Positions 1 to 38,993 of a DNA stretch of 38,993 nt are shown here, piece by piece. The stretch's first letter is position 1. Every line of letters begins with the position of its first letter. The stretch is from a virus. The stretch covers positions 1-38,993 of the IMG/VR virus record IMGVR_UViG_3300017788_000072, one strand, 5' to 3'. The notes beneath the pieces were generated by a model, which was not told the origin of the DNA, searched no databases, and saw nothing but the letters and a program-made list of their open reading frames with translations. Both the position numbers and the translations under genes were made by a program.

Positions 1-1344
1 ATACCCAATAGCTGTATTTCTAACTCCTGATGTAGCAGATGACAACGCTAAAGACCCAACAGCTGTTTGACCGGTAACTGTAGCAAGTTTTAATGCTTCT
101 TTACCAATAGCAACATTATCTGACCCAACAAGATTATTATTTAAAGCCTGAAGACCTACAGCAACATTGTTTAATCCTGATGTATTAGCTCTTAAAGAAT
201 CTTTACCAACAGCAACATTATTTGCTCCCGATGTATTTAATAGTAATGACTGATGACCTACAGCAGTATTATTGCTACCTGTAGTCTCTCTAAGAGCAGA
301 AAAACCTACAGCAGTATTATTATTTGCTGTATTGTTTTGTAAAGCAACTACCCCAACAGCAGTATTTTCAACACCGATAGTATTTACTTCTAAAGACTGA
401 GCTCCTATAGCAGTATTACCACCTCCTGAAGTTGTAGATTTTAAGGCATAATAACCAACAGCAGTATTAACATCTCCATTTGTAGCAGAACCAAGTGCTA
501 AATGACCAAGCGTAGTGCTTTTTCCATTGCTTCCCGGACCTCTACCTACTCTAATTTTATCTCCTGTTCCAACTCCAACATAAATATCATTCTCTGCATC
601 AAAATCAGTAGTAGTTATTTTACCTGTAAGGTTTATGTCTTCAATAGCAGTGTTACCCGTACTAAGAACAGTTTGTAAGTCAGGAGTAGATACTACCGGT
701 ATATCAGAAAGATAAGCAATTGTACCATCAGCATCTTGAAAAGTTGCGGTTCTGTTTGCTCCAATAGTTGCAGGTTTCTTAATTAAAAACTGACGGGTAG
801 GAGCAACTGAATCAATCAAAGTTAAAGTGTCTTGAGCTATATTTCCATAATAAGCTCCTACATTATTATAAAAATTGAATCTATTTTTATCTCCTGTAAT
901 AGAAACATATCCATTACCTGAACCCACATTAGGATTGTATAAAAATATAGTTCCAATTGAAGCGTCTAATAAAGACACATTTCCGGCATTAAGCACGTCA
1001 TCTAAAGTAGGAGTAGGTGGTATTGGAGCTGCGTCCCATAAAATACCTGTTGAAGTTTTTTTCAAAAACTGTCCTGCTGCACCTGTTGATGATGTTTCAT
1101 CTTCAATGTCATTAGGCTTTATCAATGTAACATAAATATCTCCCGTTAAGTTTATATCTTCAGTAGCTGTATTTCCTGCATCAAGTACATTTTGTAATGT
1201 AATATTCTGAGCAAATAAACTTAATAAACTTTGAAGGGTAAAGTTATACGTTCCATCGACAGGACTTCCTCCTACCTTGGTTCCTATTAATTTATCTGCT
1301 AATTGTGGACTACCCACATTAGCATACGTGCTTATTTTTGCCAT
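1..1344 (-). CDS. Tail fibre / adhesin-like protein with YadA-head-type repeats (3' end outside window)
   Basis: The frame opens at the ATG at 1344 (MAKISTYANVG) and stays open to the window edge, so 448 residues are visible and the C-terminus is missing. Three related units of the form LxxVLxxGNtaxxDInLTG lie near residues 50-69, 114-130 and 223-242. From about residue 292 to the edge there is a run of short repeats with the core NTAVGxxAL (NTAVGYYAL, NTAIGAQSL, NTAVGFSAL, NNVAVGKDSL). That spacing is typical of YadA/Hep_Hag head repeats, which form a left-handed beta-roll in trimeric adhesins and in many phage fibres. I infer a trimeric receptor-binding or fibre shaft protein. It follows the 87-codon gene upstream with a one-base gap, so the two are co-transcribed. 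A C-terminal trimerisation or chaperone domain would lie outside the window. Confidence 0.8.
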   Translation of the reverse strand, partial: MAKISTYANVGSPQLADKLIGTKVGGSPVDGTYNFTLQSLLSLFAQNITLQNVLDAGNTATEDINLTGDIYVTLIKPNDIEDETSSTGAAGQFLKKTSTGILWDAAPIPPTPTLDDVLNAGNVSLLDASIGTIFLYNPNVGSGNGYVSITGDKNRFNFYNNVGAYYGNIAQDTLTLIDSVAPTRQFLIKKPATIGANRTATFQDADGTIAYLSDIPVVSTPDLQTVLSTGNTAIEDINLTGKITTTDFDAENDIYVGVGTGDKIRVGRGPGSNGKSTTLGHLALGSATNGDVNTAVGYYALKSTTSGGGNTAIGAQSLEVNTIGVENTAVGVVALQNNTANNNTAVGFSALRETTGSNNTAVGHQSLLLNTSGANNVAVGKDSLRANTSGLNNVAVGLQALNNNLVGSDNVAIGKEALKLATVTGQTAVGSLALSSATSGVRNTAIGY

Positions 1345-1345
1345 T

Positions 1346-1609
1346 TTATTCTTTTTTTTGCGTTATTTCTCCTGTTTGAATATTAATAACAGAATCAGCA
1401 CCGTATTTGTCAATTAAAGCCTTTTCGTGTGCAGAAAACTCTGCTTTTAATAATTCGATATGACGTAAGATATTTTGCTTCTGCAATTCAACATCTCCAA
1501 TAGCCAATTTTGCTTTATTAAATTCTGAGTTTAACTCATTAATTTTTGCAAGCTCTTCTTGCGTTACTGTTTGAACTTTGTCTTGCGTAAATTTGTTTGT
1601 GTTTTTCAT
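1346..1609 (-). CDS. Small coiled-coil protein next to the tail fibre
   Basis: 87 residues. The middle (about 18-68) is rich in Glu, Lys, Leu and Ala with heptad-like spacing (EELAKINELNSEFNKAKL) and is predicted to be one long helix. The C-terminus (KYGADSVINIQTGEITQKKE) is polar. The ATG at 1609 lies 27 bases downstream of a TATCTTTG box, so it may head a short fibre transcript. Short coiled-coil proteins of this type occur near tail genes of Bacteroidota phages. A fibre chaperone or virion accessory role is inference; I cannot assign a function. Confidence 0.65.
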   Translation of the reverse strand: MKNTNKFTQDKVQTVTQEELAKINELNSEFNKAKLAIGDVELQKQNILRHIELLKAEFSAHEKALIDKYGADSVINIQTGEITQKKE

Positions 1610-1635
1610 TTTGATTTGATTTAATTGTTATGTTA

Positions 1636-1643
1636 CAAAGATA
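1636..1643 (-). promoter_or_regulatory. Bacteroidota-type -7 box (TATCTTTG) for the tail fibre genes
   Basis: Read on the minus strand, these bases are TATCTTTG, matching the Bacteroidota -7 consensus TAnnTTTG. They lie in the gap between two genes and 27 bases before the ATG at 1609. I see no clear -33 TTTG at the usual 19-21 base distance, so this is a moderate call. Confidence 0.45.
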
Positions 1644-1652
1644 TAAAAATTA

Positions 1653-2009
1653 TTATTGATTTCTTTTGAGCACTCGTTCCGTTTTACGCTCTATCTTTTT
1701 TGGGTTTGTTATAACTCTCGTTCTACTATTTCCTGTATTTGTTTGACGAGTTATCTGCAAAGCGGTTGGCTTTCCTTTCTCATCAGTAGCCATATCATAA
1801 GATTTATACTTAATCTTGCCGCTTTCCTTTTCTTTTTGCTTAGCAAAAGTATTCATAGAAGAACCATTTGATTTAGTAAAACTTGAATGCGAAGTGTGAG
1901 ACGCAGAATATTTACCATCTCTTTGTTTTTCATTAGATGTAAATTTGTTTTTTGCTGTTCCACTTATAGGCTCAGGTGTAGCTGCTAACGGAGTGTCGGG
2001 TCTTTTCAT
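1653..2009 (-). CDS. Basic Ser/Thr/Lys-rich protein with N-terminal PDTPLA motif
   Basis: 118 residues, strongly basic and low in hydrophobic residues, so probably disordered. The start, MKRPDTPLAATPEP, repeats the start of the protein at 7033-7275 (MAIKRPDTPLAESPKP). Related TPNLP starts occur at 6338-6502 and 6502-6660. The C-terminus (NPKKIERKTERVLKRNQ) is very basic. The start codon shares a base with the stop of the spanin gene, so translation is probably coupled. A virion-associated or DNA-binding role is inference from charge and position; no known domain is visible. Confidence 0.65.
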   Translation of the reverse strand: MKRPDTPLAATPEPISGTAKNKFTSNEKQRDGKYSASHTSHSSFTKSNGSSMNTFAKQKEKESGKIKYKSYDMATDEKGKPTALQITRQTNTGNSRTRVITNPKKIERKTERVLKRNQ

Positions 2010-2479
2010 TAAAGTAATTTTTTATTTAACTTTTTATATGTATAAAAAAACAATAAAACCAACAAAATGATTAAAAGCCACCACCAAAAAACTGTGTAGC
2101 TTTCCTTTTTGTCTATATGCTTTTTGAATACTTTTTCTTTTTTATCCTTTACCACTTTTACTTCTTGAGATTCTTTCTTAACCTCCTCTTTTTTAGTGGT
2201 ATCGACTAATGCTACCTTGGTTTTTTTGTATCTTATCTTAGCATTAAAGTATTTCTTTTCTCCAATAACAACAGGCTTAGTCGAATCTATTGGAGTAATT
2301 TCCATTTCATCTGTATCGGTATTTACACTGATATTATTTTGAGTAACAACAACTTCTTCTCTTTTTGTTGTTGAGGTGCTATCAACTTTTACTATTGTGT
2401 CTGTTTTTTGCACATCAACTTTTCTCGCACCACAAGATGCAAGTAATAAGAATAAAAATATGAAACTATATCTGAACAT
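2009..2479 (-). CDS. Unimolecular spanin-like lipoprotein (lysis)
   Basis: 156 residues. The N-terminus (MFRYSFIFLFLLLASCGARK) is a lipoprotein signal with lipobox LASC and Cys16 as the acylation site. A charged, Lys/Glu/Thr-rich periplasmic stretch follows. A single hydrophobic segment near residues 129-146 (YTVFWWWLLIILLVLLFFY) precedes a basic tail. An outer-membrane lipid anchor at one end and an inner-membrane helix at the other is the topology of one-piece spanins such as T1 gp11, which fuse the two membranes in the last step of Gram-negative lysis. The gene overlaps the end of the endolysin gene by 14 bases and follows holin and endolysin, which supports the call. The family is defined by architecture rather than sequence, so this is structural inference. 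Confidence 0.75.
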   Translation of the reverse strand: MFRYSFIFLFLLLASCGARKVDVQKTDTIVKVDSTSTTKREEVVVTQNNISVNTDTDEMEITPIDSTKPVVIGEKKYFNAKIRYKKTKVALVDTTKKEEVKKESQEVKVVKDKKEKVFKKHIDKKESYTVFWWWLLIILLVLLFFYTYKKLNKKLL

Positions 2480-3014
2480 AAGTGTATGTTTTTCCGTTAA
2501 TTACTTCAGTAAAAGTTTTTCCGGCATTAAATTCTTTTTGCAATGTTCTCCAAGTATGACCAAAAGTCATTTCAAAATGAGGAGAATCTTTAAATTTCCA
2601 ATCTCCTCCCCATACAAAACCTAATGATTTAAAGTACTGAGCCACTTCAATCCAATCTGCTACACCGTCTTTATCAAAATCTAAAGAAGTATCCCAACTT
2701 GCAGACTCAAACACTCCATCGTTGTTTTTATCAAGCAATAAGACAATATCAAAAGCCAAGTGATAATTATGAATACTTTGTCCGCCTTTTGCTTGAGTTA
2801 CCTTCCCAAGCCTTTTTCCGGCTGAATCATAAAGTTTTGTTCTTCCTTGAGCATACAACTCATTCTGCTCCTCAATAGTCCTTGTGGTGTAAGCAAAACG
2901 CAAACGAACTCCCTTTCCAAGGAGTTTGTTATTTGCATAAGTATAAGCGTCTAATACTTTTTGTCTTATTTTAGGGTGTAGCGTAGCTATTCTGTCAAGA
3001 GTTATTTTATCCAT
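2466..3014 (-). CDS. Endolysin: M15-type zinc peptidase with EF-hand-like loop
   Basis: 182 residues. It shows the M15/VanY (L-alanyl-D-glutamate peptidase, T5 Ply-like) motifs. SIHNYHLAFDIV at residues 80-91 gives predicted zinc ligands His82 and Asp89, and DSPHFEM at 143-149 gives His146 and catalytic Glu148. The N-terminal third contains the usual YTTRTIEEQNELYAQG motif. An insertion carries a canonical EF-hand loop at 112-123 (D112, D114, D116, G117, D120, E123), and a weaker one starts at D95. It would cut the stem peptide of peptidoglycan. There is no signal peptide, so export depends on the adjacent holin. The start codon overlaps the holin stop by one base. Calcium control, as reported for the T5 enzyme, is plausible from the loop. 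Confidence 0.88.
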   Translation of the reverse strand: MDKITLDRIATLHPKIRQKVLDAYTYANNKLLGKGVRLRFAYTTRTIEEQNELYAQGRTKLYDSAGKRLGKVTQAKGGQSIHNYHLAFDIVLLLDKNNDGVFESASWDTSLDFDKDGVADWIEVAQYFKSLGFVWGGDWKFKDSPHFEMTFGHTWRTLQKEFNAGKTFTEVINGKTYTYVQI

Positions 3015-3448
3015 TAGTCTATTAAATCATCAACGTTATCTTTGACTTCCTTCGCCCTAAGAAATGCTTTTTTAAGCAAATCCCAAATCTTGATATTATA
3101 CGCCTCTTCTATGTTTTCTTTTATAGAAACCAACTCTATAAAGATTAATAAAATAGCAGATATTTTAGTAAACATATATTCAATACCTAACCATTTTAAA
3201 ATAAACTCATTTAATATGAATTTATCCATTATAAATAACAGAAGCACGCATACTTCATACAATAAAATTTTCGACACAATCTGAGACAACTTTTTACTTC
3301 TAATACTTTTCCAACCATTTAATTTAACACTCTTAAAAACTCCCGTGAAAGTATCAAGAATAATTGCTGTACCAACAGCAATTAGTATTCCATAAACAGG
3401 AACAAAAAGCAAAAGTAGAGACGAAAATATATAGTTTAAGTATTTCAT
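3014..3448 (-). CDS. Phage holin (holin-4 / toxin-secretion type)
   Basis: 144 residues. Hydrophobic segments lie near residues 5-33, 60-77 and 92-108. Between the first two is the polar signature DTFTGVFKSVKLNGWKSIRSKKL, whose pattern of Asp, Thr-Gly and several Ser/Lys is typical of the phage_holin_4 family. It is expected to make holes in the inner membrane and release the endolysin. The C-terminus (residues 110-144) is charged and probably cytoplasmic. It is immediately followed by the endolysin gene and then the spanin gene. Its ATG overlaps the stop of the upstream 45-codon gene as TAATG, suggesting translational coupling. Confidence 0.85.
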   Translation of the reverse strand: MKYLNYIFSSLLLLFVPVYGILIAVGTAIILDTFTGVFKSVKLNGWKSIRSKKLSQIVSKILLYEVCVLLLFIMDKFILNEFILKWLGIEYMFTKISAILLIFIELVSIKENIEEAYNIKIWDLLKKAFLRAKEVKDNVDDLID

Positions 3449-3585
3449 TATTTCCCTTGACCTTTATATGGTTTTACATAATTCTTGCTTGACTTAGATG
3501 CACTCATCTTAGTCTTTGCGTGAACTCCTTTTCTTTTAATTTTTGGAGATGCTTTGAAAGCAGTTACATTACTTTGCTTTGCCAT
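3448..3585 (-). CDS. Very small lysine-rich protein upstream of holin
   Basis: 45 residues starting MAKQSNVTAFKASPKIKRKG and ending YKGQGK, with about 13 Lys/Arg and almost no acidic residues. It fills the gap between the structural gene and the holin exactly, and its stop overlaps the holin start as TAATG. This short protein type recurs in Bacteroidota phages, to my recollection with no known function. Its composition suggests an RNA-, DNA- or membrane-surface-binding peptide; that is inference. Confidence 0.65.
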   Translation of the reverse strand: MAKQSNVTAFKASPKIKRKGVHAKTKMSASKSSKNYVKPYKGQGK

Positions 3586-3590
3586 AACAA

Positions 3591-4178
3591 TTAATTGATT
3601 ACTTCAAATAAAACAGATAATTGAGCCTCATCAGTTGTTGTTCCGATAGTTCCTGTTTCATCTCCTGCAATTCTAATCATATCCCCGGCATTCAAAACAA
3701 TATTCAGTCCACTTGAAAATTTACCAACATAAGTTCCACTATCTGCATCTGTTAATGTAATATTTAAAGCACCAACAAGAGTATAATTAGCATCAATAGT
3801 TACACTGTCTGTTAAAGGGTTATTTAGCTTGTAAACATTAATAGTCCAAGACTGACCTGCATTAATAACCGGCAATGTTGAACTAATCCATTTGAAACCT
3901 GCCTCAATAATTTTACAATCTTGTAAAATTGGAAGAACAGATGAATGATTTGAAGCAGGAGTAGCAGCTCCTGCCCACTCTAAAACATCTCTATTATTAC
4001 CTCCCGGGTCTCCACCAAACATATTTGTAAATACTCCTGCCATCATATAAGTAGCAGGAACTAAACCTACAGCAGTCTTATCAATTTTAACGTTATCCGT
4101 TCCTTTGTAACCAACTAAGTAGTCAATGTCTGACGCATTAGTTGCTGTGGTAAATTGTGAAAATTTAATGTTTGCCAT
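3591..4178 (-). CDS. Putative virion structural protein (fibre or baseplate associated)
   Basis: 195 residues starting MANIKFSQFTTATNASDIDYLVGY. This N-terminus, a short 'KFSQF' segment followed by a D-YLVGYKG turn, is common in tail fibre and appendage proteins of Bacteroidota phages. The rest is rich in Gly, Thr, Asn and alternating hydrophobic residues, which suggests beta-sandwich folding; residues about 105-195 look like one domain. It has no signal peptide or membrane helix. Its place between lysis and structural genes supports a virion role. The exact component is unknown. Confidence 0.6.
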   Translation of the reverse strand: MANIKFSQFTTATNASDIDYLVGYKGTDNVKIDKTAVGLVPATYMMAGVFTNMFGGDPGGNNRDVLEWAGAATPASNHSSVLPILQDCKIIEAGFKWISSTLPVINAGQSWTINVYKLNNPLTDSVTIDANYTLVGALNITLTDADSGTYVGKFSSGLNIVLNAGDMIRIAGDETGTIGTTTDEAQLSVLFEVIN

Positions 4179-4190
4179 TGTTTCTTATTT

Positions 4191-4424
4191 TTAAATTTCT
4201 GTTATTATTTTTTTGTTTTTTTCTGTAATTATCCTTTGTCCTGATTCAGTAAAAATATAAATGACTTCATTCTCAGGAATCATCTTTAAATTACCGGTTT
4301 CGGTAATCAAATGTTCTCCTTGCTCTGATATAATGAATTTTGTCTTATCAGGAGGAGGAGGGACAATCCCCACTAAGTTGGATTGACCAATTACATTTGT
4401 TATAGCTATTTGCAATCCGTTCAT
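4191..4424 (-). CDS. Small protein with repeated 'ITE' beta motif
   Basis: 77 residues. The second half repeats a short unit with the pattern (F)IxxxGxxxITE: ISEQGEHLITETGN, FTESGQRIITEKN, KIITEI. This suggests a small beta-repeat structure. The N-terminus contains PPPPDK at residues 22-27. It sits between two presumed structural genes with about 10-base gaps. I do not recognise a family; a minor virion or fibre-attachment role is a guess from context. Confidence 0.55.
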   Translation of the reverse strand: MNGLQIAITNVIGQSNLVGIVPPPPDKTKFIISEQGEHLITETGNLKMIPENEVIYIFTESGQRIITEKNKKIITEI

Positions 4425-4434
4425 AACTTATTTT

Positions 4435-4944
4435 TTACCAAAGAGCAATTATATTCTCAGCATCTGTTCCTGTAGCATATAATTTTCCTAAGTTTACAGG
4501 GAAAAATGTTCCACCTATAACACCTTGGAAAGTAACATTGTCTCCTGCCAAAGTATCAACAGTAATATTCCCTGCAACTCCGATATACAATACGCAACCG
4601 TCATTGTTTCCATATCCTGACATTGGACCTTGTAAATATACCTTATAGTCTTGACCAACAACTCCAATAGGAGCGTTTAGTGCAAGAGTAGTAGCATTTA
4701 ATACCTGTAAAACAGTAGCAGCCTCTCCTGTACCATAGATGTAAACAACATCTCCGGGATTAACTGTGTATATTGTATTTCCTGAAGCATCAGTAGTTAC
4801 AAATTCTGCACTTGGGTCAACTATTGTTGAAGCACCAACAGAACCCAATGTTCCTGATGCCAACAAGTTTGCAGATGGAATCAAGCAATTATCTGATGGT
4901 ATTACCAATAACGCTCTTGATGCTTGTAATTTTAAATTTGCCAT
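4435..4944 (-). CDS. Putative beta-rich virion protein
   Basis: 169 residues, start MANLKLQASRALLVIPSDN. It is acidic overall, rich in Gly, Ala, Val and Thr, with few charged residues and several predicted beta strands. One segment (VNPGDVVYIYGTGEAATVLQVL) reads as a beta-barrel-like turn. Proteins of this size and start are common among Bacteroidota phage head or tail accessory proteins. It could be a head-decoration or spike protein. No diagnostic motif is visible, so the call rests on composition and operon position. Confidence 0.6.
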   Translation of the reverse strand: MANLKLQASRALLVIPSDNCLIPSANLLASGTLGSVGASTIVDPSAEFVTTDASGNTIYTVNPGDVVYIYGTGEAATVLQVLNATTLALNAPIGVVGQDYKVYLQGPMSGYGNNDGCVLYIGVAGNITVDTLAGDNVTFQGVIGGTFFPVNLGKLYATGTDAENIIALW

Positions 4945-4948
4945 AGCT

Positions 4949-5125
4949 TTATATTTTATAAAATGTTCTGTTTATTATTAGATTTGGACTATTCAACTTT
5001 TCTTTTCTTCCATTACACCCACAGTCCTCAATACCAACTGCTTCAGTAATAACCTTAACAGCTTTTTTGATTCCTGTTTTTGTAGTGAACTTTTCAATTG
5101 TATCTCCTAATCCTTTGCTTTTCAT
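4949..5125 (-). CDS. Small CxC-containing phage protein
   Basis: 58 residues from the ATG at 5125: MKSKGLGDTIEKFTTKTGIK, then an Ala/Val helix, then a cysteine pair in EDCGCNGRKEKLN. I recall the GDTIEKxTxxTGIK...DCGCNxRKxKLN pattern from small proteins in phage and prophage structural regions, of unknown function. The two cysteines could bind a metal as part of an oligomer, but one CxC pair is not enough alone. It fits exactly between its neighbours with gaps under 15 bases. Confidence 0.65.
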   Translation of the reverse strand: MKSKGLGDTIEKFTTKTGIKKAVKVITEAVGIEDCGCNGRKEKLNSPNLIINRTFYKI

Positions 5126-5137
5126 TGCGTAAAGATA

Positions 5138-5398
5138 TTAAAAATTTTTTACTGAATTTGTTATAGGGTTATACTTGAAACTTTTAGGAGAACGACCTGT
5201 ATATTTTGACGCTCTATCCTTAGCTCTTTCTTCAGCAGTCATCAAGTTTCTCTTCATACCCTCTTCAGTATATGCTTTTCCGTCTGAAGTTAAATGACCT
5301 CTCTTCTGCAATATTCCTATTGCTAACTTTCTATCTCCAACCTGAGCTGTAAGTCTTTCTAACAACTTACCTCTGCCCATAAACTTTTGAGTTGCCAT
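5138..5398 (-). CDS. Basic small protein of unknown function
   Basis: 86 residues. Region 10-40 (KLLERLTAQVGDRKLAIGIL) is helical and amphipathic, followed by GHLTSDGKAYTEEGMKRNLMTAEERAKDRA and a Tyr/Lys-rich tail. It lies in the string of small basic genes between the structural and GroEL modules, with one base separating it from the gene upstream. The 'TAEERAKDRASKYTGR' part resembles short virion-associated proteins of T4-like and cyanobacterial phages, but I cannot name the family. Confidence 0.6.
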   Translation of the reverse strand: MATQKFMGRGKLLERLTAQVGDRKLAIGILQKRGHLTSDGKAYTEEGMKRNLMTAEERAKDRASKYTGRSPKSFKYNPITNSVKNF

Positions 5399-5399
5399 T

Positions 5400-5738
5400 T
5401 TAAACTCTACTTACACGATTACCCATACCAACTCTCGACTTCTCTGCTTTCTTAGCAGCCAACTTTGACTTGCTTATTTCAGAAATAGTCTTTGGTGTCT
5501 TTGAAGACACTTTTACTTTTGGTCGGCAGTATTCATTCTTACCACCGGCACCACACGCCTTGCCTGTACGAGTGTCCGTCCACTTCTCTTTCTCCCATCT
5601 CTTTAAAGATGTTCCTTCAGAAGTTTTTCTCACATTACCTGATGCCTTTCTACATTTAGCAATAGCCTGAGAGGCTCTCGCTGATGGAAAAACATCGTAC
5701 TGTGCTTTTACTTTTTTATAACAGGCATCTTTTGGCAT
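5400..5738 (-). CDS. DUF5872-like lysine-rich protein
   Basis: 112 residues. The N-terminal part, CYKKVKAQYDVFPSARASQAIAKCRK (residues 6-31), matches the pattern I recall as DUF5872: a Tyr/Lys/Val start, 'FPSAxAS' and a later 'KCRK'. This is seen in phages and some large DNA viruses. Residues 46-72 hold a WxxEKWTDTRTGKxCGxGGKNEYCRPK segment with two cysteines, perhaps structural. The C-terminus is Ala/Lys/Ser-rich. Within the gene, 5495-5510 is a perfect copy of the GTGTCTTTGAAGACAC palindrome, translated as VSSKTP. Function is unknown; nucleic acid contact is likely from charge. Confidence 0.65.
   Translation of the reverse strand: MPKDACYKKVKAQYDVFPSARASQAIAKCRKASGNVRKTSEGTSLKRWEKEKWTDTRTGKACGAGGKNEYCRPKVKVSSKTPKTISEISKSKLAAKKAEKSRVGMGNRVSRV
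5495..5510. repeat. 16-bp palindrome, perfect copy inside a coding region
   Basis: GTGTCTTTGAAGACAC: 7-base arms around a TG centre, or a 6-bp RNA stem with a 4-base loop. It is the same sequence found at gene junctions on the other side of the window, here read in the frame that gives VSSKT. Confidence 0.85.
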
Positions 5739-5847
5739 CTTGTTTCTTTTTTACAGGAGTCTTTACATTACCCTTCAAGAACTTCATAGGTCCATTCAGA
5801 GACTTCTTAGACTCGTACTTAGCGGCTTTTTTTACTATCTTTTTCAT
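5716..5847 (-). CDS. Very small lysine-rich protein
   Basis: 43 residues from the ATG at 5847: MKKIVKKAAKYESKKSLNGP, ending KKKQDAKRCLL. A longer version of the frame exists, but this start overlaps the stop of the upstream gene as TAATG, the arrangement seen repeatedly in this cluster, so I prefer it. Its 3' end overlaps the next gene by 23 bases. About a third of residues are Lys. Probably nucleic-acid binding or virion-internal; inference only. Confidence 0.55.
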   Translation of the reverse strand: MKKIVKKAAKYESKKSLNGPMKFLKGNVKTPVKKKQDAKRCLL

Positions 5848-6137
5848 TAGTACTTTCCTCTTCGATTTTTTGGACTCGAAGCAGTTGACCCACCGGGTCC
5901 TGCCCATAAATTTTTACACGCCCAATATCTTGGGGTTAACTTATCATTTGCGTTATCGCAACCGTGTCTTGCTTTAAAACTCTTACGAGCCGCAGCTGAG
6001 TAATTATGACCATAGCCTTTTGCCCCAAAATGGAGAAGTTTTTCTTCCCCATTGGAGCAGGCTTTAACCATTTTTTTCTTCCCGGGTCTATCAGAAGGCA
6101 CAGGTCGATTACATTTCATTTTGGATTTATCAGCCAT
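5847..6137 (-). CDS. Conserved small basic Cys-containing phage protein
   Basis: 96 residues. Key pattern: KMKCNRP near residue 8, VKACSNGEEKLLHFGAKGYGHN at 24-45, KSFKARHGCD at 52-61 and RYWACKNLW at 69-77. I recall the combination HFG...KSFxARHxCD...RYWxCK from many phage genomes as an uncharacterised conserved protein. Cys9, Cys27, Cys60 and Cys73 plus histidines could form a small zinc site; that is inference. Strongly basic. It is linked by a TAATG overlap to the following 43-residue gene. Confidence 0.7.
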   Translation of the reverse strand: MADKSKMKCNRPVPSDRPGKKKMVKACSNGEEKLLHFGAKGYGHNYSAAARKSFKARHGCDNANDKLTPRYWACKNLWAGPGGSTASSPKNRRGKY

Positions 6138-6149
6138 AATGTTTTTTAA

Positions 6150-6320
6150 TTATTCACGAAACGCTCTTGTTGAATGTCCCGCACATTGAACTTCAGGCAC
6201 AATCTCCTCAGAAGCAACTGCTTCAGCTGCAACTTCTTGTGCTTTAGGCTTAGTTTCAACAGCTTCTTCTTTTAAGCCATTCTCAACTACAGGTTGCTGT
6301 ACTTTAGTTTTTCTTGCCAT
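6150..6320 (-). CDS. Small acidic/Ala-rich protein with CAGHSTRAF C-terminus
   Basis: 56 residues from the ATG at 6320: a basic start (MARKTKVQQP), a middle rich in Glu, Val and Ala that looks disordered, and the end VQCAGHSTRAFRE. Small proteins with a C-x2-GHxTRxFR end recur in Bacteroidota phage structural clusters as I recall. Cys46 and His49 could bind a metal. Unlike its neighbours it is acidic. Function unknown. Confidence 0.6.
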   Translation of the reverse strand: MARKTKVQQPVVENGLKEEAVETKPKAQEVAAEAVASEEIVPEVQCAGHSTRAFRE

Positions 6321-6337
6321 TGCTTTGGTTTTAAAAA

Positions 6338-6502
6338 TTAATCACAATAAGGATTACTTCCTTTAGCCCCTTTTCCTTTAGCCCCACTGACTAATCTTTT
6401 TGAAACAGGTCCTGAAGCACCTTTGATTTTTGGAACAGAGTTCCCGCTTGTACTCGGCATCTGCATACGAGATGAACCCGGTAAGTTAGGAGTTGACTTC
6501 AT
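6338..6502 (-). CDS. Small basic protein, TPNLP family copy 1
   Basis: 54 residues from the ATG at 6502: MKSTPNLPGSSRMQMPSTSG, with a Gly/Lys-rich tail (SGAKGKGAKGSNPYCD). The start is almost the same as that of the gene immediately upstream (MKNTPNLPMSSR), so the two are probably diverged tandem copies or share a common targeting peptide. Its ATG overlaps the stop of that gene as TAATG. No function known. Confidence 0.6.
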   Translation of the reverse strand: MKSTPNLPGSSRMQMPSTSGNSVPKIKGASGPVSKRLVSGAKGKGAKGSNPYCD

Positions 6503-6660
6503 TAGTACTTCTTTTTAGCAGCTGATTTAACAATTGCTTTAGCAACGCCTTTTGCAGCACCTTTTACTGCACCTTTTACCGCTGCTTTAGCAACAGTTTT
6601 CTTAGCACCTTTTGGAGCCACCAATCTTGATGACATAGGTAAGTTAGGAGTGTTTTTCAT
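6502..6660 (-). CDS. Histone H1-tail-like Ala/Lys protein, TPNLP family copy 2
   Basis: 52 residues from the ATG at 6660. After MKNTPNLPMSSRLVAPKGAK comes a run of AK/VK units (residues 21-52: KTVAKAAVKGAVKGAAKGVA and onwards) ending KKKY. This composition is close to the C-terminal tail of histone H1 and to bacterial histone H1-like proteins, so DNA compaction inside the capsid or a decoy role is plausible. That is inference from composition. It overlaps the next gene as TAATG. Confidence 0.6.
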   Translation of the reverse strand: MKNTPNLPMSSRLVAPKGAKKTVAKAAVKGAVKGAAKGVAKAIVKSAAKKKY

Positions 6661-6662
6661 AA

Positions 6663-6791
6663 TTATTTCTTTTTTTGGTTTTTCATTGCAGCCTGTGCAT
6701 TTTTAGCGTAGTTGTTTCTTGCACTTGCTTTTAACTTTGGATTACTTGCTTGCTTAATGTCATAAGCAGTTTTTGCACTTACTTTTTTCAT
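6663..6791 (-). CDS. Very small Lys/Ala-rich protein
   Basis: 42 residues from the ATG at 6791: MKKVSAKTAYDIKQASNPKL, ending MKNQKKK. Highly basic, likely helical in the middle (SARNNYAKNAQAA). It sits two bases from the next gene in the tiny-gene string. No family recognised. Confidence 0.55.
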   Translation of the reverse strand: MKKVSAKTAYDIKQASNPKLKASARNNYAKNAQAAMKNQKKK

Positions 6792-6809
6792 CTTTATTTA
6801 TTTTATTTG

Positions 6810-7028
6810 TTAAACTATTTTTCCTCCAAATCCACCTTTTAATCCCTGAAGACCTTGAACCGCAGAACCTTTTGATGTTTTTTTACTATCCATCTTTTTT
6901 CTTCTCAATTCATTAGCAGCAGCACGAGCTGCATCTCTTTCAGCTTTACGCTCAATAGCTCTCGTGTTTATATCTTTAAGAGCTTGTCTTACATCGGCAA
7001 GAGTTTTGGTTTCTTCCTTCTTATCCAT
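6810..7028 (-). CDS. Small helical Arg/Ala-rich protein
   Basis: 72 residues. Residues 5-50 form a charged helix (LADVRQALKDINTRAIERKA, then ERDAARAAANELRRKKMD), probably a coiled coil. The C-terminus is a flexible Gly/Lys tail (LQGLKGGFGGKIV). The gap to the gene upstream is four bases. It may be virion-associated; function unknown. Confidence 0.6.
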   Translation of the reverse strand: MDKKEETKTLADVRQALKDINTRAIERKAERDAARAAANELRRKKMDSKKTSKGSAVQGLQGLKGGFGGKIV

Positions 7029-7032
7029 ACTA

Positions 7033-7275
7033 TTATTTTTTAAAAGCTAAACCTCTTTCTTTTGCCTCTCTATATCCTTGAACTCTTGCTCTGCTTGGAA
7101 AATATTTATTTTTTCCTTGCACAGCGTCATTGAATCCTTTTTCGTAAGCAATTGAATCTTTAGCTGTAGGAACATAATCTTTTCTTAGACTTCTAATTCG
7201 AGTTGGTTTATTGATATTTCTGTAATCCGGTTTAGGACTTTCTGCCAACGGAGTATCGGGTCTTTTAATTGCCAT
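7033..7275 (-). CDS. Small basic protein with N-terminal PDTPLA motif
   Basis: 80 residues: MAIKRPDTPLAESPKPDYRN, then an Arg/Lys-rich segment, then AYEKGFNDAVQGKNKYFPSR. The first 15 residues match the protein at 1653-2009, 5 kb away in the same module, though the rest differs. This suggests a shared N-terminal peptide, perhaps for assembly into the virion. It is the first gene of the minus-strand structural block at the 7.3 kb strand switch. Confidence 0.6.
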   Translation of the reverse strand: MAIKRPDTPLAESPKPDYRNINKPTRIRSLRKDYVPTAKDSIAYEKGFNDAVQGKNKYFPSRARVQGYREAKERGLAFKK

Positions 7276-7294
7276 AACTTAATATTTTAATTAT

Positions 7295-7302
7295 TAACTT
7301 TG
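7295..7302 (+). promoter_or_regulatory. Bacteroidota-type -7 box (TAACTTTG)
   Basis: TAACTTTG fits TAnnTTTG and lies 27 bases before the ATG at 7329, in the divergent gap between the minus-strand block and the winged-helix gene. A possible -33 TTG is about 23 bases upstream, slightly longer than usual. Confidence 0.5.
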
Positions 7303-7328
7303 TAGCAAATGTAATAAAAAAAAATTAA

Positions 7329-7778
7329 ATGAAATCAAATCAAGAAGACTACCTAAAATATTGGAGAGTAATTCGCCAATTCACAAAAATAAAATATGGT
7401 CTAACTCAAGCAGACCTCGATATGATATTTTTTCTTTACTCTGAAGTTTACTTTGATAGAGATAAATTTATCGAGTTTGATAACTTACTTGGGTGGGATA
7501 AAAATAGGTTTCACAGATTAATACACTCCGGTTGGATAGAAGTGTTCAGAAACCCAATGACGCAGGGAGGAAGGAGAGCCATATACAAATTGTCATCAAA
7601 GGCAATTGCTATGGTTAAGTCTGTCTATAAAAAACTAAACGGGGAAGAAATCCCCGTTAGTCAATCGCAAAACAAAATGTTTGCAAGAAATGTATCATAC
7701 ACGGACAAAAGGTACCGAGCTATGATTAAAGAAATGAATGCTATTATAAAACAACAACGACATCACGCTCCTGAATAA
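7329..7778 (+). CDS. Winged-helix (MarR-like) DNA-binding protein
   Basis: 149 residues. The start MKSNQEDYLKYWRVIRQFTK and the segment LTQADLDMIFFLYSEVYFDR suggest a helical N-terminus. Next come a helix-turn-helix (about 53-75, DNLLGWDKNRFHRLIHSGWI) and a wing-like strand pair (VFRNPMTQGGRRAIYKLSSK, residues 76-95). This order fits a winged-helix fold like MarR regulators. It is the only plus-strand gene between two minus-strand blocks and has its own TAACTTTG promoter. Its 3' end overlaps the convergent groES-like gene by 35 bases. A role in controlling the structural or chaperonin blocks is inferred from position; an alternative is a virion-associated protein. Confidence 0.65.
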   Translation: MKSNQEDYLKYWRVIRQFTKIKYGLTQADLDMIFFLYSEVYFDRDKFIEFDNLLGWDKNRFHRLIHSGWIEVFRNPMTQGGRRAIYKLSSKAIAMVKSVYKKLNGEEIPVSQSQNKMFARNVSYTDKRYRAMIKEMNAIIKQQRHHAPE

Positions 7779-8001
7779 TGGTAAAAGGTTTATCCTCTAT
7801 TAGCATCGTAAATCCGTGAGACTTGTCGTAATGGATAACATCATCTGTTTTAATATAGCCAACCTCTGTTCCTGCCGCTATTACGATAGCCTTTCTATAA
7901 CGCATTCCTTTCATATCTTCGCCTGATAATATCAAGCCCGAATCGGTTTTTACCTCTTCGTCAATGTCTTTAACTACAATGTTTTTTCCTATTGGTTTCA
8001 T
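7744..8001 (-). CDS. groES: GroES-like co-chaperonin
   Basis: 85 residues, slightly short for GroES (about 97). The start MKPIGKNIVVKDIDEE and GLILSGED follow the GroES pattern of a beta-barrel start, then the mobile-loop region (residues about 16-31, EVKTDSGLILSGEDMK). Later, GTEVGYIKTDDVIHYDKS (44-61) matches the usual 'vkvGDxVly' region and FTIIQERDVVVVL (73-85) matches the GroES end (ylilresDilavl). It would cap the GroEL cavity during ATP-driven folding. It lies at the end of a short operon begun by GroEL. Divergence in the mobile loop suggests it is tuned to the phage GroEL next door. The family call is firm. Confidence 0.85.
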   Translation of the reverse strand: MKPIGKNIVVKDIDEEVKTDSGLILSGEDMKGMRYRKAIVIAAGTEVGYIKTDDVIHYDKSHGFTMLIEDKPFTIIQERDVVVVL

Positions 8002-8003
8002 AA

Positions 8004-8255
8004 TTAATCGTTTACTAAGTTTATAAATATTGGTGTTTGCTCTCCAAAGTATGACCCGTCAATGTTAAAGAAGAAATAATCAGCAGCGTCTTCGTGAGTC
8101 CAATTGTTTCTCGATACTAAAATCTCGATAACTTTCTCAATGGAATACACAAGCCTGTAATCGGTGCTAACTCCAATTATGGCATCATCAAATCCGTCTG
8201 CCTTTAAGAACCCTTCGTCAGGGTAATTCTCTAATATTTTATTCAATATATCCAT
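8004..8255 (-). CDS. Conserved phage protein of unknown function
   Basis: 83 residues: MDILNKILENYPDEGFLKAD, GFDDAIIGV, RLVYSIEKVIEIL and a final DYFFFNIDGSYFGEQTPIFI. I recall this pattern (FLKADGFDDAIIG...RLVYS...DAxEYFxFNxxGxYxGEKTPIW) from many T4-like and Bacteroidota phages, always as a small uncharacterised protein. The start overlaps the end of the next gene by 17 bases; the stop is two bases from the GroES gene. Acidic. Role unknown. Confidence 0.75.
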   Translation of the reverse strand: MDILNKILENYPDEGFLKADGFDDAIIGVSTDYRLVYSIEKVIEILVSRNNWTHEDAADYFFFNIDGSYFGEQTPIFINLVND

Positions 8256-8475
8256 CTTGCTTCAATTGTTTAATAAATTTTCTTTTATCTCCGTCTTTTG
8301 GATACAAAGCAACGTCAATGTACCCTGTGTCTTGTTGGTGGTTTAGTACTTTGACTTCATAATGCTTCAAACTACTTACTTTATCAACTAATGCTTGACA
8401 CTCTTCTATGGTCGCATTATAGCTTTGCATAAGTCCATAGATTTCTATCGTAACATAATCAATCCCCCTTATCAT
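8239..8475 (-). CDS. Small protein of unknown function between chaperonin genes
   Basis: 78 residues from the ATG at 8475 (MIRGIDYVTIEIYGLMQSYN). A longer frame starts at 8514, but that part lies within the overlapping membrane-protein gene and has no coding character, so I use 8475. It looks like an alternating beta/alpha domain: ATIEECQALVDKVSSLKHYE, YIDVALYPKDGDKRKFIKQL. No family recognised. It overlaps both neighbours and is probably co-transcribed with groEL. Confidence 0.6.
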   Translation of the reverse strand: MIRGIDYVTIEIYGLMQSYNATIEECQALVDKVSSLKHYEVKVLNHQQDTGYIDVALYPKDGDKRKFIKQLKQDGYIE

Positions 8476-8674
8476 AATTTTTAGATTCGTCTTGCCAATT
8501 AAACCAAAATCCAACAGCTACTATTATGTTCATACCAAATGAAGTTGCTATCTCAACTAAATCGTGATACACATTAACGCTTAGATGAACGTGCCCTACC
8601 ACCCAAAATGGAATTGATAGGTTGCACGCTATCCAAACTATTGTGAATCTAAAGAACCTCTTCAGTTTGCTCAT
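8459..8674 (-). CDS. Small membrane protein in the chaperonin operon
   Basis: 71 residues with a basic N-terminus (MSKLKRFFRFT) and hydrophobic segments at about 11-29 (TIVWIACNLSIPFWVVGHVH) and 44-59 (SFGMNIIVAVGFWF). The charged tail (NWQDESKNYDKGD) is probably cytoplasmic. Its start overlaps the groEL 3' end by 26 bases. Two-helix membrane proteins in phage operons may be superinfection-exclusion or lysis regulators, but nothing here shows which. Confidence 0.55.
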   Translation of the reverse strand: MSKLKRFFRFTIVWIACNLSIPFWVVGHVHLSVNVYHDLVEIATSFGMNIIVAVGFWFNWQDESKNYDKGD

Positions 8675-10271
8675 AACTACGAGCCATTGTTATAATTGCA
8701 TTTGTACTCAAGATTGTTACAGCCACACTTACTGCATTTTGCAATGCACTTCGAGTTACCTTCAACGGGTCAATAACCCCCATCTTAATTAAGTCTCCCA
8801 TCTTACCATTCTTCAGATTGTACCCTTGACCCTCCTCTATACCATCGGGATAGATGTCTTGTGCCTTCAATCCTGCGTTGGTAAGTATCTGTAAGAACGG
8901 AGCCATCAGTGCATCTTTCAAAATCAAACTCGCAATTTCTCTCTCTTCTGATTGCTCAGCAGTGGTCCCAATAACAGCACTTTCTTCAAGTAATGCTTTC
9001 CCGGCACCGGGTAAAATTCCCTCTTCAAGAGCTGAACGAACCGCACAAACAGCGTCATCAACCCTGTCATAAAGCTCTTTTTGCTCTAAATCAGTCTGAC
9101 CACCAACGTAAATTACGCCAATTCCTCCTGTAAGTGAAGCTATACGCTCTAATAAGAAGTCTTTATCGGCTTTTTTGGTAGCGTTTCTGTGTGATTCCCA
9201 CAATTGCTCCACTCTTTCTGCAATAGCATCTTCATCTGAACGAGCACCTGACTTAATAATCACAGTTTTATCCTTGCTGACAATCACTTTTGCTGCGTGC
9301 CCTAAGTCTCCGAAGTTGATAATACTCAAATCGTCTCCTGTTTTCTCACTGAAGTACGTTGCACCAACACTAATTGCAATATCTTGCATTAATTCGTGCT
9401 GTTTGTATCCGAAACTCGGAGGAGGAACTGCACATACTTTCAAATTTCCTTTAATTGAGTTAGCTGCCAAAGTGTTTATCACATTCGCATTACACGGAGA
9501 GATAATCAATAACTTTTTACCCTCTGTAATAATTGGTTTCAATACCTGCTCAATCTGCAAAATGTTTGCAATCTCCATATCAGCCACCAAAACCATAACA
9601 TCATCAAACACACACTCGTCCTTTTTGGTATCGTTGATAAACATCGGACTCAAATATCCTCTATCAAACTTCAACCCTTTAGTGGTCTCAGCATAAGTCT
9701 CATCGTTTTGACTTCTCTCAACAGTTACTATCCCCGTCTTACCAACATCTTTATACACCTCAGAGATAATACGACCAATCTCTCTATCGTTGTTAGCAGA
9801 AATACTCGCCACATCAATAAGCATTGAAGTCGATAGCCTCTTGCTCTTACGTTTTAAATTGTCCACCACTTTGTCGCTCAAGTCCACCAAATGTCTCAAC
9901 ACCTCAGTACGATTGTGATTGTATTTAATTCTACTCAACCCTCCCAATACCAAAGCCTCAGTCAAAACAATAGCTGTAGTAGTCCCGTCTCCTGCCGAAG
10001 TAGCAGTACGCTCTGCGGCTTCTTTCATCATCTTAACCGCAAGGTTCTCAACCGGGTCTATTAAGTCAATACTCTTAGCTACAGTTACACCGTCTTTAGT
10101 TACAGTAATCCCGTGTGTGTGATTCGGACTCTCAATAAGCACAGTGTTCCCTCCCGGACCCAATGTACTCTTCACTGACTTAGCCATTTTGGCTACACCA
10201 TTTGCTAATTTTTTTCTTCCTAACTCCTCAAAATGTAAATCTTTAGGAGAATAACCTTGATTTTGTGTCAT
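8649..10271 (-). CDS. groEL: Phage-encoded GroEL-type (group I) chaperonin
   Basis: 540 residues, close to the usual 548. It shows the chaperonin hallmarks: VKSTLGPGGNTVLIE (residues 33-47), ITVTKDGVTVAKSIDL (55-70), the nucleotide-binding SAGDGTTTAIVL (92-103), and near residue 395-420 RVDDAVCAVRSALEEGILPGAGKAL. The latter matches the bacterial VEDAxxATRAAVEEGxVxGGGxAL and keeps the catalytic Asp. The C-terminus ends SYEQTEEVL and lacks the Gly-Gly-Met tail. LEDKxEN of host proteins is LIDPVEN here, a sign of divergence. It would fold phage proteins in an ATP-driven ring with the GroES-like protein. Chaperonin genes are known in a few phages; a GroEL plus GroES pair is rarer. A TATATTTG promoter lies just upstream. 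Confidence 0.93.
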   Translation of the reverse strand: MTQNQGYSPKDLHFEELGRKKLANGVAKMAKSVKSTLGPGGNTVLIESPNHTHGITVTKDGVTVAKSIDLIDPVENLAVKMMKEAAERTATSAGDGTTTAIVLTEALVLGGLSRIKYNHNRTEVLRHLVDLSDKVVDNLKRKSKRLSTSMLIDVASISANNDREIGRIISEVYKDVGKTGIVTVERSQNDETYAETTKGLKFDRGYLSPMFINDTKKDECVFDDVMVLVADMEIANILQIEQVLKPIITEGKKLLIISPCNANVINTLAANSIKGNLKVCAVPPPSFGYKQHELMQDIAISVGATYFSEKTGDDLSIINFGDLGHAAKVIVSKDKTVIIKSGARSDEDAIAERVEQLWESHRNATKKADKDFLLERIASLTGGIGVIYVGGQTDLEQKELYDRVDDAVCAVRSALEEGILPGAGKALLEESAVIGTTAEQSEEREIASLILKDALMAPFLQILTNAGLKAQDIYPDGIEEGQGYNLKNGKMGDLIKMGVIDPLKVTRSALQNAVSVAVTILSTNAIITMARSYEQTEEVL

Positions 10272-10297
10272 TTGATTAAATTTTAAATTGATATGTG

Positions 10298-10305
10298 CAA
10301 ATATA
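10298..10305 (-). promoter_or_regulatory. Bacteroidota-type -7 box (TATATTTG) for groEL
   Basis: On the minus strand these bases read TATATTTG, a full match to TAnnTTTG, 27 bases before the groEL ATG. An ATTTGG lies 26 bases further upstream, longer than the ideal 19-21, so the -33 is uncertain. Confidence 0.55.
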
Positions 10306-10570
10306 GTACATAAAATTATTAATACCTATACCAAATGTAAAGAAAATTATAGTCGTGGATAAAACTACTGCGTAGTCTTATGACGGAATGTCAAAGTTTT
10401 ACTTTCCTATATATATATATATATTTCCTCCTTTATATATAATTTTTTCTATTATAGTTTACTTTTTTTTTCGACATAATCGACATAAAAGAAATAATAT
10501 ACTAATAATCAATAAGTTATAAAAAATAAAATAACAGATAAAATAACAGAACTATGTCAATATTCAACAT
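10306..10570. other. AT-rich non-coding region between groEL and the 10.6 kb gene
   Basis: No convincing gene. From about 10408 there are runs of alternating TA followed by a T-rich stretch and then repeated AACAGA units before 10560. A short inverted repeat ACTAC-tgc-GTAGT lies at 10364-10376. The layout (alternating TA, pyrimidine-rich tract, AACAGA repeats, ATGTCA) resembles the stretch before the primase gene at about 22760-22915. Possible roles are an origin, a regulatory duplicate or decayed sequence; none is proven. Confidence 0.4.
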
Positions 10571-10596
10571 AAAAAAAGGAGATTTATATAATCTCC
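10571..10596 (-). terminator. Rho-independent terminator for the minus-strand 10.6 kb gene
   Basis: Read on the minus strand: GGAGAT, a 7-base loop, ATCTCC, then seven T. The 6-bp stem plus T-run lies 25 bases after the stop codon of the gene at 10621-10857, as expected for an intrinsic terminator. Confidence 0.65.
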
Positions 10597-10620
10597 CTAA
10601 TTTCTACAACAATAAAACGA

Positions 10621-10857
10621 CTAATCACAAGAAGAACACTCTCCCATTTCAGACATCGTCTCGCCCATAGCTGTACCCTTAGCCACAACCATAATCTTCT
10701 CAGCCTGCTTCATAGACCTCCTAAGGTCAGCCGCTTGTGCAATACCCGTTTGACCGTCAGGACGATTGTTAATCAATCTACCATTACGAACAGTCAAGCC
10801 ACTGAACTCAGAACTCGAATATACACTGTTGCTAATGTTTAATTTACCTCTTTTCAT
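10621..10857 (-). CDS. Small protein of unknown function with CSSCD end
   Basis: 78 residues from the ATG at 10857 (MKRGKLNISNSVYSSSEFSG). A longer frame begins at 10887 but would include promoter sequence, since a TATCTTTG box sits at 10885-10892. The middle (DGQTGIAQAADLRRSMKQAE) is helical; the C-terminus has GECSSCD with a Cys pair. It is a single-gene transcript: a -7 box upstream, a terminator downstream. No family recognised. Confidence 0.55.
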   Translation of the reverse strand: MKRGKLNISNSVYSSSEFSGLTVRNGRLINNRPDGQTGIAQAADLRRSMKQAEKIMVVAKGTAMGETMSEMGECSSCD

Positions 10858-10884
10858 TTCACGTGAATTTAAAAATTGTACACA

Positions 10885-10892
10885 CAAAGATA
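10885..10892 (-). promoter_or_regulatory. Bacteroidota-type -7 box (TATCTTTG)
   Basis: Minus-strand TATCTTTG, 28 bases before the chosen ATG at 10857. It decides the start choice for that gene. A CACGTGAA sequence lies in the leader; similar CACGTGAA/CACGTAA sequences are at about 11552 and 11750. Confidence 0.5.
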
Positions 10893-11027
10893 ATCATTTT
10901 TAGTTACAAGTAGTGTTTGGGTATTATAGCGATTTTGCGAGCCGGTGCCCGCCACGGAAATGAAAATTTTTTGAGGGGGTGGGGGTGCGTTTTGAAAAAT
11001 TGCCTCCCGTTTTTTTGGCTTTTTGCT

Positions 11028-11140
11028 ACAGCCTACAGCCCCACAGCAACAGCCCCACAGCCAATAGCTACAGCCACCCGTTATACGTTTACCCGTCCCC
11101 GCTACAGCCACAGCAAAATAGCCCCACAGCCACAGCCCCT
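11028..11140. repeat. CAGCC-rich direct repeat cluster (non-coding)
   Basis: About eight copies of ACAGCC or close variants lie between 11028 and 11140 (for example ctACAGCCtACAGCC, ccACAGCCACAGCC). They fall in a 300-base stretch (10858-11158) with no credible gene. Open frames on both strands here give only low-complexity Pro/Ala/Cys peptides. A second cluster is at 11483-11519. Repeats of this kind can bind a replication or regulatory protein; the role is unknown. Confidence 0.5.
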
Positions 11141-11158
11141 TTTCGTTTACCGCCTTGC

Positions 11159-11371
11159 TTATCTATATCTTTGAATTGCTTCATCTTTACTTAGGTTGTA
11201 TAAAAACCAAGTTTTGCCATTGCCATCCAATTTGTAACCAATACTAATTCTGCCATCAGGCTTTTCCCATATTGTCCAATAAACACGTTGCATAAAATTA
11301 GGGTTAGTAGGGTGCTTAGTGCTTTCCCACTTTGTAACCTTTTCACCAAAATTGTTGATTGTTGTTGTCAT
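11159..11371 (-). CDS. Small protein of unknown function
   Basis: 70 residues: MTTTINNFGEKVTKWESTKH, then a Trp/Tyr-rich beta-like stretch (VYWTIWEKPDGRISIGYKLD, GKTWFLYNL) and a short C-terminal helix (SKDEAIQRYR). A well-formed minus-strand promoter at 11393-11423 lies just upstream. It reads like a small beta-sheet domain. No family recognised. Confidence 0.6.
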   Translation of the reverse strand: MTTTINNFGEKVTKWESTKHPTNPNFMQRVYWTIWEKPDGRISIGYKLDGNGKTWFLYNLSKDEAIQRYR

Positions 11372-11392
11372 TGTTTTGCTATTTTGTTGATA

Positions 11393-11423
11393 TAAATATA
11401 CAACCTTTTTTTAAAACTGCAAA
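11393..11423 (-). promoter_or_regulatory. Minus-strand promoter, -33 TTTG and -7 TATATTTA
   Basis: Read on the minus strand: TTTG (11423-11420), 19 bases, then TATATTTA (11400-11393), followed 22 bases later by the ATG at 11371. Spacing fits Bacteroidota promoters; the last base of the -7 box is A rather than G. Confidence 0.55.
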
Positions 11424-11686
11424 CTTTTTTCAAAAAAATTTCAAATTATTTTCTAACTTTCTGAAAATCAAAGAGAAAAAACATCAGCCAACAGCTACAG
11501 CCAACAGCCAACAGCCCCGCAATTTGTGTCTTTGAGTACACAAAAAAATCACGTGAACCCGCATAAACACAGGGCTTTGCGTCCCTGTTAAAAAATAGAA
11601 CTTGTATAAATTACAAAATTAGACCTTTGCGAAGCCCCGTAAACATTGAGAAAATGAAAAAAAATGAAAAAAAAATCAATTTATGC
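11424..11686. other. Non-coding divergent control region with repeats and a hairpin
   Basis: No credible gene. It contains AACAGCC/ACAGCC repeats at 11483-11519 and an imperfect copy of the 16-bp palindrome at 11526-11541 (GTGTCTTTGAGTACAC). A 6-bp hairpin lies at 11569-11588 (ACAGGG, 8-base loop, CCCTGT). It separates divergent promoters at 11393-11423 (minus) and 11687-11716 (plus), so it is a likely control region for the large plus-strand array. Confidence 0.5.
11526..11541. repeat. Degenerate copy of the 16-bp palindrome
   Basis: GTGTCTTTGAGTACAC differs from the consensus at two central-right positions. It lies in the divergent control region. Confidence 0.5.
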
Positions 11687-11716
11687 TTGTATATTAGAGA
11701 AATTACACTATATTTA
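11687..11716 (+). promoter_or_regulatory. Plus-strand promoter for the 11.8 kb gene array
   Basis: TTG at 11687-11689, 19 bases, then TATATTTA at 11709-11716. The transcript would start near 11722 and leave a leader of about 75 bases before the ATG at 11798. The same TATATTTA box is used by the divergent promoter at 11393. Confidence 0.6.
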
Positions 11717-11797
11717 CACAAGAATTGAACGGGGAAACAGCCCCAAATTCACGTAACTTATTGAAAATCAATTAATTAACTTTAAAATTCAAGTATT

Positions 11798-12430
11798 ATG
11801 AGTACATTATTAGCAATCGAGGTGGAATTTTTACGAAATTCACAGGTGGAACAGGCTTTAGACCTTAGAGCAATCCGGAACCTACAGAGAACATTGTCAA
11901 ACGGGCAAAAGAAGAAGTTTGCCCAAACATTAGAGTTATCGAAAAAAGTGGTAGCGGTGGCGAATTGGTTTACCTCAGAAGAGGGCAAACAGGTAACAGC
12001 CGAAGCGGGTATCTATTGGAACAACGAAACCATAGGCTTAAAGGTTTTCGGGTGGCAAAAATCGTACTATTACAAAGTTTTGAAAGCGGGTAAATTGGAC
12101 GATTCAATAGTTGAAGAGTTCAACAGCCTTTGCGATGAAGCCGAAGCCAACGGGGAAGAGCCAAACCGAAGCCTTGAGGGGCTTTTAAAATTCACTCGAA
12201 GCGGTGGAAATACCACAGCCGAAGCGGGTGGAACAGGAGAAGACGGGGAAGAGACCGAAGAGACCACTGAAAGAGCAATCGAGGTTAGAATACCTACAAT
12301 TTTCACGATGACCTACAAAGGTGGCGAAAAAAACGTTTCAATTCGAGTAAACGAAAACAACGAGGTCGCAACGACCAACAGCCGAAGCGAAATTTTAGCA
12401 GCAATCGAGTTTTTAACTAATTTAATTTAA
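11798..12430 (+). CDS. First gene of the early array; possible DNA-binding protein
   Basis: 210 residues. The N-terminal half (1-100) is helical and basic (LRAIRNLQRTLSNGQKKKFA, SKKVVAVANWFTSEEGKQVT). A segment at about 78-100 (TIGLKVFGWQKSYYYKVLKA) could be a helix-turn-helix. A flexible Gly/Glu/Thr linker (about 134-163) leads to a short beta-like C-terminal domain (IFTMTYKGGEKNVSIRVNEN). The first 30 residues have no signal. As the first gene after the promoter, a regulatory or replication role is plausible. Codon use is GC-richer than in the rest of the window. I cannot assign a family. Confidence 0.6.
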   Translation: MSTLLAIEVEFLRNSQVEQALDLRAIRNLQRTLSNGQKKKFAQTLELSKKVVAVANWFTSEEGKQVTAEAGIYWNNETIGLKVFGWQKSYYYKVLKAGKLDDSIVEEFNSLCDEAEANGEEPNRSLEGLLKFTRSGGNTTAEAGGTGEDGEETEETTERAIEVRIPTIFTMTYKGGEKNVSIRVNENNEVATTNSRSEILAAIEFLTNLI

Positions 12431-12432
12431 TA

Positions 12433-12448
12433 GTGTCTTTGAAGACAC
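12433..12448. repeat. 16-bp palindrome at a gene junction
   Basis: Perfect GTGTCTTTGAAGACAC, two bases after the stop of the previous gene and 16 bases before the next ATG (12465). In RNA it can form a 6-bp stem with a UUGA loop right before the translation start. Confidence 0.9.
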
Positions 12449-12464
12449 AAAAATTTTCAATACT

Positions 12465-13391
12465 ATGAGAGCAACAGCAAACACAGGAGTAGTGTACACA
12501 ACAACAGGAAACGGAAGCAGAGGGAGAGTACAGGGATACCACTACAAACCAAGCCCGTTATTTTTAAACAAGTCAGCCCACAGGGTAGATGTAGCGGGGT
12601 TGAAGCCAATCGACCAAAGAACAGCTATCAGGTTTGACGGGAGAGAGTACGAGAGCAAATTTACAATAGGCTTCGAGGTGGAGAAAAACAGCCTATCTCG
12701 AGGGGCTGTGAGAGAGTACGAATTGTTCTGCGGGTTTGAGACAGACAACAGTTGCGGGTACGAAGCAGTGACCCATATTTTACCGCTATTGCCTGCGGGT
12801 CAGTGGCGTACAAAGGTTTACGATATGATGTACAAAGCGGACAAAATCATCGATGACCAATACAGCCCAAGCGACAGAAGATGCGGAGGTCACGTAACAA
12901 TCGGGGTTGACGGGCTAAGCGGGGACGAGATTCGTGAAGCGGTACGCAAAAATTCAGGTATTGTTTTAGCCTTGTTCAGAAAGCGTTTAAACAACAAATA
13001 TTGCGGGGCTAATCGTAGAATGCAAAGCAACAACGATGACACGTTTAACAGCTACAGCCAATGCAATGACTACTACAGAACAGGTAATCATTGGAAATAT
13101 CAAACAGCCCTTGTAAAAGGCTCGTGCCTTGAGTTTCGCTTAGTGTCTAAATTTGAGAGCGTGAAGCAAATGATGAGACGATACGAGTTGTTTTATGAGT
13201 TGGTAAACTACAGCGTAAACAAGCCAAACGGAACGTTTGCGGGGTTTTTGAAAACTATCGAGCCAATCATTGTTTCGATGTACAACGGAGACAAGCAGAA
13301 AGCGGAGAGCGTTATGGAGTTGGCGAAGAGTTTCCAAAAGTTCATCAACACAGGGGCGATAAGCCAAGACATTGCAGAGTTCTTAGGGTAA
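12465..13391 (+). CDS. Amidoligase_2-like protein (glutamine synthetase fold)
   Basis: 308 residues. The conserved elements of COOH-NH2 ligases of the Amidoligase_2 group appear in order. FTIGFEVE (66-73) gives the first metal-binding acids E71/E73. FETDNSCGYEAVTHILPLLP (91-110) gives D94 and E100. RRCGGHVTIGV (138-148) is the CGxH motif. R174 and NKYC (177-180) follow. KGSCLEFRLVSKF (218-230) is the EFR strand found near the end of the fold, followed by a helical segment. Such enzymes join a carboxylate to an amine using ATP. The substrate is unknown. I recall that relatives are linked in genomes with glutamine amidotransferase genes, and one is present 3.4 kb downstream (16762-17874). The gene lies between a palindrome and the first hammerhead ribozyme. 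Confidence 0.72.
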   Translation: MRATANTGVVYTTTGNGSRGRVQGYHYKPSPLFLNKSAHRVDVAGLKPIDQRTAIRFDGREYESKFTIGFEVEKNSLSRGAVREYELFCGFETDNSCGYEAVTHILPLLPAGQWRTKVYDMMYKADKIIDDQYSPSDRRCGGHVTIGVDGLSGDEIREAVRKNSGIVLALFRKRLNNKYCGANRRMQSNNDDTFNSYSQCNDYYRTGNHWKYQTALVKGSCLEFRLVSKFESVKQMMRRYELFYELVNYSVNKPNGTFAGFLKTIEPIIVSMYNGDKQKAESVMELAKSFQKFINTGAISQDIAEFLG

Positions 13392-13406
13392 CACCTAAGG
13401 GCTTTG

Positions 13407-13457
13407 CCCGTCCCTAAGTGAGTGCTTAGGCTGATGAGTCCGAAAGGACGAAACGGG
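13407..13457 (+). ncRNA. Hammerhead ribozyme 1, type III
   Basis: The full core is present. Helix III is CCCGT (13407-13411) with ACGGG (13453-13457); the site is GUC, predicted cleavage after C13412. Helix I is CCTAAG (13413-13418), loop TGAGTG, CTTAGG (13425-13430). CTGATGA is at 13431-13437. Helix II is GTCC (13438-13441), loop GAAA, GGAC (13446-13449). GAAA is at 13450-13453, its last A closing helix III. It lies 15 bases after the stop of the amidoligase gene and 19 bases before the next ATG (13477). A GGGC-ttt-GCCC hairpin (13399-13409) overlaps its 5' arm and may compete with helix III. Confidence 0.93.
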
Positions 13458-13476
13458 AACATTTAAAATCAATCTT

Positions 13477-13668
13477 ATGAAAGCAGAAATTTGTTTAAAA
13501 TCGTTTAGTGTAGCAGTTATTTATTTGGCTATTGCCTTAGGTTTAACCTCAGGTTATTTACAGCAGTTCGTTAAGTTTAATTCAGTTGACAGCGAAATCT
13601 TTATGGCTTTGCTAAGCGGTACGTTTGGGCTTCTATGCTTAGGCGTTTCAATCAAGATAAAGCGATGA
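13477..13668 (+). CDS. Small two-helix membrane protein
   Basis: 63 residues: MKAEICLKSFSVAVIYLAIA begins with a hydrophobic segment at about 9-28, a polar loop (QQFVKFNSVDSE) follows, then a second hydrophobic segment at 41-58 (IFMALLSGTFGLLCLGVSIK). It ends IKIKR. It sits between hammerhead 1 and hammerhead 2, so it would be translated from a short fragment released by self-cleavage. No family recognised. Confidence 0.65.
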   Translation: MKAEICLKSFSVAVIYLAIALGLTSGYLQQFVKFNSVDSEIFMALLSGTFGLLCLGVSIKIKR

Positions 13669-13707
13669 TAGTGCGGTAACGTAAAGGTCGAGGAGGGCAA
13701 ACCTCCT

Positions 13708-13758
13708 CCCGTACACAAGTGAGTGCTTGTGCTGATGAGACCAAGAGGTCGAAACGGG
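13708..13758 (+). ncRNA. Hammerhead ribozyme 2, type III
   Basis: Helix III is CCCGT (13708-13712) with ACGGG (13754-13758); the site is GUA, predicted cleavage after A13713. Helix I is CACAAG (13714-13719), loop TGAGTG, CTTGTG (13726-13731). CTGATGA is at 13732-13738. Helix II is GACC (13739-13742), loop AAGA, GGTC (13747-13750). GAAA is at 13751-13754. Helices I and II differ from copy 1 by paired changes that keep base pairing, which supports selection on RNA structure. An AGGAGG-gcaaa-CCTCCT hairpin (13691-13707) abuts its 5' end. The next ATG (13779) is 20 bases downstream. Confidence 0.93.
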
Positions 13759-13778
13759 AAACTTTAATTTAATTTACT

Positions 13779-13973
13779 ATGACAAATTCAGAATTAGTGT
13801 CTTTAAAGACACAGGAACAATGGACAAAATTTTGCAATCTTATGGAAAGAGTTAGCAACATTTATCAAGCAGACACCGAAAGAATGGACAGGGCTTACAA
13901 CATTATTCGCAACAATGTAGAGCAGATGTATAAAGCCAAACAGCCTGTAAACACAGGGGTTAACAAACTTTAA
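13779..13973 (+). CDS. Small helical protein of unknown function
   Basis: 64 residues, mostly helical and charged (EQWTKFCNLMERVSNIYQAD, RMDRAYNIIRNNVEQMYKAK). The palindrome copy at 13797-13812 lies inside its first codons and is read as VSLKT. It follows hammerhead 2 by 20 bases and is followed by a new promoter at 13994. No family recognised. A later in-frame ATG exists (residue 22), but the first start has the same AT-rich leader as its neighbours. Confidence 0.55.
   Translation: MTNSELVSLKTQEQWTKFCNLMERVSNIYQADTERMDRAYNIIRNNVEQMYKAKQPVNTGVNKL
13797..13812. repeat. 16-bp palindrome variant inside a coding region
   Basis: GTGTCTTTAAAGACAC: same arms with TA at the centre, a perfect dyad. 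It starts 18 bases after the ATG at 13779. Confidence 0.85.
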
Positions 13974-13993
13974 CAAATTATTAACACTTTAAA

Positions 13994-14026
13994 TTTGGTA
14001 CGTGTCTAATTATCGTCTTATATTTG
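13994..14026 (+). promoter_or_regulatory. Bacteroidota-type promoter, copy A
   Basis: TTTG at 13994-13997, 21 bases, then TATATTTG at 14019-14026. The spacer carries GTGTCTAATT and GTCTTA, blocks also found in the spacer of the promoter at 16662-16693. The predicted start near 14032 gives a leader of about 30 bases before the ATG at 14064. Confidence 0.75.
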
Positions 14027-14063
14027 TCGAAAATTAGTTCATTAACCTTAAAAATCAAACACT

Positions 14064-14600
14064 ATGAGACAGATTACAGAACAGGTTGTCGGTGCTTTCA
14101 ATAGAGGGCAATCAAAAAAAGTAGGCAACACAGAGACAGACGGAATAAGCCTTTGGCTATTCGGCAACAAAATTGCAGAACATAGCGAGGGTGGAATATG
14201 GATTACTAATGCGGGGTGGAAAAGCCCAACAACGAAAGAAAGACTAAACGGGATTACAGGCGTACACGTTACGCAAAAGAAAGGCGAGTGGTACCTAAAC
14301 GGGCATCGTTGGGACGGAGAGTGGATTTGCTTGAATGACTTGACCTTGCTTGAGGCACAGGCAAACGAGCCTGAGTTCGATACCACAATGGAGTGGGTAG
14401 AGACCTACAGCAAACCGAAATACGCAGTGTTTCATACACACGTAGAGGCGGACTTACAAGACCTTGAGCAAAGGTTGAATTACTTAGGGATACCTACACG
14501 CAGAATGTATTCAGACACAGAGGGCAGATACAAGCCTAACCATTTTATCGTGGTGCCTGTAACAGAGTTTAACAGAGCAAAAACTTTAATCAATAACTAA
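14064..14600 (+). CDS. Conserved phage/plasmid protein (DUF8033-like)
   Basis: 178 residues. Residues 1-100 carry a pattern I recall from a widespread small family, possibly listed as DUF8033: an N-terminal helix (ITEQVVGAFNRGQSKKVGNT), ISLWLFGNKIAEH, IWITNAGWKSPTTKERLNGI, and VHVTQKKGEWYLNGHRWDGE. The rest (101-178, ending PNHFIVVPVTEFNRAKTLIN) looks like a separate small alpha/beta domain (FHTHVEADLQDLEQRLNYLG). Function is unknown. It has its own promoter upstream and a palindrome right after the stop. Confidence 0.7.
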   Translation: MRQITEQVVGAFNRGQSKKVGNTETDGISLWLFGNKIAEHSEGGIWITNAGWKSPTTKERLNGITGVHVTQKKGEWYLNGHRWDGEWICLNDLTLLEAQANEPEFDTTMEWVETYSKPKYAVFHTHVEADLQDLEQRLNYLGIPTRRMYSDTEGRYKPNHFIVVPVTEFNRAKTLINN

Positions 14601-14603
14601 TCA

Positions 14604-14619
14604 GTGTCTTTGAAGACAC
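14604..14619. repeat. 16-bp palindrome at a gene junction
   Basis: Perfect GTGTCTTTGAAGACAC, three bases after the TAA of the previous gene and 15 bases before the ATG at 14635. Confidence 0.9.
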
Positions 14620-14634
14620 ACAAATATTAAAACT

Positions 14635-14862
14635 ATGGGGGCAACAAAAAAACTAATGACACCTTACTTAGCTTCGGCTATCGCAGAGGGATTCTGTGAG
14701 GGAGAAAACGCAACAAGAGAGCAACAGATTGAGGCGTGGCAGTATTTACACGACACAGGACTTGCCTACAGCCTACAGGGTTGGTATGGACGCACAGCGA
14801 AGGCTTTACTTGAGGAAGGAATTATTCACGATAAAAAAAAAGCAGATGAGAGCAATACTTAG
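14635..14862 (+). CDS. Small conserved phage protein (LQGWxGRxA motif)
   Basis: 75 residues. The segment IEAWQYLHDTGLAYSLQGWY followed by GRTAKALLEEGII (residues 31-63) is a pattern seen in many phages and plasmids (AWQxLxDTGxxxxLQGxxGRxAxxLIxxGxI). It is probably a small helical domain of unknown role. The acidic tail ends DESNT. Its start has the same AT-rich leader as other genes of the array, and it is followed by the type I hammerhead. Confidence 0.7.
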   Translation: MGATKKLMTPYLASAIAEGFCEGENATREQQIEAWQYLHDTGLAYSLQGWYGRTAKALLEEGIIHDKKKADESNT

Positions 14863-14910
14863 ATTCTTAGAAGAGTTAGCAAAGACTTGTCCGAGAGAGA
14901 CACGTTGGTA

Positions 14911-14968
14911 GGCAAACTGATGAGACTTCAATAGTCGAAACCTATGTGAGTTCGCATAGGTCTTTGTC
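14911..14968 (+). ncRNA. Hammerhead ribozyme 3, type I
   Basis: Open helix I is GGCAAA (14911-14916) with TTTGTC (14963-14968), including one G-U pair. CTGATGA is at 14917-14923. Helix II is GACT (14924-14927), loop TCAAT, AGTC (14933-14936). GAAA is at 14937-14940. Helix III is CCTATG (14941-14946), loop of 8, CATAGG (14955-14960), then U14961 pairing with A14940. The site is GUC, predicted cleavage after C14962. Here the ribozyme stays on the upstream RNA, and the downstream fragment starts 27 bases before the ATG at 14990. The other three copies are type III. Confidence 0.92.
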
Positions 14969-14989
14969 AAACAATTAAAAATCAATATT

Positions 14990-15214
14990 ATGGAAATCTA
15001 TCAAATCAACACAACAGCGTACAAAGAGGAGGACTTTACCCTCCTCACAGACCTAACTGAAGACCAAATCACAGAGGTAATCAATCCTTTGGTAATGGCT
15101 GAGCGAGACGGCTACGAAGAGTATGACAATGAGACTTTGGTGGAGGCGTTGCAGAAACGCTTTCCTAAAAATACCATCAAAATGTTTCCGGAGGTGGTTC
15201 GCTTAGTTTACTAA
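14990..15214 (+). CDS. Small acidic protein, paralogue of 18188-18415
   Basis: 74 residues: MEIYQINTTAYKEEDFTLLT, then DLTEDQITEVINPLVMAERD and YDNETLVEALQKRFP. About two thirds of the first 60 residues match the protein at 18188-18415 (YKVNTTAYEEEDFFLLTDLS...VMAERDG...EYDNEMLLEALRKRYP). It is therefore one of two copies within 3.5 kb. Strongly acidic, mixed alpha/beta. The ends differ. It lies between hammerhead 3 and hammerhead 4. Function unknown. Confidence 0.7.
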   Translation: MEIYQINTTAYKEEDFTLLTDLTEDQITEVINPLVMAERDGYEEYDNETLVEALQKRFPKNTIKMFPEVVRLVY

Positions 15215-15220
15215 TGAGTT

Positions 15221-15236
15221 GGGGGAGTACTCCCCC
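15221..15236 (+). other. Perfect GC hairpin next to hammerhead 4
   Basis: GGGGGAGTACTCCCCC, a 16-base perfect palindrome ending exactly where helix III of hammerhead 4 starts. No T-run follows, so it is not a standard terminator. After self-cleavage it would lie 7 bases from the new 3' end of the upstream mRNA and may protect it. Confidence 0.7.
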
Positions 15237-15289
15237 TTCTGTCCCTGAGTGTGTGCTCAGGCTGATGAGTTCAAAAGAACGAAACAGAA
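15237..15289 (+). ncRNA. Hammerhead ribozyme 4, type III
   Basis: Helix III is TTCTGT (15237-15242) with ACAGAA (15284-15289); the site is GUC, predicted cleavage after C15243. Helix I is CCTGAG (15244-15249), loop TGTGTG, CTCAGG (15256-15261). CTGATGA is at 15262-15268. Helix II is GTTC (15269-15272), loop AAAA, GAAC (15277-15280). GAAA is at 15281-15284. All three helices differ from copies 1 and 2 yet remain paired. A second hairpin follows downstream (15290-15313). Confidence 0.93.
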
Positions 15290-15313
15290 TTACAAACCCG
15301 AGGGGGTTGTAAC
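15290..15313 (+). other. Hairpin downstream of hammerhead 4
   Basis: TTACAA-a-CCC pairs with GGG-g-TTGTAA (6 bp, a mismatch, then 3 bp). An alternative GGGTT-gt-AACCC (15304-15315) overlaps it. It lies between the ribozyme and the ATG at 15340 and could stabilise the 5' end or hide the start region. Confidence 0.5.
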
Positions 15314-15339
15314 CCTCCCTCACAAATCAAATCAATATT

Positions 15340-15510
15340 ATGGAAGACATTTGGTACTTTGAGGATTGGGTAAACAATATGTTAAACAATTCGGACTACT
15401 CAGAATTTGAGTTGCTTGATTTTGAAGAGTATTATCAAAACTTATTAGACTATGAACAAAACACAAAAAACTTTATACTATGGAAAGAAACACAGACAGA
15501 GTCAGAGTAG
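15340..15510 (+). CDS. Very small acidic protein
   Basis: 56 residues from the ATG at 15340: MEDIWYFEDWVNNMLNNSDY, FELLDFEEYYQNLLDYEQNT, ending TQTESE. Very acidic and aromatic-rich, as seen in phage anti-host or DNA-mimic proteins, though that role is speculation. It has the typical AAATCAATATTATG leader. Its last 31 bases overlap the next gene. Confidence 0.6.
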   Translation: MEDIWYFEDWVNNMLNNSDYSEFELLDFEEYYQNLLDYEQNTKNFILWKETQTESE

Positions 15511-15659
15511 CAGTAATGCAGAGATATGGTAGCTTAGCTACATTAAAGTTGGCTATGTGGGAAGACGAGGACGTTGTCCTTGTCAACCTTTCAGATGACC
15601 TTAACGATGAGTTTCACGAAGACCAAATACTAACTATAATCAAAGATTTATTAAGATGA
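15480..15659 (+). CDS. Very small protein of unknown function
   Basis: 59 residues from the ATG at 15480: MERNTDRVRVAVMQRYGSLA, then WEDEDVVLVNLSDDLNDEFH and a C-terminal helix ending LLR. It overlaps the genes on both sides (31 bases upstream, ATGA-type downstream), which supports translational coupling. No family recognised. Confidence 0.55.
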   Translation: MERNTDRVRVAVMQRYGSLATLKLAMWEDEDVVLVNLSDDLNDEFHEDQILTIIKDLLR

Positions 15660-15838
15660 TAACACTCAACACCACCAACGGACACAATGCAAAAATAGTT
15701 GCAGAGTTCAACAAAGTTTCAGCAAAATTTGAAGACACGGATTTACTAAACATTATCCTGTCAAATTGGGCAGACGACTTTGACTTAGAAGAAATTACTA
15801 ACTTTTTAAACGACAGATTAGATGAAAACAGCAGATAA
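15656..15838 (+). CDS. Small protein of unknown function
   Basis: 60 residues: MITLNTTNGHNAKIVAEFNK, then LLNIILSNWADDFDLEEITN. Helical, acidic. The start overlaps the previous stop (ATGA), the end overlaps the next gene by 17 bases. It contains a half-site of the palindrome (TTTGAAGACAC, 15728-15738). No family recognised. Confidence 0.55.
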   Translation: MITLNTTNGHNAKIVAEFNKVSAKFEDTDLLNIILSNWADDFDLEEITNFLNDRLDENSR

Positions 15839-16124
15839 CAACAGATTGATTGCCGAGTTTACAGGAATGACTTGCCATCACAACGATTCAAACGTTCTTA
15901 TATTCAGCACAGAAAACGGGAATGATATTGTTTCGATAGACGACCTAAAGTACGACACCGATTGGAATTGGTTAATACCTGTAATTGAAAAGATACTTGA
16001 CATATCTTTAAACTTAGATACAATGGAAATGTACTACAACATCACAGACAGCATACCAAACATTACACAAACGCATATTGCAGTAACAGACTTTATAAAA
16101 TGGTACAAGAATGAAAACAATTAA
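15822..16124 (+). CDS. Conserved small phage protein (IAEFTG...DWNWLIPVIEKI)
   Basis: 100 residues. RLIAEFTGMT near residue 8, then LKYDTDWNWLIPVIEKILDI (43-62) and the end VTDFIKWYKNENN. This arrangement (IAEFMG... LxYhxSWdWLMPVVEKI... VxEFIKWYN) is frequent in Bacteroidota phages and prophages, with no function known to me. It overlaps both neighbouring genes by 13-17 bases. Confidence 0.7.
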   Translation: MKTADNNRLIAEFTGMTCHHNDSNVLIFSTENGNDIVSIDDLKYDTDWNWLIPVIEKILDISLNLDTMEMYYNITDSIPNITQTHIAVTDFIKWYKNENN

Positions 16125-16509
16125 AATCACAAAGGAAGACCAATACGTTTGGCTATTGGTTACGGAAAAAGCTAAGGAAATATATCTATCAGGGCTGTTT
16201 GAATTGTACGTGCTGTATGATGACGACAGCGAGACTTTGGTAGAGGGATTCACTCAGCTATCAGAAGCCTTAGAAAATGGCTTAGACATAGGCGTAGGCG
16301 TTGGATTTATCAGCGATGACATAGACCTATTCGACCACTACAGCAGAATACCTAAGAAGATTCGCTACATTATTGAGACATACACAGACGTATCAGAGTT
16401 CAGTTATGACGATTGCAAGGCTATGCTAAGGCAGTTAGAAGAGAACGGGTACACCTTTGACTATGGCTTGGACGCTCAACCTTATAACCTTAGACCTAAT
16501 GGAAGATAG
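16111..16509 (+). CDS. Conserved phage protein, two-part
   Basis: 132 residues. The N-terminal part (1-60) is alpha/beta and acidic, with LYDDDSETLVEGFTQLSEAL. The C-terminal part (78-132: RIPKKIRYIIETYTDVSEFS, then DDCKAMLRQLEENGYTFDYGLDAQPYNLR) is a small module seen in many phage proteins, recognisable by the GYTFxYxLDAxPYNLR end. Function unknown. It overlaps the next gene by 11 bases. Confidence 0.65.
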   Translation: MKTIKITKEDQYVWLLVTEKAKEIYLSGLFELYVLYDDDSETLVEGFTQLSEALENGLDIGVGVGFISDDIDLFDHYSRIPKKIRYIIETYTDVSEFSYDDCKAMLRQLEENGYTFDYGLDAQPYNLRPNGR

Positions 16510-16660
16510 CTACAGATTCAGAATTGCCTATGGCAAACATTTTGTTTGCTACATTACAGCCCGAACAGACTTCGAGGCTATCGATAAAGTATATAACAGA
16601 AACGTAGAACAATTTCCAAACTTAGTCAGAAAACTTTTTAATGCAAAAAAAATAAAATAA
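16499..16660 (+). CDS. Very small protein of unknown function
   Basis: 53 residues from the ATG at 16499 (MEDSYRFRIAYGKHFVCYIT). A longer frame begins at 16457, but that part is a shadow of the previous gene's conserved end. The shape is strand-strand-helix (ARTDFEAIDKVYNRNVEQFP, ending RKLFNAKKIK), like a tiny ferredoxin-like unit. It is the last gene before the promoter at 16662. Confidence 0.6.
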   Translation: MEDSYRFRIAYGKHFVCYITARTDFEAIDKVYNRNVEQFPNLVRKLFNAKKIK

Positions 16661-16661
16661 A

Positions 16662-16693
16662 TTTGGTAGTGTCTAATTTTTGTCTTACCTTTG
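16662..16693 (+). promoter_or_regulatory. Bacteroidota-type promoter, copy B
   Basis: TTTG at 16662-16665, 20 bases, then TACCTTTG at 16686-16693. It shares with copy A (13994-14026) the flanking AAATTTGGTA, the spacer blocks GTGTCTAATT and GTCTTA, and TTTGTC with an A-rich stretch after the -7 box. The predicted leader to the ATG at 16762 includes the palindrome at 16723. Confidence 0.75.
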
Positions 16694-16722
16694 TCTAAAT
16701 TTAATTAATTAATCAGAGTTCT

Positions 16723-16738
16723 GTGTCTTCAAAGACAC
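16723..16738. repeat. 16-bp palindrome in a gene leader
   Basis: GTGTCTTCAAAGACAC (the reverse-complement form), 23 bases before the ATG at 16762 and downstream of the promoter at 16662. Confidence 0.9.
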
Positions 16739-16761
16739 TGCTCACAAATCAAATCAAAACT

Positions 16762-17874
16762 ATGTGCGTAATTATCGTAAAAAAACAAGGACTAAAAGTT
16801 CCAACAGATGTATTAAAATCATCAGCAAAAATCAACCCTCACGGATTGGGTATTGTATGGCTTGACGACTACAAAGTTAGCTATCACAAATCAGCAGAGT
16901 ACAACGTTCTTAACACCGACAGACCTTTCATTGCTCACTTTAGGTATGCTACCGTTGGGGCTGTAAACAAATCAAACACACACCCGTTTGTATGTGGCTC
17001 AAACACCAACGAGTTGCTTATGATGAATGGTACAATTAAAGGGCTTGGAAACCACAAAGACAGCGACAGCAAGGTATTGGCTCAGTCTCTTGGAGAAGTA
17101 CCACGACACCTGTGGAAAAAAGAATTAGAGCGTTACGATTGTAGATTCGTTACACTAAACACACGTAACAAATCTTATCAGATGTACAACCGAGAGGATT
17201 GGCATTTCAAGGACGGAATTTGGTACAGCAAAGACAATGTACTTGAGACCAACTATGTGGCTGTGTATGGTACCCTAAAAAAGTACTACAGCAATTATTG
17301 GAATTACCTAACAGGCTCAACGCTTGTAGGTAGTGGACAGACACAGGACAAGTATCCGCTTATCATCAAAGGCTTGCCTTATCTAATCAACAAGAGAGGC
17401 ATAGGTCATAACGTAGATGTAGATGTATTCAGAGTTACCGACAGAGTTCTTAAAGACTTAGATGCGTTAGAAGGACACCCTAAGTGGTACCGAAGAGAGC
17501 AGATTTATATTGATGTGAAAGGCAGAAAAGTATTGTGTTGGATTTACTTTAACTTGCGTGAGACAGACATAGGACAGGTACACCATAAGACATACATTCA
17601 AGCGTCTAAGAGTTGGTTTAAAACCTCTCCTTACAAGTGGCAAGTGCCTACTACAAAAATCAATCAGACATTGTTCGACATAAAACCTCAGCCCTACTTT
17701 GACGACTTCAAAGATGTGCCTGAGGTAGAAGATGAGTTCGATGTAGAGAATGAAACGCCTATGTGTATAGCCTGTTACAACGATTTAAAGTTTGACGGAT
17801 TCAGCCATTACTATTGCGACCAATGTAATACTTGGCACACAGAGAGCGATACACTAAAAAGTTACAGATACTAA
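16762..17874 (+). CDS. Class II glutamine amidotransferase / gamma-glutamylcyclotransferase / zinc-ribbon fusion
   Basis: 370 residues from the ATG at 16762. An upstream in-frame ATG at 16723 lies inside the palindrome and is not used here, because Cys2 must become N-terminal. Domain 1 (1-160) is a class II amidotransferase: MCVIIV with catalytic Cys2, FIAHFRYATVGAVNKSNTHPF (56-76) and LLMMNGTI (85-92). Domain 2 (about 165-295) is a GGCT/AIG2-like cyclotransferase: VAVYGTLKKYY (166-176) and LDALEGHPKWYRR (233-245) with candidate catalytic Glu237. Domain 3 is a zinc ribbon, C335-x2-C338...C352-x2-C355. The parts suggest glutamine-derived ammonia transfer plus cyclisation or release of a gamma-glutamyl group. 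With the amidoligase at 12465 this may be a peptide-modification pathway. Substrate unknown. Confidence 0.82.
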   Translation: MCVIIVKKQGLKVPTDVLKSSAKINPHGLGIVWLDDYKVSYHKSAEYNVLNTDRPFIAHFRYATVGAVNKSNTHPFVCGSNTNELLMMNGTIKGLGNHKDSDSKVLAQSLGEVPRHLWKKELERYDCRFVTLNTRNKSYQMYNREDWHFKDGIWYSKDNVLETNYVAVYGTLKKYYSNYWNYLTGSTLVGSGQTQDKYPLIIKGLPYLINKRGIGHNVDVDVFRVTDRVLKDLDALEGHPKWYRREQIYIDVKGRKVLCWIYFNLRETDIGQVHHKTYIQASKSWFKTSPYKWQVPTTKINQTLFDIKPQPYFDDFKDVPEVEDEFDVENETPMCIACYNDLKFDGFSHYYCDQCNTWHTESDTLKSYRY

Positions 17875-17880
17875 TCGGGA

Positions 17881-17896
17881 GTGTCTTCAAAGACAC
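17881..17896. repeat. 16-bp palindrome at a gene junction
   Basis: GTGTCTTCAAAGACAC, six bases after the stop of the fusion gene and 20 bases before the ATG at 17917. Confidence 0.9.
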
Positions 17897-17916
17897 TCTC
17901 ACAAACCTTAATCAAG

Positions 17917-18201
17917 ATGAAAATACATTTAAAATTTAACCACGAGGCAGACCACACTTTAGAGGCATTGGATTGCCCATTTTCAGTAGATGAAATTAAT
18001 AACCAACTTAACAACATTATCCATAAATTTATGGAAAATGATAAGTACGACCACCGAAGCCATTTAGCGGAGTTAATACACAATGAGATAGACTACTCAG
18101 CTATTCTGTATATGGCTACTAAGTTCGCCACTCAGCAGATTGAACAGAACGAAGTAAAAAGATTATTAAGAGATATGTTAGACAGCGATGAAATTATATA
18201 A
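17917..18201 (+). CDS. Small helical protein of unknown function
   Basis: 94 residues from the ATG at 17917 (MKIHLKFNHEADHTLEALDC). A longer in-frame start at 17881 falls in the palindrome and is rejected. Helical and acidic (DEINNQLNNIIHKFMENDKY, FATQQIEQNEVKRLLRDMLD). It overlaps the next gene by 14 bases. No family recognised. Confidence 0.6.
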   Translation: MKIHLKFNHEADHTLEALDCPFSVDEINNQLNNIIHKFMENDKYDHRSHLAELIHNEIDYSAILYMATKFATQQIEQNEVKRLLRDMLDSDEII

Positions 18202-18415
18202 AGTGAACACCACAGCATACGAAGAAGAGGACTTCTTCTTGCTAACAGATTTATCCGAACAGGACATAACAGAAGTAGTACACCCTATGGTTATGGCAGA
18301 GAGAGACGGAGAAGACGAGTACGATAACGAAATGTTATTGGAGGCTTTACGCAAGAGGTACCCGAATAATTTAATCGGGTACCATAGCGGCACTTATTGG
18401 AATATTAATTTATAA
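18188..18415 (+). CDS. Small acidic protein, paralogue of 14990-15214
   Basis: 75 residues: MKLYKVNTTAYEEEDFFLLT, DLSEQDITEVVHPMVMAERD, EYDNEMLLEALRKRYPNNLI. It matches the protein at 14990-15214 along its first 62 residues. The different last residues (GYHSGTYWNINL) suggest separate evolution after duplication, or two phage-derived copies. It overlaps the preceding gene. Function unknown. Confidence 0.7.
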   Translation: MKLYKVNTTAYEEEDFFLLTDLSEQDITEVVHPMVMAERDGEDEYDNEMLLEALRKRYPNNLIGYHSGTYWNINL

Positions 18416-18425
18416 ATTGTACAAA

Positions 18426-18716
18426 ATGACAAACACAAATGACATTGAGGTTAAGGGCTTTATAGAATTAAGCCCCTCAACAGAAGACCAACGTCAGATG
18501 AGAATTTACGAAGCTAAGCAAGTTCTTAAAAAAGAAGGCTACTTCGTTGATAATCTTTGGCACGTATCAGACGTAAAAGAAAACTATGAATGCACAGACG
18601 AACAGGCTCAGGAAGTTCTAAGTGATTCACTACAGAACGATGCAACTATGGAACAAATATGGCTTGCTATTCACTTTGAAGGAGGATTCAGAAACTTAAA
18701 ACGCATAGAGGAATGA
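18426..18716 (+). CDS. Conserved small phage protein
   Basis: 96 residues from the ATG at 18426; a TTG at 18417 would add three residues and is less likely. Pattern: EGYFVDNLWHVSDVKENYEC (38-57), then TDEQAQEVLSDSLQNDATME QIW. This GYFVDNLWHVxDVxxxxxCTDExAQxVLxxxLxNxATMEQIW form is widespread in Bacteroidota phages as an uncharacterised protein. It overlaps the next gene by four bases. Confidence 0.72.
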   Translation: MTNTNDIEVKGFIELSPSTEDQRQMRIYEAKQVLKKEGYFVDNLWHVSDVKENYECTDEQAQEVLSDSLQNDATMEQIWLAIHFEGGFRNLKRIEE

Positions 18717-19267
18717 GAAAGTATTTAATCTTTTATTGGAAAGAAACAGGAGATGATTGCGATTGGCACGAAAGAACAGTAGAGGCACCAAACATTGAAA
18801 CAGCCTTAACTTTATTCAAAGACAGAAACCCTTTCGCTAAAATTGACAGCATAGAGTTAGTTACAAAAGACAAAATAACTATTAGGCAAGAAGTACCTCG
18901 TAGTGTATTAGAAAATGTTTTTGTAACAGCTATTGAGGGCGGAAGCAACTATTGGTATTACCTATCAAATTCAGCAGTGAAACTAATCAGGAAAGCAGTT
19001 CCAAAAGAACAAGAACCATACTTAGCAATAGCTATGTTGAAGGCGGTATTAGACCACAACGTAATAGTTCCTATCAATGACGCAGAAGATGAATTAGAAG
19101 TAGTTGGACACCTCAGCAATGAAACAATACAGAAGAGGCTAAACACACTATCTAAAGACAAAGGATTGAAGTGGTGCCTTGAGGCAGAGTTGTCAGGTAA
19201 CGGAGACGGAGAGACAAGCGATGTTGTTTTTCAGTTCTTAACAATGGGAGAGTACACTTATGCGTAA
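18713..19267 (+). CDS. Conserved phage protein (AIEGGSNYWYYL...MGEYTY)
   Basis: 184 residues. The first 60 residues form a small alpha/beta part (YLIFYWKETGDDCDWHERTV). The rest has VFVTAIEGGSNYWYYLSNSA (69-88), LAIAMLKAVLDHNVIVPIND, LEVVGHLSNETIQKRLNTLS and ends SDVVFQFLTMGEYTYA. The EGGSNYW...D.VFQ.LxMGExxY combination is common to a large phage family of unknown role. It is possibly two fused domains. It overlaps the HNH gene by eight bases. Confidence 0.7.
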   Translation: MRKYLIFYWKETGDDCDWHERTVEAPNIETALTLFKDRNPFAKIDSIELVTKDKITIRQEVPRSVLENVFVTAIEGGSNYWYYLSNSAVKLIRKAVPKEQEPYLAIAMLKAVLDHNVIVPINDAEDELEVVGHLSNETIQKRLNTLSKDKGLKWCLEAELSGNGDGETSDVVFQFLTMGEYTYA

Positions 19268-19655
19268 AGGTTGTTTCAAGAAAGGACACACCCCTTGGAA
19301 TGCGGGGCTTAAAGGCATCAGGCTAAGCCCCGCTACTGAGTTCAAGGAGGGCGAGACAACAGGCGACAAACACCCGAGTTGGAAAGGTGGACAGCAAATG
19401 TTTAAAAGCGATTGCATATATTTATACTCAGGTACAAACCAAAGAGTTCGCAGACCCAAAAAAGTTTATGAGGACGCTTATGGAGAGGTGCCAAAAGGTT
19501 GGATATTGTACCACTTGGACGGAGACCGATACAATGACCACTTAGATAATTTGATTGCAATACCCCGTTCAGTTCTTGTAAACATAAATGCGGGGCGTAT
19601 TAATACTAATTATCACGAGATACAAAAAGCAGTTGAGAAATTTAAAACCAAATAG
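19260..19655 (+). CDS. HNH homing-type endonuclease (free-standing)
   Basis: 131 residues. Residues 6-43 (FKKGHTPWNAGLKG, then GDKHPSWKGG) are a DNA-binding motif common in phage homing endonucleases. The HNH part is VYEDAYGEVPKGWILYHLDG (69-88) with His85, then Asn92 (DRYNDH) and Asn97 in LDNLIAI. Such enzymes nick or cut a specific site and promote their own spread by copying. It sits at an ATGA-type overlap with the previous gene, is not inside an intron, and its neighbours are intact. Confidence 0.85.
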   Translation: MRKGCFKKGHTPWNAGLKGIRLSPATEFKEGETTGDKHPSWKGGQQMFKSDCIYLYSGTNQRVRRPKKVYEDAYGEVPKGWILYHLDGDRYNDHLDNLIAIPRSVLVNINAGRINTNYHEIQKAVEKFKTK

Positions 19656-19657
19656 AT

Positions 19658-19948
19658 ATGAAAGACCAAATCGTAGAGCAAGTAAAAGAAAAGTTTGATG
19701 AACGCTCAGAGACAGGCATAACTAAGTATGGTACCACGTTAGAGCGAGGAGACCTAAGTCTATTAGATTGGCTTAGCCACTTACAAGAAGAGCTAATGGA
19801 CGCAACATTGTATATTCAGAAACTGAAGAATGAGTTAGACCAAAATCCAAATGGAATTGTTATTGCTAAAGAGTCTTGGAATAAGGCAGACAAGATAACA
19901 CACGAGGGTTTTGTTTATGTTAAATACACAGACTTGACAGGAATATGA
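19658..19948 (+). CDS. MazG-like / dNTP pyrophosphohydrolase-like protein
   Basis: 96 residues. The core is KFDERSETGITKYGTTLERG (12-31) followed by DLSLLDWLSHLQEELMDATLYIQKL (32-56). The R-x3-GIxKYGxTLxRxDLSxxDWLxHLQEELMDAxxYI pattern is found in a phage family often annotated as nucleoside triphosphate pyrophosphohydrolase-like (all-alpha MazG type), where the EExxD acids bind magnesium. The family call is fair; enzyme activity is unproven. Confidence 0.6.
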   Translation: MKDQIVEQVKEKFDERSETGITKYGTTLERGDLSLLDWLSHLQEELMDATLYIQKLKNELDQNPNGIVIAKESWNKADKITHEGFVYVKYTDLTGI

Positions 19949-20031
19949 GATACAGAATTATAAGAATTTTTTTTTGGCTTATTATAATAGCCACATTAAT
20001 ATTATCAGTAACAATAATAACAACATTATGA
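19945..20031 (+). CDS. Tiny membrane peptide
   Basis: 28 residues from the ATG at 19945: MRYRIIRIFFWLIIIATLIL, ending ITTL. Basic start then one hydrophobic helix. Both ends overlap neighbours (ATGA downstream at 20028), which favours real translation. Could act on the membrane; very short, so low confidence. Confidence 0.4.
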   Translation: MRYRIIRIFFWLIIIATLILSVTIITTL

Positions 20032-20372
20032 AAACAATTAAAAATCATTTAGAGTTCGAGAAAACAAAGACTAAACCAAATCAATTAAGAATTGATGAAT
20101 TAACTAAAATCTTAAAACGAGGTACATTGACCCTTGAAGAATGGAGAATGACAGGAAGATTCACACCCGCAGAGGAATATCTAAGTAGAAACGTTGGTGC
20201 CAAACTTAAAAAAGATTGCAAAGAAGTCATCGAGTATGTTGGAGACAGCATCATTGAAGTTTTACACACAGGATATTTTGTCTTTGAAGACACTAAAAGT
20301 AAAAACCTTGACGAAGTCGAGGACAAAATGTGGAATACTATAGCAGAAAAACTATGGTGCGAAAATTGTTAA
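20028..20372 (+). CDS. Phage protein of unknown function
   Basis: 114 residues from the ATG at 20028 (MKTIKNHLEFEKTKTKPNQL). A longer frame begins at 19974 inside the tiny membrane gene and is rejected. Helical N-terminus, then RGTLTLEEWRMTGRFTPAEE and EYVGDSIIEVLHTGYFVFED, ending with CENC. The near-perfect palindrome at 20278-20293 encodes VFEDT. Similar proteins with xxGYFxxxDxKSKxLDEVExxMW are common in these phages. No function known. Confidence 0.6.
   Translation: MKTIKNHLEFEKTKTKPNQLRIDELTKILKRGTLTLEEWRMTGRFTPAEEYLSRNVGAKLKKDCKEVIEYVGDSIIEVLHTGYFVFEDTKSKNLDEVEDKMWNTIAEKLWCENC
20278..20293. repeat. 16-bp palindrome, one mismatch, inside a gene
   Basis: TTGTCTTTGAAGACAC, first base differs from the consensus. 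Read as VFEDT in the gene at 20028. Confidence 0.7.
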
Positions 20373-20414
20373 TAAGTTTATAAATAAAATGAACAAGATA
20401 TGAACATTTATTTA

Positions 20415-20422
20415 TATCTTTG
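20415..20422 (+). promoter_or_regulatory. Bacteroidota-type -7 box (TATCTTTG)
   Basis: Perfect TAnnTTTG, 20 bases before the ATG at 20442, in the only gap of this stretch. No clear -33. It decides the start of the next gene, since the in-frame ATG at 20400 lies upstream of the box. Confidence 0.6.
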
Positions 20423-20441
20423 TTTTTTAAAATCAAATCAA

Positions 20442-20744
20442 ATGAAAGAAGATGTGTTCAACCAATATGTTGAAAGAGTAACATACTTGTTCAACATTAC
20501 AAAAGAAGACCTGTTCGCTAAGACTAAGAAAAGAAACTTAGTTGACGCAAGGCAGTTGCTTTACTACTTATGCTCAAAGAGACCTATTCAAATAACATAT
20601 ATTCAAAAGTATATGAAAGATAACGGGTACGATGTGTGCCACTCAGTTATTATTCACGGAATTAATGTAATGAATAAAAAAGTCGATGTTGATAAAGACT
20701 ATAAAACTATTGTCAACGACATTGAAAGAGCAGTTCATATTTAA
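20442..20744 (+). CDS. DnaA domain IV-like DNA-binding protein 1
   Basis: 100 residues from the ATG at 20442 (MKEDVFNQYVERVTYLFNIT); the earlier in-frame ATG at 20400 lies in the promoter. The sequence follows the DNA-binding end of DnaA: DLFAKTKKRNLVDARQLLYY (residues 22-41, compare DLFxxxRxxxxVxARQ), a helix-turn-helix, and HSVIIHGINVM (64-74) in the place of the DnaA signature RDHSTVxHA. It lacks the ATPase part, so it probably binds origin-like or regulatory DNA. A second protein of this type is at 28130. It precedes the recombination genes. Confidence 0.7.
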   Translation: MKEDVFNQYVERVTYLFNITKEDLFAKTKKRNLVDARQLLYYLCSKRPIQITYIQKYMKDNGYDVCHSVIIHGINVMNKKVDVDKDYKTIVNDIERAVHI

Positions 20745-20770
20745 TCAATAATCAAATTTAATTTAATCAA

Positions 20771-21487
20771 ATGGAAAAAAAGAAATCAACTTTCGAGTTA
20801 TTGTCGGCTATCAATGTGAACGACAAGGTAGAAAAAAAGAGTAACTTAACTTACTTGTCTTGGGCTTGGGCTTGGGCAGAAGTAAAGAAAGCGTGTCCTG
20901 ACGCTTCTTATCAAATCAAAGGAGACCCCACTACACAAAAGCCTTATTTCTATGATGAAAATCTTGGCTATATGGTAATGACAGAGGTAACTATCGAAGG
21001 AAAAACTTTAGAGATGTGGCTTCCTGTTATGGACGGAGCCAATAAGGCTATGATGGCTAAGCCATATACCTACAAAGGTAATGCTTGGGTTAATGGTAAA
21101 AAAGTAGAGGTTGACAAGACCGTTGAGGCTGCCACTATGTTTGACATTAATAAAACATTGATGAGATGTTTGACTAAGAACTTAGCAATGTTTGGATTAG
21201 GACTTTACATTTATGCGGGAGAAGATTTACCTGAGGGGGACACTACACCCGCAACACCTGTTCAAGCCCCTACAAGAGCAGAGGCTCAAGCACAACCCCA
21301 ACAACCTGCACCTGCACCTGAATTAGCGGAGCTTAAAAAAGGTACAGATGATTGGAAAAAGGTAGTTGACTATGTTACAGCCAACAAATCATTAGGTATT
21401 GAGAAGATAGGCAAACAGCTTAACAGAAGATACAAAATGACACCTGCTATCAAGAAAGAAATTGCTAACTTAATATCAGCAGAGTAA
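20771..21487 (+). CDS. Single-strand annealing protein, Sak/DUF1071 type
   Basis: 238 residues. The core is LTYLSWAWAWAEVKKACPDA (26-45), GYMVMTEVTIEGKTLEMWLP (65-84), VMDGANKAM and ATMFDINKTLMRCLTKNLAM (about 117-136) with FGLGLYIYAGEDLPEG. This is the DUF1071 pattern, the Sak-type single-strand annealing family of phages. It would coat and anneal single-stranded DNA during recombination and repair. A Pro/Ala/Gln-rich linker (160-188) leads to a basic C-terminal tail. The gene shares its last base with the start of the exonuclease gene, the usual partner. Confidence 0.85.
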   Translation: MEKKKSTFELLSAINVNDKVEKKSNLTYLSWAWAWAEVKKACPDASYQIKGDPTTQKPYFYDENLGYMVMTEVTIEGKTLEMWLPVMDGANKAMMAKPYTYKGNAWVNGKKVEVDKTVEAATMFDINKTLMRCLTKNLAMFGLGLYIYAGEDLPEGDTTPATPVQAPTRAEAQAQPQQPAPAPELAELKKGTDDWKKVVDYVTANKSLGIEKIGKQLNRRYKMTPAIKKEIANLISAE

Positions 21488-22233
21488 TGGCAGAAGTTAA
21501 CCCACAAATACTTGAGTTATTAAAAAATGACCAAGAATATTACGGAGGAGTTGGAAAGAATTACTTATCTAATTCAGACATTGGAACCCTACTTAACAAT
21601 CCAAAAGAGTTTGGAAAGGAAAGAGAAGACAACAAGGCTTTTATGGAGGGTAGATACTTTCATCAGTTGATTCTTGAGCCTGAGAAAACTAAAGGTATTC
21701 TGTACGTTGATGCGAGTACACGCACAACTAAAATCTACAAAGACTTCTGTGAAGACCATAACTTGCCGTTCTGTTTACTACAGAAAGAAGTTGAAGATAT
21801 TCAGAAACTTGTAGGCATTATCAATGGAAACATTGCTTTCTTTGAAGAGTTATACAAAGCAGGAAATCAATATGAGGTGCCTGCTGTTGGAGAGATTCAA
21901 GGAATGATGTGGAAAGGAAAGGCAGATATTGTAACAGACAACGCAATCATCGACCTAAAGACCACCTCAGACATTGATAAGTTCAAATGGAATGCTAAGA
22001 AGTACAACTACGATTCTCAATGTTATATCTATCAGATGTTATTCGGGAAACCTTTAGTGTTCTATGCTATTGACAAAACAACAGGAGTTCTCGGTATATT
22101 CAGACCAACTGAGGAGTTTATCAAATCAGGAGAAGAGAAAGTAGGAAGAGCTATTGAGGTATTTAATAAGTACTTCGGAGACAATCCAACTGACGACATT
22201 GAGAATTACTATATTGATGAATATTTGTTTTAA
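21487..22233 (+). CDS. PD-(D/E)XK exonuclease (RecE-like)
   Basis: 248 residues. GRYFHQLILEPEK (55-67) gives the conserved His59 of RecE/Cas4-like nucleases. WKGKADIVTDNAIIDLKTTS (142-161) gives Asp147 and Asp156-x-Lys158, the PD-(D/E)XK core. Q178 and the Tyr residues of NYDSQCYIYQM (174-184) form the end of the site. It is expected to degrade one DNA strand and feed the annealing protein encoded just upstream. Length and motif order fit the DUF3799-type phage exonucleases. The stop is followed at once by a palindrome. Confidence 0.85.
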   Translation: MAEVNPQILELLKNDQEYYGGVGKNYLSNSDIGTLLNNPKEFGKEREDNKAFMEGRYFHQLILEPEKTKGILYVDASTRTTKIYKDFCEDHNLPFCLLQKEVEDIQKLVGIINGNIAFFEELYKAGNQYEVPAVGEIQGMMWKGKADIVTDNAIIDLKTTSDIDKFKWNAKKYNYDSQCYIYQMLFGKPLVFYAIDKTTGVLGIFRPTEEFIKSGEEKVGRAIEVFNKYFGDNPTDDIENYYIDEYLF

Positions 22234-22234
22234 A

Positions 22235-22250
22235 GTGTCTTTGAAGACAC
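22235..22250. repeat. 16-bp palindrome after the exonuclease gene
   Basis: Perfect GTGTCTTTGAAGACAC, one base after the stop of the exonuclease gene and 82 bases before the ATG at 22333. Confidence 0.9.
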
Positions 22251-22274
22251 AAAATATACCGAGCAATAACTTTA

Positions 22275-22312
22275 GCCTAAGAGGGTTATGTTCGGTTCAA
22301 ATAGACTTAGGC
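22275..22312 (+). promoter_or_regulatory. Long stem-loop in the SSB-like gene leader
   Basis: GCCTAAG (22275-22281) pairs with CTTAGGC (22306-22312), enclosing 24 bases that include GGTTCAAAT. The 7-bp stem and T-loop-like bases recall a tRNA acceptor and T-arm, but no T stem pairs, so it is not a tRNA. It is 20 bases before the ATG at 22333 and could be a binding site for autogenous control. Confidence 0.45.
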
Positions 22313-22332
22313 ACAATTTAAAATATATCAAA

Positions 22333-22698
22333 ATGGCACAAGACCAAGAAAAGATTTTTGCAGATGGATTCATCTTCAAAAGAAACCCGAAAGCACCAAC
22401 GTTTGTAGTTGGTAGAGTATCAATGAAAGTAGAGGAAGCTATTGCTTTCTTGAAGACCCACGAAAAGAATGGTTGGGTAAACGTGGACATTAAAGAAGCT
22501 CGTAGTGGTAATCACTATATGGAGTTAGATACATTTGAATCAAAGAATGAAAGTGCGGTTGACAAATACAATGCGTCAAAACAATCAACACCTTCCGCTG
22601 CACCACAATCAGTTCCACGAATGAATGGAGATATGGCTAATGAGTTTAATGAGGCTCAGCAATCTTACGATGAAGAAGATAGCGATTTACCGTTCTAA
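22333..22698 (+). CDS. SSB-like single-stranded DNA-binding protein
   Basis: 121 residues from the ATG at 22333 (MAQDQEKIFADGFIFKRNPK). An earlier in-frame ATG at 22288 would place the stem-loop in the coding part and is less likely. Residues 10-70 (FVVGRVSMKVEEAIAFLKTH, NGWVNVDIKEARSGNHYMEL) look like an OB-fold-like DNA-binding core. The end, EEDSDLPF, is a classic SSB acidic tip that recruits partner enzymes. A Ser/Pro/Gln-rich linker joins the two. Its position after annealing protein and exonuclease supports the role. A terminator follows 11 bases after the stop. Confidence 0.7.
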   Translation: MAQDQEKIFADGFIFKRNPKAPTFVVGRVSMKVEEAIAFLKTHEKNGWVNVDIKEARSGNHYMELDTFESKNESAVDKYNASKQSTPSAAPQSVPRMNGDMANEFNEAQQSYDEEDSDLPF

Positions 22699-22709
22699 GC
22701 CTAATAAAC

Positions 22710-22737
22710 AAAGGGGAATTAACGTTCCCCTTTTTTT
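22710..22737 (+). terminator. Rho-independent terminator closing the early array
   Basis: AAAGGGGAA, a 6-base loop, TTCCCCTTT, then four or more T: a 9-bp stem with U-run, 11 bases after the SSB-like stop codon. It ends the transcript that began at the promoters upstream. Confidence 0.85.
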
Positions 22738-22912
22738 AGCTTACGATTCTGACGAAAAATATTTTCCCTATTATATATATATAATTTCTATTCTTCTTCT
22801 TTTTTTATTTATTATAATATAAATTTAAAATTAACAGAATTAACAGAAGTATTAGTAATCAGATAGTTAGAGAAAAATAATCAACATAAAAACAACATAA
22901 AATCAACAAGCT
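22738..22912. other. AT-rich leader region before the primase-helicase gene
   Basis: No gene. It contains a TATATATATA run, a T/C-rich tract and two AACAGAA repeats, then AACATAAAA units just before the ATG at 22913. The layout matches that of 10408-10570. Promoter for the primase operon is expected here, but I see no full TAnnTTTG. Confidence 0.45.
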
Positions 22913-25306
22913 ATGTCATACACAGTTACAATCTTTCAAAATATACGTGATACAGATACACCTTTCTTTAGAGATGTTAACGTTATTCTTGAAAGGATTA
23001 AAGACGGAGCGGGTGCTACAAAAGAGATTGTTAAACGTATCAGACAAGAGAAGGATAAGTCTGAGCGTAATGAAATTAAAAAACAATTACCTGCAATATG
23101 CTTTAGTGGTAAATTCACTAAAAGAGAAGATTCGGCTTTAGCTGAACACTCAGGTCTTATTTGTTTGGACTTTGACGGATACCAAAAACAAAAAGACTTA
23201 CTACAGGATAAAGAGACTTTATCTAAAAACAAATATGTTTATTCTGTATTTATATCTCCATCAGGAAATGGATTAAAAGTTCTTATCAAGATTCCTGCTG
23301 ACCCCGATAACCACAAAAACTATTTTAATAGTTTAGAAAAGTATTTTAATTCGCCTTATTTTGATAAGACAAGTAAAAATATTAGCAGAGTGTGTTACGA
23401 GAGTTATGACCCACTTATCCATATTAACGCAAATTCTTCGATTTGGGACACGATTGAGGAGCCGGAGTATGTCGAGGTTAACCGAACACGAGATAAAGCC
23501 ACAATTCCAATTACAGACGAAAATAAGATAGTAGAAATCTTAGTTAAGTGGTGGGAGAAAAAATACCCTATGCAAGAAGGACAGAGAAATCAAAACGCAT
23601 ACGTTCTTGCTATGGCGTTCAATGACTTTGGTATCAACAAAAGTCTTGCCGCATACGTTCTTAATCAATTCGCATCAAGTAGCTTTACATTGGCAGAAAT
23701 AGCAACTACTATTGATTCAGCTTACCGCAACACAACTAACTTTGGTACTAAGTACTACGAAGATGAAGAACGTATCAACAACATTAAGGCAAAACTAAGA
23801 AGAGGTGCTTCAAAGAAAGAAATCAGATACCAACTTCAAGAGTCAAGTTTAGACGAAGATGTTATTGATTCTGTATTAGCACGTATCGAAGAAGAGAATG
23901 CTAAAATGACTTTTTGGACTAAGAATGACAAGGGGATTATAAAAATAATTCACGTACTGTTCAAACAGTTTTTAGAAGACAATGGATTCTATAAATTCTG
24001 TCCTGAGGGTGGCAAGAACTATGTGTTTGTAAAAGTAACTAATAATCTTATTGACCATACTTCTGAGAAAGAGATTAAAGATTTTGTTCTCAATTATCTT
24101 CTTGACTTAGATGATGTTTCGATTTACAACTACTTTGCAGACAACACAAGATTCTTCAAGGAGGAATTTTTATCATTGTTGTCAACAATAGATATTTACT
24201 TTATTGCAGACTCAAAAGATTCTTCTTACCTGTACTATAAAAACTGTGCGGTTAAGATAACTAAAGATGCTGTAACAACCATTGACTACTTAGATTTAGG
24301 TGGATACGTTTGGAAAGACCACGTGATTGACAGAGTATTCAATATTGGAAGAGTAACAGATGATTGTAATTTCAAAAAGTTTATATCGAACATAAATGGT
24401 TCTGACGAACATAGAATTAACTCTATGGAAAGTACATTAGGATTTTTGATGCACGGATATAAAAACTTATCGTTCTGTCCTGCTGTGATTCTGAATGATG
24501 AGGTAATTAGCGATAACCCCGAGGGTGGTACAGGTAAGGGTTTGCTTATGAACGCATTGAGCAAAATGAAAAAGGTTGTTACTATTGACGGTAAGTCATT
24601 TACGTTTGAGCGTAGTTTTGCTTACCAATTAGTATCAGCCGACACTCAGATACTTGTATTTGATGATGTTAAGAAACATTTTGACTTCGAGAGATTGTTC
24701 TCTGTGGTTACAGAAGGATTGACCCTTGAAAAGAAAAACAAAGATGCTATTAAGATACCATTTGCGAAGTCTCCTAAGATTGCTATAACAACAAACTATG
24801 CGATTAAGGGTTCAGGTAATTCATTTGCCCGCAGAAAATGGGAATTAGAGCTTCATCAGTATTACAATAAAAACTTTACACCTCAAGACGAGTTTGGTAA
24901 ATTGATGTTTGGAGATTGGAATGATGACGATTGGTTTCAGTTTGACAACTATATGATTCAATGTCTTCAAAACTATTTAGTAACAGGATTGGTTAAGTCT
25001 AAGTTTGTGAACTTAAAAATTAGACACCTGTCTCAGGAGACCTCTCACGAGTTTATAGAATGGGTTGGATTGGTTGATAATGTGGATAGAAGCAGTATTA
25101 TACCTACTAACGTTAGGCTTTACAAAAACGAACTATACAATAATTTTGTTGAGGAATATCCTGACTACAGTGCGAGAGGTAGAATGAGTATTAGTAGAAC
25201 TAAATTCTATAGATGGCTTACTGCATACGCCAACTTCAAAGATGGCATAGAGGCAGATGAGGATAGAGACCATATTGGTAGATGGATAATTTTTAAAAGT
25301 GTATAA
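22913..25306 (+). CDS. Primase-helicase: BT4734-like primase domain plus SF3-type helicase
   Basis: 797 residues. The N-terminal domain (1-195) is of the BT4734/VirE-N type found in Bacteroidota mobile elements: SGLICLDFDGY (about 80-90) has the DxD metal site and SPSGNGLKVLIKI (116-128) follows. Residues about 200-280 are a helical middle (QNAYVLAMAFNDFGINKSLA), as in PriCT linkers. The C-terminal ATPase has Walker A NPEGGTGKGLL (about 534-544), Walker B ILVFDDV (about 580-586) and ITTNY near 623. The FARRKWELEL segment (about 636) gives the arginine finger. It would prime and unwind DNA at the phage fork. It heads the operon 22913-29181; the next gene begins two bases after its stop. Confidence 0.87.
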   Translation: MSYTVTIFQNIRDTDTPFFRDVNVILERIKDGAGATKEIVKRIRQEKDKSERNEIKKQLPAICFSGKFTKREDSALAEHSGLICLDFDGYQKQKDLLQDKETLSKNKYVYSVFISPSGNGLKVLIKIPADPDNHKNYFNSLEKYFNSPYFDKTSKNISRVCYESYDPLIHINANSSIWDTIEEPEYVEVNRTRDKATIPITDENKIVEILVKWWEKKYPMQEGQRNQNAYVLAMAFNDFGINKSLAAYVLNQFASSSFTLAEIATTIDSAYRNTTNFGTKYYEDEERINNIKAKLRRGASKKEIRYQLQESSLDEDVIDSVLARIEEENAKMTFWTKNDKGIIKIIHVLFKQFLEDNGFYKFCPEGGKNYVFVKVTNNLIDHTSEKEIKDFVLNYLLDLDDVSIYNYFADNTRFFKEEFLSLLSTIDIYFIADSKDSSYLYYKNCAVKITKDAVTTIDYLDLGGYVWKDHVIDRVFNIGRVTDDCNFKKFISNINGSDEHRINSMESTLGFLMHGYKNLSFCPAVILNDEVISDNPEGGTGKGLLMNALSKMKKVVTIDGKSFTFERSFAYQLVSADTQILVFDDVKKHFDFERLFSVVTEGLTLEKKNKDAIKIPFAKSPKIAITTNYAIKGSGNSFARRKWELELHQYYNKNFTPQDEFGKLMFGDWNDDDWFQFDNYMIQCLQNYLVTGLVKSKFVNLKIRHLSQETSHEFIEWVGLVDNVDRSSIIPTNVRLYKNELYNNFVEEYPDYSARGRMSISRTKFYRWLTAYANFKDGIEADEDRDHIGRWIIFKSV

Positions 25307-25308
25307 GT

Positions 25309-25647
25309 ATGACACAAAGTCAAGCAATTCATATCGGTATGATAAATTCATACAACGTATTAGTAAACAAGGCGGACATACAACAGATTGTAATATCAGG
25401 TATAGGTGTATTCTCTCACTCTCAAGATGAACAAGATGCTAAAATTAGCATTGAGTTTATGATTAAGTACTTTCAAGATATTGAAATGTACGAGAAGTGT
25501 GCTGAGTTGCAAAAATACATTGAGGAAACTTTTGATGAAGACGGAAGATTCAAGATAGATTTATGTAGCTGTGAGTATCCCGATATTAAAGTCTATAAAC
25601 CAAATCCAAAATGCTCAGTATGTGGTTTGATAATAAAGAGATTTTAG
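25309..25647 (+). CDS. Small protein with Cys-rich C-terminus
   Basis: 112 residues. Residues 1-80 are helical (IHIGMINSYNVLVNKADIQQ, DAKISIEFMIKYFQDIEMYE). The C-terminus has CSCEYPDIKVYKPNPKCSVCG: Cys pairs spaced like a zinc finger. It overlaps the helicase gene by 37 bases. It may be a helicase partner, but I do not recognise the family. Confidence 0.6.
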   Translation: MTQSQAIHIGMINSYNVLVNKADIQQIVISGIGVFSHSQDEQDAKISIEFMIKYFQDIEMYEKCAELQKYIEETFDEDGRFKIDLCSCEYPDIKVYKPNPKCSVCGLIIKRF

Positions 25648-27095
25648 AAAGATACTTCGGATATAATAATTACGAAATGTGGCAACGATGTGAATTACTT
25701 AAAAAAATAGTAACACAGACGGTAGAGACAAAAGAAGGTCGTGGCAGGAATGTTAGAATTGTAACAAGATATAAACATAACACCGACAAAGAAGTCATAG
25801 ACAGAATAGTAAGAAGTTGTGAATACTATAAACAGTTACACGAAAAAGATATGGAGAGAAACAATCAAATTAAATTTAGAGATTACCAAAAAGATATTAT
25901 CAGAAGCGGAACAGAGATTTTAAATAAGTTTGGCTTCCTTTATCTTGCTATGGAAGTTCGTACCGGAAAGACCTTAACAAGTCTTGGAATTGCAGAAAAG
26001 ATTAAGTCTAACAATGTTTTGTTTTTAACAAAAAAGAAAGCCATTAGTAGTATTCAAAGGGACTACGATATGCTCGACCCTTGTTATCATTTAACAATTA
26101 TCAATTACGAGAGTTTACATAAGATAGATTTTCATTTATGGGATTTAATAATTTGTGATGAGGCTCACTCTATGGGAGCTTTCCCTAAGCCAAATAAAAG
26201 AGCAACTCAAGTTAAAGACATTATTCAATCTACAAAAGCGAAGGTTATTCTTTTGTCAGGAACACCAACTCCTGAGTCTTATTCTCAGATGTATCATCAG
26301 GTTTATGGGATACCTAACAATCCATTTCGTGAGTTTAAAAATTTTTACAGATTTTGTGATAACTTTGTAAAAGTTACGTCTAAAATTATTAACGGGTTAT
26401 CAATGAATGACTATTCTAAAGGTTTAGATACAATCATTCAAGAGATGGAACCTTTTACAATCAATTACACTCAAGAAGAAGCAGGGTTTATTTCTAAAAT
26501 AACTGAAGAAGTTCTTGAGGTAGAACTAAAAGAATCAACCTATAAGTTGATTAAGAAGCTCACAAGAGATTTGGTTGTACAAGGAAAGGAAGAGACTATC
26601 TTAGGAGATACTCCTGTTAAGTTAATGATGAAGCTGCATCAGTTATACTCAGGAACCATTAAGTTTGAGAGTGGTAATTCGATGGTATTGGATACATCAA
26701 AAGCAGAGTATATAAAAGAAACTTGGGAAGGTTGTCAGATAGCTATTTTCTATAAGTTCAAAGAGGAGCTTGAGGCATTGAAGCGGGTTTTTGGAGATGA
26801 GCTCACAACAGAACTTAGTGTCTTTGAAGACACACACAAAAATATAGCATTACAGATTGTTTCAGGACGTGAGGGAATATCTTTAAAGAAAGCAGAGTAT
26901 CTTGTGTACTACAACATTGATTTTAGTGCAACAAGTTATTGGCAATCAAGAGATAGAATGACAACTAAAGACAGACCCGAGAACGAAGTGTTTTGGATAT
27001 TCTCTAAAGGAGGTATTGAGCACGAGATTTATAAAGCAGTAACCAAGAAGAAGGACTACACGTTAGCCCACTTCAAAAAAGATTTTTACTTATGA
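25611..27095 (+). CDS. SNF2-type (SF2) DNA helicase
   Basis: 494 residues, start chosen at 25611 (MLSMWFDNKEILER), overlapping the previous gene; 25620 is an alternative. The motifs are in order: Q-like RDYQKDIIRSG (near 93), motif I AMEVRTGKTLTSLG (about 113-125), motif II ICDEAHSMG (about 180-188), motif III LLSGTPTP (about 214-221), and in the C-terminal half IVSGREGISLKKAEYLVYYN and SATSYWQSRDRM (motif VI, about 438-449). It would use ATP to move along double-stranded DNA in replication or recombination. The palindrome at 26818 encodes SVFEDT between motifs IV and V. Confidence 0.85.
   Translation: MLSMWFDNKEILERYFGYNNYEMWQRCELLKKIVTQTVETKEGRGRNVRIVTRYKHNTDKEVIDRIVRSCEYYKQLHEKDMERNNQIKFRDYQKDIIRSGTEILNKFGFLYLAMEVRTGKTLTSLGIAEKIKSNNVLFLTKKKAISSIQRDYDMLDPCYHLTIINYESLHKIDFHLWDLIICDEAHSMGAFPKPNKRATQVKDIIQSTKAKVILLSGTPTPESYSQMYHQVYGIPNNPFREFKNFYRFCDNFVKVTSKIINGLSMNDYSKGLDTIIQEMEPFTINYTQEEAGFISKITEEVLEVELKESTYKLIKKLTRDLVVQGKEETILGDTPVKLMMKLHQLYSGTIKFESGNSMVLDTSKAEYIKETWEGCQIAIFYKFKEELEALKRVFGDELTTELSVFEDTHKNIALQIVSGREGISLKKAEYLVYYNIDFSATSYWQSRDRMTTKDRPENEVFWIFSKGGIEHEIYKAVTKKKDYTLAHFKKDFYL
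26818..26833. repeat. 16-bp palindrome inside the helicase gene
   Basis: Perfect GTGTCTTTGAAGACAC, read in frame as VFEDT within a poorly conserved loop. Confidence 0.85.
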
Positions 27096-27313
27096 AAAAT
27101 ATAGAAAGCAGGGTAGAAGAGCTTGTTAGTTTTGTGAAAGATGAAACTTTGTATGCGTATGAAGCAGTTGATAAGATAATGGAATCAGCAGATGAGTATG
27201 CTATTGGTTTTGCAGAGTGGGTTGATATAAATTATTTTGTTTATAATACTTGGGACAAAAGTAAGTCAATAAAAAAACTATTAGAAATCTTTAAAAAAGA
27301 AAAAGGATTATGA
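27092..27313 (+). CDS. Small acidic protein of unknown function
   Basis: 73 residues: MKNIESRVEELVSFVKDETL, then a helical middle (ADEYAIGFAEWVDINYFVYN) and a basic tail. The start overlaps the helicase stop as ATGA. The EYAxxFAEWxxxNY pattern is seen in other phage proteins of unknown role. Confidence 0.6.
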   Translation: MKNIESRVEELVSFVKDETLYAYEAVDKIMESADEYAIGFAEWVDINYFVYNTWDKSKSIKKLLEIFKKEKGL

Positions 27314-27588
27314 GAAACAAGTTAGCAGGGAAACACCCCTCCTATGACAAGTTAGGAATGTCAGAGGAAAGAAAGAAGAAAAAGTTAGCATACGATAAAA
27401 AGTATCAGGCTACTGAGAAAAGAAAGAACTACAGAGTAGAGCTAAACAAAGCTAATCGTGAAGCCGGAACCTATGGTAACGGAGATGGGTTAGATATGAG
27501 CCATACGAAGTCAGGAAGATTGGTTAAGGAAAAAGCCAAAACGAACAGAGGAAGAAACGGTCAAAATTCTAAAAGCTCTAAGAAATGA
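27310..27588 (+). CDS. Conserved basic phage protein (SHTxxGxLV)
   Basis: 92 residues, very basic. Pattern: KKYQATEKRKNYRVELNKAN (31-50), GTYGNGDGLDMSHTKSGRLV (55-74), then KAKTNRGRNGQNSKSSKK. The KKYHxTPExxxYRxELNxxxR...GxGxDxSHTxxGxLVxExxxxNRxR form is found in many phages, including cyanophages. It probably binds nucleic acid. Function unknown. Confidence 0.72.
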   Translation: MRNKLAGKHPSYDKLGMSEERKKKKLAYDKKYQATEKRKNYRVELNKANREAGTYGNGDGLDMSHTKSGRLVKEKAKTNRGRNGQNSKSSKK

Positions 27589-27917
27589 TTAAGTGTATTT
27601 GCATAGATAATGATAACAGACCGAGCAGAGTTCCTGAGACTAAATGGATAGAGAAGGGTAAAGAATATACTTTAGACTTCACTATGACTGTACACCCTCA
27701 AAAGAAGTTAGCGTTTCAATTAAAAGAGATTGAGCTTGATGAAAGTTGTAGCCCATACTCTTGGTTTCTTGCAAGTAGATTTGCTTTCAGACACGAAGAC
27801 ATTGACAAATTAATTGATTTTATTAAAGAATGTAATAAGATTACGTTCTCATTAAATGAACTGATGAAAGTAACTACAGTAGATGAAAGAGAGCGTCATA
27901 CAATCGAAAAAAATTAA
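27585..27917 (+). CDS. Conserved small phage protein
   Basis: 110 residues: MIKCICIDNDNRPSRVPETKWIEKGKEY (1-28), then FQLKEIELDESCSPYSWFLA and SRFAFRHEDIDKLIDFIKEC. The IxCIDxxNRPxxIPxxKWxxKGxxYTV start and the FLASRF middle are common to a phage family of unknown function, probably a small beta-barrel. It overlaps the nuclease gene by 35 bases. Confidence 0.7.
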   Translation: MIKCICIDNDNRPSRVPETKWIEKGKEYTLDFTMTVHPQKKLAFQLKEIELDESCSPYSWFLASRFAFRHEDIDKLIDFIKECNKITFSLNELMKVTTVDERERHTIEKN

Positions 27918-28125
27918 AGAGCTTGAGGCTCAGGGATATTACGTTATCAAATTAATTAAGACAAATAAGAACGGTATCCCTGACCTGATAGCTATACCTA
28001 AAAACTCAGACGTTCTTTTTATTGAAGTAAAAGGACCGAAGGGTTCTATATCTCCTCTTCAAGATTGGAGAATGGAAGAGTTAGAAAAACACGGAATAAA
28101 AACAGAAATTTATAAACCACTTTAA
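27883..28125 (+). CDS. VRR-NUC domain nuclease
   Basis: 80 residues. It has the full PD-(D/E)XK signature of VRR-NUC proteins: KLIKTNKNGIPDLIAIPKNS (23-42) with Asp34, FIEVKGPKG (46-54) with Glu48-x-Lys50, and SPLQDWR (57-63) with Gln60. Such short phage enzymes cut branched or flap DNA and are believed to resolve replication intermediates. It overlaps the previous gene and is four bases from the next. Confidence 0.85.
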   Translation: MKESVIQSKKIKELEAQGYYVIKLIKTNKNGIPDLIAIPKNSDVLFIEVKGPKGSISPLQDWRMEELEKHGIKTEIYKPL

Positions 28126-28129
28126 TCAA

Positions 28130-28585
28130 ATGGATTCACTCAAGAAAATAATAAACTTAGTATTTTTTGTAGATATAGAAGATTCTACACGGAAAAGAAG
28201 AGTAGTAGATGCAAGACGTGCTTATGCTAAAATCCTTAAAGATGTAGGATTCTCCTATGAACATATTGGAAGTAGCCTAAACAAAGACCACGCAACTATT
28301 ATTCATTATGTAAAATCAGTAGATGTATTATTAAAATATGATTCGGTATTTGAGAAAAAATTTATAGTGGCTAAGAAAAATTTTCTAAAAGAGAACACAC
28401 ACTTAATGTTGAACTCAAAGGAGGACATTTACGCAATTGCAATCGAATTAGAAATTAAGTTAAATGAAATTAAGTCTAAGGCAAAAGAAATAATAAAAAC
28501 CTTAGAAGACTATGAAAAAGAAAACGGTAAAAATGAATGTATTGATTATTGCAAAAAAGTAGTATTTCCTTTATTTGATTCTTAA
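28130..28585 (+). CDS. DnaA domain IV-like DNA-binding protein 2
   Basis: 151 residues. Residues 18-65 (STRKRRVVDARRAYAKILKD, GFSYEHIGSSLNKDHATIIHYV) follow the DnaA DNA-binding domain: RxRxxVxARxxA, then the helix-turn-helix and KDHATIIHYV in place of RDHSTVxHA. The rest is a long charged helix (SKEDIYAIAIELEIKLNEIK, likely coiled coil). It has no ATPase domain. A related protein is at 20442. It may recognise the phage origin. Confidence 0.72.
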   Translation: MDSLKKIINLVFFVDIEDSTRKRRVVDARRAYAKILKDVGFSYEHIGSSLNKDHATIIHYVKSVDVLLKYDSVFEKKFIVAKKNFLKENTHLMLNSKEDIYAIAIELEIKLNEIKSKAKEIIKTLEDYEKENGKNECIDYCKKVVFPLFDS

Positions 28586-28598
28586 AAAAATCAAACTA

Positions 28599-28778
28599 AT
28601 GGAAGAAGAAAAAAGAGCAGAGCGAATAGCTCGAAGAATAGAAGAGTACCACATAGTATTGACGGACATTTACGAAAAGTTAGTTGACCGTGAACTAAAA
28701 TCTGCTCAAAAAGATATTCAGTTTTTAATTATGGAATTACGTTGTATTTTAAAATCAATAGAAGAAGATGACTTTTGA
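28599..28778 (+). CDS. Very small helical protein
   Basis: 59 residues from the ATG at 28599 (MEEEKRAERIARRIEEYHIV); an earlier in-frame ATG at 28575 overlaps the previous gene by 11 bases and is possible. One long helix with coiled-coil character, ending EEDDF. It overlaps the nuclease gene by 11 bases. Function unknown. Confidence 0.6.
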   Translation: MEEEKRAERIARRIEEYHIVLTDIYEKLVDRELKSAQKDIQFLIMELRCILKSIEEDDF

Positions 28779-29181
28779 AACCGAACAAGATTTAATCAGA
28801 GAAAAAAAAGCAATACAAACTTTCGTAAATATGTTTGGAGGCTCATTTAAGAAACTTGACCCATACGATATTGATTACAAAGTATTTGACAAAGACGGAA
28901 ACCTAATAGCCTACGCAGAGGTTAAAGGAAGAATTAAAACCATATACAACGCATATCCACTTCCTGTTGCTGCAAGAAAATTGGTTAAGTTGGTAGATAA
29001 AAGATTAGCTCCTGTGGTTATATGGGCTTGTGAAGATGGGATAATATATGGAAAGGTAGATAAATTAAAAGGAGAAATCAAGTGGGGAGGAAGAACCCAA
29101 CGAGATAACTCCTTTAATGACCAAGAACTTTTGGTTTATTATGAAAAACAGAAAGAACTAAAGTACGTTAGATATGCCTAA
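28768..29181 (+). CDS. PD-(D/E)XK-like nuclease
   Basis: 137 residues. The centre, DIDYKVFDKDGNLIAYAEVKGR (34-55), gives Asp36 and Glu51-x-Lys53, the restriction-endonuclease-like core. The N-terminal helix (TEQDLIREKKAIQTFVNMFG) carries the Glu of the first helix. Residues 75-137 form the remaining sheet (RLAPVVIWACEDGIIYGKVD). Probably a DNA nuclease of replication or host-DNA breakdown. It is the last gene of the plus-strand operon and overlaps the convergent giant gene by four bases. No terminator is visible between them. Confidence 0.65.
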   Translation: MTFETEQDLIREKKAIQTFVNMFGGSFKKLDPYDIDYKVFDKDGNLIAYAEVKGRIKTIYNAYPLPVAARKLVKLVDKRLAPVVIWACEDGIIYGKVDKLKGEIKWGGRTQRDNSFNDQELLVYYEKQKELKYVRYA

Positions 29182-32100
29182 TCGTACTTTGATTTTCTTT
29201 CACTGCTTCTTGTAACTGTAGTTTTTACACCGTCTGAATCATAGTATTCGTACTTACTATTATAACTTGACTGTGAGCCTGAATCTGAAGAACTTTTTGA
29301 GCTTGAAGAATATTTCTTGCTTGAAGAATATTTCTTGTATGTTCCATCAGAGTTCTTTTTTCTTTTCTTTTTAGGAACGTATCCAAATTCTTTGTCTTTA
29401 TCTTCTCTTTTCTTTTCTTTGAATATTTTATCTAATTCTTTTTCAGGTTTAGATAACTCATAGTACTCAGAACCTTCTCCAAAATTCTTCTCGTATAATT
29501 CAGGATTATATCTTTCTAAATCTGTAAGATTTTCATATACAGTTCCTGTTTCTTCATCTACAAGAAGTCTTTTCTTCATATCTTCAAGCTCATCTTTTTC
29601 TTCTTGATATTTTTCAGGATTTTTAACCCTGTCTAACATAGCTTCAGCAGATTCTACTTCTTCAGGACTTGTAGCTTCGTCAACCATTTTCTGTATCAAC
29701 TCAACTTGCTCTCTCATCTCTCTAATCTCTTCAGTAGTAGCCCCTTTTTTCTTGGCTATTCTAACAACATTTCTTCCGACAGTAGCTACTTCAGGACTCG
29801 CTAAACCTGTAACGTTTGCAACTAATACAGGTGCAATCATTTGAGTCAACGCTTGTCTGTTTTCTTCAGATATTTGTTTTGTTTTACCAAAATCATCTTT
29901 ATACTCTCCTGTTGCAGATAAAGATATTAAATTCCAAATCTCATCAATTCTGTTTGCTGCTATACCAAGTGTCCCTAATGAACTAACAAAATCTACTTTT
30001 TTAGAAGTGTAAATATTCTTTATGTCTTTATCGTCAATACCAAAACCTTTTTGTATTGATTCAAAAATAAACGCACCATTGTCCTGAACAAATTTATCAA
30101 GAACAGGAAGTGGAGAGAATATATCAGTAACAGTCGATGTTACAGCACCCTTAACAATGGCTTCTCTTCTTTTTTTCTTTTCTTCTTCATCATCTCCTTT
30201 ACCCATCAAAGATGCTGCAAGGCTCGCAAGACTTATAGCTATTCCGGCAGATATTGTTCTAAATACAGCCATCTCAACAGCGTATCCTGCTAATGAACGG
30301 GCAGCAATCTTTTTATCCTCAGCTGTAGATACGTCCCAATTTGAAAGAACCCTTAAATCAGAACCTAATCTTGACCCTTGGTTCATTCTAAAACTCGCAA
30401 AAGGCATAAATATCTTCATCAATAATTGAGACTTAGGATTTCTGTCAGAGAAAAATGCACCTGCCATATCTGTATCAGAAACGTTTTGTTGTCTATCTAC
30501 CTGTTTTTGAGCGTAGTCAGCAGCTTTTTGATTTATTTCGTGATTAGAATAGTCAATACCTTTAGTATCTATACCTTGGTCTCTTAAACCTTGTTCATAG
30601 AAAGACTTCCAAGAAGATATTGCAACCCAAGCATCAGGCTTTGTTAAGAATAATTTTAACCATTTTTTGTTTGCATCTTCAATAAGTTTTACAAACTTCG
30701 CACCTTTTGATTCAGCAGCCTGTTCTATTAATTGGTTTATAGAGTCAATATCAGCTAAAGACTCAACACCTCTGTTTGCTATAGCATATCCCGATTCATT
30801 AAGCCAAGTCATAAAATCCTTGTTGGACATAGCTGAAAAATCTATGTTTCCTTTAGCATTAATAAGCGTGTTGAAAACCACAGGCACAACCTGTTTTAAA
30901 GGTTGAGTTGGACCGGCTAAAGCCTGACTAACTCCAAGTGTAGCAATCTTGTTTAGACCTCTCATAGCCTTAGCAAATTCGTCATTAGAATAAGGATTCT
31001 TGTTTCTAATGTTTTGAATGTATTGCTGAACTCTTCCTATGTTTGATTTTGTTCCTTTTATTAAATCAGCATCTACTCCAAATATCTTTCTAAAGTCAGC
31101 TGTATTCATAAATGCCTCAACTTGTCTAATTGGTCCTGCTGTATTAATATCAACAAGAGCATCATACATAGAGTTTGAATTGTTTTTATCAAAAGATAAA
31201 TCAATATATGACTCTGCCTCTTTGCTGTCTTTATTTTTAGGCAACTCCTCAGGACGAGTGGCTTCCATTAATACGCCTGTCTCTTTCTTATAAAGATTTC
31301 CATTTGTATTTGTTATAAAAGCAGACGCTGTATTTGCTAAATCAACACTTCCTCCATCATAGCTCATTCTTGTAAATCTATCAGGAATATAGTTTAAGTC
31401 TTTATCTAATACTTTATTGTAAATGTTTACAGCGGTATCAGAAAGCTCATCAAATTTACTGTCCCACTCTCTTACCCAAAAGTCAACTGCTTCTAAATTG
31501 GTTGGGTCAACCTTAGATTGAACATCACTTACATTTGTAGAACCGTCAAGAATCTTGTCATACACTTGTTGATAAGCCAACGCCTTTTTTCTTTCTTGTT
31601 CATTACCTTCCGAAAGAACCTCTATTGACTCTTCAATAAGTTTTTTTCTTCTATCAAACTCAGCTTGCATTTCAGCTTCTGTTCCTATAATACTTCTACT
31701 AACAAAAGCAGTCATACCTCTTTCAACATTATTGAATAATGTATTAAACTTTTGATTGTTTGCTTTCTTGTTATAAAACTCAGCAACATAATTAGATACA
31801 ATATTATTTGTTTGTCTTTGAGCATTTGATTTTCCATTAATCAAATCGGTAAGACCCATAGCATCTCTTACTTTACCTGAGCGATTAAAACCAACAAACA
31901 TTTTTTCAAAAAGAATGTTTAAGTTAGTGGTTTGTTCTCCCAAGAATCTACCAAATCTTGTTGACCATAGTTTTCTTAAAGGAACAGCTGTTATACCATC
32001 TCTTCTAATCTTGGCTGCATTTTGTTGTCCTGTATATTTACGAACAACAGCTTCCATTTTAGCTGTAGATTGGTTAGTCAAAAAGTTCATCAATGAATCA

Positions 32101-35100
32101 ACCGCAGCCAACGAATCTTTTACACTCATTTTGTCGGTATCCATATTCATAAACTTCTTAATTAATTCTTTCTGAGCTTTAGTATATTCAACATCTTCAT
32201 CTGTAAATATATCTTTTCCGGTGCTTATAGACTCTTTAATGACAGCTGAGTAAACATCGAAAGCTCTTTTAATAGTAGCTCTTACAATTCCCTCGTTGTA
32301 TTTGTTAGTCTTAGCCTCAGGCTCCAATAAAGCTAACATCTCTTCTGCACTAAATTCAGACGCATCTACACCCATTAACTCTTGCAATTCAGCAATTCTT
32401 TCTTCACGAATTTTTTGCTCTTGCTCTTTTAATGTTTTTGAAATATAGTCTGTAGCCTCCTTTATGTTTGTGGTTTCAGCAAACTTAACTTTTTGACCTC
32501 TAATAGAAGAGCCTGTTACAGCTTCTTTTAGTTTAGCGGCTACTTCGTTATAAGTCTCAATATCCTCTACTAATGCAGGGTCAATATTCACAAATTGAGC
32601 GGCTGCAACTCTTAGGTTAGCATTTTTATCTTTGTTTTTAGATAATTTCTTCAAGTTACTTCTAAGACCTTTAGCTTCTTTTATCTTAGCGGCATAGTCT
32701 GCATTCTCAAATACTTTAGCCATATAGTTAGTAAACCTATCTACAGACTTAGCACTGAATACATTTACTTTACTGAAAGCACGAATAATATTAGCCGCTT
32801 GGTCAGCGGTAATTTTTCCTGATTGCTTTAGCTCTTTGACATCTTTACTAAGTTGTTGACTTGCTAATCTGAAAGCTCTAACAGCATCTCTCGCACCTCT
32901 TGCCAAATCTCTAATCTGTTTTTTAAGAGCTACCTTTTCGTTCATTGTAATTTTTTTGACATCTTTAATCTTGCCAAATAATTTTGCAACTGACGGAGCC
33001 GCTTTCTCTCTTAAACCAAATCTCTTTCGTATATCACGCACTAAAGCCTCACGCTGTACATCTGTGGCATCTTCATAAACTTTTGAGCCCATAACATAGC
33101 TCAAAACATTATCAGCTGTCTTAGCCTCGCTTACGCCTCTTCTTTTAGATTTCTGTACGATACCTTCAACCTCTCCCATCATTCTGTCATATCCGGGTAA
33201 GTCTTGTTCGTTAAGTTCCTGACTTATTGGTTGGGTAGATTCCTGTGTTTCAGGACTCTGCTCAGAAACTTCATTTTCTGAGTCAATATCTAATTCAAAC
33301 TCAAGCCTTTTTACAGCTTGTTGCTTCATCACTTCTTCTGCTTTTTCGTAACCGTCTTTGTCGAAAGACTCCGTATTTGCTTTTTCATAATTTTGATACA
33401 AATCGAATAAACCTAATCTATTTTCTATAGTATTTCTATCTCCACCATCATAAATAAAGAATACTACATCGGGTCTTCCATCGTTAAAATCTCGGTAAGT
33501 TTCGTAATCCCAATCTTTTACTGCATTGCCATTAGCAATCATTGGTTTATACGCATCGTTGAAAGCTGTTCTTGATACTGCTTTGAATCCAAATTTTGAA
33601 TAGTAATCAGGAAGAATCGTATCAAAAGCCTCAGCAGTAGTAGCTCCTTCTTTAATGCCAATTACCATTAATTGAGCTAAATTTTGAGGTCTTTTTGCAT
33701 TTGGGTCAGAAAAAGCACCTCCTAAAAATCCTTCTTTTGTAATTGTAATTCCTGTAGAACCGTCTTCTGTTACAAACATTCTCATTCCGTTGAAATCTTC
33801 TGCGGAATGAACAGTAACTGATGCAGCGTATGGATTGTCCTTTAAGGATTCTTCCATCATTTTTCTATAAACATCTCCATTAGTTACTTCGTATATTTTT
33901 TGCACTCCTTTAAATTTAGGAAATGCTTTTTTTATACCTTCGTCTATTAAGTCGTCTAAAGTGTACTCTGCTATTACATTTAAGTCAAATACTCCAATTT
34001 TTCTAACCTCTTGTAGGCTTCTTTTATTGACTCCCCTCGTTCCGCTGCTCTTCTTAGAATAGGTCTCCAATAATCCGGATAAGTCATCAGCTCTTCGATT
34101 TGGTCTTGAGTCAATTTCTTCTTGTTCACTGATTCTTCTTGCTGTTTCATACCTCTTAAAGTTAAATTTTGTTGGGAATATCCCTATTTTAGGTTCTGCA
34201 AATTTAAACAATTTATCTGCCTTTTTAAACAATTCTTCTGCTTCTTTTGTTTTCCCTTGTTTTATAAGCTCTCTCGCTTGTTTTCTTAAATCATTAGCTT
34301 CTTTATTTACTCCACTGAAATTAACCCAAGAGTTCTGTCCTCTTGTTTGAAAAATAACAGCAGGAGCAGCTTCATCACTATATAAGTCAAGGTGTTGTAA
34401 TGTAGCATTTTCTTCTCCTATAGCCCCAAACTGATTACCCAATATTCCGTGTCCGAAATAATCGTGAACAATTCTAAACACTTCTGAATTTGTTAATTCA
34501 TATCCATCTTCTAATTTTATACCACTTGGTTGTAAACCTATGTTATCAGACACGTCAGTATTTCCTTGACCAAAAGCAACATCGTTAGGCAAGAATTTAA
34601 GAGTATTGTTTTCTCTTATGTCTTTCAGCATTTCTTGTGAGTTGGCATAAGGCTCTCCTACTCCATCGTGCTTTATCACTTTCAGTCCTTTGCCTACTAT
34701 AAATTCATATTGTTTTTTCGTTTCATAGACAAGGGCATCATAGGCATTTTTTACTTCTTGTTGTGTTGGTTCATTCTTGATAGCTTGATAAGCGTCAGCA
34801 ATCATTTTCGATACTCTTTCAAAAAGTTTAGGCTGCGGTGGATTTACTCTTTCAGGTTGATAGCTTTTTTGTTCTTTTCTTCTTTCCTCAGTAATTTTAT
34901 CTCTATATTCTTGAGCGACTTGTTGAACAGATTCAACACCCTCATTGAATGCAGTCCTTCCTGATTGAGTTACTTCTTGAACCGGACCTTCTGTTTTTGT
35001 TTCTACAGTTTCTACATCGTTAGGTTGTGTCTTTGAAGACATTTTCTTGATTTCTCTTTTTAGTATTTTTATAGCTTGTTCTTTAGTGAGATTTCCTTTT

Positions 35101-38100
35101 CTTTGAACTGAAACTGTAGAGCCTTTACCTTGTTTTGCTTCTGCATCAAATCCTGAATCAGAAATTCTTGCATCAGGATATGTTACAGTATATGTGTCTC
35201 CTATTTTAGATATAAATACATTTTCTGCAACTTGTAAAGGATAGCCGACTTTATTTTCATCAGAATTGGCTTTATCATCTATTTCTGCTATAAATTCTTC
35301 AGCAGTCTTAGTAGGTATTTCAGGTTGTGTCTTTGAAGACACTTGTTCTTCGATGATAGTTTGCGGTTGAGTTACCTCAACTGTTGGTGCTAATGAATTT
35401 TCAACAGCCTGCACTAATTCAGCATTACTACCTTCTTCCTTAGCTCTATGATAAGCCTCTGCTACGGATTGAGGGTCGTTTCGATTCCAAGTTATTATCC
35501 CTTCATTGTTAAGGTCAATAGGAGAAAGAGGTATATTTCTTTCTTCTACAGGCAAACTTTCCAATGCCTTGGCTGTACTCTCTACATCTCTTAATGGTTG
35601 AACTATTTCTTCTTGCGTACCTTGTTCGGTAAAGACTTCAGGTTTTGGTTCGGATACTCTTTCCTCCACCGTTTCGCTAATTCCGGTTTCTGACTGAACA
35701 GGAACTTCTGTTGTGCTTTCGATTTGAATGGCATCTTCTTCTTCGTTTAAAAGGTTAGTTAATTCTTCTGTTGTTAATTCAGCTTTGAGTTTTTCATCAA
35801 CTATTTGTTTTAGTTCATTTCCAATCTCTTCATCATTCTTAACACTTATTGCTGAGCGAAGCATACGTCTTGCACTCATACTACGTGTTTTTTCTAAAAA
35901 CTGTTCCTTGGTATATCTTATACCATCAATCATATATTGAGAAACTCCTTGCTTAGTAGTTCCTAAAGTTTTACTTAAATCAATTGATTGCTCTTCAGGA
36001 GCTAACTCTTTAGTATCAGCAATAACTTTTAATTCCTCGTTAATAGCTTTTATCTTATCGGCATACAGCTCCTTTCTGTTTGTTGAAGATGATAACTCTT
36101 CTTTGGCAGACATAAGCTCCATAGTTCTTGCCAAAACACTTGGCTTAATTGTATTTTCATTTGTACCTACAGATAATGCTTCTCTTGCTTCTCTTCTTAG
36201 ACCTACATTCTCTTGTATGCGTTGATTAACATCAGCATCAATTTTCCCAAGCTGTTGCATATTGTTAGCCCAAGTCGATATTCTTTCATCAGAAGCAGAC
36301 TCAGTACCTACAAAGTTAACATCTGTCAGATTGTTAGCAATATTTATATCTGTGTTGTTTTTAATAGTTCTATAGGTATTAATAGCCATATTAGAACTAT
36401 TGTTCCCTAAACCACCCATAGCTTCTGCCGATATTTCTTTCCAATCAATTTCTTGACCTGCTGTAACCTGAGCTGCAAGTTCTCCTGTGGCTTCAGCTAA
36501 AGGGTCAAATACAGCACGTTCAGTTGTTTGTAAAGCAACTTTTCTTCCTGTACTTGTTAAAGCACTTGTTGGTTTAAATACTTTACCCGCAAGTCCTGCT
36601 GATAAGTAATCAACAACTGCAATCGGAATACCTCTTTTCAAACCTCTTTCTCCTCCTTCTGCCCAAATCTCTTCTTGGCTTAATGCTTGCTCTACTTGAT
36701 TAGGGTCTGTAATGTCATACCCTTTCTCTTTCATAACATCAAGTACAGAGTTTGTATATTCCATAGCTAAACTCGTAGCAGCCATACCTGTTCTGAAACC
36801 TTGAATACCTCCTGTTAAAGCCCCACCGGGAACTGTTATTTCTGCAAATGGACCTCCCAACAATCCTGTTACAGCTCCTGTTCCCGCTCCTGCTGCTGTT
36901 GTAGCAGGAACTATTTTCATTCCGTATGGTAATATTTGACTCAAACTTGTAGCAGCCATAGTGGTCATAAGCTCAAAAGGATTATCTAAGAAAGCGTCTA
37001 ATCCTTCAGCAAAGCCTGATGCCTGTTGCCAACGAGCCATAGCTCTACTTGAGTTAGGAGATTGATTTGTTAAGTTCTCAACTATTATTCGGGCAGCTTC
37101 AGCCTTGTCTGTTTTGCTGTTTACATCTTTCAATCCTAATGTAAATGCCAATATCTGCTCAGCAGCTTTACCGTTTTTATAAGCATCACTAACTGAGTTT
37201 GAGAATGCAGACCAATTGTCCTCGTACTCTCCTTTAATTTGCTTGTTTACTTTAGCATCAAAATATGTTTTTGCATTCTCATATTTTTTAGCCGCAAAAC
37301 TTTGAGTTAATTTAGCATCTTCATACAGCTTTATGACGTTGTTTTTGTTGATAGCCTCTTGTTCATTTTTTGGTTTATACTTCATCAAATCCTTAACAGA
37401 TAATCCGAACATATCCACAGACTTAACTTCAGCGTCTTGAGCTTGAACTTTGGCTTTTGCGTTTAACTGAGCAGCCTCTTTAGCTACTACGTTTTGTTTT
37501 TTATCTAAATATTCATCAAACTCTTCTCTTGTTTTTTGAATTTTTCCTTCAGAAATAAATCCGGCATCAAATACTTGACCTCTTAATTGTTCTTCTTGAG
37601 CTTTATATTTTTCTAAAAGTTTATCAATATCTGAGCGAAATCTTCCATTTACAAGTAATTGAGCATATTTTTGAGCACGCTCATCACTTCCTATGGTTCT
37701 ATCGTTTCTTCTTTCTTCAATAAAATCAACCATATCTCTAACTTTCACATACTCTTCGTATGCTTTTTTATTAGCCATATAGTCAAGACCTCTTTGCTTA
37801 TAGAATTTATCAGCCTCTATATCTACAGGGCTAACATCTTTCCACGCTCCTTTAGCGAATTGTTTTGCTTCTTTATCGGTCTTAAACTCAAATACCTCTC
37901 CTCTTTCTCTTGCTAATTTAAGAGCTTCTTTAAATGGAAGTTCAGTCCACGAGTTTGGATTCGTAGAATAGCTATTTGGGTCTTTAGGAAATAAAGTTGG
38001 TATTACTTTGAATTTACCGTCTTCTTCAAAAGAAGTAAACTTAACAGTAGATGTACTTCCATCAGGATTTAATCTTCCAACTTTTCTAAGTTTTTGAGCT

Positions 38101-38966
38101 TTCAAAGAATTAGATAATAGGTCTCCTGATTGAGCACGTTTTACTTCAGACGCATTTTTGCTGATGAAATCTTTTAATTTATTTGAAGCATCTAAATTTT
38201 CAGATTGGTTTCTATTATTAAAATATATTATAGTTGACTTTTTTCCATCTTTGGTTCTAACAAGGACAGCATCTTTACCGGGCATATACTCTTCAAAAGT
38301 AAACCCATATTTTTCAAAATTTTTAGTTAAGTCGCCTATTACATCTTCTTCTTCCTTTGCAGTAAAGTTTGAATTTACTACAGAATTTAAAGTTGTAGAG
38401 AAATCTTTTCTTGTTCTTAATCCAAGATTAGCTTTTTCGATTTCTTTTTGCTGTTCAAGTTCTTGCTTTTTTTCTTCAATCTGACGAGCTTTAGTTTCTT
38501 TTATTACAGCCAAAGACTCTTTAAGTTCCTTTTGCTGTTGTCTAAAAAATCTTTCTCTATCGTTTTTAGGAGCATTTTTTAATCCCTCAGAAACAGTTTT
38601 CTTAAACTCTTCCTCTGTCATTTTTGGCATAGAAAAAGCAGGTTTCTGTGGTTTAGGAGATTCTTGCGGCTCCGATGAACCAACTTCCGAAAACGAGTCC
38701 AAAGCGAATTTTTTTTTTGAAGGAACAGCCTTTTTTACTTCAGGTTCCTGTGCTACAGTTCCACCACCTACTTGCTGAATAAAAGCATCTAAAGGTCTTC
38801 TTTCGCTAAAAGTTGCGTCTTTTGATGAAATCCAAGAGTGCATTTTAGTAGCATAGTCTTTGTCTTGCATTTTCTGCTTGAATTGGTCATAACTATATCT
38901 GCCCTCGTAAGAAGCATCATTACTTTTAATCCACCCGTATAGGTCTTGTAAATATTTCTCGTTCAT
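29178..38966 (-). CDS. Giant polyvalent protein, probable internal virion / DNA-injection protein
   Basis: 3262 residues, a quarter of the window. The start (MNEKYLQDLYGWIKSNDASY, then YATKMHSWISSKDATFSERR) is a tandem repeat of a 35-residue unit found in giant phage proteins. Residues 145-660 are coiled-coil-rich. At about 670-740 a Gly/Ala-rich hydrophobic stretch (TTAAGAGTGAVTGLLGGPFA) looks membrane-inserting. Two copies of SSKTQP (near 1210 and 1310) flank a domain (VAENVFISKIGDTYTVTYPD). Near 1495 FRIVHDYFGHGILGNQFGAI has His/Glu spaced like a metal site. The last 60 residues are basic and Ser-rich. The layout fits the large polyvalent proteins carried into the host with DNA. I see no T7/N4-type polymerase motifs. 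Upstream promoter and neighbours lie outside the window. Confidence 0.6.
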   Translation of the reverse strand: MNEKYLQDLYGWIKSNDASYEGRYSYDQFKQKMQDKDYATKMHSWISSKDATFSERRPLDAFIQQVGGGTVAQEPEVKKAVPSKKKFALDSFSEVGSSEPQESPKPQKPAFSMPKMTEEEFKKTVSEGLKNAPKNDRERFFRQQQKELKESLAVIKETKARQIEEKKQELEQQKEIEKANLGLRTRKDFSTTLNSVVNSNFTAKEEEDVIGDLTKNFEKYGFTFEEYMPGKDAVLVRTKDGKKSTIIYFNNRNQSENLDASNKLKDFISKNASEVKRAQSGDLLSNSLKAQKLRKVGRLNPDGSTSTVKFTSFEEDGKFKVIPTLFPKDPNSYSTNPNSWTELPFKEALKLARERGEVFEFKTDKEAKQFAKGAWKDVSPVDIEADKFYKQRGLDYMANKKAYEEYVKVRDMVDFIEERRNDRTIGSDERAQKYAQLLVNGRFRSDIDKLLEKYKAQEEQLRGQVFDAGFISEGKIQKTREEFDEYLDKKQNVVAKEAAQLNAKAKVQAQDAEVKSVDMFGLSVKDLMKYKPKNEQEAINKNNVIKLYEDAKLTQSFAAKKYENAKTYFDAKVNKQIKGEYEDNWSAFSNSVSDAYKNGKAAEQILAFTLGLKDVNSKTDKAEAARIIVENLTNQSPNSSRAMARWQQASGFAEGLDAFLDNPFELMTTMAATSLSQILPYGMKIVPATTAAGAGTGAVTGLLGGPFAEITVPGGALTGGIQGFRTGMAATSLAMEYTNSVLDVMKEKGYDITDPNQVEQALSQEEIWAEGGERGLKRGIPIAVVDYLSAGLAGKVFKPTSALTSTGRKVALQTTERAVFDPLAEATGELAAQVTAGQEIDWKEISAEAMGGLGNNSSNMAINTYRTIKNNTDINIANNLTDVNFVGTESASDERISTWANNMQQLGKIDADVNQRIQENVGLRREAREALSVGTNENTIKPSVLARTMELMSAKEELSSSTNRKELYADKIKAINEELKVIADTKELAPEEQSIDLSKTLGTTKQGVSQYMIDGIRYTKEQFLEKTRSMSARRMLRSAISVKNDEEIGNELKQIVDEKLKAELTTEELTNLLNEEEDAIQIESTTEVPVQSETGISETVEERVSEPKPEVFTEQGTQEEIVQPLRDVESTAKALESLPVEERNIPLSPIDLNNEGIITWNRNDPQSVAEAYHRAKEEGSNAELVQAVENSLAPTVEVTQPQTIIEEQVSSKTQPEIPTKTAEEFIAEIDDKANSDENKVGYPLQVAENVFISKIGDTYTVTYPDARISDSGFDAEAKQGKGSTVSVQRKGNLTKEQAIKILKREIKKMSSKTQPNDVETVETKTEGPVQEVTQSGRTAFNEGVESVQQVAQEYRDKITEERRKEQKSYQPERVNPPQPKLFERVSKMIADAYQAIKNEPTQQEVKNAYDALVYETKKQYEFIVGKGLKVIKHDGVGEPYANSQEMLKDIRENNTLKFLPNDVAFGQGNTDVSDNIGLQPSGIKLEDGYELTNSEVFRIVHDYFGHGILGNQFGAIGEENATLQHLDLYSDEAAPAVIFQTRGQNSWVNFSGVNKEANDLRKQARELIKQGKTKEAEELFKKADKLFKFAEPKIGIFPTKFNFKRYETARRISEQEEIDSRPNRRADDLSGLLETYSKKSSGTRGVNKRSLQEVRKIGVFDLNVIAEYTLDDLIDEGIKKAFPKFKGVQKIYEVTNGDVYRKMMEESLKDNPYAASVTVHSAEDFNGMRMFVTEDGSTGITITKEGFLGGAFSDPNAKRPQNLAQLMVIGIKEGATTAEAFDTILPDYYSKFGFKAVSRTAFNDAYKPMIANGNAVKDWDYETYRDFNDGRPDVVFFIYDGGDRNTIENRLGLFDLYQNYEKANTESFDKDGYEKAEEVMKQQAVKRLEFELDIDSENEVSEQSPETQESTQPISQELNEQDLPGYDRMMGEVEGIVQKSKRRGVSEAKTADNVLSYVMGSKVYEDATDVQREALVRDIRKRFGLREKAAPSVAKLFGKIKDVKKITMNEKVALKKQIRDLARGARDAVRAFRLASQQLSKDVKELKQSGKITADQAANIIRAFSKVNVFSAKSVDRFTNYMAKVFENADYAAKIKEAKGLRSNLKKLSKNKDKNANLRVAAAQFVNIDPALVEDIETYNEVAAKLKEAVTGSSIRGQKVKFAETTNIKEATDYISKTLKEQEQKIREERIAELQELMGVDASEFSAEEMLALLEPEAKTNKYNEGIVRATIKRAFDVYSAVIKESISTGKDIFTDEDVEYTKAQKELIKKFMNMDTDKMSVKDSLAAVDSLMNFLTNQSTAKMEAVVRKYTGQQNAAKIRRDGITAVPLRKLWSTRFGRFLGEQTTNLNILFEKMFVGFNRSGKVRDAMGLTDLINGKSNAQRQTNNIVSNYVAEFYNKKANNQKFNTLFNNVERGMTAFVSRSIIGTEAEMQAEFDRRKKLIEESIEVLSEGNEQERKKALAYQQVYDKILDGSTNVSDVQSKVDPTNLEAVDFWVREWDSKFDELSDTAVNIYNKVLDKDLNYIPDRFTRMSYDGGSVDLANTASAFITNTNGNLYKKETGVLMEATRPEELPKNKDSKEAESYIDLSFDKNNSNSMYDALVDINTAGPIRQVEAFMNTADFRKIFGVDADLIKGTKSNIGRVQQYIQNIRNKNPYSNDEFAKAMRGLNKIATLGVSQALAGPTQPLKQVVPVVFNTLINAKGNIDFSAMSNKDFMTWLNESGYAIANRGVESLADIDSINQLIEQAAESKGAKFVKLIEDANKKWLKLFLTKPDAWVAISSWKSFYEQGLRDQGIDTKGIDYSNHEINQKAADYAQKQVDRQQNVSDTDMAGAFFSDRNPKSQLLMKIFMPFASFRMNQGSRLGSDLRVLSNWDVSTAEDKKIAARSLAGYAVEMAVFRTISAGIAISLASLAASLMGKGDDEEEKKKRREAIVKGAVTSTVTDIFSPLPVLDKFVQDNGAFIFESIQKGFGIDDKDIKNIYTSKKVDFVSSLGTLGIAANRIDEIWNLISLSATGEYKDDFGKTKQISEENRQALTQMIAPVLVANVTGLASPEVATVGRNVVRIAKKKGATTEEIREMREQVELIQKMVDEATSPEEVESAEAMLDRVKNPEKYQEEKDELEDMKKRLLVDEETGTVYENLTDLERYNPELYEKNFGEGSEYYELSKPEKELDKIFKEKKREDKDKEFGYVPKKKRKKNSDGTYKKYSSSKKYSSSSKSSSDSGSQSSYNSKYEYYDSDGVKTTVTRSSERKSKYD
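35027..35042. repeat. 16-bp palindrome, one mismatch, in the giant gene
   Basis: GTGTCTTTGAAGACAT, last base differs. Read on the minus strand as MSSKTQP. Confidence 0.75.
35327..35342. repeat. 16-bp palindrome in the giant gene
   Basis: Perfect GTGTCTTTGAAGACAC, 300 bases from the copy at 35027. Read on the minus strand as VSSKTQP. The shared SSKTQP suggests duplication of a short segment or two insertions in the same frame. Confidence 0.85.
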
Positions 38967-38993
38967 ATTGAATTATTTTTTTATGGTGCTTGA

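Follow-up and report, generated by a model that had tools for sequence, protein, structure and literature searches.

Clusters of hammerhead ribozymes in prophages, together with a proposal that they process mRNA, were published in 2011 (PMC3088659). The clusters described there, from Clostridium scindens, Azorhizobium caulinodans and Agrobacterium tumefaciens, flank single genes in prophages; the ribozymes cleave in vitro, and those of A. tumefaciens also cleave in E. coli (PMC3088659). The role of bacterial and phage hammerheads was stated to be unknown in a 2017 review (PMC6155905) and in a 2023 paper (PMC10085705). The locus described here also resembles intrinsic terminators, in having, past the stop codon, a stable hairpin with which a message would end, and tRNA punctuation (RNase P / RNase Z), in having an RNA element between genes that would set transcript ends. 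It differs from the former in that there is no U tract and a ribozyme comes next, the end being made, as proposed below, by cutting and not by polymerase release. It differs from the latter in that the cut would be self-catalysed. In two relatives a tRNA-like element occupies a junction that in others holds a hammerhead; this element is absent from the DNA analysed here, in which neither a tRNA nor a tmRNA was found.

The DNA analysed, hereafter the window, is a 38,993-base IMG/VR virus record, a lone virus contig that is probably a fragment, since many of its relatives measure 60-65 kb. As in the 2011 clusters, several sense-strand copies flank individual genes or short gene blocks (Table 1). 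The window differs from those clusters in belonging to another phage lineage, related to Flavobacterium phages, in mixing type I and type III copies in one array with a hairpin before each type III cut, in the anchoring of the copies to the upstream gene, and in the U·U core variants found in its relatives. Clustered phage hammerheads and the processing idea are already known (PMC3088659); the hairpin rule, the upstream-gene link and the U·U class appear to be new when set against the open-licence literature. The main text of PMC3088659 says nothing of terminators, and two occurrences of 'hairpin' in it concern other matters.

Both strands of the window were scanned with a descriptor that required CUGANGA, GAA with A15.1-U16.1, any H17 but G, and 4 bp or more in each of helices I, II and III. 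Exactly four sites were recovered, all on the + strand, compared with a mean of 0.005 sites on both strands of shuffled windows. An earlier note on this DNA had placed four hammerheads here; its coordinates agree with ours to within one base, and the four nucleotides after which it expected cleavage are those predicted in Table 1. The core (C3 U4 G5 A6 N7 G8 A9, G12 A13 A14, A15.1-U16.1, H17) is present in all four copies in its standard form. Helix I is closed in copies 1, 2 and 4 (type III) and helix III is closed in copy 3 (type I), where it spans 14938-14961. The window holds no fifth hammerhead: core-like strings at 22109, 24402 and 27861 on the + strand, and two on the - strand, do not fold as such. 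Judged from the sequence, it is close to certain that the four elements are genuine, selected hammerheads.

None of the four copies matched Rfam at the gathering level. In E-value mode, Hammerhead_3 (cut-off 48.5) gave 42.5 bits for copy 4, 21.3 bits for copy 1 and 18.0 bits for copy 2, the RF00008 threshold not being reached, and RAGATH-1-hammerhead (cut-off 56.3) gave 32.1 bits for copy 3, the RF03152 threshold not being reached. The earlier note had named background scores for all four as telling against its reading; that outcome did not occur, though Rfam alone would not annotate the elements. Copies 1, 2 and 4 have the core, helix order and cleavage site in common with RF00008 but score lower, and their loops are short (6 nt in loop I, 4 nt in loop II); they are assigned type III architecture only, and RF00008 membership is not claimed. 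Copy 3 resembles RF03152 in its type I order, its core and the small stem that leads it, but stays under the cut-off of that family. A model built from relatives scored copies 1, 2 and 4 at 75-77 bits, these three being among its training sequences. The RNAfold minimum-energy structures of copies 1 and 4 with flanks differ from the full hammerhead fold, and the RNAfold centroid of copy 1 with flanks is the hammerhead fold.

Table 1. Positions of ribozymes, hairpins, genes and a promoter-like site in and around the hammerhead array of the window.
Feature	Coordinates	Strand	Remarks
c1 gene, 308 aa, 5' of ribozyme 1	12465..13391	+	weak fold match, COOH-NH2 ligase group
Hairpin preceding ribozyme 1, 14 bp including G-U pairs	13374..13407	+	overlaps c1 stop codon
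Hammerhead 1	13407..13457	+	type III, predicted cut after C13412
Small gene, 63 aa	13477..13668	+	
Hairpin preceding ribozyme 2	13690..13708	+	
Hammerhead 2	13707..13759	+	type III, predicted cut after A13713
Small gene, 64 aa	13779..13973	+	
Promoter-like site, Bacteroidetes type (TTG, then TAnnTTTG)	13995..14026	+	consensus match only
c6 gene, Kyano_Gp96 domain	14064..14600	+	
Small gene, 75 aa, phrog_3908	14635..14862	+	
Hammerhead 3	14911..14968	+	type I, predicted cut after C14962
c7 small gene, 74 aa	14990..15214	+	
Hairpin preceding ribozyme 4	15221..15236	+	
Hammerhead 4	15237..15289	+	type III, predicted cut after C15243
c3 gene, amidotransferase-like + gamma-glutamyl cyclotransferase domain	16762..17874	+	no hammerhead after c3 here
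Hairpin 3' of c3, without ribozyme	17877..17900	+	

Copies 1 and 2 enclose one gene, as do copies 3 and 4; between copies 2 and 3 lie three genes and the promoter-like site, and the junctions 13973/14064 and 14600/14635 carry no ribozyme. The predicted cuts fall 21, 45, about 100 and 29 nt past the stop codon of the preceding gene (copies 1 to 4). With four copies in 2 kb, the array ranks near the top of the loci fetched, where the maximum was 5. The array had been described in the earlier note as an unusual cluster at successive gene junctions. The copies do lie between small genes and their number is near that maximum, but two of the junctions are bare and such clusters were published in 2011 (PMC3088659). 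The same note had suggested that the ribozymes cut the mRNA into single-gene units: the best reading is indeed that a polycistronic message is processed, and two of the three intervals do hold a single gene, but the interval between copies 2 and 3 does not. The comparative data given below also shift the emphasis, favouring the 3' end of the upstream gene over release of the downstream gene.

For comparative analysis, 34 related phage contigs were gathered via the 308-aa c1 protein. Matches to the type III model built from relatives occurred on the sense strand in 33 of the 34 full records, between one and four in each. Flavobacterium elemoviruses (host Flavobacterium sp. BAL314) also have one type III hammerhead, at MT497017.1:19081-19139. 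A core-only search, using the bare core with fixed 12-nt spacing and not requiring helices, returned 85 sense sites vs 5 antisense sites in the relatives; helices I and III are paired at the sense sites but not at the antisense ones. Sense sites that seem unpaired are out of register by one base, because their loop I is 7 nt or shorter. Covariation across 60 type III sequences was 0.743, compared with 0.250 when shuffled and 0.067-0.131 for slid structures, and both sides had changed in 12 of the 15 pairs, which bears out the covariation noticed earlier among the four copies; the helices of type I copies were judged by descriptor only, outside this test. The alignment was drawn from in-register core-only matches, so that its percentage paired is favoured, and the core-only search is less biased. 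Loop I (6 nt, UGNGUG) and loop II (4 nt, NAAA, mostly AAAA or GAAA) are strongly conserved and nearly constant, which would be in keeping with a tertiary contact between them.

In 58 distinct type III copies of the relatives, the mean upstream stem score was 23.9, against control scores of 11.1 in shuffled sequence and 12.9 at 231 ribozyme-free junctions. The hairpin ended no more than 5 nt from N16.2 in 54 of these 58 copies, abutting or overlapping the outer pairs of helix III. Upstream hairpins above the 95% level were found in 0 of 10 type I copies; in this type helix III ends at the cut and is itself the hairpin, and in the window the upstream RNA would end with helix III of copy 3. Among phages fetched by pattern, mostly outside the lineage, a hairpin accompanied 73-78% of type III copies with G-C at 10.1/11.1 and 57% of those with U·U; among the U·U copies it was lacking in L198 and L193. 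The hairpins are diverse in sequence, some having UUCG or GAAA loops. Many contain a palindrome of the phage's own, GTGTCTTYRAAGACAC, which occurs 9 times in the window vs 0.00004 expected. In one relative (L151) this palindrome sits inside helix III of a type I copy, and in L027 and L096 another palindrome is used both upstream of type III and in type I helix III. Given the hairpin rule and the use of palindromes in both places, the constant feature is the predicted product, an upstream RNA ending in a hairpin, whichever permutation makes it. Intrinsic terminators were considered for the preceding hairpins and rejected: such a terminator would be a GC-rich hairpin with a U tract behind it, but these hairpins run into helix III with no U/T tract, the letters after them being CCGTC (ribozyme 1), CCGTA (ribozyme 2) and TTCTGTC (ribozyme 4).

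Of 31 non-redundant c1 loci, 27 have a hammerhead directly 3' of the gene, and 18 different genes come next; for c3 the figures are 17 of 26 loci and 9 different genes. When the genes around the sites were clustered, most other frequent gene families had no hammerhead after them, and at 87 junctions the following genes formed 44 clusters and the preceding genes 22. On this evidence the conserved partner would be the 3' end of the gene before the ribozyme, and the freeing of the gene behind it would not be what is conserved. No useful match to the c1 protein came from sequence searches of Pfam and PDB; its weak fold match to the glutamine synthetase / glutamate-cysteine ligase group suggests, though only as a lead, that c1 and c3 could share a pathway. 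The two genes are 152 nt apart in the complete circular relative MW202828, in which no hammerhead was found near c1/c3, and at other loci they are separated by 0.85-3.8 kb of variable small genes. L127 and L128 carry a hairpin and a U·U hammerhead at the orthologous junction after c3, before a similar gene; by this comparison the window has lost the ribozyme 3' of c3 and retained the hairpin. The ribozyme is thus dispensable at one junction. In L151 and L155 the hairpin at the junction after c3 leads into a tRNA-like element that lacks an anticodon arm and that, speculatively, might be cut by RNase P.

The ribozyme anatomy, the covariation, the sense-only placement at junctions, the hairpin rule and the upstream-gene link are read from sequence; from them we infer cleavage in the cell, end protection and an effect on expression. 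We think it rather probable that the four elements are self-cleaving hammerheads serving as mRNA end-makers. Transcription would pass through the gene array, and each ribozyme would cut the nascent RNA soon after the preceding gene. The upstream message would terminate in a hairpin and bear a 2',3'-cyclic phosphate, this hairpin being separate and beside helix III in type III and helix III itself in type I, and the downstream message would start with a 5'-OH, to which type III would add the helix I hairpin. Both ends would be expected to resist exonucleases and 5'-end-dependent decay, and because of this proposed resistance the messages of the conserved enzymes would be uncoupled from the variable small cargo genes. 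The hairpin rule and the upstream-gene link turn the question of role into simple tests of transcript ends and stability. Observations that count against end-making are the U·U copies without a hairpin in some phages, the promoter-like site within the array, the missing ribozyme after c3 in the window and the incomplete minimum-energy folds of copies 1 and 4.

The hairpin could alternatively be a folding aid that stacks on helix III, shields the ribozyme or helps product release, with cutting serving to free the downstream leader. Its position against the outer pairs of helix III agrees with this, and so does the fact that a gene follows every copy, the cut lying a median of ~65 nt 5' of the next start codon. 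We nevertheless consider it unlikely: type I copies, with an open helix I needing equal shielding, have no such hairpin upstream, the following gene varies far more than the preceding one, and the hairpin after c3 was retained in the window without a ribozyme. A regulatory switch, in which cleavage answers an ion, a metabolite or a protein, is improbable. G10.1 is a reported metal-ion binding position, and a phage core variant with manganese preference is on record (PMC7151607); U·U and A·A at 10.1/11.1 alter this position and are retained. Against a switch, there is no sensing domain, the 6- and 4-nt loops hardly vary, and all copies in the window have the standard core. Ribozyme 1 was examined separately as a candidate switch, one arm of its hairpin and helix I sharing CCTAAG/CTTAGG, and was rejected, this overlap not being conserved, because L158 retains the hairpin with a different helix I.

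It is very improbable that the fragments between ribozymes become circular or spliced RNAs through reverse cleavage or by means of a host ligase of the RtcB type, which would join 2',3'-cyclic phosphate and 5'-OH ends. Pairs on the same strand at distances of 0.3-1.3 kb would yield compatible ends by known chemistry, and hammerheads make circular RNAs in retrozymes and viroids (PMC7761336, PMC4918200); but such products of clustered phage hammerheads were sought by Perreault et al. and none were found (PMC3088659), many loci have a single copy, and the 3' hairpin would be left unexplained. That the four are chance matches or decayed relics without function, as their scores below the Rfam gathering level might suggest, deserves practically no credence: the numbers are far above chance, covariation is strong and cores are intact across dozens of phages, and the shuffle control, the core-only search and the covariation test rule this reading out.

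At 10.1/11.1, the type III copies of the relatives have either G-C (69) or U·U (16), with nothing between. When IMG/VR was scanned without fixing the cleavage nucleotide, 109 stretches had the U·U form. A sample leaving 10.1/11.1 free gave, among the matches listed (n=85), 49 G-C, 33 U·U and 3 A·A, which puts the U·U share at ~39% of phage copies with this loop (33/85 among the matches listed). H17 differs with the pair, being C98 A28 U1 for G-C, A68 U10 C2 for U·U and U6 C1 for A·A; the Fisher value of 9e-27 overstates the strength of this association, as related phages are not independent. The count behind that value combines scans directed at G-C with scans directed at U·U, and the U·U share is taken from the free sample only. 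The coupling of 10.1/11.1 with H17 is not absolute: among bacterial genome contigs, of which many are Patescibacteria MAGs, 9 of 29 cases have G-C with U17. Mispairs such as U·U were rejected in the 2011 survey (PMC3088659), and surveys using published screening criteria would undercount phage hammerheads because the U·U variant fails them. We tentatively put forward that hairpin plus cutter, with helix III as the hairpin in type I, may be a general phage 3'-end module, of which a large share would be the screen-rejected U10.1/U11.1 form with A or U at 17 and a rarer part the A/A form mostly with U17, pair and cleavage nucleotide covarying. If true, this would indicate a structural or metal-ion coupling between 10.1/11.1 and the cleavage site in the active ribozyme, and the U·U variant would be natural material for study of the metal site at A9/G10.1 (PMC7151607).

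On the c3 protein tree the U·U label changes at least four times, which is a hint only, two labels having been missed (L139 is G-C and L150 has a damaged core). Copy 2 of the window is G-C at 10.1/11.1; in L126, whose c1 is the nearest among the relatives (88% identity), the orthologous copy is U·U. A second site resembling the promoter-like site of the array lies at 16663-16693, and both are found in L126 too.

The palindrome GTGTCTTYRAAGACAC was found in nine copies in the window, against 0.00004 expected, and certain of these copies are intragenic; in relatives, the hairpin 5' of the ribozyme is frequently built from the same palindrome. Two mutually similar promoter-like sites (TTGGTA...GTCTTAnnTTTG) were also located in the window, and both are present in contig L126. 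Transcripts predicted from the window sites would start 5' of the Kyano_Gp96-domain gene and of the amidotransferase-like / gamma-glutamyl cyclotransferase gene, respectively. The window further encodes a GroEL-type chaperonin and an open reading frame of 3262 codons, of which a 1000-residue piece (29181-32180) had no match in PHROGs.

Coordinates of sequence features in the window and in other contigs
Sequence	Feature	Position	Strand
Window	Palindrome GTGTCTTYRAAGACAC	5495, 12433, 13797, 14604, 16723, 17881, 22235, 26818, 35327
Window	Promoter-like sites	13995-14026, 16663-16693
Window	GroEL-type chaperonin	8649-10271	(-)
Window	Open reading frame, 3262 codons	29178-38966	(-)
L151	tRNA-like element	~6469-6523
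L155, L156	tRNA-like element	around 10995
L005 (MT497017.1)	Type III hammerhead	4281-4339 (19081-19139)

In the type III hammerheads at L126:9232 and L127:13018, the G-C pair adjoining the core (10.1/11.1) is replaced by U.U. A scan of IMG/VR identified 109 stretches containing type III hammerheads with U.U at this position, where the cleavage nucleotide is, almost without exception, A or U. A.A at 10.1/11.1 was less common, and most of these copies carry U17.

In contigs L151, L155 and L156, the site downstream (3') of the amidotransferase-like gene that holds a hammerhead in other relatives is occupied by a tRNA-like element lacking an anticodon arm; the hairpin that precedes this element differs between the lineages.

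Long arrays were observed in other phages, with eight descriptor matches within 10.8 kb in L295 and five each in L198, L193 and L247. Type I predominates in these arrays, and consecutive genes, with Shine-Dalgarno-like leaders, are each preceded by a ribozyme. Cultured Flavobacterium elemoviruses have a type III hammerhead adjoining the first rightward gene on its upstream side, which is absent from the listed annotation. Many Patescibacteria (CPR) genome contigs (L344, L345, L348, L351, L352, L354-L356 and others) also contain type III hammerheads whose loops belong to the same class as those of the phage copies.
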